64,000 nucleotides of DNA. Source: Subtercola boreus (GTDB lineage Bacteria; Actinomycetota; Actinomycetes; Actinomycetales; Microbacteriaceae). The translations under genes and the position numbers were made by a program. Below, piece by piece: positions 1-64,000 of the stretch. The stretch lies in the NCBI RefSeq assembly GCF_006716115.1, contig NZ_VFOO01000001.1, positions 992,001 through 1,056,000 of the forward strand, in the 5' to 3' direction. How positions within the stretch are numbered: position 1 is the first letter of the stretch; every line of letters begins with the position of its first letter. The notes under the pieces were generated by a model that did not search any database, was not told the DNA's origin, and saw nothing but the letters and a program-made list of their open reading frames with translations.

Positions 1-1
1 C

Positions 2-598
2 CATGTTCTCTACCTGGTGCGCCACGGCGAGCAGGTCGACGCAGAGTACGGGGTCGCCGACGGGCCGCTCTCCCCGCGGGGAGAGCGCCAGGCGCGACTT
101 CTGGCCGACCGGCTGGGCGGCGTGCCGTTCGACAATGTCTGGCACTCGCCGCTCCAGCGCGCCGAGGAGACCGCCGCCATCATGGCCCGGCAGCTTCCCG
201 CGCTCGACCCGAAGCCCACCCCGCTGCTGTTCGACTGCGTTCCGACCGAGTACAGCCCGGAGATGCCGAAGGCGTTCGAGCCGTTCTTCAACTCGGTGAC
301 CGAAGACGAGGTCGACGCGGGCCGGGCGCAGATGTCCGACGCGGTCGCCGAGTTTTTGACGCCGTCCCGGGAGACCACCCACGATCTGCTGATCACGCAC
401 AACTTCGTCATCGGCTGGTTCGTGCGCGAGGCCCTCAGCGCGCCGGGCTGGCGGTGGGTCGGCGTGAACCAGGCCAATTGCGGTCTCACGATCATCCGGT
501 ACCGGAGCGGGCGGATGCCCGAGCTCGTGACGCACAACGATCTCGGCCACCTGCCGGTCGAGCTCCGTACCGGCCTCGCCGACCAGCAGCCCTACTGA
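2..598 (+). CDS. histidine phosphatase family protein (5' end outside window)
   Basis: Phosphohistidine phosphatase of the phosphoglycerate-mutase-like superfamily. The frame is already open at base 2 and reads Y-L-V-R-H-G-E; RHG carries the catalytic His that is transiently phosphorylated. Only a few N-terminal residues can be missing. A second conserved His lies in the segment I-T-H-N-F near residue 133, where the family has its second active-site His. A GTG at 17 is in frame but would start inside the first beta strand, so it is rejected. Members act on sugar phosphates, cofactor intermediates or phosphoproteins; the sequence does not choose among these. The gene converges on the GNAT gene, with 7 bp between the stops. 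Confidence 0.9.
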   Translation, partial: HVLYLVRHGEQVDAEYGVADGPLSPRGERQARLLADRLGGVPFDNVWHSPLQRAEETAAIMARQLPALDPKPTPLLFDCVPTEYSPEMPKAFEPFFNSVTEDEVDAGRAQMSDAVAEFLTPSRETTHDLLITHNFVIGWFVREALSAPGWRWVGVNQANCGLTIIRYRSGRMPELVTHNDLGHLPVELRTGLADQQPY

Positions 599-605
599 CG
601 CGGCC

Positions 606-1067
606 TCAGCCCAGCGCTTTGCGGTACCAGTTCGTCGCGTTCGGGTTGTCGTTGTACGCGGGGATGTTCTCGTAGCCGCGCCGCGCGTAGAGCTTCGCGG
701 CCCCGAGCAGGCTCGCGTTCGTGTCGAGCACGACGGCGGTGGCGCCGAAGTCCCGCGCCCGGTCTTCGAGCCGCTGCATCAGGATGCCCGCCCAGCCCTG
801 CCCGCGTGCCGGCGGTTCCAGCCAGACGTGTTTGACCTCGAACGTGGTGTCGTCCTGTCGCCGAATGCCGCCGCAGCCGACCGGCCCATCGTCATCGCCG
901 CGCAGAAGCAGAAAGACGCCCTCCGGTGGTAGGAAGAGGGCCGGATCGGGGAACGTCACCCGGTACGTGCCGCGTTCGGGCGGGAAGCCGTCGGCCCGGG
1001 AGGCGAAGTAATGCTCGAGGAGCAGCCGGGCGTCCGGATCGCTGACGGGGCATTCGACGACGTGCAC
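606..1067 (-). CDS. GNAT family N-acetyltransferase
   Basis: A 153-residue single-domain GNAT acetyltransferase, predicted to move an acetyl group from acetyl-CoA to an amine. The acetyl-CoA pyrophosphate loop is visible as P-P-A-R-G-Q-G-W-A-G near residues 87-96 (the R/Q-x-x-G-x-G/A motif), after the strand that ends in V-K-H-V-W-L. The C-terminal strand Y-A-R-R-G-Y-E is also typical. The substrate cannot be read from sequence. The start is GTG at 1067: a TAGGCT box (1074-1079, minus strand) ends 6 nt before it and no Shine-Dalgarno fits, so the message is probably leaderless. It is transcribed divergently from dapB. Confidence 0.88.
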   Translation of the reverse strand: MHVVECPVSDPDARLLLEHYFASRADGFPPERGTYRVTFPDPALFLPPEGVFLLLRGDDDGPVGCGGIRRQDDTTFEVKHVWLEPPARGQGWAGILMQRLEDRARDFGATAVVLDTNASLLGAAKLYARRGYENIPAYNDNPNATNWYRKALG

Positions 1068-1102
1068 AGGGAAAGCCTACGCGCGCTTGGTAGATTGGCT
1101 GT
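1068..1102. promoter_or_regulatory. compact divergent promoter region between GNAT gene and dapB
   Basis: Only 35 bp separate the two start codons. On the minus strand TAGGCT (1074-1079) sits 6 nt before the GTG at 1067. On the plus strand TAGATT (1091-1096) sits 6 nt before the ATG at 1103. Both fit actinobacterial -10 boxes driving leaderless transcripts. Any -35 contact for one gene must fall inside the other gene's -10/start region. Confidence 0.6.
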
Positions 1103-1981
1103 ATGAGTACCAAGGTGGCCATCGTCGGTGCGTCGGGCAAGATGGGGCGGCTGGCGCACGAGCTGCTGACGCGCCGGGCGGGCGACGCGGCAGCTGCGAC
1201 GTCTGCAGAAGCTGCGGCGTCTGCAGATGCGGAGCCGGAGTTCGAGATCGTCGCCGAACTGGGTTCGAAAGACGCGCTCGACGGGATGATCGGGGCCGAC
1301 GTCGTGCTCGACGTCACCGTGCCGGGGGCCAGCCAGTCCGTCGTCGACTTCGCGGTCTCGCACGGCATCAACGTGCTCGTCGGCACCTCGGGCTGGTCGG
1401 GCGACCGCATCCTCGCACTCGAGCACCGCGTCTCCGCCACTCCCGGCACCGGGGTGGTGATCGTGCCGAACTTCTCGCTCGGCTCGGTGCTCGCCACCGC
1501 CTTCGCCGCCATGGCCGCGCAGTTCTTCGACTCCATCGAGATCGTCGAGGCGCACGGCTCGACCAAGCTCGACTCCCCGTCGGGCACCGCCGTGCGCACC
1601 GCCGAACTCATCGCGGCCGCCCGGGCGGGTGTCGGCCCCGTCTCCGCGCCGCACACCGACCAGCGCGCCCGCGGCCAGCAGGTGGCGAGCGTTCCCGTGC
1701 ACAGCCTGCGGCTGCAGGGCGTCGTCGCGAAGCAGTCCGTGATCTTCGGCGGTGTCGGTGAGGTGCTGACCCTCAGCCACGAGACACTGTCGTCGACGTC
1801 GTACGAGGCCGGCATCCTGCTCGGCCTCCGCGCGGCGACCACCGCCACGGGGGTGACAGTGGGTCTCGACCGGCTCCTCGACCTGACCAGGCTGCTCGGT
1901 GCACCGAGCACGCCGAACGACAGCTGGAAGCCGGAGCCCGAGCGCGTCTCCGGCCAGGCTGCGCGGGTGACCACCGCATGA
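1103..1981 (+). CDS. dapB: 4-hydroxy-tetrahydrodipicolinate reductase
   Basis: Reduces the dihydrodipicolinate-level intermediate with NAD(P)H in the lysine/diaminopimelate pathway (cytosol). Residues 6-15 form the dinucleotide-binding G-x-x-G-x-M-G turn. The catalytic block reads E-A-H-G-S-T-K-L-D-S-P-S-G-T-A (about 149-163): the first His (H151) and Lys (K155) of the family H-H-x-x-K motif are present, but the second His is Gly152. At 292 aa it is longer than the usual 245-270. Part of the excess is an Ala/Ser/Glu-rich insert at residues 27-45, encoded by an imperfect 18-bp tandem repeat near 1191-1234. Start ATG 1103 follows TAGATT by 6 nt (leaderless). Its stop overlaps the next gene's start by 4 bp. 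Confidence 0.93.
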   Translation: MSTKVAIVGASGKMGRLAHELLTRRAGDAAAATSAEAAASADAEPEFEIVAELGSKDALDGMIGADVVLDVTVPGASQSVVDFAVSHGINVLVGTSGWSGDRILALEHRVSATPGTGVVIVPNFSLGSVLATAFAAMAAQFFDSIEIVEAHGSTKLDSPSGTAVRTAELIAAARAGVGPVSAPHTDQRARGQQVASVPVHSLRLQGVVAKQSVIFGGVGEVLTLSHETLSSTSYEAGILLGLRAATTATGVTVGLDRLLDLTRLLGAPSTPNDSWKPEPERVSGQAARVTTA

Positions 1982-2430
1982 AGGGCCGGATCGCGGCGCT
2001 CGTGATGGCCCTGCTGCTCGTGCTCTATCTGGGGCTGGTGTTCCAGCGGGCGATTCTCTTCATCGGTTCCGGTGTTGCGGTGGGAATCGTCATCGGGATC
2101 GCCCTGTTGGTGCTGCCGATCGTCGGGGCCTGGGCGCTCTACCGCGAGCTGCTGTTCGGGTTCCGCACCCAGAAACTCGTCGGCATCCTGCGGCAGACCG
2201 ATGACCTCCCGGTGGACGATCTGCCGAAACGCCCCAGCGGTCGTCCCTTCCGCGCGGAGGCCGATGAAGAGTTCGAGGTCTACCGGGCAGAGGTCGAGTC
2301 GGCTCCCGAAAGCTGGAAGGCGTGGTTCCGGCTGGGTCTCGCGTACGACGCGAGCGGCGACCGAAAGCGCGCGCGCAGCGCACTGCGTCAGGCGATCGCG
2401 TTCTACCGGGCGGAGCCGAACGCGGCGTGA
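1978..2430 (+). CDS. small membrane protein with a TPR-like C-terminus
   Basis: A 150-residue protein whose ATG overlaps the dapB stop (ATGA), so the two are translationally coupled. Two hydrophobic helices (about 6-23 and 27-52) are followed by a charged cytosolic part. Residues 110-145 resemble one tetratricopeptide unit: S-W-K-A-W-F-R-L-G-L-A-Y, then a turn with D-x-x-x-A-R-x-A-L and A-I. A lone TPR after two membrane spans suggests a scaffold or interaction role, but no specific function is known to me. Linkage to dapB is not evidence of a role in lysine synthesis. Confidence 0.85.
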   Translation: MKGRIAALVMALLLVLYLGLVFQRAILFIGSGVAVGIVIGIALLVLPIVGAWALYRELLFGFRTQKLVGILRQTDDLPVDDLPKRPSGRPFRAEADEEFEVYRAEVESAPESWKAWFRLGLAYDASGDRKRARSALRQAIAFYRAEPNAA

Positions 2431-2442
2431 GGCCGGGCTGCC

Positions 2443-3330
2443 TCAGCCGGCCAGCGCCTTCGCGACCGTCTGGCGGAGGTCGGTGTCCCTGAAGGTGAAC
2501 CCGTCGGAAGCGATCAGCTCCGACGACTCGTTCTGGTCGCTGAGGATGAGTTCCCTGCCCGCATCGGCCAGGATTCCCTTGATGGCCCACGCCGGCGCCG
2601 GCAGCCAGTAGGGGCGGTGCACCTGCTCCGCGATCGCGCGCATCACCTCGGCGGCGGTCGCCGGGGTCGGCGCGGCGAGGTTCACGGCCCCGCTCAGCTT
2701 CGATTCGAGCAGGTGCCGGATGCCTGCAGCCTCGTCGTACAGGCTGATCCAGGGCCAGTGCTGCGCACCGGAGCCGAGAGGACCCGCGCCGCCGAGCCGC
2801 GCGATCAGGCTGAGGGTCTTCGTCAGGCCGCCCGGTCCGAGCACCACCCCCGTGCGGAAGTTCACGACCCGGGTGGCCGGTAGCGCGATCTGTGAGGCGC
2901 GCTCCCAGGCGTCGACGACCTTCGGCAGGAAGCCCTCGCCCATCGCGCTCTGCTCCGTCAGCACCTCACCGGGCCGGTCGCCGTAGTAGCCGACGGCCGA
3001 TCCGCTGAGGAAGACCGCCGGGGGGTTCTCTGCCCGGGCGATCGCTGCCGCGAGGGTGGTGGTCGCATTGACCCGGGAATCGAGGATCGTGCGCTTGTAC
3101 GACAGCGTCCAGGGCAGGCGGGAGATGGATGCTCCCGAGAGGTTGATCACGGCGTCGGCGTGTTCCACCGTCTCCTGGTTCAGCCACCGGGCATCCGGGT
3201 CCCACATGCGTTCGTCGGCGGCGCGGGTCGGGTGTCGCACAAGCCGCACCACCGTGTGGCCGGCGTCTCGGAGCTGCGTGGTGAGCTCGGTGCCGATGAA
3301 CCCCGACCCACCGGAGATGAGGATGTGCAT
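2443..3330 (-). CDS. TIGR01777-family NAD(P)-dependent epimerase/oxidoreductase
   Basis: A 295-aa extended short-chain dehydrogenase. The N-terminus I-S-G-G-S-G-F-I-G-T-E (residues 5-15) is the G-x-x-G-x-x-G dinucleotide motif. S-G-S-A-V-G-Y-Y-G near 110 holds the Ser and Y-x-x-x-like active region of this family, and the C-terminal third has the DUF1731-like sequence ending in L-R-Q-T-V-A-K-A-L. Length and motif order fit TIGR01777 (E. coli YfcH, M. tuberculosis Rv2216), whose substrate is unknown. In mycobacteria this gene neighbours dlaT/lipB; here it lies far from the E2 gene at 60574. Start ATG 3330 has AAGG about 8 nt upstream. Confidence 0.9.
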   Translation of the reverse strand: MHILISGGSGFIGTELTTQLRDAGHTVVRLVRHPTRAADERMWDPDARWLNQETVEHADAVINLSGASISRLPWTLSYKRTILDSRVNATTTLAAAIARAENPPAVFLSGSAVGYYGDRPGEVLTEQSAMGEGFLPKVVDAWERASQIALPATRVVNFRTGVVLGPGGLTKTLSLIARLGGAGPLGSGAQHWPWISLYDEAAGIRHLLESKLSGAVNLAAPTPATAAEVMRAIAEQVHRPYWLPAPAWAIKGILADAGRELILSDQNESSELIASDGFTFRDTDLRQTVAKALAG

Positions 3331-3448
3331 GGCGTCACGGCCTTCCGGTTCGGTCTCTACAGACTACATTCAGATTGGCCCAGCACACTGGGCGTCGGCG
3401 CTCCACCGGGGCCTCTGGGGGCAGAGCAGTACAGATCGAGGTTGTGGC

Positions 3449-4762
3449 ATGGGTTCTCTCGGGAGCGCCAGCATCGTCGACGGTCCCGTCGTCTGGGCGG
3501 TCTACGCCGTCGCGGCCCTCCTCGCTCTCTGCCTCCTCCTGGTGCGGCCGAACCGGGGCTGGCTCCGGGGCCGCTGGGTCACGGTCGCCGTCGTCTCGAT
3601 GCTGGTCGGCGCCGGTGCCGGCCTACTGCTCACCTGGTTCACGGATGACCTGCTGAACCTCTTCGGTGTCGACTTCTCGTTCGTGACCCGGGCCTGGATC
3701 GCCGTCTCGGTGGCCGGCGTCGCCCTCGGGTTCTGCTCCGTCGTGGCGGGCCGCCTCCGCCGGAAGCTGCTCGGCATCGTCGGCGTGCTCGTCTTCCTCG
3801 CCACGGGTGCGATGAGCATCAACATCGACATCGGAACCTACCCCACCCTGCAGTCGCTGGCCGGGGTGAGCCCCTACGACACCTCGACGCTGCCGGCGCT
3901 CGGCAGAGCGACCACCCTTCCGATGCCCCTCGAGGCCAGCTGGGTACCGCCCTCCAACCTCCCTGCGGCGGGTTCGATCTCCAGCGTGCGGATCCCGGGA
4001 ACGGTGTCGGGGTTCGACGCCCGGGACGGCCTGGTCTACCTTCCCCCAGCGGCCCTGGTGGCGAACCCGCCGGTGCTGCCTGTCGTCATCGCGCTCTCGG
4101 GCCAGCCCGGAGCGCCGGCGGACCCTCTCGTCTCCGGCCACCTCGCCGAGTCGCTCGACGCGTTCGCGAAGGCGCACCACGGGCTCGCCCCGATCGTCGT
4201 CAGTCCCGACCAGCTCGGTGCCCCCGAGAACAACCCGATGTGCGTCGACGGCGCGCTCGGCAACGCGGCCACCTACCTCACTGTCGATGTCGTCGCCTGG
4301 ATCACCGCGCACCTGCCGGTCGCCGACCCACCAGACCAGTGGGCGATCGCAGGATTCTCCGAGGGCGGCACCTGCGCCGTCCAGCTCGGCGCCGAGCATC
4401 CGGAGCTCTTCGGCGCGCTGCTCGACATCTCGGGCGAGCTCGTGCCGACCAACGGCAGCACCGTGCAGGAGACGATCGACTCCGGTTTCGCGGGCAGCCT
4501 CGCCGCCTACACGGCTGCGCAGCCGCTCACGATCCTGAAGGAACACACACCCTACGCTGGGAGCTTCGCCGTGTTCGCCGTCGGGGAGAACGACGCCGAG
4601 TTCCGAACGACGGCTCTAGAGGTGTCGGCTGCTGCGAAGGCGGCCGGGATGACCACCACCTTCTTCGAGGCACCGGGAAGTGCCCACGACTACACGACGG
4701 CGACCTACGCGTTCGCCCGCGGCGTCGCGCTCCTCTCCTCGCACTGGGGGCTCGCCACGTGA
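3449..4762 (+). CDS. membrane-anchored alpha/beta-hydrolase esterase, partner of the MprF-like gene
   Basis: A 437-aa protein with about four N-terminal membrane helices (residues 9-125) followed by an esterase-D/antigen-85-like hydrolase domain. The nucleophile elbow is G-F-S-E-G-G with Ser near 304; a candidate acid is the Asp of E-N-D-A-E (about 381) and the His is in S-A-H-D-Y (about 411). The open frame runs back to 3056, but ATG 3449 has a CGAGGT Shine-Dalgarno and begins just before the first helix, so that start is chosen. Its stop overlaps the GTG of the next gene. Established precedent: aminoacyl-phosphatidylglycerol synthases are often paired with hydrolases that remove the amino acid (AhyD in Enterococcus faecium). 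I infer the same job here; the substrate is unproven. Confidence 0.85.
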   Translation: MGSLGSASIVDGPVVWAVYAVAALLALCLLLVRPNRGWLRGRWVTVAVVSMLVGAGAGLLLTWFTDDLLNLFGVDFSFVTRAWIAVSVAGVALGFCSVVAGRLRRKLLGIVGVLVFLATGAMSINIDIGTYPTLQSLAGVSPYDTSTLPALGRATTLPMPLEASWVPPSNLPAAGSISSVRIPGTVSGFDARDGLVYLPPAALVANPPVLPVVIALSGQPGAPADPLVSGHLAESLDAFAKAHHGLAPIVVSPDQLGAPENNPMCVDGALGNAATYLTVDVVAWITAHLPVADPPDQWAIAGFSEGGTCAVQLGAEHPELFGALLDISGELVPTNGSTVQETIDSGFAGSLAAYTAAQPLTILKEHTPYAGSFAVFAVGENDAEFRTTALEVSAAAKAAGMTTTFFEAPGSAHDYTTATYAFARGVALLSSHWGLAT

Positions 4763-7320
4763 CGGCGCCCCAGACGGCAGCCCTGCCTGCGGAGGTGAAG
4801 GCGCCCGCGAAAAGGCGTCGGTGGCTCGGCTCGGTCGGCCGCTGGGCCGCCTCCATACCGTTCACCTGGGTGATCGTCGGCGTCGCGATCGCCGTCGGCA
4901 TCCTGCAGATGGTCTTCCGCGCCTCTCTCGGCCGGCTCTTCGGGAGCCTGCTGTCGCTGAGCTTCGACCAGGTCGTCAGCCAGCACCACTGGTTCGCCGG
5001 GATCACGAGCGTGCTGTTCGCCGCTCGGGCCCTGCACATCGTCGTTCTGATGCCGATCATCCTGATCGTGCTCGGGGCAGCCGAACGACTGCTCGGCACC
5101 TGGCGCACCGTGATGGTCTACCTCACGGTGGCGGTGGTCGCGACCGCCCTCGGCCTGGCGCTCCAGGGCCTCGGCATCTGGCTCGGGGTGATCGTGGCCG
5201 AGCAGGTGCGGTCGATGGCGACGATCGATCCGCTCATCCCCGTGGTCGGAGCCATTCTGGCCGCCAGTGCGTTTGCCGGTCCGTTGCTCCGGCGGCGCAT
5301 CCGGGTCCTCGGTTTCGCGGCCCTCCTCATGTTCGTGCTCTACTCGGGCCTGCCGTCCGACCTCTACCGGCTTCTGGCCGCGGTCGTCGGGCTGCTGTTC
5401 GGCATGTACCTCCGCCGTCGCCAGCACGGGCCGGCAGCGCGCCGGGTCACCCGCAGCAGCCACCGCGAGCTCCGGTCGCTGCTCGCCTCGCTCGTGGCCA
5501 TCACCGCGGTCGGCCCGTTGATCACGATCGTCTCGCCGAACGGCTTCGGGCCGTTGCAACCCCTGGGCCTCCTCTTTCGCGACACGCTCTCGAGCCAGGC
5601 GGACATCGCCGCCGCCTGCGTGTCGGGGCAGTACAGCGAAGCCTGCTCGGATGCCGTCGCCGCGGCGCGGCTCGACGGCGTCGGACCGGTGCTCGTCACG
5701 CTCCTCCCGCTCGTCGTGCTGCTCGTCTCCGCCCTCGGCATCGTGCGGGGAAGACGGGTCGCGCTCTGGCTCGCCGTCGCGGTCAACCTCTTTCTCGCCG
5801 TGCTCGGGGTGACCTACTACGGGGTCTTCCCCTCGCTCGGCGCGAACACGTTCTTCGACCTCTCGAACGGCCAGTTCGACCAGCACAGCGTCTCCGTCGT
5901 GATCTCCATCGTCCTGCCGCTGCTGATCGCAGGCCTCCTCGTCTCGTCGCTCCGCATCTTCCCCACCGAGTTCTCCTCCGGTGCGACCCCCCGCTTCTTC
6001 CTGGTCGTCGCCGCGGCCCTGGCCGTGGTCGGTTCGCTCTACCTGTCGGTCGCCTGGCTGCTCCGGAACGACTTCGCCCCCGCGGTGACCATCGGTGACC
6101 TCCTCTCGGATCTGCCCGAGCGATTCATGCCTGTCGGCTTCCTCTCCCTCGAACGCTCCGAGGTTCTGCCGTCCAGTGATGCGACGCGCCTGCTCTACGA
6201 ATGGGTGGGGCCGGTCTTCTGGCTCATCGTCATCGCCGCGGCGGCGCTCTCGATCAGCCGGCTGAAGGTGGGTTCCGAGGCGAACGCGAGTGCGCGGATC
6301 CGGTCGCTCCTGCACTCCGGGGTGACGGGCTCGCTCTCCTGGATGGCGACCTGGACCGGGCACCACTACTGGTTCCAAGGGCCGGAGCCGGGAGCTCCCG
6401 CGGTCGCCTACCGGGTGATCAACGGCATCGCCATCGCGACGGGGGAGCCGCTCTGCGCTCCGGATGACCGGGCCGGAGCGATCGCGGACTTCGCCAGGTA
6501 CTGCACCGACCATGGCTGGACGCCGGTGTTCTACGCGGTCTCGGGCGACCTCGTGCCGCACTTCCGCCAGATGCACTGGTCGCTCATGCAGATCGCCGAG
6601 GAGGCTGTCGTCGAGGTGTCGTCGTTCAGTCTCGAGGGCAAGAAGATGCAGGGCATCCGCACCGCCATCAACAAGGCCGTGAAGCTCGGCATCACCGCCG
6701 AGTGGACGTCGTTCGCCCGGCTGAGCGCCTCGCAGATCGCCCAGGTGCGGGACATCTCCGAGCTCTGGGTCGCCGAGAAGGACTTGCCCGAAATGGGGTT
6801 CACGCTCGGCGGACTCGACGAGCTCACCGATCCGGATGTGCGGCTCATGCTGGCCGTCGACACCGACGGCTCCGTGCTCGGCGTGACCAGCTGGCTGCCG
6901 AGCTACCGGCGCGGCGAGGTCTGCGGGTGGACCCTCGACTTCATGAGGCGGCGGCCGGACTCGGTGAACGGCGTGATGGAGTTCCTGATCGCCGAGACCA
7001 TCCTTCGCGCCCAGGAGTCGGGCCTCGACTTCGTGAGCCTCTCAGCGGCGCCGCTCGCGCAAGGAGCCCCGGAGGGCGGAGAGCGGCAGGAGGGCGCCAC
7101 CCAGGCGCTCCTCTCCGTGCTGGGCCGAGCGCTCGAGCCGGTCTACGGGTTCCAGTCCCTGCTGTCGTTCAAGCAGAAGTTCAAGCCCGCTCGCGTGCCG
7201 CTCTACCTCGCGTATGCCGATCCGCTCTCGCTCCCGGTGGTGGGCGTCAGCCTGGCCCGCGCCTATGTGCCGACATTCTCGGCCCGGCACGCCTTCGGCT
7301 TCCTCACCCGCGGTTCGTAG
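4759..7320 (+). CDS. MprF-like lipid aminoacyl synthase/flippase (DUF2156)
   Basis: An 853-aa integral membrane protein. Residues about 35-510 contain a dozen or so hydrophobic helices; the N-terminal six resemble a rhomboid-like bundle. Residues about 525-850 are a soluble DUF2156 domain, the tRNA-dependent aminoacyl transferase fold of MprF/aaPGS, with G-H-H-Y-W-F, V-I-N-G-I-A-I-A-T-G-E-P and K-M-Q-G-I-R-T-A-I-N-K as recognisable blocks. Such enzymes move Lys, Ala or Arg from aminoacyl-tRNA to phosphatidylglycerol or diacylglycerol and reduce membrane negative charge; the amino acid cannot be predicted. Start GTG 4759 overlaps the esterase stop (GTGA), implying coupled translation and stoichiometric production. 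Confidence 0.88.
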   Translation: MTAPQTAALPAEVKAPAKRRRWLGSVGRWAASIPFTWVIVGVAIAVGILQMVFRASLGRLFGSLLSLSFDQVVSQHHWFAGITSVLFAARALHIVVLMPIILIVLGAAERLLGTWRTVMVYLTVAVVATALGLALQGLGIWLGVIVAEQVRSMATIDPLIPVVGAILAASAFAGPLLRRRIRVLGFAALLMFVLYSGLPSDLYRLLAAVVGLLFGMYLRRRQHGPAARRVTRSSHRELRSLLASLVAITAVGPLITIVSPNGFGPLQPLGLLFRDTLSSQADIAAACVSGQYSEACSDAVAAARLDGVGPVLVTLLPLVVLLVSALGIVRGRRVALWLAVAVNLFLAVLGVTYYGVFPSLGANTFFDLSNGQFDQHSVSVVISIVLPLLIAGLLVSSLRIFPTEFSSGATPRFFLVVAAALAVVGSLYLSVAWLLRNDFAPAVTIGDLLSDLPERFMPVGFLSLERSEVLPSSDATRLLYEWVGPVFWLIVIAAAALSISRLKVGSEANASARIRSLLHSGVTGSLSWMATWTGHHYWFQGPEPGAPAVAYRVINGIAIATGEPLCAPDDRAGAIADFARYCTDHGWTPVFYAVSGDLVPHFRQMHWSLMQIAEEAVVEVSSFSLEGKKMQGIRTAINKAVKLGITAEWTSFARLSASQIAQVRDISELWVAEKDLPEMGFTLGGLDELTDPDVRLMLAVDTDGSVLGVTSWLPSYRRGEVCGWTLDFMRRRPDSVNGVMEFLIAETILRAQESGLDFVSLSAAPLAQGAPEGGERQEGATQALLSVLGRALEPVYGFQSLLSFKQKFKPARVPLYLAYADPLSLPVVGVSLARAYVPTFSARHAFGFLTRGS

Positions 7321-7322
7321 TG

Positions 7323-9225
<1,903 letters not shown>

Positions 9226-9310
9226 CTGATTCGGCATCACCTGGGCCGGCTCAGCCGGTTCGAGAGGGGCGCCTCCCAGCACTGTCAGCGGTGCGGAGGA
9301 TAATGGGTGG

Positions 9311-10126
9311 GTGCCCCTCTACCGTGATGAAGTCGTCGTGCTGCGCACCCACAAGCTGGGTGAAGCCGACCGCATCGTCACGATGCTCTCGCGCCAGCAC
9401 GGCAAGATCCGGGCCGTCGCGAAGGGGGTGCGCCGCACGGCGTCGAAGTTCGGCGCCCGGCTCGAACCGTTCATGGTCGCCGACGTGCAGTTCTTCGAGG
9501 GGCGAACGCTCGACACGATCACGCAGGCGGTGACCATCGCCTCCTACGGCGCAGAGATCGCTTCGGACTACGGCAGCTACACCGCCGCGAGTGCGATGGT
9601 CGAGACGGCCGACAAGCTGACGGATGCCGACGCGACGCAGCAGCAGTACCTCCTCCTCGTGGGAGCTCTCCGCTCGCTGTCGCGGGGCGAGCACGGTTCG
9701 AGCCTGACGCTGGACTCCTACCTGCTCCGCGCACTGTCGATGGCGGGCTGGGCGCCGAGCTTCTTCGACTGCGCGGTCTCCGGGGCTCCCGGCCCGCACT
9801 CGGCCTTCGTCGTGCAGCTGGGCGGTGTCGTCAGCGATGAACTCGCCCCACCCGGCACGCCCCGGCTCGACCCCGACACCCTCGGTCTGCTGAGCGCGCT
9901 GCTCTCCGGTGACTGGATCCTCGCCGACGCCGCGGCAGACCGGGTCAAGTCCCAGGCCAGCGGCATCGTGGCCGCGTACGCGCAGTGGCACCTGGAGCGC
10001 GGGCTCCGTTCGCTGCAGCACGTGGACCGGTCGAACGAACCGGTGAAGACCCTCCGGGACGCGCAACTGGCCCGCCACGCAGCATCCGGAACCTTCACCC
10101 CCACACCGAAAGCCCCGATCGTATGA
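9311..10126 (+). CDS. recO: DNA repair protein RecO
   Basis: Recombination mediator that helps load RecA at gaps with RecF/RecR. The N-terminal OB-fold ([13 protein letters not shown], then [10 protein letters not shown]) is clear, and overall length (271 aa) is normal. The C-terminal zinc module is eroded: where many actinobacterial RecO proteins have C-x-x-C-G-A-P-G-P-H and a later C-x-x-C, this one reads [10 protein letters not shown] and V-S-D-E-L, leaving a single Cys. Start GTG 9311 follows GATAAT (9299-9304) by 6 nt, suggesting a leaderless message; GGAGG 12 nt upstream is an alternative Shine-Dalgarno. Its stop overlaps uppS by 4 bp. Confidence 0.93.
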
Positions 10127-10929
10127 GCCGAGTCGGCAAGACCTCACCCCTGGCCGCGGAGTTCAGGCCCCTCGACTACACCGGCCTGTACCCACCGGAG
10201 ATCCCGGTGTCGCAGGTTCCGAAGCACGTCGCGATCGTGATGGACGGCAACGGCCGCTGGGCGAATGCCCGCGGTCTGACGCGGGTGGAGGGCCACAAGG
10301 CGGGCGAGGCGGCGCTGCTCGACGTGGTCGCCGGCGCCATCCAGATCGGGGTGAAGCACCTCAGCGTCTACGCGTTCTCCACCGAGAACTGGAAGCGCTC
10401 GCCCGACGAGGTGCGCTTCCTGATGGGCTTCAACCGCGAGGTGCTGCACCGCCGCCGCGACCAGCTGAACGAATGGGGCGTGCGGGTGCGCTGGGCCGGC
10501 CGTCGGCCGAGGCTCTGGGCGTCGGTCATCAACGAGCTGCAGTTTGCCGAGCAGCTCACCGCCTCGAACTCGACCCTGACGCTCACGATGTGCGTCAACT
10601 ACGGAGGGCGCAACGAGCTCACGGATGCTGTGCAGAAGCTCGCCGTCGAGGTGGCGGCCGGGCGGTTGAAGCCGTCGGGCATCTCGGAGAAGCTCATCCA
10701 GAAGAACCTCTACGTGCCCGATCTGCCCGACGTCGACCTCTTCGTCAGGAGCTCGGGCGAGCAGCGCACCAGCAACTTCATGCTCTGGCAGTCGGCGTAC
10801 GCGGAGATGGTCTTCCTCGATCGGCTGTGGCCCGACTTCACCCGCGCGGATCTCTGGCAGGCGATCGACCACTACACCGGCCGCACCCGCCGCTTCGGCG
10901 GCGCCGTCGACACCCCCACCGGCCCGTGA
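10123..10929 (+). CDS. uppS: isoprenyl (undecaprenyl/polyprenyl) diphosphate synthase
   Basis: cis-Prenyltransferase that extends allylic diphosphates with isopentenyl diphosphate to build the lipid carrier for cell-wall synthesis. [14 protein letters not shown] holds the catalytic Asp (D41); the later [11 protein letters not shown] block is the isopentenyl-diphosphate site. Length 268 aa is typical. The frame stays open upstream inside recO, but the ATG at 10123 overlaps the recO stop as ATGA, and the recO-uppS order is conserved in Actinobacteria. The family also includes short-chain (farnesyl/decaprenyl) enzymes, so product length is not certain. It converges on the YbaK gene. Confidence 0.95.
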
Positions 10930-10941
10930 GCCTGCTGGCTG

Positions 10942-11442
10942 CTACGTGCGGGGCTTGAGGGGGTCGGTGATGTCGGCGATCGTGGCGCCGAGGGCGGCGA
11001 GCAGCGCATCCGCTTCGGTGAAGAGGGAGTGGCCGTGCTCACCTGCCCCCAGCGCGACACGGCGGCCGGTCATCCGTTCGTCGGCGAAGACCGGCAGCGC
11101 CGTGGTGCTGCCGAGCGGGGTGATGGTGCCCCGCTCGTAGCCCGTCGCTTCGAGCGCCGCCTCGGGGGACGGCAGCGAGAGCTTGTTGACACCGACGAGC
11201 GCGCGGAGCTTCGCCCAGCTGATCTGCCGGTCACCGGGGACGAGGGCGAAGAGGTAGTCGCCGTCGTGCCGCTTCACGACGAGGGACTTCACGATGTCGG
11301 ACGGCTGGAGCCCCAGCAGCGCGGCCGCCTCGTCGAGGCTCCCGGCGGCGGGCCGTTCGACGATCTCGATCGCGAGGCCGCGCTTCCGGGCATCCGCTTC
11401 GACCCGGTGGCGGCCGACGGGCAGGATTGTGTCATCGCTCAT
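10942..11442 (-). CDS. YbaK/EbsC-family aminoacyl-tRNA deacylase
   Basis: A 166-aa protein of the YbaK/ProX-like editing family, which hydrolyses mischarged tRNA such as Cys-tRNA-Pro. Visible blocks: V-K-S-L-V-V-K with the conserved Lys (about residue 52), A-L-V-P-G-D-R-Q-I-S-W-A-K-L, and the C-terminal G-Y-E-R-G-T-I-T-P-L-G loop that forms the pocket. The open frame continues upstream into the divergent DsbA gene; ATG 11442 is chosen because it removes that overlap and has GGATGGAG immediately upstream. It converges with uppS (12 bp between stops). Confidence 0.88.
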   Translation of the reverse strand: MSDDTILPVGRHRVEADARKRGLAIEIVERPAAGSLDEAAALLGLQPSDIVKSLVVKRHDGDYLFALVPGDRQISWAKLRALVGVNKLSLPSPEAALEATGYERGTITPLGSTTALPVFADERMTGRRVALGAGEHGHSLFTEADALLAALGATIADITDPLKPRT

Positions 11443-11500
11443 GTCTCCATCCAACAGCACTTCGGGGAATAGGCTTCCCGAGCGGGTCGTTGGCCAAGGT

Positions 11501-12193
11501 ATGAGCGATTCCGTGAACACGACACCCATCAAGATCGACGTGTGGAGCGACATCGCCTGCCCCTGGTGTTACATCGGCAAGCGCAAGCTCGAGAACGGCA
11601 ACGCTTCGTATCGTGAAGCGGCCGGCAGCGGGGCATCCGACATCGAGGTCGAGTACCACTCCTTCGAACTCTCACCCGATACGCCGGTGGACTTCGAGGG
11701 GAACGAGACGGACTTCCTCGCGAAGCACAAGGGCATAGCGCCGGAGCAGGCGGCCCAGATGCTCGAGCGCGTGACCGGCATCGCCACCGACGTGGGGCTG
11801 CACTACGACTACGACGCGCTCCAGCACACGAACACGGTGAAGGCGCACCAGCTCATCCACTACGCAAAGGCGCACGGCCTGCAGCTCGAGGCAAAGGAAC
11901 GCCTGCTGAAGGCCTACTTCGAAGAGGGCCGCCACGTCGGCCGTGATGAGGATCTCGCTGATCTTGCCGCCGAGATCGGGCTCGACCAGGAGGATGCCCT
12001 GCGCTCCCTCCGCGAGAACGAGTACCTCGCCGGCGTGAAGGCCGACCAGGCGCAGGCCGTGGCCTACGGCATCCAGGGCGTACCGTTCTTCGTGTTCGAC
12101 GAGCGGTACGGCGTGTCGGGGGCACAGGATGCGGCGACGTTCAGCCAGTTGCTCGCCCAGCTGACCGAGGAGCGCCAGGCGGTGGCCTCGTGA
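11501..12193 (+). CDS. DsbA/FrnE-family oxidoreductase
   Basis: A thioredoxin-fold DsbA/2-hydroxychromene-isomerase-like protein of 230 aa without a signal peptide, so it probably acts in the cytosol. The active site is D-I-A-C-P-W-C-Y (C20, C23), followed by the helical insertion and the cis-Pro loop G-V-P-F-F-V-F-D. This C-P-W-C arrangement matches FrnE-type proteins linked to disulfide handling and oxidative stress. ATG 11501 has AAGG 3-7 nt upstream; the longer frame from 11294 would overlap the divergent YbaK gene. The stop overlaps the GTG of the following small frame. Confidence 0.92.
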   Translation: MSDSVNTTPIKIDVWSDIACPWCYIGKRKLENGNASYREAAGSGASDIEVEYHSFELSPDTPVDFEGNETDFLAKHKGIAPEQAAQMLERVTGIATDVGLHYDYDALQHTNTVKAHQLIHYAKAHGLQLEAKERLLKAYFEEGRHVGRDEDLADLAAEIGLDQEDALRSLRENEYLAGVKADQAQAVAYGIQGVPFFVFDERYGVSGAQDAATFSQLLAQLTEERQAVAS

Positions 12194-12408
12194 CGAGCGA
12201 GGCCGACGCGGCGCTCGGGGTGACGCCGCCCGCGGTTGTGCCGTCCATCGTGACGCGACCCGCGGTGATGCCGCCCGCAGTGACGCCGCTGCTCTCGCCG
12301 GTGACGGCGCTCCTCGGTGGGATCACCCCAGAGGGAATGGTCTGCGGCGTCGACGGGGTGTGCGCGCCCGCTGATGCGACCCTCTCCTCCACAGGAGAGA
12401 AGAACTGA
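12190..12408 (+). CDS. small Pro/Val-rich hypothetical protein coupled to the DsbA-like gene
   Basis: A 72-codon frame whose GTG overlaps the oxidoreductase stop (GTGA). Residues 11-35 are an imperfect five-residue repeat of the type V-T-P-P-A, encoded by five 15-bp units at 12220-12294. The C-terminal part contains G-M-V-C-G-V-D-G-V-C-A, two cysteines five residues apart, which might be a substrate or partner of the adjacent C-P-W-C protein; this is speculation. I recognise no family. It could also be non-coding repeat sequence that happens to stay open. Confidence 0.45.
   Translation: MTSEADAALGVTPPAVVPSIVTRPAVMPPAVTPLLSPVTALLGGITPEGMVCGVDGVCAPADATLSSTGEKN
12220..12294 (+). repeat. five imperfect 15-bp tandem units
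   Basis: Units start at 12220, 12235, 12250, 12265 and 12280, with consensus GTGACGCCGCCCGCG. Units 1 and 3 differ at two bases; unit 2 is the most diverged. The period is five codons in the small frame above. Confidence 0.75.
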
Positions 12409-12471
12409 CGATTCTCCACAGTTACACCACCGACGGCGTCGGCGCTCCGAAACTCTGGGAGAATTGAACCG

Positions 12472-13665
12472 ATGTCCGCACCTGCACCCTCCACCGCCGC
12501 CCGGCGGAAACTCTCCATCGGCCCGATCGCCCTCGACGTGCCGGTCGTTCTCGCGCCCATGGCCGGAATCACCAACACCGCCTATCGCCGGCTCTGCCGA
12601 GAATACGGCGCCGGGCTCTACGTCAGCGAGATGATCACGTCGCGCGCTCTCGTCGAACGCACGCCCGAATCGATGCGGCTGATCACGCACCATCCCTCCG
12701 AGAGCACCCGGTCGATCCAGCTCTACGGTGTCGACCCGAAGGTGATGCGGGAGGCTGTGACGATGCTCGTGGCCGAAGACCGGGCCGACCACATCGACAT
12801 GAACTTCGGCTGCCCGGTTCCGAAGGTGACCCGGCGTGGCGGCGGCTCAGCACTGCCGTGGAAGAGCGATCTCTTCCGCTCGATCGTCGAAGCCGCGGTC
12901 GACGCGGCCGGTGACATCCCGGTGACGGTCAAGATGAGAAAGGGTATCGACGACACCCACCTCACCTACCTCGAGGCAGCCAGGGCCGCCGAGGGTGCAG
13001 GTGTGGCATCCATCGCCCTGCACGCCCGCACCGCGGCCGACTTCTACTCGGGCCAGGCCGACTGGTCGGCCATCGCCAAGCTCAAAGAGACGATCACGAA
13101 TGTGCCGGTGCTCGGCAACGGCGACATCTGGTCTGCCGACGACGCGCTCCGCATGGTCGACGAGACCGGCTGCGACGGTGTGGTCGTCGGGCGCGGCTGC
13201 CTCGGCCGGCCGTGGCTCTTCGGCGACCTCGCTGCCGCGTTCCGCGCCCGCAACGGCGAGATCTCCGAGCAGGAGGCCCTCGCGGCCCGAGCCCACCCCC
13301 CGCTCGGCCAGGTCGCTGCTGCCCTCCGCCGGCACACCGTGCTGCTGACGGAGTTCTACGACAGCGAGGAGCACGCCTGCCGCGACATCCGCAAGCATGT
13401 CGCCTGGTACTTCAAGGGCTACCCCGTGGGGCACGAGATCCGCACAGCACTCGCGATGGTGACCTCGCTCGCCGAGATGGATGACCTGCTGGCCACTCTC
13501 GACGGCTCCCTGCCCTATCCGGGTGTCGACGCCGAGGGTCCGCGGGGTCGTGCCGGCCGGCCCAAGAAGCCGACCCTGCCCGACGGCTGGCTCACTTCGC
13601 GCACGCTCGACACTCCCGGGCTCCGCGCCCTCGCGGGTGCCGAGCTGGAGCACAGCGGTGGCTGA
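12472..13665 (+). CDS. dusB: tRNA-dihydrouridine synthase (DusB type)
   Basis: FMN enzyme that reduces uridines in tRNA D-loops. L-A-P-M-A-G-I-T-N (residues 27-35) is the FMN/N-terminal signature; the catalytic Cys is C114 in M-N-F-G-C-P-V-P-K. K-M-R-K-G-I near 157 and G-N-G-D-I with V-V-V-G-R-G complete the TIM-barrel phosphate sites. At 397 aa it carries a Gly/Arg/Lys-rich tail typical of actinobacterial members. ATG 12472 stands 7 nt after GAGAAT (12459-12464), suggesting a leaderless start. It overlaps dgt by 8 bp, giving a dusB-dgt-dnaG run. Confidence 0.94.
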   Translation: MSAPAPSTAARRKLSIGPIALDVPVVLAPMAGITNTAYRRLCREYGAGLYVSEMITSRALVERTPESMRLITHHPSESTRSIQLYGVDPKVMREAVTMLVAEDRADHIDMNFGCPVPKVTRRGGGSALPWKSDLFRSIVEAAVDAAGDIPVTVKMRKGIDDTHLTYLEAARAAEGAGVASIALHARTAADFYSGQADWSAIAKLKETITNVPVLGNGDIWSADDALRMVDETGCDGVVVGRGCLGRPWLFGDLAAAFRARNGEISEQEALAARAHPPLGQVAAALRRHTVLLTEFYDSEEHACRDIRKHVAWYFKGYPVGHEIRTALAMVTSLAEMDDLLATLDGSLPYPGVDAEGPRGRAGRPKKPTLPDGWLTSRTLDTPGLRALAGAELEHSGG

Positions 13666-14932
13666 CGCCGAGACCGTGGTCATCGCCCCGCCGCACGGCT
13701 ACGACCGGGTCGACACGGAACGCCCGTTGCCGGAGGAGCACTACAGCCGTCGCAGCGACTTCGCCCGGGATCGGGCGCGGCTGCTGCACTCCGGCGCTCT
13801 GCGCCGTCTTGCCGCGAAGACCCAGGTACTGAGCCCCGCGGCCGACCTCGACTTCGCCCGCAACCGCCTGACCCACTCGCTCGAAGTGGCGCAGGTCGGC
13901 CGTGAACTCGCGTCGAGCCTCGGGCTCGACCCCGACGTGGTCGACACGGCCTGTCTTGCGCACGACCTCGGCCACCCGCCGTTCGGCCACAACGGAGAGC
14001 GGGCCCTCTCCGAGTGGGCCGACGACATCGGAGGGTTCGAGGGCAATGCGCAGAGCCTCCGTATCCTCACCCGGCTCGAACCGAAGGTGTTCGGGCGTGA
14101 CGGGCAGACGTTCGGGCTGAACCTCACGCGGGCGAGCCTCGACGCCAGCTGCAAGTACCCGTGGCCGGCGGCAGAGGCCGTCACCGACGCCAGCGGGCGA
14201 CAGAAGTTCGGGGTGTACGCCGACGACGTCCCGGTCTTCAGCTGGCTGCGGGAGGGTGCGCCCGCGGGGGTGCTCTGCGTCGAGGCGCAGGTGATGGATC
14301 TCTCCGACGACATCGCCTATTCTGTGCACGACTTCGAAGACGCGGTGCTGAACGGATATGTCGACGTGCCCGCGCTCGGCAGCCGGGTCGACCACGACGC
14401 CCTCGTGACGAGCATGCATTCGTGGGTCGGCGGATCCTTCAGCCACGCTGAACTCATCGCCGCCTTCGACCGGCTCGACTCGCTCGATGTCTGGATGGAC
14501 GACTGGAACGGCAGCCGCATCGCCCAGGCGCAGCTCAAGAACCTCACCAGCCAGCTGATCGGGCGGTTCGCCGGCTCGGCGACACAGGCCACCCGCGAGG
14601 CGTACCCGGCGGCGAGTCTCATCCGCTACAGCGCGAACGTGGTCGTTCCGCGTCCGGTCGCGGCGGAGATCGCTGTGCTCAAGGGCATCGTCGCGGCCTT
14701 CGTGATGTCGAGTACCAAACGGAAGCCCATCTACCGGGCGCAGCGCGCCCTCCTGGTCGAGCTCGCCGAGACCCTGCTGGCGTCGGGGGAGCAGCACCTC
14801 GAGCCGCCGTTCGCCGCGGACTGGGTGGCCGCAGGCTCTGACACCGAGCGCAAACGGGTCGTCGTCGACCAGGTGGCGAGCCTGACCGACCAGTCCGCCC
14901 TGACATGGCACACCCGGCTGGCCGGGGTCTGA
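13658..14932 (+). CDS. dgt: deoxyguanosinetriphosphate triphosphohydrolase-like protein
   Basis: HD-domain dNTPase that releases tripolyphosphate from dNTPs. Metal ligands are visible as the H-S-L-E-V segment (H73) and A-H-D-L-G-H-P-P-F-G-H (H102, D103), with a later D-D-I-A-Y-S-V-H-D block. Length is 424 aa. GTG 13658 starts within the last codons of dusB (8-bp overlap); the frame is open further upstream but only as a shadow of dusB. The gene sits just before dnaG, the usual actinobacterial order, which suggests a link between dNTP control and replication. The exact nucleotide preference is unknown. Confidence 0.93.
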   Translation: MADAETVVIAPPHGYDRVDTERPLPEEHYSRRSDFARDRARLLHSGALRRLAAKTQVLSPAADLDFARNRLTHSLEVAQVGRELASSLGLDPDVVDTACLAHDLGHPPFGHNGERALSEWADDIGGFEGNAQSLRILTRLEPKVFGRDGQTFGLNLTRASLDASCKYPWPAAEAVTDASGRQKFGVYADDVPVFSWLREGAPAGVLCVEAQVMDLSDDIAYSVHDFEDAVLNGYVDVPALGSRVDHDALVTSMHSWVGGSFSHAELIAAFDRLDSLDVWMDDWNGSRIAQAQLKNLTSQLIGRFAGSATQATREAYPAASLIRYSANVVVPRPVAAEIAVLKGIVAAFVMSSTKRKPIYRAQRALLVELAETLLASGEQHLEPPFAADWVAAGSDTERKRVVVDQVASLTDQSALTWHTRLAGV

Positions 14933-14936
14933 CGGC

Positions 14937-17021
14937 ATGGCCGGGCTGATCAGGCGCGCCGACATCGACGAGGTGCGCTCGCGCATCAACATCGCTGACG
15001 TGGTGGGGGAGTTCGTCACGCTGAAGAGCGCCGGCGTCGGGTCGATGAAGGGTCTCTGCCCCTTCCACGACGAGCGTTCGCCGAGCTTCCACGTCCGGCC
15101 GCAGGTCGGCTACTACAAGTGCTTCGGCTGCGGGGAGGGCGGCGACGTCTTCACCTTCCTCCAGAAGATCGACCACGTCACCTTCAGTGAGGCCGTCGAA
15201 CGCCTCGCCGCCGGGATCGGGTTCGAGCTGCACTACGAAGACGGCGGCTCGGCCAGTGGCCACACCAATCGCGCCCGCCTCCTGGCGGCGAACGAAGCGG
15301 CGAGGGAGTGGTTCACGGAACAGCTCATGACCGAGGGCGCCGACACGGGCAGGCGTTTCCTCGGCGAGCGAGGCTTCGACGCCGCCGCAGCCCAGCGGTT
15401 CGGCGTGGGCTACGCCCCGCAGGGCTGGGACAACCTCGGCAAACACCTCCGGTCGCGGGGCTACACCGCCGAGGAACTCGCTCTCGCCGGGCTCACCAGT
15501 GCGGGCGAACGCGGTTCCTACGATCGGTTCCGGGGCAGGCTGGTCTGGCCGATCCGCGACCAGACCGGGCAGACCGTCGGCTTCGGCGCCAGACGCCTGT
15601 TCGACGACGACAAGGGCCCCAAGTACCTCAACACTCCCGAGACGCCGGTGTACCACAAGTCCCAGGTGCTCTACGGTCTCGACCTCGCCAAGCGCGACAT
15701 CTCCCGTGCCCGGCAGGTGGTCGTGGTCGAGGGCTACACCGATGTGATGGCCTGCCACCTCGCGGGGGTCACGACCGCCGTTGCGACCTGCGGAACGTCG
15801 TTCGGTGTCGACCACATCAAGATCATCCGCCGCATCCTCGGAGACGACACGATCGGCCTCGGTGAGGTCGTCTTCACCTTCGACCCCGACGCCGCCGGGC
15901 AGAAGGCCGCCCTCCGCGCCTTCAGCGAGGAGTCCCGCTTCGAGGCGCAGACCTACGTGGCGGTGGCCCCCGACGGACTCGACCCCTGCGACCTCCGGCT
16001 CGGCCGGGGAGACGACGCGGTGCGTCGCCTCATCACGTCGAAGAAGCCCATGTTCGAATTCGTGATCCGGCAGAAGCTCTCGAACTACGACCTCAACACG
16101 GTCGAAGGGCGGGCCGCCGGGCTCCGCGAGGCGGCACCGATCGTCGCAGACATCCGTGACCCCGCGCTCCGGCCGGGGTACACCCGCGAGCTCGCCGGAA
16201 TGCTCGGCGTCGACCTCGGCGAGGTCTCGCGGGCCGTCGAGAACGCGCGGCGCCGGGAGGCTGGAGCGCAGGGCGGGTCTACCCAGGGCGGGTCTGCCCA
16301 AGGCGGCAGACGGCCCGAGCAGGGCCAGGGAACTCGCCGGCATGAACAGGGCCAAGCCGGCCAGCAGGGTCGGCCCGGTCAGCAGGGCCAGCCCGGTCAG
16401 CAGGGCCAAGCCGGCCAGCAGGGCCAGCCGCCCATGGCCGAGCGCCGCCCCGACCAGGGCCAGGCTGGTTCTTCTCGCGCACAGCCGGGCTACCCGGAGC
16501 GGCTCGAAGCGCCGGGCGAGCAGCAGAGCGCCCCGCCAGCTCCCCAGATCTCGCTCACACAACTGCCCAGCACCACCGCCGTGCGCCTCGAGCGTGACGC
16601 CCTCATGGCGATGCTGCAGTACCCCAAGGTCGTCGGACGCGAACTGCTCGCCCGGGCATCCGTCGTCGGCTTCAGCGATCCGTCGCTCGCGGCCGTGCGG
16701 AGCGCGATCGCGTCGTCGATCGACGACTATGAGCGCCCGGACTGGGTCGCGACGATCGTGGGCAGCGTCGGCGCACCCTACGTCACCCTCGTCGAACAAC
16801 TCGCCGTGGCACCCGTGCCCGAGCGGCCGGAACGCGAGCTCGACGTCTACCTCCGACGCGTGACGACTGACCTGATCATGAGGTATCTCGAGTCGCGCAA
16901 AGCGGAGGTGCTGAGCCGTTTCACGCGGACGAGCGCCACCGAGCAACCCGACGAGCGTCGGACCCTCCAAATCCAGCTTGTGCAGTTGGAGGCGGAGCGG
17001 CGCTCCTTGAAATCAGACTGA
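14937..17021 (+). CDS. dnaG: DNA primase
   Basis: Synthesises RNA primers at the replication fork. Domain order is complete: CHC2 zinc finger (C41, H44, C62, C65), catalytic TOPRIM core (V-V-V-E-G-Y-T-D-V near 265 and the T-F-D-P-D-A-A-G block), and a helical C-terminal DnaB-interaction domain (about 540-694). Between core and C-domain lies a Gly/Gln-rich linker (about 443-525) with four perfect-length 18-bp tandem units at 16359-16430 plus shorter Gly-Gly-Ser repeats before them. Linker expansion is likely neutral. ATG 14937 lies 4 bp after dgt. Confidence 0.96.
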   Translation: MAGLIRRADIDEVRSRINIADVVGEFVTLKSAGVGSMKGLCPFHDERSPSFHVRPQVGYYKCFGCGEGGDVFTFLQKIDHVTFSEAVERLAAGIGFELHYEDGGSASGHTNRARLLAANEAAREWFTEQLMTEGADTGRRFLGERGFDAAAAQRFGVGYAPQGWDNLGKHLRSRGYTAEELALAGLTSAGERGSYDRFRGRLVWPIRDQTGQTVGFGARRLFDDDKGPKYLNTPETPVYHKSQVLYGLDLAKRDISRARQVVVVEGYTDVMACHLAGVTTAVATCGTSFGVDHIKIIRRILGDDTIGLGEVVFTFDPDAAGQKAALRAFSEESRFEAQTYVAVAPDGLDPCDLRLGRGDDAVRRLITSKKPMFEFVIRQKLSNYDLNTVEGRAAGLREAAPIVADIRDPALRPGYTRELAGMLGVDLGEVSRAVENARRREAGAQGGSTQGGSAQGGRRPEQGQGTRRHEQGQAGQQGRPGQQGQPGQQGQAGQQGQPPMAERRPDQGQAGSSRAQPGYPERLEAPGEQQSAPPAPQISLTQLPSTTAVRLERDALMAMLQYPKVVGRELLARASVVGFSDPSLAAVRSAIASSIDDYERPDWVATIVGSVGAPYVTLVEQLAVAPVPERPERELDVYLRRVTTDLIMRYLESRKAEVLSRFTRTSATEQPDERRTLQIQLVQLEAERRSLKSD
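16359..16430 (+). repeat. four 18-bp tandem units in the dnaG linker
   Basis: Units begin at 16359, 16377, 16395 and 16413 with consensus GGTCAGCAGGGCCAGCCC; a partial unit precedes them from about 16344. Each encodes G-Q-Q-G-Q-P or a close variant. Confidence 0.85.
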
Positions 17022-17039
17022 ACGGTTAAGCTCGCAGTC

Positions 17040-17852
17040 ATGGCTGAGCCCGTTCTCCTCGCGTCCGATGTGACGATCGAGTACCCCGCCCACAGCGTCA
17101 GTTCTGCGCACACGGCGGTGCGCGGCGTGAGTCTCCGCATCGAACCGGGAGAGATCGTGGGTCTCGTCGGGTCGAGCGGTTCCGGCAAGTCCACCTTCGG
17201 GCTCGTCGCGTCGGGCCTGGCCGGTGCGAAGTCGCGCGCCGTCAGTCCACGGGTCACCGGCGGGGACTTCCGGGTGCTCGGTTTCGACCTCCGGAAGGGT
17301 GTGCGCGGCCGCAGGTTCAACCGGCTGACCTTCGGCGTCGGCTACCTGCCGCAGAGCACCGGGAGCGACTTCGCGCCCAACCTGACCGTCGCCGAACTGG
17401 TCGCCGAGCCGATCTTCTCCCGGGACAAGCGCTACAACGAGAAAGCCGCGAGCCTGAAAGTCGCGACGCTTCTGGATGCCCTGCTGCTGCCGAACGGAAC
17501 AGCCCGCAAGCTCCCGCACGAACTCTCGAACGGTCAGCGCCAGCGCGTCGCGATCGCCCGGTCGCTCATCCTCGATCCCGTGTTTCTCGTAGCCGACGAA
17601 CCCACGGCCGGGGTGGATGTCTCGATCCGAGGCCCGATCATCGATGTCATCGTCGCCATGCAGCGCGAGCGCGGCGCCACGGCCCTGATCGTCAGCCACG
17701 ACCTGGAGGTGCTCCGCCGGTCGGTGGATCGCATCGTGGTGTTGCACGAGGGCGTCGTGGTGGGCGTCGGTACAATTGACGAGGTGCTCTCCGATCCGAG
17801 GCATCCGTATGTCGCCAGCCTGGCGAAGACGATGGGCAGCCCGGAACGCTGA
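17040..17852 (+). CDS. ABC transporter ATP-binding protein (peptide/nickel-type, no permease nearby)
   Basis: A 270-aa ATPase with Walker A G-S-S-G-S-G-K-S-T (near residue 45), signature H-E-L-S-N-G-Q-R-Q-R, Walker B F-L-V-A-D-E-P-T and switch H of V-S-H-D-L. The layout and the C-terminal D-P-R-H-P-Y motif resemble OppF/DppF-type ATPases of peptide or metal importers. No permease or binding-protein gene lies on either side, so it may serve a transporter elsewhere or act outside transport. The signature has Asn where Gly is usual (L-S-N-G-Q). ATG 17040 follows TAAGCT (17027-17032) by 7 nt: probably leaderless. Confidence 0.87.
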   Translation: MAEPVLLASDVTIEYPAHSVSSAHTAVRGVSLRIEPGEIVGLVGSSGSGKSTFGLVASGLAGAKSRAVSPRVTGGDFRVLGFDLRKGVRGRRFNRLTFGVGYLPQSTGSDFAPNLTVAELVAEPIFSRDKRYNEKAASLKVATLLDALLLPNGTARKLPHELSNGQRQRVAIARSLILDPVFLVADEPTAGVDVSIRGPIIDVIVAMQRERGATALIVSHDLEVLRRSVDRIVVLHEGVVVGVGTIDEVLSDPRHPYVASLAKTMGSPER

Positions 17853-17927
17853 CGGCCCGGATGCCCGGCGGTCGGGTTCGCCCCTGTCCTTTGCCAACGA
17901 GTTTCGCCCTCGCCCGAAAGGTTCTCC

Positions 17928-18959
17928 GTGAGCACCTCCCGCTCTGACCAGCCCGACGTCGCCGGACCGAACGCGGGCCAGCACCGTGCCGTGCTGAGCG
18001 TCGACGCCGTCCCCGTGAGCGCGGAGCTCCGCCCGACCGCCGGGCCGATCGCCATCCTCCCGAAACCCGGAGCGCTGTTCGTCGATGCCGTGAAGTCGGC
18101 TGGGGGAGAGGTCGCCGAGCTCTCTGGCGCGACCCGCGGCATCGTCTGGCTCACCTCAGACTCCGCGAGCGACCTCGGCGTGGCTCTCGACGCGAACCCC
18201 CAGGTGCAGTGGGTGCAGCTGCCGTGGGCGGGCGTCGATGCCTTCGCCGAAGTGCTGCAGAGTCACGACAGGCCCCACCTGCTCTGGACCAGCGCCAAAG
18301 GTGCGTACGCGCAGCCGGTCGCCGAGCACGCCCTCATGCTGGCCCTCGCGCTCCTCCGGCGCATCCCCGAGCGGGTGCGCGCGACATCCTGGGGCGAGTC
18401 GACGGGGGACTCCCTCTACGGGCGCAACGTCGTCATCATCGGCGCAGGGGGGATCGCGGTCGAACTGCTGCGGCTCCTCGCCCCGTTCGACGTCGACACC
18501 ACCATCGTGCGCCGGAGCGCCGATCCACTGCCGGGTGCAGACCGAACGGTCGCTTCGGCCGATCTCGACGAGGTTCTGCAGGGTGCCGACCTCGTCATCG
18601 TGGCCGCCGCCGCAACCCCCGGCACCCGGCACCTCATCGGGGAGCGCCAACTGGCCCTGATGAAGAAGACGGCGTACCTGGTCAACATCGCCCGCGGAGG
18701 GCTCATCGACACGGATGCTCTCGTCGAGGCGCTCGTCTCCGGCGAGATCGCCGGTGCAGGCGTCGACGTCACCGACCCGGAGCCGCTGCCCGACGGTCAT
18801 CCCCTCTGGTCGGCTCCGAACCTAATCATCACGCCGCACAGCGCCGACACGCCCCAAATGATCGCGCCACTGCTTGCGGCGCGTCTGGAGCAGAACGTCA
18901 CCGCGTTCCTCGGCGACGGGGCGTTCGTGGGTGTCGTCGACCCCCAGGCCGGATACTGA
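17928..18959 (+). CDS. D-isomer-specific 2-hydroxyacid dehydrogenase family protein
   Basis: NAD-dependent oxidoreductase of 343 aa. The Rossmann turn is I-I-G-A-G-G-I-A (about residues 165-172). Catalytic residues are readable: Arg in N-I-A-R-G-G-L-I-D, Glu in D-P-E-P-L-P-D-G-H-P-L-W, and His in I-T-P-H-S-A-D-T. The N-terminal 40 residues are an extra, low-complexity lead. Substrates in this family include phosphoglycerate, glyoxylate, lactate and formate; the sequence does not decide. GTG 17928 has an AAAGG Shine-Dalgarno 6-8 nt upstream. Neighbours are unrelated, so it is probably transcribed alone. Confidence 0.9.
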   Translation: MSTSRSDQPDVAGPNAGQHRAVLSVDAVPVSAELRPTAGPIAILPKPGALFVDAVKSAGGEVAELSGATRGIVWLTSDSASDLGVALDANPQVQWVQLPWAGVDAFAEVLQSHDRPHLLWTSAKGAYAQPVAEHALMLALALLRRIPERVRATSWGESTGDSLYGRNVVIIGAGGIAVELLRLLAPFDVDTTIVRRSADPLPGADRTVASADLDEVLQGADLVIVAAAATPGTRHLIGERQLALMKKTAYLVNIARGGLIDTDALVEALVSGEIAGAGVDVTDPEPLPDGHPLWSAPNLIITPHSADTPQMIAPLLAARLEQNVTAFLGDGAFVGVVDPQAGY

Positions 18960-18992
18960 GGTTCCACGGGGAGTCTGCGCGGCGGCTCCCGC

Positions 18993-19310
18993 TCAGGTGA
19001 CCAGTCGGATGCCCGCCGCCACCAGTGCCGCGACGGCCACCACGACGATGAACGGGACCTTGAGCGCGTAGAGCCCGGCGGAGACGACAAGAGCTGGGAC
19101 CCGGGCATCCAGAACCAGAGACTGTGACTGCCCGAGGGTCTGCACGGCGATCAGACCGGCGAGCAGAGCCACGGTGAGCAGGTTCGCGATGCGCGCCGGC
19201 GTGGGGCGCGACAGCAGCGCGGGCGGGATCACGTAACCGGCGAGCTTCAGCGCGAAACAGGCGATCGACGCGAGAATCAGGATCTGCCAGAGCGTCAGGG
19301 TCACGGTCAT
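18993..19310 (-). CDS. azlD: AzlD-family branched-chain amino acid exporter subunit
   Basis: A 105-aa protein with four hydrophobic helices, the small partner of AzlC. It carries the family sequence R-x-x-P-A-L-V-V-S-A-G near residues 70-80. With AzlC it forms a branched-chain amino acid exporter (BrnFE in Corynebacterium exports Ile, Leu, Val and Met). ATG 19310 overlaps the azlC stop (ATGA). An in-frame extension up to 19961 is only the shadow of azlC. In mycobacterial and corynebacterial cases an Lrp-type regulator is nearby; none is seen here. Confidence 0.88.
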   Translation of the reverse strand: MTVTLTLWQILILASIACFALKLAGYVIPPALLSRPTPARIANLLTVALLAGLIAVQTLGQSQSLVLDARVPALVVSAGLYALKVPFIVVVAVAALVAAGIRLVT

Positions 19311-20104
19311 GACGGTGTGCCGCCTTCTGCTCTGCCGGTCGCCGTCGAGCCCGTCGCCGTCGAGCCGGTCGCCGTCGAGCCGGTCGCCGTCGAGCCCGTC
19401 GCCGGGCGCGCGCCCAACCAATTCGTCAACCCGAACACGACAGCGACCGTTGCGGCGATGATCACGGGGAGCCCCGGTGCGACCACCGGCGTCAGGAGAG
19501 CGGCTGCGACGGCTGCAGCGACCGCGACCGCCTGCGCCTGCAGGTGCTTCAGGCGGGGCCAGAGCAGCCCGAGGAAGGCTGCCGCCGCCGCAGCGTCGAG
19601 GCCGTAGGCGCTGACGTCTCCGATGAGGTTGCCGATGAGCGCGCCGACGAGGGTCGTGATGTTCCAGCCGACGAAGACGAGGACTCCGGTCATCCAGAAC
19701 CCGAGGCGCTGGGCGGCCGGAGTCGATTGCGCGGTCGACACAGCCACGGACTCGTCGATCGTCAGGTGGGCGGCGAGGATCCGTTTCATCCAGCCCGATC
19801 CGACGACGGGAGACATTCGGAGGGCGTAGATCACATTGCGCGAACCGAGGAGTGCCGCACTCGCGATCGCCGACGGTCCGGCCGCGACCCCTCCGGACGC
19901 AATCACGCCGACGAGCGCGAACTGTGACCCACCCGTGAACATCAGGAGGCTCAGGAAGCACGTCTGCCAGACATCAAGGCCGGCAGCCGTTGCAAGTGCA
20001 CCGAACGACACCCCGTAGGCGGCGGTGGCGATGCCGACCGCGAGACTAGCGCGGGCTGCGCCGCTCGTCTCGGGGGTGCGTGTCACGTCTCCATTCTTGT
20101 GCAT
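19307..20104 (-). CDS. azlC: AzlC-family branched-chain amino acid exporter subunit
   Basis: A 265-aa inner-membrane protein with 5-6 helices. Family motifs: Y-G-V-S-F-G-A-L-A near residue 30 and the S-R-N-V-I-Y-A-L-R-M block near 85. It pairs with AzlD for amino acid efflux. The C-terminal tail has the five-residue repeat T-A-T-G-S, from four 15-bp units at 19338-19397. ATG 20104 gives a short hydrophilic lead with no good Shine-Dalgarno; GTG 20086 in the same frame is an alternative start (GGAG is only 2 nt before it). The long upstream open frame to 20530 overlaps the divergent HNH gene and is not credible. Confidence 0.86.
   Translation of the reverse strand: MHKNGDVTRTPETSGAARASLAVGIATAAYGVSFGALATAAGLDVWQTCFLSLLMFTGGSQFALVGVIASGGVAAGPSAIASAALLGSRNVIYALRMSPVVGSGWMKRILAAHLTIDESVAVSTAQSTPAAQRLGFWMTGVLVFVGWNITTLVGALIGNLIGDVSAYGLDAAAAAAFLGLLWPRLKHLQAQAVAVAAAVAAALLTPVVAPGLPVIIAATVAVVFGLTNWLGARPATGSTATGSTATGSTATGSTATGRAEGGTPS
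19338..19397 (-). repeat. four 15-bp tandem units at the azlC 3' end
   Basis: Plus-strand unit GTCGCCGTCGAGCCC or ...CCG, starting at 19338, 19353, 19368 and 19383, nearly identical to each other, with a partial fifth (GTCGCCG). The high identity suggests recent slippage. Confidence 0.9.
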
Positions 20105-20173
20105 TCCCGGGCACCGTCTTGGCCGCGCCAGCAGAGTTGAGGCAATGTCAGTGGTTGGTGTTTGACTTGAAGC

Positions 20174-21742
20174 ATGAACCAGCCAGCTGCTCCCGCACCC
20201 GACTTTGCGTCGGTGGTGTCGTGGGTTCTGGATGCCCGGCGGGGGTTTGACGCTGTGTTGGCGTCGGGCGGTGGGGCTGCCGCGCCCTGCGGGCTTGTCG
20301 ACGACGCCTTGGTGGCTGCGACTGTGCAGGTGGAGTCGTTGGGCCGGATCATCGATGGCCTGCGGGTGCGGATGGCTGGGGAGGTGGCGGCGAGGTCTGC
20401 TGCGGAGTTCGGGGCGGAGGGTCTTGCCCGGTCGCACAATGTCCGGTCGGTTCCGAAGTTCTTGGCGGCGATCACCGGTGCTCGTGACGAGACGATCATG
20501 ACCAGGATGAAGCTCGCCTCCCAGGTACACACGAGCATGTCATTGGTGGGGTTGCCGAACCCACCTCGTTTCCCTCAGGTTGCGGAGGCTCTGGCCCGGG
20601 GCGATCTCGGGGTTGATGCGGCTGTCGCGATCACGAGGCGTCTCTCCGAGGCCGCCGCGAAGATCGGGTTCACCGAGGAGATCTCGGCGGCAGAGGGTGA
20701 CCTCGTGGCGCTTGCGCAGCAGACGTCGGGTAGTTTCGGGTATTCCGCGAACCAGGTGGATGATCTGGCGATCCGGTGCCGGGAACACCTCGACCCCGAC
20801 GGCGCGGAGCCCCGCGAGGCGGACCTGCACGAGAAACGCTACCTCGAGCTCAAGGCGCATCGTTCGGGGATGACGTCGATCCGGGGGCTGCTCTCGCCGT
20901 CGATGGCGGCGATCGTCGCGTCCGCGTTGGAGCCGCATACGTCACCCCGTATCGTCGCGTTCGAGCCCGACCTATCCGACGCAGCCGACCCGTCGGCGCC
21001 CGGCGATACCCCGATCGACGGCTTGACCGCGGACACCCGCACCACGGGTCAGAAACGTGTCGATGCGCTCGTGAACCTCCTCCAGGTCGCAGCCGCCGGG
21101 CCGGAGATGCCGCGCCTCAACGGTGCCGCACCGACCGTGAACCTCCACGCCTCCTTGGAAGACGTCGTCACCGGGCGCGGCATTGGGTGGATCGACGGCC
21201 TGACCGCGCCCGTCCCATACTCGACCGTCGAGGCGCTGCTGTGTCACGGGGATGTGATCACGACCCTGTTCGGCGAACACGGGCAGGTGTTGCAGCATGG
21301 GAAGACCCGCCGCCTGTTCACCGCCGCACAGAACCGGGCCCTCGCAGCACGGGACGGCGGGTGTGTGTGGCCGGGCTGCGACGCACCCCCATCCTGGTGC
21401 GAAAGTCACCATGTCGACGGGTGGCAATCCGACACCCACCCCGGCGGGCTGACCGACATCGACAACGGGGCGCTGCTCTGCCACTTCCACCATTCGAACG
21501 TGCACAAAACACACTGGAAACTCACCATCCGAAACGGCACCCCGCACCTCATCCCACCCGAATGGCTCGACTGGACCCAAACCCCAAGGCCCTGCCAACA
21601 AAACCGGGCACGACAACGAACCGGCCACCACCCGCCCGGCCCGCACAACCCTGCCCGGCACTGCCCGCCACCGCGGGCCAGACCACCCGCAGCCCCACCT
21701 TCGCTCCCTGCGTCCGGCGACCGTGAAAGCGACACCGGATAG
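20174..21742 (+). CDS. DUF222 domain protein with C-terminal HNH nuclease motif
   Basis: A 522-aa member of the 13E12/DUF222-HNH family, common and often multicopy in Actinobacteria. Residues about 40-330 are the helical DUF222 region. The HNH module follows: R-A-L-A-A-R-D-G-G-C-x-W-P-G-C, then C-E-S-H-H-V-D-G-W and N-G-A-L-L-C-H-F-H-H, supplying Cys/His metal ligands and the catalytic His. The last 60 residues are a Pro/His/Arg-rich low-complexity tail. Biological role is unresolved (mobile-element cargo, DNA repair or defence have all been proposed for HNH proteins). No convincing Shine-Dalgarno precedes ATG 20174. Tandem repeats follow directly. Confidence 0.88.
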   Translation: MNQPAAPAPDFASVVSWVLDARRGFDAVLASGGGAAAPCGLVDDALVAATVQVESLGRIIDGLRVRMAGEVAARSAAEFGAEGLARSHNVRSVPKFLAAITGARDETIMTRMKLASQVHTSMSLVGLPNPPRFPQVAEALARGDLGVDAAVAITRRLSEAAAKIGFTEEISAAEGDLVALAQQTSGSFGYSANQVDDLAIRCREHLDPDGAEPREADLHEKRYLELKAHRSGMTSIRGLLSPSMAAIVASALEPHTSPRIVAFEPDLSDAADPSAPGDTPIDGLTADTRTTGQKRVDALVNLLQVAAAGPEMPRLNGAAPTVNLHASLEDVVTGRGIGWIDGLTAPVPYSTVEALLCHGDVITTLFGEHGQVLQHGKTRRLFTAAQNRALAARDGGCVWPGCDAPPSWCESHHVDGWQSDTHPGGLTDIDNGALLCHFHHSNVHKTHWKLTIRNGTPHLIPPEWLDWTQTPRPCQQNRARQRTGHHPPGPHNPARHCPPPRARPPAAPPSLPASGDRESDTG

Positions 21743-21743
21743 A

Positions 21744-21854
21744 ACGACGCCCCGTTGCACGACGCCCCGTTGCATAACGCCCCGTTGCACGACGCCCGAG
21801 ATTCCAGCTACCCCAGCCACCCCCGCCACCCCAGCCACCCCAGCCACCCCAGCC
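21744..21854. repeat. two adjoining tandem arrays: 15-bp and 9-bp units
   Basis: ACGACGCCCCGTTGC occurs at 21744 and 21759, with a two-base variant at 21774 and a partial fourth copy from 21789. From about 21806 a 9-bp unit of the type CCAGCCACC repeats five times with small changes. The arrays fill the space between the DUF222/HNH stop and the tRNA-Asn terminator. Confidence 0.88.
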
Positions 21855-21904
21855 GAGCATCCACGGATCGTGCGCCGCCTGCCGGCCACCCCCGCCGAGG
21901 GCAC

Positions 21905-21943
21905 AAAAAAGGCCACCCGGGGTGGAGCCCTGAGTGGCCTTTC
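21905..21943 (-). terminator. terminator of tRNA-Asn
   Basis: On the minus strand, directly after the tRNA, AAAGGCCAC pairs with GTGGCCTTT and is followed by a run of T (six A on the plus strand, 21905-21910): a standard intrinsic terminator. Confidence 0.85.
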
Positions 21944-21944
21944 G

Positions 21945-22017
21945 CTCCCCGACTTGGACTCGAACCAAGAACCTGCCGGTTAACAGCCGGCTGCTCTGCC
22001 AATTGAGCTATCGAGGA
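21945..22017 (-). tRNA. tRNA-Asn (GTT)
   Basis: A 73-nt cloverleaf on the minus strand. The acceptor TCCTCGA pairs with TCGGGGA (one G-T pair), the D-arm is AGCTCAATTGGCAGAGC, the anticodon loop CTGTTAA is closed by CCGGC/GCCGG type pairing, and the T-loop is GGTTCGAGTCC. Discriminator is G. CCA is not encoded. Confidence 0.95.
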
Positions 22018-22162
22018 ATGCTGAAACAGCTTAGTTACGTTATCACGAAACCGTGGAGGCCCTGACCGGATGAAATCACCCTCACAGAACCGCCGAAACG
22101 CAGCAGAGAAGAGCTTACCCCACCGAGGGCGAGACCACGATTCGGGGGAGGCGTGCCGCGGA

Positions 22163-22735
22163 TCAGGCCCCACCGTCGAAGGTGTCGACCCCGGGCATCC
22201 ACTGCTGTCCGGGGCTTCCCCAGCTGCGTTTGCGCGCGATCTTCGAAGCGGACTTGGCGTACGTGAATTCGAGCCGGTCCACGTAGAGGTAGCCGTCTAG
22301 GTGGTCGTATTCGTGCTGCAAGATCCGTGCAAGCCAGCCGGTCGCCGAGACTTCGTAGGATTCGCCGTCGACGGTGAATGCGCGGAGGAGGGCGTCCGTG
22401 GAGCGCACGAGGGGGAACCGCTCTCCCGGGAACGACAGGCAGCCTTCCGCGTCAAGGTCTTCGTGCGCCTCCTCGACAGGCGGCGGGCTGATGAGCAGCA
22501 CTGGGTTCACGGCCGCACCGGAGTGCAGCACGTCATCGGTGTCGGTGTACTCGTAGACGAAGAGGCGAAGCGGAACCCCCACCTGCGGCGCCGCAAGCCC
22601 GACCCCGGGTGCGGCGTGCATCGTGTCGACCATGTCTGCGACGAGAACGCGGAGGTCGTCATCGAAGGCCGTGACGGGCAGGGCGGGGGAGTGCAGGACG
22701 GGATCGCCGAAGATCCGAATGGGAAGAACAGCCAT
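22163..22735 (-). CDS. def: peptide deformylase
   Basis: Removes the formyl group from new N-termini. All three family motifs are present: G-V-G-L-A-A-P-Q-V-G (residues 44-53), E-G-C-L-S-F-P-G (metal ligand C99) and Q-H-E-Y-D-H-L-D-G (H141, H145, catalytic E142). Length 190 aa is normal. ATG 22735 stands 7 nt after a TAGGCT box (22743-22748, minus strand) and has no Shine-Dalgarno, so the message is probably leaderless. It is divergent from the NIPA-like transporter. Confidence 0.95.
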   Translation of the reverse strand: MAVLPIRIFGDPVLHSPALPVTAFDDDLRVLVADMVDTMHAAPGVGLAAPQVGVPLRLFVYEYTDTDDVLHSGAAVNPVLLISPPPVEEAHEDLDAEGCLSFPGERFPLVRSTDALLRAFTVDGESYEVSATGWLARILQHEYDHLDGYLYVDRLEFTYAKSASKIARKRSWGSPGQQWMPGVDTFDGGA

Positions 22736-22778
22736 GTCGCCAAGCCTAACCGCGCACAAACCGCGATACTGTCGGACG
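22736..22778. promoter_or_regulatory. divergent promoter between def and the NIPA-like gene
   Basis: 43 bp separate the starts. Minus strand: TAGGCT at 22743-22748, 7 nt from the def ATG. Plus strand: GATACT at 22765-22770, 8 nt from GTG 22779. Both messages would begin at or next to the start codon. Confidence 0.6.
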
Positions 22779-23726
22779 GTGCCTCCCGAACTCGAAGCTG
22801 TGACCGAGCTCGCCCCGAACCTCTTCCAGTCCGTCGGAATCCCGATCGCGCTGATCGGTGCCGTGTTCCTGTCGTTCGGCGCTCAGTTCCAGCATCGCGG
22901 AGTCGCCAAGGTCGAGGCGGCCAGCCAACAGGTCAGCGGCGGCCTCGACGTCCGGCAGCTCCTGGCGCTCCTGGGGCGCCCGTCCTGGGTGCTCGGCACG
23001 CTCATGCTGGGTCTCGCGATCGTCTTCCAGCTCACCAGCCTGAACTTCGCCCCGATCATCGTGGTGCAGCCGCTCGGCGCCGTGGCGCTGGTCATCACCT
23101 CGATCCTCAACGCGCGGATCAGCCGCACCAAGCTGAACCGGGCATCCGTCGTCTCGATCGTCATGTGCGTCGGCGGTGTGGCGCTGTTCGTGCTCATCGC
23201 AGCCTTCACGGCCGTCGACAAACCGATCGATGACGCGCAACTCGTCACGATCGTGGTCATCCTGGCCATCGTTCTCGCGGCATTCATCACCCTGTTCGTG
23301 CTGTTCAGAAAGCGCATGCGTGCCGTCTCCTACATTCTCGGAGCAGGCATCCTCTACGGCTTCGTGGCCACACTGGCGAAAGTGGTGATCAGCCGGCTGC
23401 AGCAGCGTGACTTCGAGTGGCTGACTTTCGTCTGCCTCGTCGGGTTGCTGGCCTCGGCGGCCTTCGGCGGTTACTTCGTGCAGACCGCCTACGCGTCCGG
23501 GCCACCCGACCTCGTGATCGCCGGCCTCACCGTCGTCGACCCGTTGGTCGCCGTCGGAATCGGCATCATTGTGCTCGGTGAAGCGCAGTTGGCCCCGCCG
23601 CTCGCGCTGGTCGGCTTTGTTCTGAGCGGATTTCTCGCGATACTGGGTGTCTTCGGTCTTGCGCGATACCATCCCCAAACCGGTGCGCAGTCCGTCACGA
23701 ATCCCTCCGCACGAACCGTCCACTGA
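22779..23726 (+). CDS. DMT-superfamily transporter, NIPA-like
   Basis: A 315-aa protein with about nine to ten hydrophobic helices spread evenly over the chain, in the drug/metabolite transporter superfamily. The opening (I-G-A-V-F-L-S-F-G-A-Q-F-Q-H-R-G) and the repeat of two half-domains (each with a Q-P-L-G or D-P-L-V-A-V-G type turn) match actinobacterial NIPA-type proteins. Family members in animals move magnesium; bacterial substrates are unproven. GTG 22779 is chosen over the in-frame upstream start at 22623 because that one overlaps def and lacks promoter spacing. Confidence 0.85.
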   Translation: MPPELEAVTELAPNLFQSVGIPIALIGAVFLSFGAQFQHRGVAKVEAASQQVSGGLDVRQLLALLGRPSWVLGTLMLGLAIVFQLTSLNFAPIIVVQPLGAVALVITSILNARISRTKLNRASVVSIVMCVGGVALFVLIAAFTAVDKPIDDAQLVTIVVILAIVLAAFITLFVLFRKRMRAVSYILGAGILYGFVATLAKVVISRLQQRDFEWLTFVCLVGLLASAAFGGYFVQTAYASGPPDLVIAGLTVVDPLVAVGIGIIVLGEAQLAPPLALVGFVLSGFLAILGVFGLARYHPQTGAQSVTNPSARTVH

Positions 23727-23794
23727 TGTAGATCCGCCGAACACCGCACCCATCGGATGCACGACCTCCCGGCCCCGAACCAGAAAGTTCTCAC

Positions 23795-25093
23795 TTGTCA
23801 GCTTCTTCCGGCACAAACCCTGCACCAGCAGACGCAGTCCCCGCGAAGCCCTTGAAGATCATCATCGGTGCCGATACTTTCTCCCCGAACGTCAACGGCA
23901 GCGCACGTTTCTCGCAGCGTCTCGCCTCGGGACTGGCGGCACGCGGACACGAGGTTCACGTCGTCGCCCCTGCCGCATCGCGGAAGCACGGCACGTGGAC
24001 GGAGTCCTACGATGGTCAGGACATCACCGTGCACCGGCTCCGCAGCTACCGCTGGTATCCGCATGACTGGTTGCGCTTCGCCGAACCGTGGTTCATCAAC
24101 AAGAACAGTGACCGCATCGTCGAACAGGTCGATCCCGACGTCGTGCACTTCCAGTCGCACATCATCGTGGGCCGTGGCCTGTCGATCGCCGCCCGCAAGC
24201 GGGGCAACATCCGTGTCATCGGCACCAACCACTTCATGCCCGAGAACCTGCTCGAGTTCACGCTCCTTCCGAAGTCGTGGCAGGAGAAGGCTGTCGGCAT
24301 GGCGTGGAAGGCTGCCAAACGCACATTCGGCCGCGCCGACGTCGTGACCACCCCGACCCAGAAGGCGGCAGAGTTCCTCGAGAAGTCGACGGGCCTCGAT
24401 GGAGTGCTCGCGATCTCCTGCGGCATCGACGCCGACAACTATACCCCGAGCTTCGAGAAGCGCACGGGCAACCGGATCCTGTTCGTCGGTCGTGTCACGG
24501 GCGAGAAACAGATCGACGTGCTCATCAAGGCAGTCAGCCTGATGCCGGCGGATCTCGACGTGCACCTCGACATCGTCGGGGGTGGTGACCTCCTGAAGCA
24601 TCTCGAGAACCTCTCGAAGACCCTCGGCGTGGACGACCGGGTGCACTTCAGCGGCTACGTCACGGAGGAGGAGCTCCGGGAGGCCTACACGAAGGCCACC
24701 GTCTTCGGCATGCCGTCGATCGCCGAACTCCAGAGCATCGCCACCATGGAGGCCATGGCGTCGGGTCTTCCTGTGGTCGCCGCCAACGCCATGGCGCTTC
24801 CGCACCTCGTGAAGGATGACGTCAACGGGTTCCTTTTCGCGCCCGGTGATTCCCAGCAGATGGCCGACCGACTCGAACGCCTGCTGCGCCTCCCCCAGGC
24901 GGAGCTCGACGCCTTCAAGAACGCCTCGCTCAAGCTGATCCAGAAGCACGACCTGGTTCGCACGATCGTGACGTTCGAGCGTCTCTACCGTGGCGAGAAC
25001 ACGGTGGATGTCGCGGCAATCGACGAGGTCATGGCTGCCGAGTCGCTGAACACGTCGGCGATCCGCATCATCCAGACGCCGACCGAGAACTGA
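23795..25093 (+). CDS. GT4-family glycosyltransferase
   Basis: A 432-aa GT-B glycosyltransferase. The N-domain begins K-I-I-I-G-A-D-T-F-S-P-N-V-N-G (about residues 20-34), the acceptor loop pattern of lipid-directed GT4 enzymes. The C-domain has F-V-G-R-V-T-G-E-K-Q and the E-x7-E pair in A-E-L-Q-S-I-A-T-M-E-A that contacts the sugar nucleotide. It resembles mannosyl- or glucosyl-transferases acting on phosphatidylinositol or diacylglycerol; donor and acceptor are not certain. There are no membrane helices, so it should be peripheral on the cytosolic face. The start is TTG 23795 with AGAAAG upstream. Confidence 0.88.
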   Translation: MSASSGTNPAPADAVPAKPLKIIIGADTFSPNVNGSARFSQRLASGLAARGHEVHVVAPAASRKHGTWTESYDGQDITVHRLRSYRWYPHDWLRFAEPWFINKNSDRIVEQVDPDVVHFQSHIIVGRGLSIAARKRGNIRVIGTNHFMPENLLEFTLLPKSWQEKAVGMAWKAAKRTFGRADVVTTPTQKAAEFLEKSTGLDGVLAISCGIDADNYTPSFEKRTGNRILFVGRVTGEKQIDVLIKAVSLMPADLDVHLDIVGGGDLLKHLENLSKTLGVDDRVHFSGYVTEEELREAYTKATVFGMPSIAELQSIATMEAMASGLPVVAANAMALPHLVKDDVNGFLFAPGDSQQMADRLERLLRLPQAELDAFKNASLKLIQKHDLVRTIVTFERLYRGENTVDVAAIDEVMAAESLNTSAIRIIQTPTEN

Positions 25094-25152
25094 CAGGTCG
25101 CGCGCCGATCGCGGCTCGTGCGCCTGTGGGCGACGCGGGTGGGCAATGCGGG

Positions 25153-25226
25153 TGGGGCGTGCGGGACTTGAACCCGCGACCGACGGATTATGAGTCCGCT
25201 GCTCTAACCAGCTGAGCTAACGCCCC
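25153..25226 (-). tRNA. tRNA with anticodon CAT (elongator Met or Ile2)
   Basis: A 74-nt cloverleaf on the minus strand: acceptor GGGGCGT with ACGCCCC, D-arm AGCTCAGCTGGTTAGAGC, anticodon loop CTCATAA, T-loop GGTTCAAGTCC, discriminator A. The acceptor starts with G-C paired, so it is not initiator tRNA. A CAT anticodon can be elongator Met or the lysidine-modified Ile2; GGTCGC/TTCAAGTCC resembles Ile2 but I cannot settle it by eye. Confidence 0.92.
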
Positions 25227-25346
25227 GCACGACGCGTGCCGGAGCGTTCGTCGCCCCTCAACGATACAAGGTTCCGGGTGGATGGCAGCGCAGCGCGCCT
25301 GCCGGGGCCCTGCCGCGACCGTCTTGCCCGACGGGCGCGTTCATTG

Positions 25347-25375
25347 TTGACGATGCACGGGCGTGCCGTTATCGT
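25347..25375 (+). promoter_or_regulatory. sigma-A-type promoter of the alpha/beta hydrolase
   Basis: TTGACG (25347-25352) and TATCGT (25370-25375) with an exact 17-bp spacer. The spacer contains a short dyad, GCACG-GG-CGTGC. Predicted start near 25382 leaves a leader of about 80 nt. This is the best canonical promoter in the window. Confidence 0.65.
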
Positions 25376-25464
25376 TTTGAGGGCCCGAAATCTGCTGGGT
25401 CGTAGGGGATTGCAGTATCGGTGGCGCACCCTCGGGTGCTCTGCCACAGAATCGGGACAAACGA

Positions 25465-26430
25465 ATGCCAGCAACCACCTCGGTGAGAGGCTCTTCCTCG
25501 CGACCCTCCAGCAGCTACTCCACGAAGGACATCGCCGTCAGGGGCGGAGTACTGCGCGTCGGCGAGTGGGTTCCCGAAGGTGGGGCGACGACCGTCGTCG
25601 TGGCGCTGCATTCGCTCGACGGTGCACACCTGGCCTGGTCGTGGCTTCCGGCCCAGCTGCCCGAGGCACGGATCGTCGCTCCGGATCTCCGTGGTCGCGG
25701 CCAGAGCGCCGACCTGCCGGGCCCCTACGGCATCGACGAGCATGTGCGCGACGTCCTCTCGGTCGTGGATGCTCTCCAGCTCTCCGAGGTGACATTGGTC
25801 GGTCACTCGCTCGGTGCTTTCGTCGCCCTCGGGGTGGCGGCCGCGCGGCCGGGCCTGGTCATGCAGGTGGTGCTCGTCGACGGAGGGCTGCCTCTGACGG
25901 TCCCGCTCGCCCTGCACCCCGAGGACCTGATCGAGCTGGTGTGCGGGCGTCCCGCCTCGCGCCTCGACTTCGCCTTCGCCAGCCGGGCCTCGCACCGCCG
26001 TTTCTGGCAGCTCCACCCGGCGTTCGCGAAGGACTGGTCGACCCAGAGTGACGAGTACGCCGACTACCTCGTGGATGAGCGGGTGGCGCCCGACGCGAGC
26101 ATCGAGTTCCGGCCGATCGCGTCGATCCCTGCCATCGAGGCCGACAGCCGGGAGTTGAGCGGCACGGTCGGCGTGCGCCGTCGGCTCCTCTCGGCAGGAT
26201 GCCCGACAGTGCTCCTGACAGCGGCCCGTGACCTCTCGAACCAGTCACCGGGCATCTACAGTCCACGGGAGGTGGAGCTGTCTGCGGCTGAGGTTCCCGA
26301 GCTGCGCGTGCTGCCGGTCGAACGCGTCAACCACTACACCATCGTCACGAGCCCGCGTGGTGCATCCGCCATCGCCGGCGAAGTGCGTCGGGGGCTCCGG
26401 GCCAGGGAGGTCAGGCTCGAGGCGAGTTGA
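25465..26430 (+). CDS. alpha/beta hydrolase
   Basis: A 321-aa serine hydrolase. The nucleophile elbow G-H-S-L-G-A sits near residue 114; the oxyanion strand reads A-L-H-S-L-D-G-A-H and the catalytic His is probably that of V-N-H-Y-T-I-V (about 292). The D-L-R-G-R-G-Q-S turn is typical of epoxide-hydrolase or lactonase-like members. The first 20 residues are Ser/Arg-rich and not part of the fold; no lipoprotein or secretion signal is seen. Substrate is unknown. ATG 25465 is preceded by GGGAC. It is probably driven by the promoter at 25347-25375. Confidence 0.87.
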   Translation: MPATTSVRGSSSRPSSSYSTKDIAVRGGVLRVGEWVPEGGATTVVVALHSLDGAHLAWSWLPAQLPEARIVAPDLRGRGQSADLPGPYGIDEHVRDVLSVVDALQLSEVTLVGHSLGAFVALGVAAARPGLVMQVVLVDGGLPLTVPLALHPEDLIELVCGRPASRLDFAFASRASHRRFWQLHPAFAKDWSTQSDEYADYLVDERVAPDASIEFRPIASIPAIEADSRELSGTVGVRRRLLSAGCPTVLLTAARDLSNQSPGIYSPREVELSAAEVPELRVLPVERVNHYTIVTSPRGASAIAGEVRRGLRAREVRLEAS

Positions 26431-26479
26431 AGCCCCGATTTTCACTGCCCCGGGCGCGGTCGTGGCCGACGGTCGGGTT

Positions 26480-27025
26480 TCAGTGAGCGGTGCCACGCTG
26501 GGAGCCGATCGACTTGGCGTTCGGATCGCCGAGCACGCAGGTCACTGTTCGGTCGCCGCCGGCCCAGGATGTCTCGGTGGGAACGTACTCGGTGAAGGCC
26601 AGGATCGACAAGTCGTAGCCGACACCGACGAAGGCGGCGAACTGGCTCTTGCAGGACTCCTCGGCAGATTGCTGGAGCGCCCCGGTGCCGGGGTAGGTCA
26701 CGCTGTCGGCGAGGGCGTAGTCGTAGAAGACTTCGAGGTCGTGCGGTGCGGCGCAGTCGATGGTCGGCACCTCGGAGACACTGGTGTCGCTCGTGTTGTC
26801 GAGGCAGTCGCCGACCTTCAGCGAGAAGACGTCCGCGGTCACGGTCTCAGCCGGGTGCGGGGTCGACGGGTCGACGGAGGAGCCCGGGGAGGCGGGTGCT
26901 GTGGCGGCGCCGGTCGCCAGCGGACTGTCTGACGTTCCCGCCGAGCATCCGGTGAGGACAAGAACTGCAGAGAGGGCGCCCGCGACGGCGAGGAGGGCAG
27001 AAGATCGGTGAAGCTGTGTGGCCAT
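26480..27025 (-). CDS. septum-formation-family lipoprotein
   Basis: A 181-aa secreted protein. Residues 1-29 are a lipoprotein signal: basic start, hydrophobic stretch, then L-T-G-C-S-A, with Cys26 as the lipidation site. A Ser/Thr/Pro linker follows to about 60, then a domain starting V-G-D-C-L-D with V-P-T-I-D-C-A-A-P-H-D-L-E-V-F and two further cysteines, the pattern of the septum-formation (PF13845-like) family. The name is historical; function is poorly defined. The start is the ATG at 27025 with AGGAG upstream; the longer frame to 27103 is unlikely. Confidence 0.85.
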   Translation of the reverse strand: MATQLHRSSALLAVAGALSAVLVLTGCSAGTSDSPLATGAATAPASPGSSVDPSTPHPAETVTADVFSLKVGDCLDNTSDTSVSEVPTIDCAAPHDLEVFYDYALADSVTYPGTGALQQSAEESCKSQFAAFVGVGYDLSILAFTEYVPTETSWAGGDRTVTCVLGDPNAKSIGSQRGTAH

Positions 27026-27088
27026 GGTCACTCCTGGGTGAGGGGGGTGGCCGCGCTGTCGCCGCCCCGATCGACAAATATGAAATGA

Positions 27089-27118
27089 ATCATACTCACT
27101 CATCGGGCTAGATGTGAA
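27089..27118 (-). promoter_or_regulatory. promoter of the septum-formation lipoprotein gene
   Basis: Read on the minus strand: TTCACA (27113-27118), an 18-bp spacer, then TATGAT (27089-27094). Transcription would start near 27082, leaving a leader of about 57 nt with an AGGAG Shine-Dalgarno. Confidence 0.5.
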
Positions 27119-27124
27119 GGTCTG

Positions 27125-27694
27125 TCAGTTAATGGCGCTCGGTCGTCGTCCACGCCGCGGGCGCTCCGTCGAGAGCGGTCGGCTCCCCAGCTCATCCCGG
27201 CGCACGGCGGTCTCGATGCCGTCGAGCCAGGCGAGCGCGGCCGAGGCGAGGAGCTGGTCGGCCGCCGCAGCGGACCGGTGCGCGCCGGCATCCCGCTCGG
27301 CTGTACCGGTCTCCCGGGCGGGCGGTCGCCCGCTCCACGTAGCCCGGTAGGCGTCGATGAGGATGCCCGGATCGACGCCCGGCAGCGAGGCCACGAGCAG
27401 AACGTGCTCGACCATGGCGGCCCAGTCAGGATCGCCGGCATCCGAGTCGACGACCCACCGGGCGACCTCCGACGTACCGTCGGCGGTCAGGGCATAGCGG
27501 GGGAGGTGGTCGCCCCCGTCCGGTTCCACCGGTCGCACCAGTCGGGCGTCGACCAGCCGGTTCAGGGTGGAGTAGATCTGGCCGACATTGATGCGTCCGG
27601 TTCGTGCAGTGCGGGTCTCGATCTCGGCATGCAGCTGGAGGCCATAGGCCGGTCCCAGGGAGAGCACGGCGAGGACGCCGGATCGAACTGACAC
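27125..27694 (-). CDS. PadR-family transcriptional regulator
   Basis: A 189-aa DNA-binding regulator. The winged helix-turn-helix fills residues about 3-75 (V-L-A-V-L-S-L-G-P-A-Y-G-L-Q-L, then G-Q-I-Y-S-T-L-N-R-L-V-D-A-R-L-V), followed by the Y-x-L-T-x-x-G wing and a helical dimerisation part as in the Vir-type PadR group. The ligand is unknown. GTG 27694 has a strong GGAGG 7 nt upstream and begins just before the HTH; the open frame continues to 27808 but adds no domain. A 22-bp perfect dyad (27770-27791) lies upstream and could be its autoregulatory operator. Confidence 0.87.
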   Translation of the reverse strand: MSVRSGVLAVLSLGPAYGLQLHAEIETRTARTGRINVGQIYSTLNRLVDARLVRPVEPDGGDHLPRYALTADGTSEVARWVVDSDAGDPDWAAMVEHVLLVASLPGVDPGILIDAYRATWSGRPPARETGTAERDAGAHRSAAAADQLLASAALAWLDGIETAVRRDELGSRPLSTERPRRGRRPSAIN

Positions 27695-27769
27695 GTTTCG
27701 CCCTCCTGAACCCCGGCCACTCACGGGAACAGACCCGACCCGTGAATTCCCTACCGAGTATAGGACTGG

Positions 27770-27815
27770 CGAATCACAGCCTTGTGATTCGTGCGGCACG
27801 TCGTGCATACTGGAC
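27770..27815. promoter_or_regulatory. operator-like dyad between the PadR gene and DUF3145
   Basis: A perfect inverted repeat: half-site CGAATCACA (27770-27778) and its complement TGTGATTCG (27783-27791) with a 4-bp centre. On the plus strand TTGTGA in the right arm is followed after 18 bp by CATACT. On the minus strand TATACT lies just left of the dyad (about 27757-27762). The dyad thus overlaps possible promoter elements in both directions. Confidence 0.6.
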
Positions 27816-27937
27816 GAAGTGCCCCGCCGCGAGGTTGCGCCACAATTTCACACGAATGTCACCGTTCAGGGTCCGAAAGGCTCGAGCATCCGTTCACAGG
27901 TCGTTGGGGAAGACGTACCTCACGAATGGAGATGAAG

Positions 27938-28441
27938 ATGGTGGCGACAGTTGCACGCGGAGTGATTTACGTTCACTCCGCTCCCCGCGCGCTCTGCCCT
28001 CACGTCGAATGGGCGGCAGGTCGCGCTATTGGTCGTGCCGTGAACTTCGAGTGGATCGAGCAGCCCGTGCTTCGCGGTTCGCAACGCTCGGAGTTCTACT
28101 GGGAGGGTGCCGCGGGCACCGGTGCCGCCATCGCGTCCGCCCTGCGCGGCTGGGAGCACCTCCGCTACGAGGTGACGGAGGACCCCGCCCCCGGCCGTGA
28201 CGGTGGTCGCTGGATGCACACCCCCGACCTCGGCATCTTCTTCGCCCAGACCGACAGCTCGGGCAACACCGTCATCCCGGAGGACCGCCTGCGCTCCGCC
28301 ATGGAGTCGGCGGGCACCAACGCGCTCGAACTGCACCGCGAACTGCGCCTCGCTCTCGGCCAGGCCTGGGATGACGAGCTCGAGCCGTTCCGGTACGCGA
28401 GCGACTTCGCCCCCGTGGTCTGGCTGCACTCGGTCGGCTAG
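27938..28441 (+). CDS. DUF3145 domain protein
   Basis: A 167-aa protein of an actinobacteria-specific family of unknown function. The N-terminal block A-R-G-V-I-Y-V-H-S-A-P-R-A-L-C-P-H-V-E-W is the family hallmark, and the C-terminus ends in W-D-D-E-L-E-P-F-R. No signal peptide or membrane helix is seen, so it is cytosolic. Three in-frame ATGs lie at 27926, 27932 and 27938; the last has GGAG 6 nt upstream and matches the usual family start. A long leader (from the promoter near 27815) precedes it. Tandem repeats begin at its stop. Confidence 0.87.
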   Translation: MVATVARGVIYVHSAPRALCPHVEWAAGRAIGRAVNFEWIEQPVLRGSQRSEFYWEGAAGTGAAIASALRGWEHLRYEVTEDPAPGRDGGRWMHTPDLGIFFAQTDSSGNTVIPEDRLRSAMESAGTNALELHRELRLALGQAWDDELEPFRYASDFAPVVWLHSVG

Positions 28442-28520
28442 CGCCGTTCGGCCTGGTGCCGTTGGGCCCAGTGTCGTTCGCCCCGGTGCCGGTGGGCCTA
28501 GTGCCGTTGGGGCTTGTGCC
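28441..28520. repeat. five imperfect 15-bp tandem units after DUF3145
   Basis: Units start at 28441, 28456, 28471, 28486 and 28501, consensus GTGCCGTTGGGCCTA. A sixth begins GTGCC at 28516. The array starts at the last base of the DUF3145 stop codon and fills most of the gap to the fabF stop at 28546. Confidence 0.75.
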
Positions 28521-28545
28521 ATCCGGACACGGGCCCGCCCGTGCG

Positions 28546-29781
28546 CTAGACCGTCTTGAACGCAGCGACGGCGTTGTGGCCGCCGAAGCCGAACGAGTTG
28601 CTGATCGCGAGAAGCTCGCCCGCCGGCAACTGCCGCGGTGAGGTCACCACGTCGAGGCGGATCTCGGGATCCTGCTCGTTCAGGTTGATCGTCGGGGGAG
28701 CGACGCGCTCCTGCAGGGCCTTGACGACGAAGATCGCCTCGATGGCACCGGCGCCGCCGAGCAGGTGGCCGGTCGAGGCCTTCGTGGCGGAGACCGGGAT
28801 GCCCTCGACACCCTCGCCGAACACCCGGCGGAGCGCGTTGTACTCGGCGATGTCACCGACTGGCGTGCTCGTGGCGTGAGCGTTGATGTGGCCGACGTCG
28901 CTGAGGGAGTATCCCGCGTTCTCGACCGCCGCCTTCATGGCGCGGGCGGCTGCGGATCCTTCGGGATCGGGGGCCGTGATGTGGTAGGCGTCGCTGGTGA
29001 CGGATCCGCCGAGGAGTTCGGCGTAGATCTTCGCACCGCGGGCGACGGCGTGGTCGTAGGTCTCGAGCACGACGGCAGCAGCGCCCTCGCCGAGCACGAA
29101 GCCGTCACGGGTGACGTCGTATGGCCTGGAGGCGGTGGCGGGGTCGTCCATGCGCTTCGAGAGGGCCTGCATGGCTGCGAACGAGGCGATGGGGAGCGGG
29201 TGGATGCACGCTTCGGACCCGCCCGCGATGATCACGTCGGCGAGGCCGGCCTGGAGGTGGTCGTAGGCGTTGGCGATCGACTCCGTGCTCGAGGCGCAGG
29301 CGGAGACGTCTGTGCGGCTGAACGCGCGCGCGCCGATGTCCATGCTGATCGCGGCGGCTGCACCGTTGGCCATCAGCATCGGGACGGTCATCGGAAGCAC
29401 GCGGCGCGGGCCGCGTTCACGCAGGGTGTCCCACGCGTCGAGCAGAGTCCACAGGCCGCCGATGCCGGTTGCCCAGTTGACGCCGAGGCGTTCGGGCTCG
29501 ACCCCGGGGGAGCCGGCATCTGCCCAGGCTTCCCGGGCAGCGGTCAGGGCGAACTGGCTGTTCGGGTCGAGACGCTTGGTCTCCTGGCGGGAGAGCACGT
29601 CGACCGAGGGTACGACGACCTGGGCGGCCATGGTGATCGGCACCTGCCACCTCTCGACCCAGTCCTGTTCGAGCGCCCGGTTTCCGGAAACGCCGCCCAG
29701 CAGGGCCTGCCAGCTCTCTTCGGCGGTTCCGCCCAGGGGAGTGGTCGCACCGATACCGGTGACAACGATTCTTTTGCTCAT
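28546..29781 (-). CDS. fabF: beta-ketoacyl-ACP synthase II
   Basis: Elongating condensing enzyme of type II fatty-acid synthesis, joining acyl and malonyl-ACP. Thiolase fold, 411 aa. The catalytic Cys is C162 in V-S-A-C-A-S-S; the two catalytic His are in N-A-H-A-T-S-T-P-V-G-D and S-T-G-H-L-L-G-G-A-G-A. It is last in the fasR-fabD-fabH-acpP-fabF order, the same order as the Streptomyces and mycobacterial clusters. ATG 29781 follows a spacing of 112 bp from acpP. Confidence 0.96.
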   Translation of the reverse strand: MSKRIVVTGIGATTPLGGTAEESWQALLGGVSGNRALEQDWVERWQVPITMAAQVVVPSVDVLSRQETKRLDPNSQFALTAAREAWADAGSPGVEPERLGVNWATGIGGLWTLLDAWDTLRERGPRRVLPMTVPMLMANGAAAAISMDIGARAFSRTDVSACASSTESIANAYDHLQAGLADVIIAGGSEACIHPLPIASFAAMQALSKRMDDPATASRPYDVTRDGFVLGEGAAAVVLETYDHAVARGAKIYAELLGGSVTSDAYHITAPDPEGSAAARAMKAAVENAGYSLSDVGHINAHATSTPVGDIAEYNALRRVFGEGVEGIPVSATKASTGHLLGGAGAIEAIFVVKALQERVAPPTINLNEQDPEIRLDVVTSPRQLPAGELLAISNSFGFGGHNAVAAFKTV

Positions 29782-29893
29782 GCGATGAACTTTCTGTGGA
29801 TCAGACGGGCGGTGCGGTGAAGCGGGGCGGTGGAGCAGGAGACCGGGGCGCCGAGGGCGGCCCCGGTCATCCGGGAGCTGAAGGCTGTGCCGA

Positions 29894-30142
29894 CTAGCCC
29901 TGGGCGTTCGCGATGAAGGTGACGGCGTCGCCGACGGTCTTCAGGTTCTTGACCTCTTCGTCGGGGATCTTGACGTCGAACTTCTCTTCGGCGTTGACGA
30001 CGATCGTCATCATCGAGATGGAGTCGATGTCGAGGTCGTCGGTGAAGGACTTGTCGAGCTCCACCGTGTCAGCCGCGATTCCGGTTTCGTCGTTGATGAG
30101 CTCGGCGAGGCCGGCGAGAACTTCTTCGGTGGACAATGCCAT
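29894..30142 (-). CDS. acpP: acyl carrier protein
   Basis: An 82-aa acidic four-helix carrier. The phosphopantetheine attachment Ser is S41 in D-I-D-S-I-S-M; Ile follows where many ACPs have Leu, a normal actinobacterial variant. It shuttles growing acyl chains between FabD, FabH, FabF and the reductases. ATG 30142 has an AAGGAG Shine-Dalgarno 8-9 nt upstream on the minus strand. It lies between fabH and fabF in the fatty-acid operon. Confidence 0.96.
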   Translation of the reverse strand: MALSTEEVLAGLAELINDETGIAADTVELDKSFTDDLDIDSISMMTIVVNAEEKFDVKIPDEEVKNLKTVGDAVTFIANAQG

Positions 30143-30224
30143 TGTTTTTTCTCCTTGGGTGGTGCCCCTGGAAGGCGGGGATGCTCTCTCCAGTGAGGCG
30201 GTGTCGTTTGAGGCGACATTCAGT

Positions 30225-31250
30225 TTAGGTCAGGCGGGGGCTGTTCCCCGGCAGCACGACGACCTGCGCGCCGAAAACGAGGCCAGCGCCGAAGCCGATC
30301 TGCAGGGCGAGGCCCCCGGCGGCCTCCGGATGCTCGGACAGCAGCCGGTGAGCAGCGAGGGGTATCGACGCCGCGGAGGTATTGCCCGTGGTGGCGATGT
30401 CGCGCGCGATGAGTACACTCGCGGGCAGTTTCAGAACCTTCGCGAACTCGTCGACGATCCTCATGTTGGCCTGGTGCGGGATGAACGCGGTGAGGTCGTC
30501 GGCGGTGACGCCGGCGGCGTCGAGCGCCCGCTGGGCGACCTTCGCCATCTCCCAGACGGCCCAGCGGAACACGGTCTGGCCGTCCTGGCGCATGTACGGC
30601 CACTCGTTGTCACCCGCGCGGAACCCCGTGTAGGTGCCCTCCATGCCGACGGCGCCCCACTTGGAACCGTCGGAGCCGAGGATCGAGGTCGAGATACCGG
30701 GGAAGTCGCTCGGGCCGACGACCGCTGCACCTGCGCCGTCTCCGAGGAGGAACGAGATGGAGCGGTCCGTGGGGCTGACGAAGTCGGAGAGTTTCTCGGC
30801 GCCGATGACCAGAACGTAGTCGGCCACTCCGGCGCGCACGAGCGAATCGGCCTGCGCGATGGCGTAGGTGTAGCCGGCGCACGCCGCTTCGATGTCGTAG
30901 GCGGCCGCGGTGCCGGCACCCACCCGCTCGGCGACCAGCGTCGAGACGGACGGGGTGACGACAGGGTTGCTGATGGTCGCGACGATCACGGCGCCGATCT
31001 GGTCGGCACGGATGCCCGACTTCTCGATGGCTTCGCGGCCCGCCTCGACGGCGAGGTCGACGGCGGTGACCTCCTTCGGGGCCCGGCGTCGCTCGACGAT
31101 GCCGGTGCGCTGGCGGATCCACTCATCGGAACTGTCGATGGGGCCGATCAGCTGGGCGTTGTCGACCACCAGTTCACCGCGCGCGGCCCCGAGGGCGTAG
31201 ATGCGGGTGAACTCGTGTCCGGTGGACTGTCTGAGGCGCGGCTGCGTCAT
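30225..31250 (-). CDS. fabH: beta-ketoacyl-ACP synthase III
   Basis: Initiates fatty-acid synthesis by condensing a short acyl-CoA with malonyl-ACP; in Actinobacteria the primers are typically branched (from Leu, Ile, Val). 341 aa. Catalytic triad is visible: Cys124 in E-A-A-C-A-G-Y, His in P-H-Q-A-N, Asn in G-N-T-S-A-A-S. It has a short extra N-terminal segment of about 14 residues. Start ATG 31250 overlaps the fabD stop by 4 bp, so the two are translationally coupled. Confidence 0.95.
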   Translation of the reverse strand: MTQPRLRQSTGHEFTRIYALGAARGELVVDNAQLIGPIDSSDEWIRQRTGIVERRRAPKEVTAVDLAVEAGREAIEKSGIRADQIGAVIVATISNPVVTPSVSTLVAERVGAGTAAAYDIEAACAGYTYAIAQADSLVRAGVADYVLVIGAEKLSDFVSPTDRSISFLLGDGAGAAVVGPSDFPGISTSILGSDGSKWGAVGMEGTYTGFRAGDNEWPYMRQDGQTVFRWAVWEMAKVAQRALDAAGVTADDLTAFIPHQANMRIVDEFAKVLKLPASVLIARDIATTGNTSAASIPLAAHRLLSEHPEAAGGLALQIGFGAGLVFGAQVVVLPGNSPRLT

Positions 31251-32170
31251 GAGTGCTCTCCCGTCAGCAGCTCGATGGCCGCGGGCAGGTCGTCGGGGGT
31301 CTTGACGGCCACAGAGGGCACGCCCTTCAACCCGCGCTTTGCAAGGCCGACGAGTGCGCCGGCCGGTGCGACCTCGATGATCCCGGTGATGCCGGCATCC
31401 TGGAACGAAGCCATGGTGCGGTCCCAGCGCACAGGGGAGGAGACCTGCCCGACGAGGAGGTCGAGGAACGCGTCGCCGGTGTCGACGACGCCACCGTCAC
31501 GGTTCGTCCAGATGGGGAGGGACGGATGCGTCGGGGTGAGGGCCGAGGCGACCTCGGTGAGGTGCTCCACGGCCGGCTGCATGTACCGAGTGTGGAAGGC
31601 TCCGGCGACCTGGAGGGGGATGACCCGTGCGCCGCGGGGGGCAACGGAGGCGAGCTCGGCCAGCTTGTCGAGGGCACCGGCGACCACGATCTGGCCGCCG
31701 CCGTTGAAGTTCGCGGGCTGCAGGTCGAGCTTCTCGATCGCGACGAGCAGTTCCGCTTCGTCGCCTCCGACGACCGCGCTCATGCCTGTCGGGGTGAGCG
31801 CCGCTGCCTCCGCCATCGCCGCGCCGCGCTCGCGCACGAACGTCATCGCATCGCTCTCGGTGAGGATGCCCGCGGCCTGCGCCGCGGTGATCTCACCGAC
31901 CGAGTGGCCGGCGACGCCGCCCACGGCGGCACGCCGGCCGTCGGCGAGCAGCGCACCGAGGGTCAGGAGACCCGCAGCCACGATCAACGGCTGGGCGACA
32001 CGGGTGTCGCGGATCGTGTCGGCATCGCTCTCGGTGCCGTACTTCAGCAGATCGAGCCCGGCCAGCTCGGAGAGCAGCCCGAGGTGGTCGGCGAAGGCGG
32101 GCTCAGCCACCCAGGGCGCGAGGAAGCCGGGAGTCTGGGAGCCCTGTCCGGGGCAGACGATGACGATCAT
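31247..32170 (-). CDS. fabD: malonyl-CoA:ACP transacylase
   Basis: Loads malonyl groups on ACP. 307 aa. P-G-Q-G-S-Q (residues 7-12) forms the oxyanion region, G-H-S-V-G-E holds the catalytic Ser90, and the later H of G-A-F-H-T is its His partner. First enzyme gene of the operon, downstream of the PucR-type regulator; the 95-bp gap between them holds a pair of direct repeats (see 32205-32245). ATG 32170 has no strong Shine-Dalgarno, though AAGA-type purines precede it. Confidence 0.95.
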   Translation of the reverse strand: MIVIVCPGQGSQTPGFLAPWVAEPAFADHLGLLSELAGLDLLKYGTESDADTIRDTRVAQPLIVAAGLLTLGALLADGRRAAVGGVAGHSVGEITAAQAAGILTESDAMTFVRERGAAMAEAAALTPTGMSAVVGGDEAELLVAIEKLDLQPANFNGGGQIVVAGALDKLAELASVAPRGARVIPLQVAGAFHTRYMQPAVEHLTEVASALTPTHPSLPIWTNRDGGVVDTGDAFLDLLVGQVSSPVRWDRTMASFQDAGITGIIEVAPAGALVGLAKRGLKGVPSVAVKTPDDLPAAIELLTGEHS

Positions 32171-32204
32171 GGAACCAGTCTTTCAAGAATCGGGGAGGGA
32201 ACAG

Positions 32205-32245
32205 TGTGGGAAAGCGATCGAAGATCACCCGAAAGCCTGTGGGAA
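32205..32245. promoter_or_regulatory. paired direct repeats before fabD
   Basis: TGTGGGAA occurs at 32205-32212 and 32238-32245, 33 bp apart (about three helical turns), in the 95-bp space between fasR and fabD. FasR-type regulators bind upstream of fabD in Streptomyces; these repeats are a candidate, not a matched consensus. Confidence 0.35.
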
Positions 32246-32265
32246 TCCTCTCACCGCAGTCGAGA

Positions 32266-33471
32266 TCAGCGTCGACGCGCGGCCGGATCCGGTTCGTTCA
32301 TCGAACCGAGGATGAGCGCTGACTGCAGGATGAGCGCTTCGCGGGCACCTGTCGCGTCCCAGCCGATGACCTGCGAGACACGCTTCAACCGGTACCGCAC
32401 GGTGTTGGGATGCACGAAGAGCTCGCGGGCCGTTCCCTCGAGCGACCGACCGTTGTCGAGGTAGCACCAGAGCGTGGTCATCAGTTCCGGGCTCTGGTCC
32501 TGGAGCGGCCGGTAGATGCGGTTGACGAGAGTCGAGCGTGCCAGCGGGTCGCCGGCCAGTGCCCGCTCCGGCAGGAGATCGTCGGCGAGGACCGGGCGGG
32601 GAGCGTTCCGCCATGACCGTGCGACCGCGAACCCGGCCAGAGCGGCTTTTGCGCTCCGTGAGGCCTCGACCAGGCCCGGAACCTCATGGCCGAGAACCAG
32701 ATGGCCCGGGCCGAAGAGAGGCTCGAGAGCGCGTGCGATGTCCATGAACGAGAGCCTCGGCGCGGCCACGGTGCCCGGCGGCGGTTCGTCCGGAGCGCCG
32801 ACCGCCGGTTGGGAACGGCCGATGACCAGCACGAGACGGCCGCCTTGCACGCCGATCAGCACGTCGGCTGAGAGATGGCGTGCGGTGCGGCGCATCTGGT
32901 CGACGTCCGGCAGCCGCGGTGCGGTGCCGACGAGCACGCTCACCTCGCCGTGCCCGTGCCAGCCGAGCGCGGCGATCCGGCTCGGCAGTTCGTCGTCGTA
33001 CTCACCCGAGAGGATCGAGTCGACGACGAGCGCCTCGAGCCGGGCATCCCAGAGACCCCGAGCCTCTGCCGCACGCGCGTAGACGTCAGCCGAGGCGAAG
33101 GCGATCTCCCGCGAATAGAGCAGGATGGCCTCGCGGAGGGACTGGTCGCCGTTAGCGATCCGCTCCTCCACCACCTCGACGACCACCCGGATCAGCTGCA
33201 GCGTCTGCGTCAGGCTGACCGACCGGAGGAGTTCCCGCGGGGCGGAGCCGAAGACGTCGGAGGCGATCCAGGTCGTCGTGGTCGGGTCGTCATACCAGGT
33301 GATGAACGACTTGATGCCGGCCTGGGCGACGAGCCCGACGGCCGAGCGCCGCCCTGGCGGCATGTCGCCGTACCAGGGAAGCGTCTCGTCGAGTTTCTTG
33401 ATCGTCGCCGTCGACAGCTCGCCCGACACCGTGCGGAGCCAGGCGAGCGTCTGTTCTTTCGTGCGGGGCAT
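32266..33471 (-). CDS. fasR: PucR/CdaR-type regulator of fatty-acid synthesis (FasR-like)
   Basis: A 401-aa regulator. The central part is a GGDEF-like/CdaR region without intact catalytic motif; the C-terminal 60 residues are the PucR helix-turn-helix with H-P-N-T-V-R-Y-R-L-K-R-V. Its position immediately upstream of fabD-fabH-acpP-fabF is that of Streptomyces FasR and mycobacterial Rv2242-type activators, which control the operon; the identification rests on that synteny and the HTH type. Start ATG 33471 is preceded by a purine-poor sequence, so the exact start is less sure. It ends 95 bp before fabD. Confidence 0.87.
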   Translation of the reverse strand: MPRTKEQTLAWLRTVSGELSTATIKKLDETLPWYGDMPPGRRSAVGLVAQAGIKSFITWYDDPTTTTWIASDVFGSAPRELLRSVSLTQTLQLIRVVVEVVEERIANGDQSLREAILLYSREIAFASADVYARAAEARGLWDARLEALVVDSILSGEYDDELPSRIAALGWHGHGEVSVLVGTAPRLPDVDQMRRTARHLSADVLIGVQGGRLVLVIGRSQPAVGAPDEPPPGTVAAPRLSFMDIARALEPLFGPGHLVLGHEVPGLVEASRSAKAALAGFAVARSWRNAPRPVLADDLLPERALAGDPLARSTLVNRIYRPLQDQSPELMTTLWCYLDNGRSLEGTARELFVHPNTVRYRLKRVSQVIGWDATGAREALILQSALILGSMNEPDPAARRR

Positions 33472-33503
33472 TGTTGCTGCGGCAGCGCGTCAGCGCGGGC
33501 CGC

Positions 33504-36233
<2,730 letters not shown>

Positions 36234-36310
36234 CGTCAACCTCTCTCTTCTGGGTTGTAGAGATCATTCAGAGGCGCTGGCTCCGGTTCACGGAATCCAC
36301 ACCGTCCTCA

Positions 36311-36316
36311 AGCCTA
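36311..36316 (-). promoter_or_regulatory. -10 box of aceE
   Basis: TAGGCT on the minus strand, about 77 nt before the chosen aceE start, leaving a leader of about 70 nt with a GAGG Shine-Dalgarno. No clear -35. Confidence 0.4.
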
Positions 36317-36353
36317 CTGAATCCCGACCGGCCCACACGCCCTCGCCTGGGGG

Positions 36354-36380
36354 TTGCAGGCGGATTGGAGGGAATAGACT
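36354..36380 (+). promoter_or_regulatory. promoter of the AhpE-type peroxiredoxin gene
   Basis: TTGCAG (36354-36359) and TAGACT (36375-36380), spacer 15 bp. Transcription would start near 36387, leaving a leader of about 45 nt that contains the GGAAGGA Shine-Dalgarno. Confidence 0.45.
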
Positions 36381-36431
36381 GGTGGACTGGGTCTGGCAGG
36401 CAAATTACCCGCCACCGGAAGGATCGCCGTC

Positions 36432-36905
36432 ATGGCACTCGAAAACGACACATTCGCTCCCGACTTCGAACTGTCGAACCAGTTCGGCGAGAAGGTGCGT
36501 CTGAGCCAGTTCCGCGGTGTGAAGCCCGTGGTGATCGTGTTCTTCCCCCTCGCCTACTCGGGTGTCTGCACCAGCGAGCTCTGCACGCTGGAGGACAACA
36601 TCGCGATGTTCCGCGACAACAGCGTCGAGCTGCTCGGCATCTCGGTCGACTCGAAGTCGGCACTCCGCGCGTGGAGCGAGGAGAAGGGGTTCGACTTCAA
36701 CCTCCTCGCCGACTTCTGGCCGCACGGCGAGGTCGCCAAGGAGTACGGAGTCTTCCTCGAGGGCAAGGGCTTCTCGAACAGGGCCACCTTCGTGATCGAC
36801 ACCCACGGCATCATCCGTGCCAGCTTCATCACCGCTCCCGGCGAGGCCCGCTCGATCGAGGCCTACCGTGCTGCGTTGGAGGAGCTCGAGCCTGCCGGAG
36901 TGTAG
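36432..36905 (+). CDS. peroxiredoxin, AhpE/Bcp type
   Basis: A 157-aa thioredoxin-fold peroxidase that reduces hydroperoxides. The peroxidatic Cys is in P-L-A-Y-S-G-V-C-T-S-E-L-C (P, S and C of the P-x-x-x-S/T-x-x-C signature); a second Cys five residues on could serve as resolving Cys, unlike one-Cys AhpE. In M. tuberculosis, ahpE lies close to aceE in the same region, which supports orthology. ATG 36432 has GGAAGGA 9 nt upstream. tRNA-Val follows 32 bp downstream. Confidence 0.9.
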   Translation: MALENDTFAPDFELSNQFGEKVRLSQFRGVKPVVIVFFPLAYSGVCTSELCTLEDNIAMFRDNSVELLGISVDSKSALRAWSEEKGFDFNLLADFWPHGEVAKEYGVFLEGKGFSNRATFVIDTHGIIRASFITAPGEARSIEAYRAALEELEPAGV

Positions 36906-36937
36906 GCTCGCCGAACCCTGTAGGATTTTGGCACCAC

Positions 36938-37010
36938 GCGCCTTTAGCTCAGCTGGTAGAGCGCCACGTTTACACCGTGGATGTCATCGGTTCGATCCCG
37001 GTAGGGCGCA
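36938..37010 (+). tRNA. tRNA-Val (TAC)
   Basis: A 73-nt cloverleaf: acceptor GCGCCTT with AGGGCGC, D-arm TAGCTCAGCTGGTAGAGC, anticodon stem CCACG/CGTGG around loop TTTACAC, T-loop GGTTCGATCCC, discriminator A, CCA not encoded. TAGGAT (36921-36926) is a plausible -10 box. The 3' half is overlapped on the other strand by the end of the next coding sequence. Confidence 0.95.
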
Positions 37011-38016
37011 CATTCTTCTGTCTGCTCCCGTCGAGCGCCCGTAGTGCGCGCTCCAGGGGCCCCTGCCCGAGCAGCAGGCGCCAGAGCGTCGCGAAGACGA
37101 GACTGCCGAGCGTCAGCAGGATCCATACCGTCTGGTCCTTGACCGGTTGCGTCGGGTCGAGCGCGTAGCGGAGCGCGAGGATGAGCACGTGCCCGGTGTA
37201 GATCGTGAGCGGCATCATCCCGACCGAGCCGAGCGGATACAGGATGATCGACACGACCTTCGACGCACTGATGAGGCAGAGCCCGCCGACGAGCGCGACA
37301 GCGACTCCGATCGCGGAGAGGTGGGCCGAGATCTCGGCCGCGAACGACGGGGCTCCGAACAGGGCTTTGAGGGCCAGTTGCGCGGCGACGGCGACGACGA
37401 GACCGCTGCCGAGCATCCAGAGCTGTGTGCGGCGTGCGGTGATGTCGAGGCGGCCCAGCACATAGCCGACCCCGAGGAAGGACACCCAGATCAGCAGGGG
37501 GTAGCTTCCCCAGACGAACCAGTCGAGCGGCTGCACGAAGAGGGTGTTCGGCAGGCGGAGGAGAGGGCTCCAGGTGTCGCTCGAGCGCTCGAGAGCCACG
37601 CCGACGGGAAGCGCAACGGCGGCGAGACCGATGAGCCAGCGGGACGGCACACGAAGGAGAGGGACGAAGAAGAGGAACAGCAGGCCCCAGGTGTCGAGCA
37701 CGATCGAGACTCCGCTGTACATCGTCTGGAGGAAGAGGCCGAGAGCGACGAGCGCGACGCCGCGCACAGCGACGGTGCGGCGGATGCGCACGGCGTCGGC
37801 GTCCGTGCGCCGGGCGAGGCTCCGGACGAAGAGCGCCAGGGAGATGCCGCCGACGACCGCAAACAGGGTGCGGGGGCGTTCGCCGTTGGCCAGCCCGACC
37901 AGGATGTGGGAGAACGCCGTGTCGGACGAGGGCCAGGCGTGGGCGACGAACATGCCGAGCACCGCGATTCCCCGCGCGATGTCGAGGCCGGCGAGCCGGC
38001 CGGATCGATCTGCCAT
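36970..38016 (-). CDS. multi-pass membrane protein (DUF418/acyltransferase-3-like), 3' end overlaps tRNA-Val
   Basis: A 348-aa protein with about ten hydrophobic helices; the opening R-L-A-G-L-D-I-A-R-G-I-A-V-L-G-M-F-x-A-H is the pattern of DUF418/heparan-acetyltransferase-like membrane proteins. Function unknown; related proteins transfer acetyl groups across membranes. The frame has no stop before 36970, so the last 14 residues are read antisense to tRNA-Val (stop inside the tRNA). ATG 38016 is chosen: it precedes the first helix and has GGGG purines upstream, while the frame extended to 39195 is only a shadow of the methyltransferase. Confidence 0.8.
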   Translation of the reverse strand: MADRSGRLAGLDIARGIAVLGMFVAHAWPSSDTAFSHILVGLANGERPRTLFAVVGGISLALFVRSLARRTDADAVRIRRTVAVRGVALVALGLFLQTMYSGVSIVLDTWGLLFLFFVPLLRVPSRWLIGLAAVALPVGVALERSSDTWSPLLRLPNTLFVQPLDWFVWGSYPLLIWVSFLGVGYVLGRLDITARRTQLWMLGSGLVVAVAAQLALKALFGAPSFAAEISAHLSAIGVAVALVGGLCLISASKVVSIILYPLGSVGMMPLTIYTGHVLILALRYALDPTQPVKDQTVWILLTLGSLVFATLWRLLLGQGPLERALRALDGSRQKNVRPTGIEPMTSTV

Positions 38017-38109
38017 GTGCTGTCCCCCCGAGGTCGAGTCTGACGACGATACCCCACCCGGGCGGCCGGCGGGGAGGCAGGGTCGGTGGTGTGGGCCAGA
38101 CTGGGAGGC

Positions 38110-39288
38110 ATGGACGAACTGTTCGGCACGCTTCGGCGGGCCCCCGACATCGAGGCGCCGAACCTCTTCGCGAGCGACGCGAGCGACCGGCTTGTGCTTG
38201 ACGAGGCCGCCGAGGTGCTGGCGGACTCCGGCAGCGGCGACGTGGTCGTGATCGGCGACCGCTACGGAGCGCTCACCCTCGGTGCAGCCGCGCGATTCGG
38301 GCTGGCGGGCATCCGGAGCCACCAGGACAGGCTGGTCGGCGAGCAGGCGCTCGCCCGGAATGCCGCCACGCTGGGGCTGGTCGACCGGTACGTCTCGCTT
38401 CCGCTGTCGGCAGAGCTCCTGGCGGGCGCACGCGTGGTGCTTCTGCAGGTGTCGCGGGGGCTCGCGGAGCTCGACGAGATCGCCGACGCGATCGCCCGGT
38501 ATGCCGATGAGAACGTTGTCGTCTTCGGCGGCGGGCGCATCAAACACCTGTCGCGTGCCATGAATGAGACGCTCGGCGCGCACTTCTCCGAGGTGCGCGC
38601 GTCGCTCGCCCGGCAGAAGTCGCGCGTGCTGGTGGCGCGCGGTCCGCTCCGGCCGACGGATGCTCCGCCCTACCCGAAGCTCGACCGGAATGCCGAACTG
38701 GGGCTGACGATCGCCGCGCACGGGGGTGTGTTCGCGGGCTCCGGGCTCGACATCGGCACCCGGTTCGTGCTGGAGTACCTCGACCACGCTGTCGGGGAGG
38801 CCGAGGCGGGCACGGTGGATTCTCGGCCCGCGGGCGGTGCGGGTGCGGCCCTCTCGGCCATCGACCTCGGCTGCGGCACCGGGATCATCGCGGCCGCGCT
38901 CGCGCGGAGCTTCCCGCTGCTCGTGGTGACCGCGACAGACCAGTCGGCAGCGGCGTGCGCATCGGCGCGGGCGACGATGCGAGCCAACGGATTCGATGAC
39001 GTGCGGGTGGTGCGCGACGACGGACTGTCGCTGCAGCCGGATTCTTCCGCAGACCTGATTGTCTGCAACCCGCCGTTCCATGTCGGCAGTTCGGTGCACA
39101 CCGGTGTGGCCCTGGGACTCTTCCGTGACGCGGGGCGGGTTCTCCGCCCGGGCGGAGTGCTGCTCACGGTCTTCAACTCGCCGCTCGCCTACCAACCCGA
39201 CCTGCGGCGACTGGTCGGTCCCACCCGGGTGTGGGGGCAGAACGCGAAGTTCACGGTGACGGCCAGCACGAAGCCGGTGGACCGGTGA
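38110..39288 (+). CDS. RsmC/RlmG-like SAM-dependent methyltransferase
   Basis: A 392-aa protein with two related methyltransferase folds, the layout of RsmC/RlmG, which modify guanines in rRNA. The N-terminal half lacks motifs (a pseudo-domain); the C-terminal half has D-L-G-C-G-T-G (about residue 256) for AdoMet and the catalytic N-P-P-F-H. Target base is inferred only. ATG 38110 follows CAGACT (38097-38102) by 7 nt; GGAGG is a single base from the ATG, too close to act, so a leaderless start is likely. Confidence 0.87.
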   Translation: MDELFGTLRRAPDIEAPNLFASDASDRLVLDEAAEVLADSGSGDVVVIGDRYGALTLGAAARFGLAGIRSHQDRLVGEQALARNAATLGLVDRYVSLPLSAELLAGARVVLLQVSRGLAELDEIADAIARYADENVVVFGGGRIKHLSRAMNETLGAHFSEVRASLARQKSRVLVARGPLRPTDAPPYPKLDRNAELGLTIAAHGGVFAGSGLDIGTRFVLEYLDHAVGEAEAGTVDSRPAGGAGAALSAIDLGCGTGIIAAALARSFPLLVVTATDQSAAACASARATMRANGFDDVRVVRDDGLSLQPDSSADLIVCNPPFHVGSSVHTGVALGLFRDAGRVLRPGGVLLTVFNSPLAYQPDLRRLVGPTRVWGQNAKFTVTASTKPVDR

Positions 39289-39325
39289 CGTCGTCGGGCG
39301 GGCGACGAGAAGATCATCAGCAGGG

Positions 39326-39391
39326 GGCTTATATTCGCCGAATATCAGCCAGATGCTTATATTTACAAAATATCAGCCGTAGGCTTATGCA
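39326..39391 (+). promoter_or_regulatory. AT-rich double dyad and promoter of the satD-like gene
   Basis: Two 24-bp copies, 39327-39350 and 39355-39378, share GCTTATATT at the left and ATATCAGCC at the right, differing only in the central six bases. Each copy is itself a dyad: ATATTCG-C-CGAATAT, then ATATTT-ACA-AAATAT. Centres are 28 bp apart. TAGGCT (39380-39385) follows at once, then 6 nt and ATG 39392. Copy 2 covers the -35 region. The A/T content is far below the GC of the rest of the window. Confidence 0.75.
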
Positions 39392-40054
39392 ATGACATCC
39401 GAGATGAGAGTGGCAGTGATCGTGGATCTGGTCGACTCACGTCGGATCGCCGATCGAGCCGCCGTCCAGCACCTGCTCGAACGAGCCTTCGCAACCGTGA
39501 ACAGGGCCGTCGGCCACGTCGAGCCCTTCGCCGCGACCCTGGGGGACGAGTTCCAGGCCGTCTTCGCCTCGGTGACCGACGCCCTGGAGGCGACACTGCT
39601 CGCCCGGCTCGCGATGCCCGAGGGGCTCGACTGCCGGTTCGGTCTCGGGCGTGGTGAGATCCGGGCGGTCGGCACGGGTCTCACCGGTGTGCTGCAGGAC
39701 GGTTCCGCCTGGTGGGCCGCACGTGCGGCGATCGACGAGGCGCACCGCCGGGCAGACGGCCAGACCGTGACCCTTCGAAGCTGGTACCGGGGCGACGGCG
39801 AGACGTCCTTCACGGACGCGGCCATCAACGCCTACCTGCTCGGCCGCGACTACATCGTCGGCGGAATGAGCGACCGTGAGCGGCGGTTGGCGCTCGGGAG
39901 CTGGCTCGGCCGGTCACAGTCTGTGCTCGCGGAGCAGGAGCAGATCTCGCAGTCGGCTGTGTCGCAGTCTCTCCGGCGTGCCGGTGTCACCGCCCTCCGG
40001 GCCGGTATCGGGGAGTTCCGCGAAGCCGCGACGCAGTCGGGAGTGCCATGCTGA
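39392..40054 (+). CDS. satD: SatD-family protein with C-terminal helix-turn-helix
   Basis: A 220-aa soluble protein of the SatD family, named after a Streptococcus gene in an acid-tolerance operon; function unknown. The N-terminal domain has D12 and D15 in V-I-V-D-L-V-D-S-R and G-D-E-F-Q (51-55), followed by F-G-L-G-R-G-E-I: an order like the metal-binding elements of GGDEF/class III nucleotidyl cyclases. Residues about 172-206 look like a helix-turn-helix (E-Q-E-Q-I-S-Q-S-A-V-S-Q-S-L). ATG 39392 follows TAGGCT by 6 nt (leaderless). It overlaps the membrane gene by 7 bp. I infer autoregulation through the dyads and possible signal synthesis; neither is shown. Confidence 0.8.
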   Translation: MTSEMRVAVIVDLVDSRRIADRAAVQHLLERAFATVNRAVGHVEPFAATLGDEFQAVFASVTDALEATLLARLAMPEGLDCRFGLGRGEIRAVGTGLTGVLQDGSAWWAARAAIDEAHRRADGQTVTLRSWYRGDGETSFTDAAINAYLLGRDYIVGGMSDRERRLALGSWLGRSQSVLAEQEQISQSAVSQSLRRAGVTALRAGIGEFREAATQSGVPC

Positions 40055-40854
40055 CCGCCATCCTGCTGGCCGCCATCGGCTCGGCAGACCTGCTGCGACG
40101 GCAGTTCCGGGCACGTGCCGGGCGTCGTCCGACGCTCGGCGCCGTCCTGTCGGTCGCCGTGGGCTGGTTGCTGCTCGCGGTGCTGGCCACCACCGGCCTC
40201 GGTGTTCCGCCCGGCTGGGTCGCACTCTGCCTTGTGGCGGCCGGTGCCTGGCTCGCCCTGACGACATCGCACGAACACGCGACGGGGCCGGCCGGCCGCG
40301 CGGCGGTCGTCGGTCTCATCGTTGCGGTGGTCGTGCTGCTGCTCTCCGACCGCACGGCGCTGGATCTGTCGGGCTACCTCGTCGACGGGCACCGGGATGC
40401 CGCGGCGGCAGCCGTCCGCGACACGCCGTTGCCCGTGGTGGTGCTCTTCATCGGCGTCGGGCTGTTCCTCGTCGAGAGCGCGAACATCGTCGTACGCATT
40501 GCGCTGCAGACGCGGGTGGAGGTGCCGGAGCTTCCTGAGCAGTCGGACGACGTCGAAACCTCTGAGCCAACAGATGAGGCTCGCACCGATCTCACCCGTT
40601 CCGACCTCAAGGGCGGCCGACTGATCGGCCCGCTCGAACGGCTGCTCATCGTCGCCATCGTGCTGGCCGGGCTCTCACCCATCGCGGCCGCCCTGGTCGC
40701 CGCCAAAGGCATCGTCCGCTTCCCGGAGATCGCTGAAGATGTGAAGGGCGGCGACGGTCTCTCGGGCACCAAAGCCGAGTACTTCCTCGTCGGCAGCCTG
40801 GTGAGCTGGGCGACCGCTGCCGCCGCCATCGCCCTGTTGGTGGCTGCGCGCTGA
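40048..40854 (+). CDS. DUF3307-like membrane protein, partner of satD
   Basis: A 268-aa protein starting 7 bp inside satD. About five hydrophobic helices occupy residues 1-150, then an acidic cytosolic linker (about 155-190), then a conserved end: R-L-I-G-P-L-E-R-L-L-I, A-A-K-G-I-V-R-F, and K-A-E-Y-F-L-V-G-S-L-V-S-W, all of which recall the C-terminus of DUF3307 proteins. SatD and DUF3307 genes are commonly adjacent in bacteria, as I recall. The role may be a membrane effector or sensor for SatD. Assignment to DUF3307 is by eye. Confidence 0.8.
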   Translation: MLTAILLAAIGSADLLRRQFRARAGRRPTLGAVLSVAVGWLLLAVLATTGLGVPPGWVALCLVAAGAWLALTTSHEHATGPAGRAAVVGLIVAVVVLLLSDRTALDLSGYLVDGHRDAAAAAVRDTPLPVVVLFIGVGLFLVESANIVVRIALQTRVEVPELPEQSDDVETSEPTDEARTDLTRSDLKGGRLIGPLERLLIVAIVLAGLSPIAAALVAAKGIVRFPEIAEDVKGGDGLSGTKAEYFLVGSLVSWATAAAAIALLVAAR

Positions 40855-40946
40855 CCATCCGTCCAGGGCTGACATTCGGCGAGGAGAAGCCCCGGGCTTC
40901 CGTCCGGATCGGGGCGCCCGGTGACGGTGGCCGTACAATCGTTCCC

Positions 40947-41792
40947 GTGGTCACCCCGGTTCCCCCCTTCACCCTCCAGCAGGCCAACGCCGTCATCGAG
41001 GGTCTCTGGCCGCTGGCGAACGCCGAGAGTTGGGATGCACCGGGGCTGCTGAGCGGTGCCGTCGAGGCGGAGGTCACGAGCATCCACCTCGCCGTCGACG
41101 CCGTCGCCGAGACCGTCGACGAAGCGCTCAGCCTCGGGGCCGACCTGCTGCTCGTGCACCACCCGCTGCTGCTCCGCGGGGTGACGACGGTCGCCGAGAC
41201 CACCTACAAGGGTGCTCTGCTCGCCCGGCTCATCCGCGGCGGCTGTGCGCTCGTGGCCGCGCACACGAACGCCGACATCGTCGAGAACGGCGTCTCGGCG
41301 GTCATCGCCCAGCGCCTGGGGCTTCCGGATGCCGTGGCCATCGTTCCGGCCAGCGGACCCTCGGCCGTGCCGGGCACCGGCATCGGGCGCGTCGGCACGC
41401 TCGCCGAGCCGACCACGCTCGGTCGCCTTGCCCGCCAGCTCGCGGAACTGCTGCCCGCGACCGCGACGGGAATCCGGGTCGCGGGGGCCTACGACCAGCC
41501 CGTCTCGCGCATCGCCCTCTGCGGCGGGGCGGGCGACTCGCTGCTCAGGGAACCCGCCGTACGGGGCGCCGACGTCTACATCACGTCGGATCTCCGGCAC
41601 CATCCCGCGTCGGAGGCGAGGGAACAGGCCACGCTCGGAACCGGCCCCGCACTCATCGACGTGTCACACTGGGCGAGCGAGTGGTTGTGGCTCGACGTCG
41701 CGGCAGCCCAGCTGCGGAGCGCCCTGCCGGGTGTCACCGTCACGGTGAGCGACCTCCGCACCGACCCGTGGGACTTCGTCGTGACGCAGTAG
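40947..41792 (+). CDS. Nif3-like dinuclear metal center protein
   Basis: A 281-aa member of the Nif3/YbgI family, sometimes called GTP cyclohydrolase 1 type 2; molecular role unsettled. Metal ligands are visible in L-L-V-H-H-P-L-L-L (two His), A-A-H-T-N-A-D near residue 100-110, and the C-terminal D-V-S-H-W-A-S-E block with His and Glu. It precedes the DUF164 gene as in mycobacteria (Rv2230c-Rv2229c). GTG 40947 follows TACAAT (40934-40939) by 7 nt, probably leaderless. Confidence 0.92.
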   Translation: MVTPVPPFTLQQANAVIEGLWPLANAESWDAPGLLSGAVEAEVTSIHLAVDAVAETVDEALSLGADLLLVHHPLLLRGVTTVAETTYKGALLARLIRGGCALVAAHTNADIVENGVSAVIAQRLGLPDAVAIVPASGPSAVPGTGIGRVGTLAEPTTLGRLARQLAELLPATATGIRVAGAYDQPVSRIALCGGAGDSLLREPAVRGADVYITSDLRHHPASEAREQATLGTGPALIDVSHWASEWLWLDVAAAQLRSALPGVTVTVSDLRTDPWDFVVTQ

Positions 41793-41859
41793 GCCCCGGC
41801 GGGCATCCACTCACGGGACATTTCGCAGAACTCCATACAGAACCGAAGGAACACCCCAC

Positions 41860-42594
41860 ATGAAAGCACCTGTCTCAGAGCAACGGTCGCTGCTCGACCT
41901 GCAGGCCGCCGACACGCGCCTCAGCCAGCTCGGGCACCAGGCGAAGACCCTCCCGGAACTGAAACGGCTCGCTGAGCTCACCAACGACATCGGAACCGTC
42001 TCGCACCGGCTCGCCTCGGTTCGCGGCGAGCTCGAAGACGCCGAGCTCGAGATCTCCCGGGTCGAATCGGACGTGCAGATCGTGACGACGCGCATGGAAC
42101 GGGACCGCACCCGCCTGCAGACCAGCACCTCGACGAAGGACATCTCAGGCCTCGAACACGAGATCGCCTCGCTGCTGAAGCGCCGGAGTGATCTCGAAGA
42201 CATCGAGCTCGCCGTGATGGAGCGCATCGAGGAGATCAACGGTCGCCTCGCGGTGGTCACCGAGGAGATGGGTGCGCTGACGGCGGAACAGGATGCCCTC
42301 CGCACCAGTCGCGACGCGTCGCTGCTGACGCTCGACTCCGAGCGGAAGGGCGTGCAGCTGAACCGCGACCTGATCGCGGGGGCGATCGGCGACGAACTGC
42401 TCGCGCTCTACGACCGGCAGCGGGCCCGCTACGGCATCGGCGCGGCCCTGCTCACCCGCGGTGTGTCGATGGGCAGCAACGTGAAGCTGCACGAGAGCGA
42501 CCTCGCCAAGATCCGCCTGGCGGCCCCCGACGACGTCGTGCTCGACCCCGACAGCTCGTGCATCCTCGTGCGCACGGAGGAGTCCGGCCTCTGA
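41860..42594 (+). CDS. DUF164-type coiled-coil protein with degenerate zinc ribbon
   Basis: A 244-aa protein. Residues about 8-170 are a long antiparallel coiled coil; the rest corresponds to the C4 zinc ribbon of the family. Here the ribbon reads T-R-G-V-S-M-G-S-N-V-K-L and V-V-L-D-P-D-S-S-C-I-L-V-R-T, so the two C-x-x-C pairs of typical members are gone and one Cys remains. The fold may survive without zinc. Family function is unknown; it is paired with Nif3 in many Actinobacteria. ATG 41860 has GAAGGA 9 nt upstream. Confidence 0.9.
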   Translation: MKAPVSEQRSLLDLQAADTRLSQLGHQAKTLPELKRLAELTNDIGTVSHRLASVRGELEDAELEISRVESDVQIVTTRMERDRTRLQTSTSTKDISGLEHEIASLLKRRSDLEDIELAVMERIEEINGRLAVVTEEMGALTAEQDALRTSRDASLLTLDSERKGVQLNRDLIAGAIGDELLALYDRQRARYGIGAALLTRGVSMGSNVKLHESDLAKIRLAAPDDVVLDPDSSCILVRTEESGL

Positions 42595-42597
42595 CCG

Positions 42598-42660
42598 GAT
42601 CGACTCGGGAGTCACGGTCGCTCAGGGGCCGGCGAAGCGACGGAAACTCCCGAGTCGATC
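42598..42660. repeat. large palindrome before rnpB (REP-like or terminator)
   Basis: A perfect 15-bp arm GATCGACTCGGGAGT (42598-42612) matches ACTCCCGAGTCGATC (42646-42660). An inner TCGCT/AGCGA stem adds 5 bp after an internal loop. It starts 4 bp after the DUF164 stop and ends 21 bp before rnpB. No U-tract. It could end the Nif3-DUF164 message or be a dispersed element. Confidence 0.7.
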
Positions 42661-42681
42661 GGGCGCGATAGAGTGGGGCCT

Positions 42682-43091
42682 GCGAAAGGGTCGGCAAGAC
42701 GGTCGCGTCGGCTCGAGCATCCGTTCTGCGGATGCGACAGCCGCCGAGGAACGTCCGGGCTCCGTAGAGCAGGGCGGTGGGTAACACCCACCCGGGGCAA
42801 CCCGAGAGAACAGTGCCACAGAGAACAGACCGCCACGGGCGCCGCATGCGGGGCCCGCGGCAAGGGTGAAACGGTGGTGTAAGAGACCACCAGCAGCCAT
42901 GGTGACATGGCCGGCTCGGTAAACCTCGCCCGGAGCAAGGTCAGACAGAAGGCGATACGGCTGCTCGCCGTGCCTTCGGGTAGACCGCTGGAGGCGTGCG
43001 GCAACGTACGTCGTAGATAGATGGCCGTCCATGGGTCGAGCCGCGAGGCCCGACCCAAGACAGAACCCGGCGTAGTAGTCGGCCCTTTCGC
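42682..43091 (+). ncRNA. rnpB: RNase P RNA (class A)
   Basis: Conserved core motifs in order: GAGGAACGTCCGGGCTCC (J3/4-P4 region), ACAGTGCCACAGAGAACAG, AAGGGTGAAACGGTG, then AGGCGATACGGCTGC and the terminal TAGATAGATGGCCGTC followed by AGACAGAACCCGGC. The ends pair as P1: GCGAAAGGGTCGGC at the 5' side with GTCGGCCCTTTCGC at 43078-43091. The catalytic RNA matures tRNA 5' ends. Ends are placed from the P1 helix. Confidence 0.95.
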
Positions 43092-43105
43092 GCTCAGCCT
43101 CGCGC

Positions 43106-43933
43106 TTACGTCAGAGAGACGGCACTCTCGCCGGGCTCGCCGACCAGCTGGTTCGCGTTCGGCAGCACCTTCGGCTCGAGGGCCAGCGAGGCGGCGCCCA
43201 GGATCCCCGCGTTGTTGCGGAGGGTCGCCGGAACCATCGGGGTGTTGATCGAGATCTTCGGCAGGAACTCCTGGTAGCTCTTCGACACTCCGCCGCCGAC
43301 GATGAACAGGTCGGGCCAGAGCAGCTTCTCGAGCTCTGCGTAGTACGTCTGCAAGCGTGCAGCCCACTGCACCCAGTTGAGGTCGTCGCGCTCCTTGGCC
43401 GCATACGAGGCCTTGTGCTCGTAGTCGCCGCCGTCGATCTGGATGTGCCCGAGTTCAGCGTTCGGGATGAGCACACCGTTGTAGATGATGGCTGTTCCGA
43501 TGCCCGTGCCGAGCGTCGTCATGATGATGAGGCCGTTCTTGCCCTTGGCGGCGCCGTAACGCACCTCGGCGTAGCCCGCGGCATCCGCGTCGTTCACGAA
43601 GGTGATGTCGCGCTGCAGGGCGTCTTCGAAGAGTTTCTCAGCCTCCAGCCCGATCCACTTCTTCGAGACGTTCGCGGCCGACATGGTCTTGCCGTTCTGC
43701 ACCACCGCGGGAAAGTCGATGCCGATGGGGGCGTCGGCCGGGGCATCCGTGAGCTGTGCGAGCAGTTTCTCGACGGTACCGACGACATCCTTCGGCTTGC
43801 CGCCCTCGGGGGTGTCGAGCTTGATGCGGTCGCTCAGCAGCTCGCCGGTCTCCGTGTTGACGATGGCACCCTTGATGCCCGTCCCGCCGATGTCGATGCC
43901 GATGGCGATCGAAGAGTCTGTGCTGCCAGTCAT
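43106..43933 (-). CDS. ppgK: polyphosphate glucokinase
   Basis: ROK-family kinase that phosphorylates glucose with polyphosphate (and usually ATP). 275 aa. Phosphate-1 motif I-G-I-D-I-G-G-T-G-I-K-G (residues 11-22), the metal/sugar loop F-V-N-D-A-D-A-A-G (catalytic Asp), and the G-T-G-I-G-T-A adenosine loop are all clear; the actinobacterial polyphosphate form also shows the N-W-V-Q-W-A block. ATG 43933 has GAGGGA 6 nt upstream; the frame to 43969 adds nothing. It sits opposite rnpB. Confidence 0.94.
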   Translation of the reverse strand: MTGSTDSSIAIGIDIGGTGIKGAIVNTETGELLSDRIKLDTPEGGKPKDVVGTVEKLLAQLTDAPADAPIGIDFPAVVQNGKTMSAANVSKKWIGLEAEKLFEDALQRDITFVNDADAAGYAEVRYGAAKGKNGLIIMTTLGTGIGTAIIYNGVLIPNAELGHIQIDGGDYEHKASYAAKERDDLNWVQWAARLQTYYAELEKLLWPDLFIVGGGVSKSYQEFLPKISINTPMVPATLRNNAGILGAASLALEPKVLPNANQLVGEPGESAVSLT

Positions 43934-43985
43934 CGTGTTCCCTCGTTCTCTGTCTCGGCCGTGAGACACGGCCGGCGGTCTGTCT

Positions 43986-44864
43986 CTATTCTGTCGGGTC
44001 GGGGAGGGTCAGAACTTCGGCGCCGCGCTCGGTGACCACAAGTGTGTGTTCGAACTGGGCGCTCAGCGACCGGTCGCGGGTGACGACCGTCCAGTCGTCG
44101 CTCCACAGCTCGTTGTCCTGGGACCCGAGCGTGAGCATGGGCTCGATCGTGAACACCATGCCGACCTCGATCACGTCGTCGAACCGGGGTGCGGCGTCGT
44201 AGTGCGGGATGATCAGGCCCGAGTGGAACTGCTCGCCGACACCGTGCCCTGTGTAGTCGCGCACGACCCCGTAGCCGAACCTTTTCGCGTACGACTCGAT
44301 GGCCCGCCCGATCACGTTGACCTGACGACCGGGGGCCACCGCCTTGATGCCGCGGTTCATCGCCTCGCGGGTGCGTTCGACCAGGAGGCGCGCCTCCTCG
44401 CTCGGCTCTCCGGCGAAGAATGTGGCGTTCGTGTCGCCGTGCACGCCGTCCTTGTAGGCGGTGATGTCGATGTTCACGAGATCGCCGTCATCCAGAACGG
44501 TGTTGTCGGGGATCCCGTGGCAGACGACCTCGTTGACACTGGTGCAGAGCGACTTCGGAAAGCCGCGATAGCCGAGGGTCGACGGGTAGGCACCGTGTTC
44601 GATGAGGTAGGCGTGGCCGAGGGCATCCAACTCGTCTGTCGTGACCCCCGGCCTGACGTGGGCTCCCACATGCGCGAGGGCGTTCGCGGCGATGCGCGAG
44701 GACTTCCGGATGCTCTGCAGCCGTTCGCCGGTGTAGACGTCGCTGCCGCCGCCCTCGTCGGGGTCACGCCGACCGACGTACTCGGGTCGTTCGATGTCGG
44801 CCGGGACGGCGCGGAGAGGGGAGATCCGGCCCGGAAGGAGGTGGCCGGCGGAGTCCTTGGGCAT
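43986..44864 (-). CDS. map: methionine aminopeptidase, type I
   Basis: Removes N-terminal Met after deformylation. 292 aa with the pita-bread fold; metal ligands follow the family order: D in N-I-D-I-T, D in D-T-N-A-T, H in G-H-G-V-G, E in T-I-E-P-M-L and E in the last strand. The N-terminal 40 residues (P-G-R-I-S-P, R-P-E-Y-V-G-R) are the actinobacterial extension, with a P-x-x-P motif for ribosome contact. ATG 44864 follows TACGAT (44872-44877, minus strand) by 7 nt: probably leaderless. Confidence 0.95.
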
Positions 44865-44957
44865 AGGATCTATCGTAGTTCAGGCCCGGCGGCAGAGCCC
44901 GCCCCGGGCGGCACTCGATCGCCCGGGACACCCGGGTCACGACCACTTGGAGCACTC

Positions 44958-45143
44958 ATGTCAGGCGACCCGTCGAAGCAGTACTGGTACAACACGAACA
45001 CGGGTGACGTCGAGTTCGGTTATGTGTCACCGGCGCCCGACAGGGTCGGCCCGTTCGAGACGAAGGCCGAAGCCGAGCACGCTCTCGAGACGCTCCGCGC
45101 CAACTCGGCGAAGTGGGCCGAGGAAGACGCCGCGAACGACTGA
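44958..45143 (+). CDS. SPOR-like small protein next to map
   Basis: A 61-aa acidic protein: Y-W-Y-N-T-N-T-G-D-V-E near residue 9-19, then R-V-G-P-F-E-T-K-A-E-A-E-H-A-L-E, the second half resembling a minimal SPOR repeat (glycan-binding module). There is no signal peptide, so binding to peptidoglycan outside the cell is doubtful. Short proteins of this type are annotated as SPOR-domain proteins in Microbacteriaceae. ATG 44958 has TTGGAG 6 nt upstream. It is divergent from map and 87 bp before the panB stop. Confidence 0.82.
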   Translation: MSGDPSKQYWYNTNTGDVEFGYVSPAPDRVGPFETKAEAEHALETLRANSAKWAEEDAAND

Positions 45144-45185
45144 GGAGCGCCGCCGGCGTCTAGCCCTCGTACGCGAGCGCGGCGT

Positions 45186-45202
45186 GCGCCCTGAACGGGC
45201 GC
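45186..45202. terminator. hairpin between panB and the SPOR-like gene
   Basis: GCGCCC-TGAAC-GGGCGC, a perfect 6-bp stem with a 5-nt loop, placed between two converging genes. No T-run on either side, so its use as a terminator is tentative. Confidence 0.45.
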
Positions 45203-45230
45203 CCGCTCCAAGCGCGGCGCAACGCGACGT

Positions 45231-46049
45231 CTAGCCTTCGTATTCGTGCTCGGGGGCCGGGTAGGCGCCCGAGGCCACGTCGGCGCGGAACGCGGTGACG
45301 GCATCCGTCAGCACCTGGGTGAGGTTCGCGTACTGCTTCACGAAGCGGGGGGTGCGGCCCTGTGAGAAGCCGGCGAAGTCGGTCCAGACGAGCAGCTGGC
45401 CGTCGGTGTTCGGGCCTGCGCCGACGCTGATGGTCGGGATGCGGAGTTCCTTCGTGACGCGGCCCGCGATGTCGCTCGGAACCATCTCGAGCACCACGGC
45501 GAAGGCGCCGGCGTCTTCCACGGCGTGGGCGTCGGCGAGCAGTGCCTCAGCACCGTCGCCCCGGCCCTGGATGATGTGCCCGCCGAGCCCGTGCTCGCTC
45601 TGCGGGGTGAAGCCGATGTGGCCCATGACGGGAACGCCCGCATCCACGATGCGCCGGATCTGCGCCGCGCTCCGCACGCCGCCCTCGAGCTTCACGGCGT
45701 GCGCGTTCGCCTCCTTCATGAACCGCACGGCGGTGCGGAGCGCGTCGTCGGGGCCGCCCTCGTAAGAGCCGAACGGCATGTCTGCGACGACGAGCGCCCT
45801 CTTGGCAGCACCGGCCACAGCCCGCGTCAGGGGGATCAGCTGGTCGACGGTCACCGAGAGGGTGGTCTCGTTGCCGAAGACGTTGTTGCCCGCGGAGTCG
45901 CCGACGAGCAGGAAGTCGATGTCTGCGGCATCGAAGATGGCGGCGGACAGCATGTCGTAGGACGTCAGCCCCACAATCGGGATGCCGTTCTCCTTCGCGT
46001 TCTGGAAGTGCCGGGTGCGAACGCGCTTGCGGGGGGACTGCTCTGTCAT
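45231..46049 (-). CDS. panB: 3-methyl-2-oxobutanoate hydroxymethyltransferase
   Basis: First step of pantothenate synthesis: adds a hydroxymethyl group from methylene-THF to 2-oxoisovalerate. 272-aa TIM barrel. Family markers: V-G-L-T-S-Y-D near 26-32, the metal site D-S-A-G-N near 52, M-G-H-I-G-F-T-P-Q near 142 and the catalytic Glu region in V-L-E-M-V-P. ATG 46049 follows TAGGAT (46056-46061, minus strand) by 6 nt (leaderless). A near copy of its last codons lies about 75 bp downstream of its stop. Confidence 0.95.
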   Translation of the reverse strand: MTEQSPRKRVRTRHFQNAKENGIPIVGLTSYDMLSAAIFDAADIDFLLVGDSAGNNVFGNETTLSVTVDQLIPLTRAVAGAAKRALVVADMPFGSYEGGPDDALRTAVRFMKEANAHAVKLEGGVRSAAQIRRIVDAGVPVMGHIGFTPQSEHGLGGHIIQGRGDGAEALLADAHAVEDAGAFAVVLEMVPSDIAGRVTKELRIPTISVGAGPNTDGQLLVWTDFAGFSQGRTPRFVKQYANLTQVLTDAVTAFRADVASGAYPAPEHEYEG

Positions 46050-46067
46050 GTGCTGATCCTACCGGCG

Positions 46068-47816
46068 TCAGTTGACCGCCGTCGGGCGGTAGGTGATCGG
46101 CAGGCGACGGTCGCGGCCGAAGGCGGTGCGGGAGATCTTGGTGCCGATCGCGCTCTGCCGGCGCTTCCACTCCGAGTGGTCGACGAGCGAGATGATGCGG
46201 TCGACGGTCTCGGCGTCGAACCCGCGGGCGACGAGTTCGTCACGGCCGAACCCGCCGTTGATGTAATCCTCCAGCAGGGCATCCAGGATCTCGTACTCGG
46301 GGAGCGAGTCCTGATCGGTCTGGTCGGGGCGGAGTTCGGCCGACGGCGGCTTCGAGATCGAGTTCTCGGGGATCGGCGGCGTCTCGCCGCGCCGCGCCGC
46401 AAAGGCGTTCCGCCAGCGGGCGAGCTCCCAGACGAGCATCTTCGGAACATCCTTCAGCGGTGCGAACCCGCCGACCGAGTCACCGTAGATGGTCGAGTAG
46501 CCCACGGCGAGCTCGCTCTTGTTCCCCGTCGTCAGCACGAGGTGGCCCTTCTGGTTCGAGAGCCCCATCAGGATGATGCCCCGGATGCGCGCCTGCAGGT
46601 TCTCGGCCGCGACCCCGTCGAGGGCGAGCTGCGTCTCGACGGGCTGCACGAGGTCGGCGATGGCCTGGGTCTCGTAGTGCACGCCGATGCGGTCGGCGAG
46701 GTCGTCGGCGTCGGAACGCGAGTGGTCGGACGACCAGCGGCTCGGCATCGAGACGCCGTAGACCTGGGAAGCCCCGATCGCGTCGGCGGCGAGCACGGCG
46801 CAGACCGCCGAGTCGATCCCGCCCGAGAGCCCGAGCACCACCGAACGGAACCCGTTCTTCCGCACATAGTCGCCGAGGCCGAGCACGAGGGCGTTCCAGA
46901 CCTGCTCGAGTTCGTCGGGCACGACCGCGATGTCGGCGGTCAGGGCGGTCTGGGGCGTCACCGAGCCCGACTCCGGCAGGTCGAGTGACACGCGCGCGAC
47001 ATCCGCCGGCAGGTCGTCGAGCGTCGCTGCTTCGGGGTCGATGTCGACCACCAGCAGGTGCGGCTGGAACTGGGGCGCGCGCGCCATGATCGTTCCGGCC
47101 GCCGACACCACCACGCTGTCGCCGTCGAAGAGGAGGTCGTCCTGGCCTCCGACGATGTTCACGTAGGCGACGATGGTGTCGTTCTCGACGGCGCGCCGCA
47201 CGACGAGCGGCAGGCGCACCTCGTTCTTGTCGCGCTCGTACGGCGAGGCGTTGATCACGAGCAGTACTCCGGCGTCGGCCGAAGCGACGCGGTTGACGGG
47301 CCCGCCATCACGCCAGAGGTCTTCGCAGATGATGAGCGCGACGTCGACCCCGCGCATCCGCAGCACCAGCAGTTCGTCGCCGGCGATGAAGATGCGGTAC
47401 TCGTCGAACACCGAGTAGTTCGGCAGGTGGTGCTTCGCGTAGCGCGCCTTGATCTCCCCGTTCTGGATGATCGAGGCCACGTTCTGGGCGATCGCCGTCG
47501 GCGCGTTCGTGGTCGTGAAGGAGCGGGGCTCGAACGGACCGTCGGGGTGCCCGACCACCACCACGATGTCGCCGAGGCCGGCCTCGTCGAGCTCTGTCGC
47601 GAGCGCTTCGGCCCGCGCGCGGCAGGCAGCGAGGAACGACGGCCGGGACGCCAGGTCTTCGATGGGGTAGCCCGAGAGGGCCATCTCCCCGAAGGCGACC
47701 AGGTCGGCACCCGCGTCACGGGCGCGTCGCACGGCGGCGACGATCCCGGCAGAGTTGCCTTCGAGGTCTCCGACAATCGGGTTGGTCTGGGCCAGCGCTA
47801 AGCGAAGTCTCGGCAT
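46068..47816 (-). CDS. nadE: glutamine-dependent NAD+ synthetase
   Basis: Last step of NAD synthesis, using glutamine through a fused nitrilase-type amidase. 582 aa. Amidase triad: E44 in A-F-G-E-M-A-L-S-G-Y-P, Lys in R-Y-A-K-H-H-L-P-N-Y, Cys in L-I-I-C-E-D-L-W. Synthetase half begins near residue 315 with the PP-loop L-G-L-S-G-G-I-D-S-A and ends in K-I-S-R-T-A-F-G-R-D. ATG 47816 follows TAGGCT (47824-47829, minus strand) by 7 nt. The frame to 48212 is a shadow of glnA2. Confidence 0.95.
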   Translation of the reverse strand: MPRLRLALAQTNPIVGDLEGNSAGIVAAVRRARDAGADLVAFGEMALSGYPIEDLASRPSFLAACRARAEALATELDEAGLGDIVVVVGHPDGPFEPRSFTTTNAPTAIAQNVASIIQNGEIKARYAKHHLPNYSVFDEYRIFIAGDELLVLRMRGVDVALIICEDLWRDGGPVNRVASADAGVLLVINASPYERDKNEVRLPLVVRRAVENDTIVAYVNIVGGQDDLLFDGDSVVVSAAGTIMARAPQFQPHLLVVDIDPEAATLDDLPADVARVSLDLPESGSVTPQTALTADIAVVPDELEQVWNALVLGLGDYVRKNGFRSVVLGLSGGIDSAVCAVLAADAIGASQVYGVSMPSRWSSDHSRSDADDLADRIGVHYETQAIADLVQPVETQLALDGVAAENLQARIRGIILMGLSNQKGHLVLTTGNKSELAVGYSTIYGDSVGGFAPLKDVPKMLVWELARWRNAFAARRGETPPIPENSISKPPSAELRPDQTDQDSLPEYEILDALLEDYINGGFGRDELVARGFDAETVDRIISLVDHSEWKRRQSAIGTKISRTAFGRDRRLPITYRPTAVN

Positions 47817-47871
47817 AGCCACTAGCCTAATAGCGGCAGAACCACGTGCCGGAAAGAGGTAACAGCCGTCG

Positions 47872-49209
47872 ATGGATAAGCAGCGCGACTTCGTTCTTCG
47901 TACCATTGAAGAACGCGGTGTCAAGTTCGTTCGGCTGTGGTTCACCGACGTGGTCGGCACCCTCAAATCCGTCGCCATCGCGCCGGCCGAGGTCGAGGGG
48001 GCGTTCGCCGAGGGCCTCGGTTTCGACGGCAGCGCCATCGAGGGCCTGACCCGGTCGTTCGAGGCGGATGTGCTCGCACATCCCGATCCCACCACCTTCC
48101 AGATCCTGCCGTGGCGGGGCGAGGTCGACCCGACCGCCCGCATGTTCTGCGACATCACGACGCCCGACGGCCAGCCCGCCGTGGCCGACCCGCGGAATGT
48201 GCTGAAGCGCACGCTGGCGAAGGCCGGCGACCGCGGCTTCTCGTTCTACACGCACCCCGAGATCGAGTTCTACCTGCTGAAGTCGTCGCAGTACGGGCCC
48301 GACGGCCCCGAGCCGGTCGACAAGGCGGGCTACTTCGACAACGTTCCGGGTGGCACGGCGCACGACTTCCGTCGCCGGTCGGTGCGGATGCTCGAAGACC
48401 TCGGCATCTCGGTGGAGTTCAGCCACCACGAGGCGGGCCCCGGCCAGAACGAGATCGACCTCCGTTACGCCGACGCTCTGACGACGGCCGACAACATCAT
48501 GACCTTCCGCACCGTCGTCAAGGAGGTCGCGATCGAGCAGGGCGTCTACGCCACGTTCATGCCGAAACCGCTCTCCGGGCATCCGGGTTCGGGGATGCAC
48601 ACCCACATGTCCCTCTTCGAGGGCGACTCGAACGCCTTCTTCGAGGCCGGCGCCGAGTACCAGCTGTCGAAGATCGGCCGCCAGTTCATCGCCGGCCTCC
48701 TGAAGCATGCCCCCGAGATCACGGCCGTCACGAACCAGTTCGTGAACTCCTACAAGCGGCTCTGGGGCGGCGACGAGGCGCCGAGCTTCGTCTGCTGGGG
48801 CCACAACAACCGCTCCGCACTTGTTCGGGTTCCGCTCTACAAGCCGAACAAGGGGCAGTCGTCGCGGGTCGAGTACCGTGCGATCGACTCCGCTGCGAAC
48901 CCGTATCTCGCGTATTCGCTGCTTCTCGCCGCGGGCCTCAAGGGCATCGAGGAGGGCTATGAGCTCCCGGCCGAGGCCGAGGACAACGTCTGGAGCCTCA
49001 GCGACACCGAACGCCGCGCCCTGGGCTACAACGCCCTGCCGGCGAGCCTCGACCAGGCGATCGGCGAGATGGAGAAATCCGAGCTCGTCGCCGAGACCCT
49101 CGGTGAGCACGTCTTCAACTACGTGCTGCTGAACAAGCGCCAGGAGTGGGCGGCGTACCGCGACCAGGTCACGCCGTTCGAGTTGAAGAGCAACCTGGAG
49201 ATGCTCTAA
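47872..49209 (+). CDS. glnA2: glutamine synthetase, type I (GlnA2-like)
   Basis: ATP-dependent glutamine synthetase-fold enzyme, 445 aa. Fold markers are complete: L-G-F-D-G-S-A-I-E-G, the S-H-H-E-A-G-P-G-Q-N-E-I metal block, M-P-K-P-L-S-G-H-P-G-S-G-M-H-T-H and N-R-S-A-L-V-R-V-P. At the position of the adenylylation Tyr the sequence reads A-E-D-N-V-W-S-L, so there is no Tyr and GlnE probably does not regulate it, as in mycobacterial GlnA2. It is followed by glnE 10 bp downstream. The Shine-Dalgarno AGAGG lies about 12 nt before ATG. Some GlnA2 homologues act on other amines, so strict glutamine synthesis is not certain. Confidence 0.93.
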   Translation: MDKQRDFVLRTIEERGVKFVRLWFTDVVGTLKSVAIAPAEVEGAFAEGLGFDGSAIEGLTRSFEADVLAHPDPTTFQILPWRGEVDPTARMFCDITTPDGQPAVADPRNVLKRTLAKAGDRGFSFYTHPEIEFYLLKSSQYGPDGPEPVDKAGYFDNVPGGTAHDFRRRSVRMLEDLGISVEFSHHEAGPGQNEIDLRYADALTTADNIMTFRTVVKEVAIEQGVYATFMPKPLSGHPGSGMHTHMSLFEGDSNAFFEAGAEYQLSKIGRQFIAGLLKHAPEITAVTNQFVNSYKRLWGGDEAPSFVCWGHNNRSALVRVPLYKPNKGQSSRVEYRAIDSAANPYLAYSLLLAAGLKGIEEGYELPAEAEDNVWSLSDTERRALGYNALPASLDQAIGEMEKSELVAETLGEHVFNYVLLNKRQEWAAYRDQVTPFELKSNLEML

Positions 49210-49219
49210 GAGCCCACCG

Positions 49220-52200
49220 ATGGCACGCATCTCCGGGCCGCTGAGCCTCACTGAACTGGCCAGGGTCGGCTTCTCCGAGTTGGGGGAGGCGACAGAGCGG
49301 CTCGAACTCGCCAGTGAACTGGGTTCGGTTGGCCTCGAGGATCTGCTCGCCTCGTTCCGGCTGACCGCCGACCCCGACCAGGCTCTCTCCTTCCTCGTGC
49401 GGCTGCTACGCCTGCCGGCCACCCCGTCCGTCTCGCTGCTGGCCGAGGAGCCCACCCGCACGCGCCTGCTGCGGGTGTTCGGCGCCTCCGCCGGGTTCGG
49501 CGACTTCTTCCTGAGGCACCCCGAGGAGCTCGGCTGCCTCAGCTCCCGAATCGACCGCCTGCCGACGGCCGCAGAGCTGCAGGATGACCTCCTGAACTCG
49601 GTGGCGTCGGTGGACGGATTCGCGACCATCGGCGGTGGCAGTGCTGGTGCGGCCGGTGCCGGTTCCGGTGCCCTCGACGGCGACTGGACCCTGCTCCGCG
49701 TGCGGTACCGACGCGTGCTGGCGCAGATCACGGCGTACGACCTCGAACAGTCCGACCCCGTCGGCGGGGTGGACGGTATCGCTCGCACCCTCGCCGATCT
49801 GGCGGCGGCCGCGCTCGACGCCTCGCTGGCGTGCGCGCGCAGCCGCGCATCCACTCCCGGACGGAGCCGCTGGTCGTTCGGGCGCGACGAGGTCGCCGCA
49901 ACCTGCCTCGCCATCATCGGCATGGGCAAGTCGGGTGCTCATGAACTGAACTACGTGAGCGATGTCGATGTGATCTTCGTGGGGGAGGGCGACGATGAAG
50001 CGGGCCTCGAGACCGGACGAGCGATCGACATCGCGACCGCCCTCGCCATGCTGACCATGCACGGCATCATGGAACCCACGATGGAGCCGAGCCTCTGGGA
50101 GGTCGACCCGAACCTCCGCCCCGAGGGCATGGCGGGAGCCCTGGTGCGTTCGCTCGCCTCCCATCTCGCCTACTACGAGCGGTGGGCGAAGAGCTGGGAG
50201 TTCCAGGCGCTGCTGAAGGCGCGGCCGCTCGCCGGCGACATGTCGCTCGGCCAGCGCTATGCGGACGCGGTCGGGCCGATGGTCTGGACGAGTGCGTCCC
50301 GCGACGGCTTCGTCGAGTCGGTGCAGAAGATGCGCCAGCGGGTCACCGACCACATTCCCGCCGACGAGGTCGACTGGCAGCTGAAACTCGGGCCGGGCGG
50401 GCTCCGCGACATCGAGTTCACCGTGCAGCTGCTGCAACTCGTGCACGGACAGAACGACCCTCTCGTCCGCCACGCGGGGACACTGCCGGCTCTGGCGGCG
50501 CTGGCCGACCAGGGTTACATCGGGCGTGTCGAGGGGCAGGAGTTCTCGCACGACTACCGGGTGCTCCGGCTGATGGAACACCGCCTGCAACTGCGGAACC
50601 TCCGGCGCACCCACCTGGTTCCGCGCGACGAGTTCGCCCAGCGTGTGCTCGCCCGTGCCACCGAGCTCGCCCCGAGCGCCCCCGCGCTGCTGGAGGTCTG
50701 GAATGCGATCAAACTCCGGGTGCGCACGCTCCACGAACGACTGTTCTACCGCCCCCTGCTGGCTGCGGTGGCCGCGCTCAGTCCCGACGAGATCAGCATC
50801 ACCAGCGAGCAGGCGGTGGCACGCCTCGCGGCGATCGGCTTCCGCGACCCGAAAGGCGCGCTCGGCCACATCCGGGCGATGACTGCAGGCGTCTCCCGGC
50901 GGGCCGCGATCCAGAGGCACCTGCTGCCCGTGATGCTGCAGTGGTTCGCGAACGGCGCCGACCCCGACTACGGGCTGCTCGCCTTCCGCCGGCTGAGCGA
51001 CACCCTGGGGGAGACCTACTGGTTCCTCCGGATGCTCCGCGACTCGTCGGGCGCCGCTTCCCGCCTCACCCAGGTGCTCTCCGGATCCCGCTTCGCCGCC
51101 GAGTTGCTCGAACGCATCCCCGAATCCGCCGCCTGGCTCGAGAACGACCACGAGCTGCGCCCCCGCCCGTTCGATGTCCTGAGAGCTGAGACCGCGGCCA
51201 CGATCGCCCGGCACGACACCCCCGATGCCGTGGCCGCAGCGCTCCGTACCGCCCGTCGCCGGGAGGTGCTGCGCCTCGCGTGCGCCGCCATCCTCGGGCT
51301 GGTGACCGTGCAGGAGCTCGCCAAGGGCCTCACCGACGTGACGACCGTGTTCCTGCAGGGCACGCTCGACGCGATCCGTGGATCGGCGGCCCTCGCCCGC
51401 GGTGACGGAATCGAGTTCGCGGTCATCGGCATGGGCCGGTACGGCGGACGTGAGATCGGTTTCGGCTCCGACACCGACGTGCTCTACGTCTACCGTGCCG
51501 TCTCGGTCGACGGCGAGACGGCCCAGTCGGTCGCCCGCTTCATCGTGAACGAACTGGTGCGGCTCACCGAAGACCACCGGCTGCCGCTCGAACTCGACAA
51601 CGACCTCCGACCCGAGGGCAAGAACGGCATCGTCGTGCGCTCGCTCGACAGCTACCGCGCCTACTATGAGCGCTGGTCGTTGACCTGGGAGGCCCAGGCT
51701 CTGCTCCGTGCGCGCGGAGTGGCGGGCGACGTGTCACTGATGCGCGATTTCGAGGCTGTAGCGAACACCGTGCGGTATCCGACATCCATCGAGGAGAAGG
51801 CTGTGCGCGAGGTGAAGCGCATCAAGGCCCGCGTCGAGAAGGAACGGCTGCCGCAGGGCGCCGACCCGGCCAGGCACCTGAAACTCGGTCGGGGGTCGCT
51901 GAGCGATGTCGAGTGGTACGTGCAACTGCTCCAGCTCGAGCACGGGGCAGAGCATCCGTCGTTCCGGACGACGTCGACCCTGGATGCCCTCGAGGCCGAG
52001 GTGCAGGCGGGCTACGTCGACGAGGCGGATGCCGCGCGGCTCCGCGAGGCCTGGATCTTCGCGTCGCGGGCCCGCTCCGCGATGACCCTCTGGACGAACC
52101 GCACGGCCGATGTGCTGCCCTCCGACCGGCAACAGCTGGAGGGCGTCGCCCGGCTGCTCGAGTACCCGCCCGGCTCGGCCACCGCGCTCGAAGAGGACTA

Positions 52201-52261
52201 TCTCGCCGTCACCCGGCGTGCCCGCGCGATCTTCGAACGGGACTTCTACGGCGCGTTGTAG
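49220..52261 (+). CDS. glnE: glutamine synthetase adenylyltransferase/deadenylylase
   Basis: A 1013-aa bifunctional enzyme with two nucleotidyltransferase halves. N-half (deadenylylase): the G-M-G-K-S-G-x-x-E-L-N-Y-V-S-D-V-D block; C-half (adenylyltransferase): G-M-G-R-Y-G-G-R-E-I-G-F-G-S-D-T-D-V. It switches GlnA1 (53838) by AMP on Tyr. The gene lies between glnA2 and glnA1, the conserved actinobacterial arrangement. ATG 49220 has no clear Shine-Dalgarno and likely depends on the glnA2 message. Confidence 0.95.
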   Translation: MARISGPLSLTELARVGFSELGEATERLELASELGSVGLEDLLASFRLTADPDQALSFLVRLLRLPATPSVSLLAEEPTRTRLLRVFGASAGFGDFFLRHPEELGCLSSRIDRLPTAAELQDDLLNSVASVDGFATIGGGSAGAAGAGSGALDGDWTLLRVRYRRVLAQITAYDLEQSDPVGGVDGIARTLADLAAAALDASLACARSRASTPGRSRWSFGRDEVAATCLAIIGMGKSGAHELNYVSDVDVIFVGEGDDEAGLETGRAIDIATALAMLTMHGIMEPTMEPSLWEVDPNLRPEGMAGALVRSLASHLAYYERWAKSWEFQALLKARPLAGDMSLGQRYADAVGPMVWTSASRDGFVESVQKMRQRVTDHIPADEVDWQLKLGPGGLRDIEFTVQLLQLVHGQNDPLVRHAGTLPALAALADQGYIGRVEGQEFSHDYRVLRLMEHRLQLRNLRRTHLVPRDEFAQRVLARATELAPSAPALLEVWNAIKLRVRTLHERLFYRPLLAAVAALSPDEISITSEQAVARLAAIGFRDPKGALGHIRAMTAGVSRRAAIQRHLLPVMLQWFANGADPDYGLLAFRRLSDTLGETYWFLRMLRDSSGAASRLTQVLSGSRFAAELLERIPESAAWLENDHELRPRPFDVLRAETAATIARHDTPDAVAAALRTARRREVLRLACAAILGLVTVQELAKGLTDVTTVFLQGTLDAIRGSAALARGDGIEFAVIGMGRYGGREIGFGSDTDVLYVYRAVSVDGETAQSVARFIVNELVRLTEDHRLPLELDNDLRPEGKNGIVVRSLDSYRAYYERWSLTWEAQALLRARGVAGDVSLMRDFEAVANTVRYPTSIEEKAVREVKRIKARVEKERLPQGADPARHLKLGRGSLSDVEWYVQLLQLEHGAEHPSFRTTSTLDALEAEVQAGYVDEADAARLREAWIFASRARSAMTLWTNRTADVLPSDRQQLEGVARLLEYPPGSATALEEDYLAVTRRARAIFERDFYGAL

Positions 52262-52297
52262 GGTGATTGACGCTCATGTTTCTCGGAAGGAATCTCG

Positions 52298-53470
52298 ATG
52301 ACCGACCCCGGCTCCACTCCTCTCAGGAAGTCCGTGCTGAGCGGCCTGTCCGGCAACGAGATGTACTGCGTCGACCTGCTCGGCTACCATCCCGGCAACC
52401 TGCTGGTGGGCAACAGCGTCTTCTCGCGAGGGCTTCTCGGTTCGCTCAGTTCGGGTTTCCGAGGCATGGTCGGGGGTGAGATCACCGCGATCACCAACAT
52501 GATCACCCAGGGGCGGCACCTGTCGATGCAGCGGCTCATTGCGGAGATGCAGCAGAGCCAGGGGCACGGCGCGACCAGTGTGACGACCGAGTTGATCTTC
52601 CACGCCCAGAACATCGAGTTCCTGTCGGTGGCGTCCACGGTGCACCAGAAAGAGGGCGTGCCCTCTGTCGCCTTCACGACCTCCAGCGACGGCCAGGAAC
52701 TGTTCTGCCAGATGGATGCCGGCTACCAGCCGGTCTCGTTCGTCATGGGCAACGTCGCCTACTCCATCGGGGTCGGCCGGGGCATCACGGGAGCGTTCCG
52801 CCAGCTCGCCAAGGGCGAGGTCACGGAGTACAGCGACCTGTTCTCGCGCACCCGCAACCTCGCGCTGCAGCGGATCGTGGCCGAGGCCCAGTCGGTCGGG
52901 GCCAATGCGGTCGTGGGCATCACCACGAACATCCTTCCGTTCGGCGGCACGGCGGTGCAGGAGATGCTGATGGTGGGAACGGCGTCGCGGCACGACATGT
53001 CCGATCCGGCTCTCGAAGCGGTGGGGGTGGTGACCAGCGACCTCACTGCCGAGGAGATGTGGAGTCTCGCGCGCATCGGCTACGCGCCACTGAAGCTCGT
53101 GATGGGTACCTCGGTGTACTCGCTCGGCTTCGTCGGGGGCATCACCTCCGCCTTCAAGAACTTCGTCAAGGGTGAGATCAGTGAGCTGACCCAGCTCATC
53201 TACGGAGCGCGCGAGGAGTCGCTTGCCAAGGTGCAGCAGCAGGCCACCGCCGTCGGGGCAGACGATGTCATCGGCATCAAGACGTATGTGTACGACCTCG
53301 GCGGCGGGCTCATCGAGTTCCTGGCCATCGGCACTGCCGTGAAGCGCTCGACGGTCGCCTCGACACGCTCGCAGCAGCTTCCGCCGCAGGCCATCGTGCG
53401 CGACCGCGACACCTTCTTCAACAGCGCCGAGGCGTCCTACGGGGTCACGCTCACTCGGAACCAGCAGTAG
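52298..53470 (+). CDS. three-repeat YbjQ/UPF0145-like protein
   Basis: A 390-aa protein made of three related domains, each starting with G-Y-x-P and V-x-G-x-x-x-Y/F-S, then a Gly-rich turn and the amphipathic run E-x-x-x-x-x-x-x-x-x-R...A. Starts are near residues 29, 146 and 265. The pattern is that of the YbjQ/UPF0145 heavy-metal-binding family, usually a single 100-aa domain that forms pentamers. Function unknown. No signal peptide. ATG 52298 has GGAAGGAA 8-9 nt upstream. It starts 36 bp after glnE. Confidence 0.83.
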   Translation: MTDPGSTPLRKSVLSGLSGNEMYCVDLLGYHPGNLLVGNSVFSRGLLGSLSSGFRGMVGGEITAITNMITQGRHLSMQRLIAEMQQSQGHGATSVTTELIFHAQNIEFLSVASTVHQKEGVPSVAFTTSSDGQELFCQMDAGYQPVSFVMGNVAYSIGVGRGITGAFRQLAKGEVTEYSDLFSRTRNLALQRIVAEAQSVGANAVVGITTNILPFGGTAVQEMLMVGTASRHDMSDPALEAVGVVTSDLTAEEMWSLARIGYAPLKLVMGTSVYSLGFVGGITSAFKNFVKGEISELTQLIYGAREESLAKVQQQATAVGADDVIGIKTYVYDLGGGLIEFLAIGTAVKRSTVASTRSQQLPPQAIVRDRDTFFNSAEASYGVTLTRNQQ

Positions 53471-53742
53471 TGGACCTTCGAAGAGTTCGGCGTTCACAGC
53501 AAACCGACCTTCGAGGTGCTCCGAACAACTCTCTTGTGAAAGCCGTCAGACTCCTGAAGATCCACCGCCGTGCCCAGAAGCTTGTCGAGACGGAAGCTGA
53601 AGCCTCAGTGAAACGGGATGTCGAGCACGGCTTTTGCGAACTCGGCCGGCTGCGCCGTCGGGGCACCATCACCGAGACCGAATTCGTGACCCGACGGGCC
53701 GCGCTGCTCCTGCCGGTGGTGCAGCGGCCCGTGCTCGACTAG
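53470..53742 (+). CDS. small basic hypothetical protein
   Basis: An open frame of up to 90 codons from GTG 53470, which shares bases with the stop of the previous gene. A later GTG at 53536 would give 68 aa, starting V-K-A-V-R-L-L-K-I. The conserved-looking part is helical and basic: R-A-Q-K-L-V-E-T-E-A-E-A, then H-G-F-C-E-L-G-R-L-R-R-R-G-T-I-T-E-x-E-F, the latter like short-C-terminal-domain (SHOCT) motifs (a helix ending G-x-I-T-x-E-E-F). SHOCT motifs are often at ends of membrane or DNA-binding proteins, and this gene follows a YbjQ-type protein; both are recognised partners. Start uncertain. Confidence 0.6.
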   Translation: MDLRRVRRSQQTDLRGAPNNSLVKAVRLLKIHRRAQKLVETEAEASVKRDVEHGFCELGRLRRRGTITETEFVTRRAALLLPVVQRPVLD

Positions 53743-53783
53743 CCTCGCCCGCTGAAGAGAAGCGAAACATTCGGGGACAGAAA

Positions 53784-53819
53784 ACGGGGCTGCACCTTCC
53801 TGGGAAGATGCAGCCCCGT
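53784..53819 (-). terminator. terminator of glnA1
   Basis: ACGGGGCTGCA (53784-53794) pairs perfectly with TGCAGCCCCGT (53809-53819), with inner CTTCC/GGAAG pairing; on the minus strand TTTTCTGT follows. It lies 18 bp after the glnA1 stop and probably also stops reading from the plus strand. Confidence 0.85.
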
Positions 53820-53837
53820 CAATGGGTGACTGCGTGA

Positions 53838-55262
53838 CTAGACGCCGTAGTAGAGCTCGAACTCGAACGGGTGCGGGCGCTGGGCGATCGGCTTGATCTC
53901 GTTCTCGCGCTTGTACTCGATCCAGGTCTCGATCAGGTCCTGCGTGAACACGCCGCCCTTGGTCAGGAACTCGTTGTCCGCTTCGAGGGCCAAGAGGGCC
54001 TCGCCGAGCGATGCGGGAACCTGGGGGATGTTCTTCGCTTCCTCGGGCGGCAACTCGTAGAGGTCCTTGTCGACGGGCTCGTGCGGCTCGATCCGGTTCT
54101 GGATTCCGTCGAGGCCCGCCATGAGCTGCGCCGCGAAGGCGAGATACGGGTTGCCCGAGGCATCCGGTGCACGGAACTCGATGCGCTTGGCCTTCGGGTT
54201 CGTTCCGGTGATGGGGATGCGGATCGACGCCGACCGGTTGCCGGCCGAGTAGACCAGGTTCACCGGAGCTTCGAAGCCCGGCACCAGGCGGTGGTACGAG
54301 TTGACGGTCGGGTTCGTGAAGGCGAGCACCGCGGGGGCGTGCTTCAGGAGGCCGCCGATGTACCAGCGGGCGATGTCGCTGAGCCCGCCGTAGCCGGCCT
54401 CGTCGTAGAACAGCGGGTTGCCGTCGTTCCAGAGCGACTGGTGGGTGTGCATGCCCGATCCGTTGTCGCCGAAGAGCGGCTTCGGCATGAAGGTCGCGGT
54501 CTTGCCCCACTGGGAAGCCGTGTTCTTCACGATGTACTTGAACTTCAGGATGTCGTCTGCCGCGTGCACCATGGTGTCGAAACGGTAGTTGATCTCACCC
54601 TGGCCGGCGGTGCCGACCTCGTGGTGGGCGCGCTCGAGGATGAGCCCTGAGTCGATCAGCTTCAGCGAGATGTCGTCGCGGAGATCTGCGTGCTGGTCGA
54701 CGGGGCTGACCGGGAAGTACCCGCCCTTGAAGGGGGTCTTGTTGGCGAGGTTGCCGCCCTCTTCTTCGCGGCCCGAGTTCCAGGCGCCTTCGCTGGAGTC
54801 GACGGAGTAGAAGCTCTTGTTCTGCTTCACTTCGTAGCGCACGTCGTCGAAGATGTAGAACTCGGCCTCAGGGGCGAAGAACGCGGTGTCGGCGATGCCG
54901 GTCGAGGCGAGGTACTTCTCCGCCTTCTTGGCGACCTGGCGCGGGTCGCGCGAGTAGATCTCGCCGTTCCGCGGGTTGTAGATGTCGAAGATGACGATCA
55001 GCGTGCGCTCGACGCGGAAGGGGTCGATGTAGGCGGTCGACACGTCCGGGATGAGCTGCATGTCGGACTCGTGGATCGATGCGAATCCACGGATCGACGA
55101 GCCGTCGAACATCTGGCCGACGGAGAAGAAGTCCTCGTCGACGGTTGAGGCGGGGATGTTGAAGTGCTGCTGCACGCCGGGAAGGTCGGTGAAGCGGATA
55201 TCAAGGAACTTGACGTCGGTGTCCTTGATGAACTTGAGCACCTCGGAAGAATCACTGAACAT
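53838..55262 (-). CDS. glnA: glutamine synthetase, type I (main, adenylylated form)
   Basis: Main ammonia-assimilating enzyme (GlnA1), 474 aa, forms a dodecamer. Catalytic blocks: [41 protein letters not shown] and N-R-S-A-S-I-R-I-P. The adenylylation site is intact: [10 protein letters not shown] with Tyr near 402, the target of GlnE at 49220. ATG 55262 has GGAG 8 nt upstream; the frame to 55322 adds an unlikely lead. A bidirectional-looking terminator follows. Confidence 0.96.
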
Positions 55263-55424
55263 TTGAGAGACTCCAAATGGCTTGGTACTGAATGGCTTGG
55301 CAGTGCTCAGTTGTGAACACAACTTCCGTCAGGGTACCGCGAACCGATTACTCGGCCGTGTCGCAAATGTTTCAGGCATGTTACGTGCAGGGTCATCAAA
55401 GTGGCGTGACCTAGACTCGCACTC

Positions 55425-55850
55425 GTGTCGAATGCAAAGCCTCCGTCCCGCTGGTCTGGCGCTGCACCGAGCACGTGGCCCGGTGAGCGGCTCGGTTTCC
55501 CTGAAGAGGGTCGCGGCTCTGTCGGTCGGCCCGGGCGACGCATCGGTGCGCTCCTGATCGACTGGGCCGCCTGTTTCGTCGTCTACGCTGCTTTCTTCTT
55601 CGGGAACGCCTGGGCTGCGACCATCATCTTCATGATCGAGCAGATCGTGCTGATGGCCTTCACCGGGGGCGGCTTCGGCCACCTGCTGCTGGGCCTCCGG
55701 GTGGTGAAGGTCGACGGCACCTTCGCGGGCTGGTGGCGGCCGATCATCCGCACCGCCCTGCTCGTGCTCACGATCCCCGCGCTGATCTGGGATTCAGACC
55801 AGCGCGGGCTCCATGACGTCTTTGCGGGAACGGTGCTCGTGCGGCGATAG
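55425..55850 (+). CDS. RDD-family membrane protein
   Basis: A 141-aa protein with three hydrophobic helices (about 40-60, 63-85, 105-125). The name-giving Arg and Asp residues are in P-G-R-R-I-G-A-L-L-I-D-W (residues 36-47), and H-L-L-L-G-L-R-V-V follows. Function unknown; the gene stands beside glnA1 and near DUF4191 as in mycobacteria (Rv2219A next to glnA1). GTG 55425 stands 7 nt after TAGACT (55412-55417), probably leaderless. The first 30 residues are Pro/Ser-rich and cytosolic. Confidence 0.9.
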   Translation: MSNAKPPSRWSGAAPSTWPGERLGFPEEGRGSVGRPGRRIGALLIDWAACFVVYAAFFFGNAWAATIIFMIEQIVLMAFTGGGFGHLLLGLRVVKVDGTFAGWWRPIIRTALLVLTIPALIWDSDQRGLHDVFAGTVLVRR

Positions 55851-55866
55851 TGCCCGCACCGTCGGT

Positions 55867-58041
55867 CTACAGGATGAAGAGCATCTCCTGGTAGGTCGGC
55901 AGCGCCCAGAGGTCGTCGGCGACGATCTCCTCGAGCGTGTCCGCCGCGGTGCGAACCGCCGCCATGGCCGGCAGCAGGGCGTTCCGGGCGTGTTCGGCCT
56001 CGGCCAGCGCCTCGTGGTGACCGTCGTCGTCGAGCGCGCTCTTCAGCACGACGAGAGCCGCGCGGAGTTCGGCGAGCGGCACGGAGACCGTCTCGAGCGT
56101 CGACGTGTCGGTCTCGACGCCGGCGGCCTTGAGCGCACCGATGTTGAGCGCGAGCTCGGTCTGGTGACGCACGGCCGCGGGAAGCACGACGGTCGTTCCG
56201 AGTTCAAGGGTCAGCCGTGCCTCGACACCGATGGTGAGCGTGTACTGCTCGAGCCCGATCTCGTACCGGCTGTGCATCTCACGGTGGTTGAAGACCTTGT
56301 ACTTCTCGAACAGGTCCATGGCGGGCTCGGTGATCAGTTCGGGCAGCGCGTCGAGCGTGGTCTTGAGGTTCGCCAGTCCACGCTTCTCGGCTTCGATCGG
56401 CCACGCGTCGGCGTAACCGTCACCGTTGAACACGACGGATCCGTGTTCGTTGATGATCTCGGTGAGGATCGTCTGCACCGCCTGGTCGAAGTCCGTTCCG
56501 TCGGCCACCGCGGCCTCGAGGTTGGTGGCGATGTAGTCGAGCGAGTCGGCCATGATCGTGTTGATCGTGGTCATCGGGCCGGCGACGGACTGCATCGAGC
56601 CCGGCGCGCGGAACTCGAACCGGTTGCCCGTGAAGGCGAACGGGCTGGTGCGGTTGCGGTCGCCCGGGTCGGTGGGCAGCACCGGCAGCGTGTCGACGCC
56701 GATGACCATCTTGCCTTTGCCCTTCGAGCTCGTGGCCGGCCCCTTGGCGATCTGTTCGAAAACGTCGGCGAGCTGGTCGCCGAGGAAGATCGAGATGATC
56801 GCCGGGGGAGCCTCGTTGGCACCGAGGCGGTGGTCGTTGGTGGCGCTGGCGACGGAAGCCCGGAGGAGACCAGCGTATTTGTGCACTGCGCGGATGACCG
56901 CCGCGCAGAAGACCAGGAACTGAGCGTTCTCGTGGGGCGTGTCGCCGGGCACGAACACGCTGCCGACCTCGGAGTTTCCGAGGCTGAAGTTCACGTGCTT
57001 ACCCGATCCGTTGACGCCCTGGAACGGCTTCTCGTGGAACAGGCACTCCATGCCATGCTTCTTGGCGATGGTCTTGAATGTCGTCATCAGCAGCTGCTGG
57101 TGGTCGGCCGCGAGGTTCGCCTTCTCGAACATCGGGGCGATCTCGAACTGGCCGGGGGCGACCTCGTTGTGGCGGGTCTTGGCGGGGATGCCGAGCTTGA
57201 AGAGCTCACGCTCGGTGTCCATCATGAAGCCGAGAACACGCTCGGGGATCGCGCCGAAGTAGTGGTCGTCGAACTCCTGGCCCTTGGGCGGCTTGGCGCC
57301 GAACAGGGTCCGTCCGGCGTTCAGCAGGTCGGGGCGAGCGAGGAAGAAGTGCCGGTCGACGAGGAAGTACTCCTGCTCAGGGCCGCAGTACGACACCACG
57401 TGCTCGGGATCCGTGTGCCCGAACAGCTTCAGCACGCGCTCGGCGTGCGTGCCCATCGCCTGCTGCGAGCGGAGCAGCGGCGTCTTGTGGTCGAGGGCCT
57501 CACCCGTCATCGACACGAAGACGGTCGGGATGCACAGGGTGTTGCCGTTCGGGTTCTCGAGCACATAGGCAGGGCTCGTGACATCCCAGCCCGTGTAGCC
57601 GCGGGCTTCGAACGTGTTGCGGAGCCCGCCGTTCGGGAAGCTGGACGCATCAGGCTCACCCTGCGTCAGGGTCTTGCCAGCGAACTCGGCGAGGGCCGTT
57701 CCGTCGCCGATCGGCTCGAAGAAGCTGTCGTGCTTCTCCGCCGTGAGACCGGTGAGCGGGTAGAAGACGTGTGCGTAGTGGGTGGCGCCCTTTTCGAGCG
57801 CCCAGTCCTTCATCGCACTTGCCACGGCGTCGGCGATGGCAGGGTCGAGCATCGCGCCGTGCTCGATGGTCGCCATGACCGACTTGTAGACCGACTTCGG
57901 CAGGCGCTTCTGCATGACGACCTGGTTGAAGACGTTCTCGCCGAAGATCTCGCCCGGCGCCTCCGAGTCGATGAAGCTGACCGCGGGAGGCACATAGGCC
58001 TCAACGTCGCGGACAGCCTGCAAACGGACCTTGTTGCTCAT
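55867..58041 (-). CDS. glnN: glutamine synthetase, type III
   Basis: A 724-aa GSIII enzyme, distinct from types I and II in size and fold context. Type III markers: the N-terminal G-E-I-F-G-E-N-V-F, then [24 protein letters not shown] and [10 protein letters not shown], plus [16 protein letters not shown] near 470. No adenylylation motif. ATG 58041 has AAGGGG 5 nt upstream; the longer frame to 58098 is not needed. Lying between RDD and DUF4191, it makes the third glutamine synthetase of the window. It may serve under other nitrogen conditions. Confidence 0.95.
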
Positions 58042-58167
58042 GTGTACCCCTTGTGTGCGCGGAGTTCGTCCGCAGGGCGGCTGTATCCGGTGGGGCAAAT
58101 CTAGGGAGCGGTTGTCTCAGGGATGTTTCGGGCGCGTGACGGTCTGTGACAGGGTGGTGCTGGCGGG

Positions 58168-58185
58168 TCCGCGGGATTCCGCGGA
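58168..58185 (-). terminator. hairpin between DUF4191 and glnN
   Basis: TCCGCGG-GATT-CCGCGGA, a 7-bp perfect stem with a 4-nt loop, 25 bp after the DUF4191 stop on the minus strand. No T-run; a Rho-assisted or partial terminator is possible. Confidence 0.5.
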
Positions 58186-58210
58186 TGTGACCCGTCTGGG
58201 GGCCGCCGGA

Positions 58211-58933
58211 TCAGCGTCCGCGCTGGGGGCGTGCTTTCATCGGGTCGACACCCTTCGGGATCGGCAGGTTGCCCGAGCCGAGAGACGTGAGCCGGTTGCT
58301 GACGGCCAGCACCTCGGGCTTGGTCAGGTTCGGCTTGATTCGGTTGAGCTTCGCCGGGATCTTGTGGAGCGGCACCGCGTCATCGTCAGGGCCGACGGAG
58401 AGGAACGTGACCGGCACGTTCGGCAGCACCCGCAGGACCTTGCGGCGTTCGTCTTCGAGCATGCGCGTGGTGCGTGACTTCGGGCCCTCGCTGATGAGCA
58501 CCACCCCGCCCCGGCCGACGGCGCGGTAGACAGCGTCCTGCGTCTTGCCGTTGACGGCGACGGGCATCTCACTGCCCCGCCAGCTGCGCTTCAGCGAGCT
58601 GCGGAGCACAGCGCCCACAGCACCGGGCTGGCCGGCGATCTGGCCGTAGGCGGCGGCCTCGGCGCGCCTGCCGAGCACGATCAGGGCGATGAGGACGCCC
58701 GCGAGCACACCGGCGACGATCCACATGGCGATGACAAAACCGTTGCCGTCGCTCAGCAGCAGTGCGAGAACGAGGCCGATGGCCACGGGTACCAGGATGC
58801 TCAGCACCAGCAGCAGCACGATGTTTTTGTCGTACCGGCGGGTCATCTGGAAGACCTGCCACATCTGCTTGATGCGACCGTCTTCCTTCGGCTTCTTGGG
58901 AGCCTTCGGGGCTTTCTCTTTGCTGCGTGCCAT
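58211..58933 (-). CDS. DUF4191 membrane protein
   Basis: A 240-aa protein: Lys-rich start (residues 1-22), two hydrophobic helices (about 38-58 and 65-86), then a cytosolic domain with G-R-G-G-V-V-L-I-S-E-G and L-P-N-V-P-V. The family is actinobacterial (Rv2219) with unknown function. Its usual neighbours are lipA on one side and glnA1/RDD on the other; here lipA and lipB are missing next to it. ATG 58933 follows TACCAT (58940-58945, minus strand) by 6 nt: probably leaderless. Confidence 0.9.
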   Translation of the reverse strand: MARSKEKAPKAPKKPKEDGRIKQMWQVFQMTRRYDKNIVLLLVLSILVPVAIGLVLALLLSDGNGFVIAMWIVAGVLAGVLIALIVLGRRAEAAAYGQIAGQPGAVGAVLRSSLKRSWRGSEMPVAVNGKTQDAVYRAVGRGGVVLISEGPKSRTTRMLEDERRKVLRVLPNVPVTFLSVGPDDDAVPLHKIPAKLNRIKPNLTKPEVLAVSNRLTSLGSGNLPIPKGVDPMKARPQRGR

Positions 58934-59076
58934 ACGACCATGGTACCGAGTCGGAGGGTCGTCGGATGCTCGGTGGGGTGCATCTCCTCGTCCACTTGTG
59001 GCGCTGTGGGCGAACTGTCCACAGATGCTGGTATCCGGATGCCCGGCGGCACCGTGACGCAGCACGCTCGTGTTCC

Positions 59077-60558
59077 ATGACCCGTACCACCCTCGCCGCC
59101 CTTCTGGCCGAACGTGCTCCCACACCGGGGGAGGCCGTGACCGTGCTCGTCCCCGTGCTCCAGACCCTCGATGACCTGCACACGCTGGACTGCACGCACG
59201 GCGCGGTCTCCGTACGAACGGTGTTCTTCGACGACACGGGAAAGGCCACGCTCGACGGTTGGGCGAGGTGCGTCGAGCACCGGCGGGGCGAGGTGCTGGA
59301 TGCGGGGTTCCGGGCGGCGATGGTCGCGGACTGCCGTGCCTTCGTGGAACTCGCGCGGCAGGTTGTGCCGGGGGATACTGGGCCGCGCGAGGCCATGTCG
59401 CTTGGGGGCGGGAAGGTTGGGGCCGGGAGGGTTGGGGCCGGGTCGGTTGCGGCCGGGCCGGTTCCGGGAGCGAAGGCGAGGCTCCGCGCGACTCCGTTCC
59501 TCGCTGAAGAACTGGCGAGGTTGGAGCGCGGCCGGCGGGAGACCTTCGTCAGGGAGTGTGAGGATCGGCTGTTCGAGCTGGCGACGCCGGAGGCTGTGAC
59601 TCTGCCGGGATCGACCGCCGGTGATGACAGCTCCGGCGATGACAGCTCTGGCTACGACAGCTCCGGCTACGACTGGGAGTCGGAGACCGCTGGGGTGCTG
59701 GCCGGGATCACGGCCGAGGTCGACGAAGTGACCCGGGGCGACGTCGAAGCGGCGCGGCCGCGGGCGAGGCTCCGGTCATGGGTGGCTGACGTGGGTGCGG
59801 TAATACGTCGTGCCCCGGCGGCGATTGCGGCGTGGGGGCAGCTGCGGCGGGGCGAGGGGCGGCGTGTGCGTGCCCGCACCCTGCTGGTGGCAGCGGTGGT
59901 GTGTGTTGCGGCCGTTGTCGGTGCCTTGGTCAGCCTGCCGGCAGCCGGGTCGCCGGATCCCGTCGCTGCCGGGAAACAGGCACCCGCTCCGGCTTCCGCT
60001 CCGCCGACCACTCCCGAGCCGTCGGCTGGCGCCACCACCGAGGCGGACGCACTCATCGCAGGAGACGATCCGGCGGCGGCAGCGGGTGCCCTTCTGGTGC
60101 TTCGCGAGAGGTGTCTGGCGGCTCGGTCGCTCCCGTGCCTGGAACGGGTCGACCAACCGGATTCCGCCGCTCGCACGGCGGACAGGGCCGCGGTGTCGCA
60201 GAGTCCTCCGTCGCAGAGTCCCGCACAGACCGCGCCGGGCGCCTCGGCCACGGCGGGGGCACCGACCGCGCCGGGCGCATCGGCCACGGCGGGCACACCG
60301 CCCACGGCGGGCACACCGCCCTCGCCGGTGACACCGACCGCGCCCCCCGCGCCGGGCGCAGCGGGCGCTCCCGCCACAGGGCCTACACCCGAAGGTGCGG
60401 GAGCGCCGGCCCGGCGCTACCGGCTGGTCCAGGCGGTGGGAGCGTCGGCGTTGGTGGAGGTGGTCGGGGGAGGCGCCCAACGCCAACCGGCCTCGCTCCT
60501 TCTGGTGAAGGGCGAGGCCGGTTGGCGCATCAGGGAACTGTTCGGTGGTGGGCCGTGA
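59077..60558 (+). CDS. pseudokinase-like membrane protein with repeat-rich segments
   Basis: A 493-aa protein. Residues 1-160 echo a Ser/Thr kinase lobe: L-x-x-L-H-x-x-D-x-x-H-G-x-V-S near residues 30-47, where active kinases have H-R-D, so catalysis is unlikely. A charged region follows, then one membrane helix (about 268-290) and an Ala/Pro/Thr-rich outer stretch ending in a small domain (R-Y-R-L-V-Q-A-V-G, then W-R-I-R-E-L-F). Three sets of tandem repeats lie inside it (59407-59466, 59623-59673, 60232-60321). A large palindrome spans its last codons. ATG 59077 is the first start after the DUF4191 promoter. Confidence 0.75.
   Translation: MTRTTLAALLAERAPTPGEAVTVLVPVLQTLDDLHTLDCTHGAVSVRTVFFDDTGKATLDGWARCVEHRRGEVLDAGFRAAMVADCRAFVELARQVVPGDTGPREAMSLGGGKVGAGRVGAGSVAAGPVPGAKARLRATPFLAEELARLERGRRETFVRECEDRLFELATPEAVTLPGSTAGDDSSGDDSSGYDSSGYDWESETAGVLAGITAEVDEVTRGDVEAARPRARLRSWVADVGAVIRRAPAAIAAWGQLRRGEGRRVRARTLLVAAVVCVAAVVGALVSLPAAGSPDPVAAGKQAPAPASAPPTTPEPSAGATTEADALIAGDDPAAAAGALLVLRERCLAARSLPCLERVDQPDSAARTADRAAVSQSPPSQSPAQTAPGASATAGAPTAPGASATAGTPPTAGTPPSPVTPTAPPAPGAAGAPATGPTPEGAGAPARRYRLVQAVGASALVEVVGGGAQRQPASLLLVKGEAGWRIRELFGGGP
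59407..59466 (+). repeat. four 15-bp tandem units
   Basis: Units at 59407, 59422, 59437 and 59452, consensus GCCGGGAGGGTTGGG, encoding V-G-A-G-x type repeats in the pseudokinase-like protein. Confidence 0.85.
59623..59673 (+). repeat. three and a half 15-bp tandem units
   Basis: Units at 59623, 59638 and 59653 plus a partial at 59668; consensus GATGACAGCTCCGGC, encoding D-D-S-S-G repeats. Confidence 0.88.
60232..60321 (+). repeat. 36-bp duplication with an 18-bp duplicate
   Basis: A 36-bp unit at 60232-60267 is repeated at 60268-60303 with few changes. The 18-bp end of the second copy (ACGGCGGGCACACCGCCC) is repeated once more at 60304-60321. They encode an A-P-G-A-S-A-T-A-G type linker. 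Confidence 0.85.
60481..60527. terminator. strong palindrome inside the 3' end of the pseudokinase-like gene
   Basis: A perfect 16-bp arm CGCCAACCGGCCTCGC (60481-60496) matches GCGAGGCCGGTTGGCG (60512-60527). After a single unpaired T, CCTTC and GAAGG extend the stem by 5 bp around a TGGT loop. It lies 28 bp before the stop at 60556-60558 and between two converging genes, so it may act as a shared terminator despite being coding. No T-run. Confidence 0.6.
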
Positions 60559-60573
60559 GGCTCACCGGTGTCG

Positions 60574-62073
60574 TCAGATGCCGAGGACGCCCGCGAAGTT
60601 GCCCTCTTCGAGGCGGTTCTTGACCGCGACGAGGAAGCGGGCGGCGTCGGCTCCGTCGACGATGCGGTGATCGTAGCTCAGGGCCAGGTAGACCGTCGAG
60701 CGGATCGCGATCGCGTCACTGCCGTCGACCGTCACGACGACCGGCTTCTTCGCAACGATGCCGGTGCCGAGGATGGCGACCTGCGGGAGGAACACGATCG
60801 GGGTGTCGAACAGCGCGCCACGAGAACCGGTGTTGGTCAGCGTGAACGTGCCGCCACCGAGCTCGTCGGGCTTCAGCTTGTTGTCGCGGGTGCGCGCTGC
60901 GAGATCGGCGATCTCCTTGGCAAGGCCGGCGAGGTCGAGCTCGCCCGCGTTCCGCACGACGGGCGTGAGGAGACCACGCTCGGTGTCGACGGCAATGCTG
61001 ATGTTCTCGTGGTCCGGGTAGACGATCGAGTCACCGTCGATGGTGGCGTTGATGATCGGGTACGCCTTCAGGGCCTCAGCAGCAGCCAGGGCGAAGAACG
61101 GGAGGAACGACAGCTTGGTGCCGGTCTTCTCCGCGAACTGGTCCTTCACCTTGGTGCGGAAGGCGGCGACCTTGGTCACGTCGACCTCGACCACCGACGT
61201 GAGCTGGGCACTGGTCTGCATCGAGATGACGGCGCGCTCTGCGACGACCTTGCGGAGGCGTGACATCGGAACGGTCGAACCGCGGAGCGGCGACGTCTCG
61301 AGCTTCACCGGTGCGGCAGCGGCAGCGGGTGCCGAAGCAGGAGCTGCGGACGACTTCGCCTCGACGGCGGCAAGCACGTCCTCCTTGCGGATGCGGCCCC
61401 CCACGCCCGATCCGGTGACCGTGGAGAGGTCGATGCTGTTGTCGTGCGCGAGCTTACGCACGAGCGGCGTCACGTAACCGGCGTTGCTGCCCGCAGCGTC
61501 GGCGGCCGGAGCCGTTGCGGCAGGGGCCGGAGCGGCGGCGGCAGCGGCGGGGGCCTGAGCGGCAGCGGCTGCGGCAGGGGCCGGAGCGGCAGCAGCCGGA
61601 GCGGGAACTGCAGCGGGAGCAGCAGCAGCAGCCGGAGCGGGAGCAGCGGCAGCGGGCGCAGGCTCCGGAGCGGGCGCCGGTGCCGGGGCCTCGGCCTCGG
61701 TCGGGGCATCCACCGAGGGGACCTCGGCAGCGGGAGCCTCTTCGGCCGGAGCAGCCGGAGCTGCTTCTGCCGGCGCTGCCTCAGCGGGAGCGGGCTCTGC
61801 GGCGGGGACCTCGGGCTCAGCCGCGGCCGCACCCGACCCGTCGCCGATGGTGACGAGCGGAGTACCGACCTCGACGGTCTCGTCTTCCTGCACCAGGATC
61901 TGCTCGATGACGCCTGAGATCGGGGAGGGGATCTCCGTGTCGACCTTGTCGGTCGACACCTCGAGTAGGGGCTCGTCGACTTCGACGTGGTCGCCCACGT
62001 TCTTGAGCCAGCGGGTGACCGTTCCCTCGGTCACACTCTCACCGAGTGCCGGAAGGTTGACGGATTCGCTCAT
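60574..62073 (-). CDS. sucB: 2-oxoacid dehydrogenase E2 (dihydrolipoamide acyltransferase)
   Basis: E2 core of the pyruvate/2-oxoglutarate dehydrogenase complexes, 499 aa. One lipoyl domain (1-80; lipoyl-Lys K43 in T-D-K-V-D-T), a long Ala/Pro-rich linker (about 85-200), a peripheral-subunit-binding domain (V-T-P-L-V-R-K-L-A near 210) and the acyltransferase core, with catalytic His in S-Y-D-H-R-I-V-D-G. In Actinobacteria one E2 can serve pyruvate and support 2-oxoglutarate oxidation, so acyl specificity is not fixed by sequence. ATG 62073 has AGGAG 8-9 nt upstream. Directly upstream lie 14-bp tandem repeats, then lpdA. Confidence 0.94.
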
Positions 62074-62098
62074 CGGTAGGTCTCCTCTTTCGCAAAAC

Positions 62099-62130
62099 GT
62101 TCAGTGCTGCGTGTTCAGTGCTGCGTGTTC
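62099..62130. repeat. 14-bp tandem repeat between lpdA and sucB
   Basis: GTTCAGTGCTGCGT at 62099-62112 and 62113-62126, with a partial third copy (GTTCAGTG). A related CAGTGTGTCAG then occurs twice 18 bp apart. It lies in the leader region of sucB and is unlike the other arrays in not being a multiple of three. Confidence 0.75.
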
Positions 62131-62198
62131 AGTGTGTCAGGTCGTGCAGTGTGTCAGTTCGTACAGGCAGGCAGTACGAGTTTAGGTGGATCGGGATG

Positions 62199-63572
62199 TC
62201 ACATCGCGTGGAGCGGTTTGCCGGCCAGGGCGAGGTGCGCCTCACCGAGGGCCTCGTTCTGCGTGGGGTGCGCGTGCACGAGCGAGGCGACGTCTTCGGG
62301 GTACGCCTCCCAGTTCACGATGAGCTGGCCCTCGCCGATGAGCTCGCCGACGCGGGCGCCGATCATGTGGATGCCGACGACGGGGCCGTCGTTCACCCGC
62401 ACGACCTTCACCGAACCGGAGGTTCCGATGATGTGGCTCTTGCCGTTGCCGGCCAGGTTGTAGTCGTAGGACGAGACCTTGTCGGCGCCGAACTTCTCGG
62501 CGGCCTTCGCCTCGGTGTAGCCCACCGACGCGACCTCGGGGTCGGAGTAGGTGACCTTGGGGATGTTGACGTCTTCGACGACCTGCGGGTTCAGACCGGC
62601 GATCTCCTCGGCGACGAAGATGCCCTGCTGGAACCCGCGGTGCGCGAGCTGGAGGCCGGGAACGATGTCGCCGACGGCGTAGACGCCCTCGAGGTTGGTC
62701 TGCAGACGCTCGTTCGTGATGACGAAGCCGCGGTCGATGGTGACGCCGGCCTCCTCGAAGCCGAGGCCCGCCGTCGACGGTCCGCGGCCCACGGCCACGA
62801 GCAGCAGGTCGGCCTCGACCGTGGTGCCGTTCTCCAGCGTCACGACGACACCCTGGTCGTTCTGGGTGACGCTCTGGAAGCGGATGCCGAGCGAGAACTC
62901 GATGCCGCGCTTGCGGTAGGCGCGCTCGAACTGCTTCGACACGGACTCCTCCTCGTTCGGAACGAGGTGGGGGAGCGCCTCGATGATCGAGACGTCGGCG
63001 CCGAACGACTTCCAGACGCTGGCGAACTCGACACCGATGACGCCGCCGCCGAGGATCGCGACCTTCTTCGGGATGTAGTCGAGCGCGAGAGCGGTCTCGC
63101 TCGTGATGACGCGACCACCGATCTCGAGGCCGGGGAGCGTGCGGGAGTAGGACCCCGTGGCGAGGACCATGTTCTTGCCGGTGTAGAGGTCGTCGCCGAC
63201 CTGCACGGTCTTCGGCGCGACGAGCTTGCCCTCACCGCGGACGACGGTGATCTTCCGGGCCTTGATCAGGCCCTCGAGGCCCTTGAACTTGCTCGTGACG
63301 ATGCCTTCGCGGTACGCGGTCACCGCAGCGATGTCGATGCCGTTGAACGTGGTGTTCACGCCGTACTTGGCGGATTCACGCGACACGTCTGCGACCTCGG
63401 CGGAGTGCAGGAGCGCTTTCGTGGGGATGCACCCGCGGTGCAGGCACGTGCCGCCGAGTTTGTCCTTCTCCACCAGTGCGACCGTGAAGCCGAGCTGCAC
63501 GGCGCGGAGGGCGGCCGCGTAGCCACCACTTCCTCCACCGAGAACGACGATGTCAAAATTGGTTTCCGACAC
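62199..63572 (-). CDS. lpdA: dihydrolipoyl dehydrogenase
   Basis: E3 flavoenzyme that reoxidises lipoamide on E2, passing electrons to NAD+. 457 aa. FAD-binding L-G-G-G-S-G-G-Y-A-A near residue 11-20, redox disulfide G-G-T-C-L-H-R-G-C-I-P (C43, C48), NAD-binding L-G-G-G-V-I-G-V-E-F near 176 and the C-terminal active-site H-A-H-P-T-Q-N-E. GTG 63572 is chosen: GGGAG lies about 8 nt upstream and M-S-E-T-N-F-D is the usual family start; the frame to 63611 is longer. It precedes sucB in the same direction. Confidence 0.95.
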   Translation of the reverse strand: MSETNFDIVVLGGGSGGYAAALRAVQLGFTVALVEKDKLGGTCLHRGCIPTKALLHSAEVADVSRESAKYGVNTTFNGIDIAAVTAYREGIVTSKFKGLEGLIKARKITVVRGEGKLVAPKTVQVGDDLYTGKNMVLATGSYSRTLPGLEIGGRVITSETALALDYIPKKVAILGGGVIGVEFASVWKSFGADVSIIEALPHLVPNEEESVSKQFERAYRKRGIEFSLGIRFQSVTQNDQGVVVTLENGTTVEADLLLVAVGRGPSTAGLGFEEAGVTIDRGFVITNERLQTNLEGVYAVGDIVPGLQLAHRGFQQGIFVAEEIAGLNPQVVEDVNIPKVTYSDPEVASVGYTEAKAAEKFGADKVSSYDYNLAGNGKSHIIGTSGSVKVVRVNDGPVVGIHMIGARVGELIGEGQLIVNWEAYPEDVASLVHAHPTQNEALGEAHLALAGKPLHAM

Positions 63573-63673
63573 TTGAGAGACTCCCTTATGCATCGAGCAT
63601 GGTGACTGCACCCGCGCCTCCGCAGGTGTCTTGACGACGAGTTATTTTTTCGCCCAACTGAGCCTACTACGAG

Positions 63674-64000
63674 TCACTCAGCGCTCATCCTTTCGGCCAG
63701 GTCGATCAGCGTGCGCACGGTCACGCCGGTCGGACCCTTGCCCGTGAAGCCGTATCCTTCCCCGCCGTTCATCGCTGGTCCCGCGATGTCGAGGTGGGTC
63801 CAGGGGATCGGCCCGCTGCCGTCGGCCTTCTGGCCGACGAACTCCCTCAGGAAGATGCCCGCGATGAGCATGCCGCCCGCCGTGTTGCCGGGCTTGATGT
63901 TCTGGAGGTCTGCGATGTCCGAGTTCAGCAGCGGCCTCAGCTCTGCGGGCAACGGCATGTGCCAGAGCGTCTCCGCCGAGGCCGCAGCCGACGCGAGCAC
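63674..64000 (-). CDS. pepA: leucyl aminopeptidase, C-terminal part (continues outside window)
   Basis: The end of a family M17 cytosol aminopeptidase. The sequence shows the C-terminal substrate region: W-H-M-P-L-P, L-L-N-S-D-I-A-D-L-x-N, G-N-T-A-G-G-M-L-I-A-G-I-F-L-R-E-F-V, then W-T-H-L-D-I-A-G-P-A. The N-terminus and most metal ligands lie beyond the right edge; no start codon belongs to it within the window (the GTG at 64000 codes an internal Val). Next to lpdA and sucB, the order matches pepB/pepA-dlaT in other Actinobacteria. Confidence 0.93.
   Translation of the reverse strand: MLASAAASAETLWHMPLPAELRPLLNSDIADLQNIKPGNTAGGMLIAGIFLREFVGQKADGSGPIPWTHLDIAGPAMNGGEGYGFTGKGPTGVTVRTLIDLAERMSAE

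Follow-up and report, generated by a model that had tools for sequence, protein, structure and literature searches.

A SatD protein with a predicted class III cyclase fold and its membrane partner: a possible nucleotide-controlled switch in Subtercola boreus

What does a SatD protein do, and how is it related to the membrane protein encoded immediately behind it? Both SatD and DUF3307 are names from databases, to which no function has been assigned. The pair considered here lies in a window of 64,000 nucleotides (the whole stretch of DNA analysed) from the genome of Subtercola boreus, 4,214,389 bases in size. A sequence-only reading of this window had described a two-gene cassette with a 7-bp overlap and had suggested that it couples a signal synthase to a membrane effector. 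The cassette is as that reading had it, and a gene flanks it on either side:

38086–39288, + strand: methyltransferase-like gene; left flank of the cassette and left edge of the insertion site
39392–40054, + strand: satD-like gene, 220 amino acids; predicted class III cyclase-fold N-domain plus C-terminal helix-turn-helix (HTH)
40048–40854, + strand: membrane partner gene, 268 amino acids; predicted multi-pass protein
40947–41792, + strand: Nif3-like gene; right flank of the cassette and right edge of the insertion site

The overlap of satD and partner occupies 40048–40054. The flanking genes are, we presume from their motifs, methyltransferase-like (38086–39288) and Nif3-like (40947–41792).

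Comparison with 11 congeners shows that the cassette comes and goes at this site. It is absent from four (G001, G004, G005 and G009), where both flanking genes are adjacent and 64–169 bp separate their aligned ends; a further four (G007, G008, G010 and G011) carry it as in the window, and in three (G002, G003 and G006) it is found beyond the methyltransferase gene, on the opposite side. Because both presence and position vary at a single site, the satD–partner cassette acts as a discrete unit. The G+C content of the two genes resembles that of the flanks, so that base composition does not point to a recent transfer.

SatD itself is a clear member of Pfam family PF16264 (E 3.3e-19 over residues 7–199, 69.8 bits, the curated cut-off being 29), and the closest named relatives found belong to Subtercola (77% identity). 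Its parts are as follows:

39404–39790, + strand: SatD N-domain, residues 5–133; beta-alpha-beta-beta-alpha-beta core, nucleotidyl cyclase-like by AlphaFold2, Foldseek and hhalign
39425–39427, + strand: D12 codon, first metal-type Asp
39545–39547, + strand: D52 codon, second metal-type Asp
39722–39724, + strand: R111 codon, candidate transition-state Arg
39872–40039, + strand: SatD C-terminal domain with the HTH, residues 161–216; helical in the model, with HTH profile matches

A plain sequence comparison of SatD with the PDB gave no convincing relative (best E 0.12). The AlphaFold2 model, built from 76 sequences, is of high quality (pLDDT 96.3, pTM 0.92) and shows an N-domain of beta-alpha-beta-beta-alpha-beta order with an entirely helical domain behind it. 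Searched against the PDB with Foldseek, it returned 25 chains at E≤0.001, several of them from the same proteins, and every one is a class III cyclase. A photoactivated adenylyl cyclase heads the list (6.7e-5), the cyclic UMP synthase (PycC) of Burkholderia (7r65) comes second (8.0e-5), and Rv1900c and Ma1120 are also among the matches; the first chain bearing a GGDEF domain appears at rank 27 (E 1.1e-3). TM-scores for the 25 chains are low (0.32–0.42 by query length) because the HTH half is unmatched in the cyclase chains. Alignment of profiles leads to the same place: hhalign matched SatD residues 8–90 to 27 actinobacterial class III cyclases with a probability of 87.3% (E 3.8e-6, from a single comparison), with D12 falling on the first of the metal-Asp motifs and TLGDE, which holds D52, aligned to the cyclase consensus TVGDE, whereas the probability for 26 GGDEF domains was 6.3%. 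The modelled structure thus supports a class III cyclase fold for the N-domain; the suggestion of a cyclase- or GGDEF-like domain survives in its first half, and the GGDEF half is rejected, the residue before GDE never being G.

The C-terminal HTH is likewise borne out. The best matches of the SatD family profile to the PDB are HTH proteins, aligned to the C-terminal half, which is the helical end of the model; a sigma70-ECF match to residues 158–197 is weak and under its cut-off.

What remains of the active site was assessed in an alignment of 81 non-redundant SatD proteins, drawn from 171 loci and the window. The V-D-L-V-D-S-R and G-D-E-F-Q motifs, on which the cyclase idea had been founded, are present in the window protein. 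D12, S16, G51, D52, E53, G86 and G104 are found in 81/81 proteins, although in one (locus L154) GLDE stands in place of GDE and D52 is aligned across the shifted residue. Q55 occurs in 80/81, GDExQ in 80/81 and R111 in 79/81; R111 was matched to the cyclase Arg by an A-A-R motif that lies outside the range aligned by hhalign. Of the acidic residues expected to be conserved, D12 and GDE are therefore universal; D15 is rejected as a conserved ligand, position 15 being D in 19/81 SatDs only. The two metal-type Asp stand 40 residues apart in 45/81 SatDs (range 32–44), compared with 43–45 residues in 26 class III cyclases.

Two hallmarks of catalysis are missing altogether. The substrate Lys (of KTVGD) occurs in 0/81 SatDs, the corresponding position 48 being A in 27, P in 25, R in 11, F in 8, V, Q and I in 3 each and T in 1. 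Neither is the transition-state Asn found in any of the 81: the residue four before R111 is W in 58, F in 18, Y in 4 and L in 1. In 78/81 the residue that comes before GDE is one of V, A, I and L. To judge by these residues, the metal and phosphate contacts look to have been kept and those to the base and the transition state altered, a combination which would make SatD either an enzyme whose chemistry has changed or a sensor of Mg-nucleotide. Since Lys and Asn are both absent, SatD may only bind nucleotides, or may not even bind them; for the same reason "signal synthase" is an unproven label.

Within the second gene a conserved C-terminal module can be delimited:

40447–40848, + strand: partner C-terminal module, residues 134–267; shared with DUF3307 proteins from archaea and fusobacteria

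The partner model (pLDDT 89.2) is all helical, with several long hydrophobic helices, as befits the multi-pass membrane protein that had been described. Its assignment to DUF3307 holds for one part of the protein. The Pfam domain (PF11750), present in the partners from Haloplanus and Fusobacterium, has no match in the window partner up to E 1. Residues 134–263 do align with residues 148–247 of the Haloplanus DUF3307 protein (34% identity over 130 columns, BLASTP E 2e-12), a region that lies outside the Pfam DUF3307 domain of that protein (15–115). In Sphingomonas the partner is the module almost alone (138 amino acids). All 57 partners compared have G190, G194, E197, K220, R224 and G249, and 56/57 have R198, E244 and S253; the odd one out is from L154, in which R198 and S253 are changed and the counterpart of E244 is missing. 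R198, K220 and R224 could form a charged, perhaps cytosolic, cluster that binds an anionic ligand. Compared with the PDB at E≤0.001, the partner model matched nothing, its best hit having an E of 1.2, and the partner profile returned nothing informative; neither an effector fold nor a domain for nucleotide binding can be recognised by Pfam, model or fold search. A putative role as membrane effector is plausible.

The two genes are tightly linked. A module gene lies directly 3′ of satD, on the same strand, in 158/171 SatD loci, a set that includes some places counted repeatedly. In L012/L037 (one genome), L054 and L062 the module is nearby on the opposite strand, and none was found within the stretch covered in L087, L141, L146–L150 and L168. 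At L161 the contig ends at the SatD locus. A search that began with the partner gave 29 places in 26/60 genomes, and SatD is present at 20/20 of the loci examined (L021–L040); the other nine places, of which two are second pieces of examined genes and the rest are weak, are outside this count. Plasmids tell the same story: a search with the Haloplanus partner yielded nine records, and in 6/6 examined (two haloarchaeal, one each from Fusobacterium, Tsukamurella and Sphingomonas, and one of four from Agrobacterium) a SatD-like gene immediately precedes the module. By Pfam, SatD occurs in 18/60 relatives, 72/299 genomes of the family and 26/396 of the phylum. The pair is found in several phyla of bacteria and in some archaea.

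Exceptions to the linkage may bear on what the active site is for. Five non-redundant SatDs are without an intact module: L087, L147, L149 and L168 have none and that of L154 is degenerate. R111 has been lost from two of these five (L147 and L154) and from 0/76 others; D12, D52 and R111 are all retained in L087, L149 and L168, which carry no module gene. A further protein, from Aerococcus (L174, outside the 81), has neither GDE nor R111, with the first 56 profile positions unaligned, and the gene next to it encodes DUF975 rather than the module. These three lineages, noticed post hoc, suggest from their residues that the active site may serve the partner; general decay is an alternative account of L147, L154 and L174.

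Upstream of satD lies what had been called an unusual operator, and the description is apt:

39328–39348, + strand: candidate operator copy 1, CTTATATTCGCCGAATATCAG, imperfect 21-bp inverted repeat
39356–39376, + strand: candidate operator copy 2, CTTATATTTACAAAATATCAG, 28 bp after copy 1
39384–39388, + strand: third CTTAT half-site, 28 bp beyond the second copy and 3 bp before the start codon

The consensus is CTTATATTN5AATATCAG, repeated with a 28-bp period directly before the satD start. With a 5-base spacer and ≤2 mismatches the 21-bp pattern occurs at these two sites and nowhere else in the 4,214,389 bases, and the reversed control pattern has 0 matches in the whole genome. No TTGACA/TATAAT promoter was found by consensus scan, and a terminator scan and an Rfam search returned nothing informative; the half-site at 39384–39388 may overlap the −10 region.

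Similar signals precede other SatD genes, whose start codons were assigned by script. The best match to the consensus reaches at least 13/16 upstream of 29/81, compared with 12/1620 shuffles. A palindrome of 8+8 bases with at least 7 pairs lies ≤50 bp from the start in 28/81 (4.6% in shuffles), and the remaining 53/81 upstream regions are not distinguished by this measure. When palindromes of at least 6 pairs are considered, the commonest placement is 15–16 bp before the start (24/56); among 38 loci with such a palindrome 10–24 bp before the start a similar half-site recurs in 28, where shuffles expect 15. Half-sites vary by lineage (CTTAT, CTTCA, CTGAT) and the palindrome is conserved. The repeats before satD look like the operator of an autorepressor, to which SatD would bind, and a pattern that occurs here alone in the genome suggests that SatD may act as a local autorepressor.

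Together these in silico data – a predicted cyclase fold, a conserved metal-type Asp pair with an Arg, an HTH, a unique candidate operator and tight linkage to a partner – point to what we consider the likeliest function, albeit with confidence just short of even: SatD would be a dimeric regulator derived from a class III cyclase, a nucleotide-gated autorepressor or guard that restrains its membrane partner. A homodimer of the cyclase type would bring a pair of HTHs to the inverted repeats and so could repress the operon to which it belongs; the restraint on the partner would be set in the site between the subunits, by Mg-nucleotide bound there or by a nucleotide made there. A shift in nucleotide state, caused by phage, stress or depletion, might then lift the restraint, and the released membrane protein would alter or damage the membrane. 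The choice of restraint over activation comes from Streptococcus pyogenes: the portions of PMC11323703 considered describe satD as essential in emm1, emm28 and emm49 strains and as present in 178/249 genomes, and because the gene is essential even though many strains do without it, this behaviour is easier to square with inhibition of the Panoptes type, or with repression, than with a signal that activates. Against the guard model count the absence of the catalytic Lys and Asn, the lack of a clear PADLOC enrichment and a partner without a recognisable effector fold. The low TM-scores, the three SatDs that keep D12, D52 and R111 although they have no module, the failure to find a consensus promoter and the flank-like G+C also speak against it.

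The strongest competitor, ranked second and in our view a doubtful if serious one, is that SatD is a mere ligand-sensing autorepressor, a dead cyclase fold that would respond to a nucleotide or metal and control a housekeeping membrane protein (for example a transporter or a protein of envelope stress or acid tolerance), with neither toxicity nor defence involved. The missing Lys and Asn are what would be expected of such a protein, as are an operator unique in the genome, a cassette with the G+C of its flanks and neighbours that are mostly of ordinary metabolic families (among the first 25 of 163), with defence enrichment not clear; moreover, sat genes are tied to acid tolerance in the parts of PMC11323703 and PMC10326533 considered. 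However, a presence as patchy as 72/299 genomes of the family is unusual for housekeeping, as is presence or absence at a single site among congeners; satD in S. pyogenes is essential but accessory (PMC11323703, in part), and almost every SatD retains its metal-type Asp pair and Arg.

That the system is switched on by infection, as the Pycsar or CBASS logic first proposed for it would require, is improbable. According to that account phage would activate the SatD cyclase and its product would open the membrane effector, and both the class III fold and the second place of the Pycsar cUMP synthase in the Foldseek list would suit it. Nevertheless, SatD has lost the Lys and Asn, and its essentiality in S. 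pyogenes points to restraint (PMC11323703, in the parts considered). Membership of either system fails: neither protein has a PADLOC match to them, nor a Pfam match to Pycsar proteins.

Nor did a survey of neighbourhoods clearly reveal the enrichment in defence islands for which it had been suggested. At E≤1e-8, the 140 SatD neighbours gave PADLOC matches to 43 families and the 140 control proteins to 31: a crude measure, which counts families rather than proteins and in which one protein of either set may match many models (among the first 25 neighbour families at least 14 are PD-T4-6). The neighbours were a random draw from 200 non-redundant proteins among 447 genes, these being the genes within three of SatD at 80 genome-contig loci, excluding proteins of >700 amino acids; the controls were taken from 20 stretches in 20 SatD-positive genomes, where 192 genes gave 189 non-redundant proteins. 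Enrichment of defence genes around SatD is thus not clear on this comparison, which weighs against activation. So does the record of mobile elements: 50,697 phage records gave no match to SatD with the queries used, nor did viral contigs, and plasmid records are few. A phage-borne cassette is not supported.

The one hint to the contrary concerns PycTM. Genes for this effector lie in three SatD loci (L087, L154 and L168), of which two (L087 and L168) are without the usual partner; approximately 0.02 would be expected (0.014–0.023 in 1.31 Mb of SatD loci, given 21 matches in 396 genomes of the phylum), although these Poisson values are post hoc and assume mean genome sizes of 3–5 Mb. L168 came to light as a partnerless locus, L087 through neighbour scans and L154 through a search of 80 SatD-positive genomes, five of which contain PycTM. 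A Fisher value of 0.0076, also post hoc, was obtained alongside; among 26 loci around PycTM matches, SatD is present in only those of G537 and G389. L087 shows no recognisable operator and has lost the module, with PycTM ∼600 bp upstream; at L168 PycTM is convergent and the usual partner missing; at L154 (G389) a Pycsar system adjoins the degenerate cassette and carries its own cyclase, a further point against activation through SatD. PycTM as a replacement effector was considered; with these layouts shared genomic hotspots are no less likely than a functional tie.

Toxins of toxin–antitoxin pairs are usually small, and least probable of all, with very little to recommend it, is a pair of this kind, in which SatD would neutralise the membrane protein by contact and repress its own operon with the cyclase fold as scaffold only: the gene overlap, the candidate autoregulatory-type operator and a partner never without SatD in 20 partner-first loci (SatD does occur partnerless) would agree with it, but a mere scaffold needs no conserved metal-type Asp pair and Arg, and a partner of ∼250 amino acids with many helices is large for a toxin.

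We return, then, to the nucleotide-gated regulator. The unit of SatD and partner may be an undescribed, predicted nucleotide-controlled switch, and the placement of the cyclase fold, the residues kept and lost, the module of the partner and the private operator make an orphan gene pair testable. If the nucleotide site governs the membrane protein, the pair would constitute a new second-messenger or guard module; if true, this could account for the essentiality of satD in the strains that have it and for its absence from others. A more sweeping version, which we think unlikely as it stands, holds that SatD–partner pairs are undescribed nucleotide-guarded membrane systems of archaea and several bacterial phyla, with SatD, a class III cyclase-fold protein of altered active site, both synthase or sensor of the restraining nucleotide and repressor of the effector: the logic of Panoptes with a different enzyme and effector.

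How does the pair compare with systems already known? In the passages of open-access literature covered, no link is made between SatD and cyclases. With class III cyclases (Ma1120, Rv1900c, the photoactivated cyclases) SatD has in common the predicted fold, the order of the Asp pair, a TVGDE-type motif and, to judge by motif, a later Arg; unlike them it has neither substrate Lys nor transition-state Asn, and it possesses GDExQ, a C-terminal HTH and a candidate operator of its own. DUF2652, one of the uncharacterised class III relatives in the part of PMC4886424 covered, is predicted there to be cyclase-like with a metal Asp pair, and in the table rows covered its transition-state Asn is unlisted, as in SatD. 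It is a separate family that keeps Lys/Glu (or Arg) at the substrate positions in those rows, and "SatD" occurs 0 times in that source.

Pycsar, like the pair, has a protein of class III fold and, apart from it, a membrane protein. Neither SatD nor partner matches Pfam Guanylate_cyc, PycTM or PADLOC, and Guanylate_cyc (PF00211) has no match anywhere in the host genome. In EaPycC, as described in the part of PMC11224242 considered, D102 and D146 are the metal Asp residues and CTP is read by F100, R142 and Q144; the positions in SatD that correspond to the latter three are mostly non-polar. CBASS was rejected, there being no PADLOC match and the predicted fold of SatD being class III. Panoptes, according to the sections of PMC12657218 considered, is a system in which the product of a synthase restrains a membrane effector, OptS being an mCpol domain and OptE having a soluble beta-barrel. 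The likeness lies in a two-gene operon of a nucleotide-synthase-like protein and a membrane protein, and in the restraint suggested for SatD too; in contrast to Panoptes, SatD resembles class III cyclases by predicted fold and by profile, and its partner is modelled as helices throughout rather than as an S-2TM-beta effector. The SatD–partner pair is not a member of Pycsar, CBASS or Panoptes. Its own kind is found on the plasmids of Haloplanus and Halorientalis, where pairs of SatD (PF16264) and DUF3307 (PF11750) have a SatD of the same family and the same gene order, with an overlap of 4 bp; the window partner, which has no Pfam DUF3307, has the C-terminal module alone in common with them.

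The SatD family extends beyond its Pfam model: PF16264 under-counts it, because the SatD of one plasmid locus, which belongs to the 'TADQxxSR' subfamily, gives no Pfam SatD match up to E 0.1:

L171, 3084-3680: SatD of the 'TADQxxSR' subfamily, Tsukamurella plasmid

On an Aerococcus tenax plasmid (L174, 3917-6709) a SatD-like protein lacks the active-site motifs; neighbouring genes carry the annotations ribonuclease and barstar, and a gene for a DUF975 membrane protein follows.

SatD also occurs apart from its membrane partner. SatDs of one clade (L146-L148 and L150) have none, and are flanked by genes that resemble those of malic enzyme and fumarase subunits; L147, which represents this clade among the 81 non-redundant SatDs, has lost R111. 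In Rathayibacter sp. VKM Ac-2630 (L087, 4798-6624) SatD is kept, with neither operator nor module recognisable, near genes that in the relatives L073 and L077 flank the full cassette; a PycTM gene now lies ∼600 bp upstream. Where SatD and module stand together on an Agrobacterium pAt plasmid (L173, 3977-4384), satD ends at 3977 and the module ORF could begin at 3980, whereas the annotated start of the module gene is 4112.

PycTM, the membrane effector of Pycsar, is the last of three genes in a Pycsar-like operon of genome G389 (L182, 5419-8181), which opens with:

L182, gene 1: 527-aa protein, both halves cyclase-like

In genome G537 (L181, 8038-9996) a PycTM gene has a SatD gene on either side, the two belonging to distinct subfamilies, and the 17-kb stretch of this locus yielded no relative of the L182 PycC. 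The second L182 gene (238 aa) presumably encodes an E2-type conjugating enzyme-like protein with a SEC-C tail, as judged by its motifs; the presence of such a gene within a Pycsar operon looks unusual.
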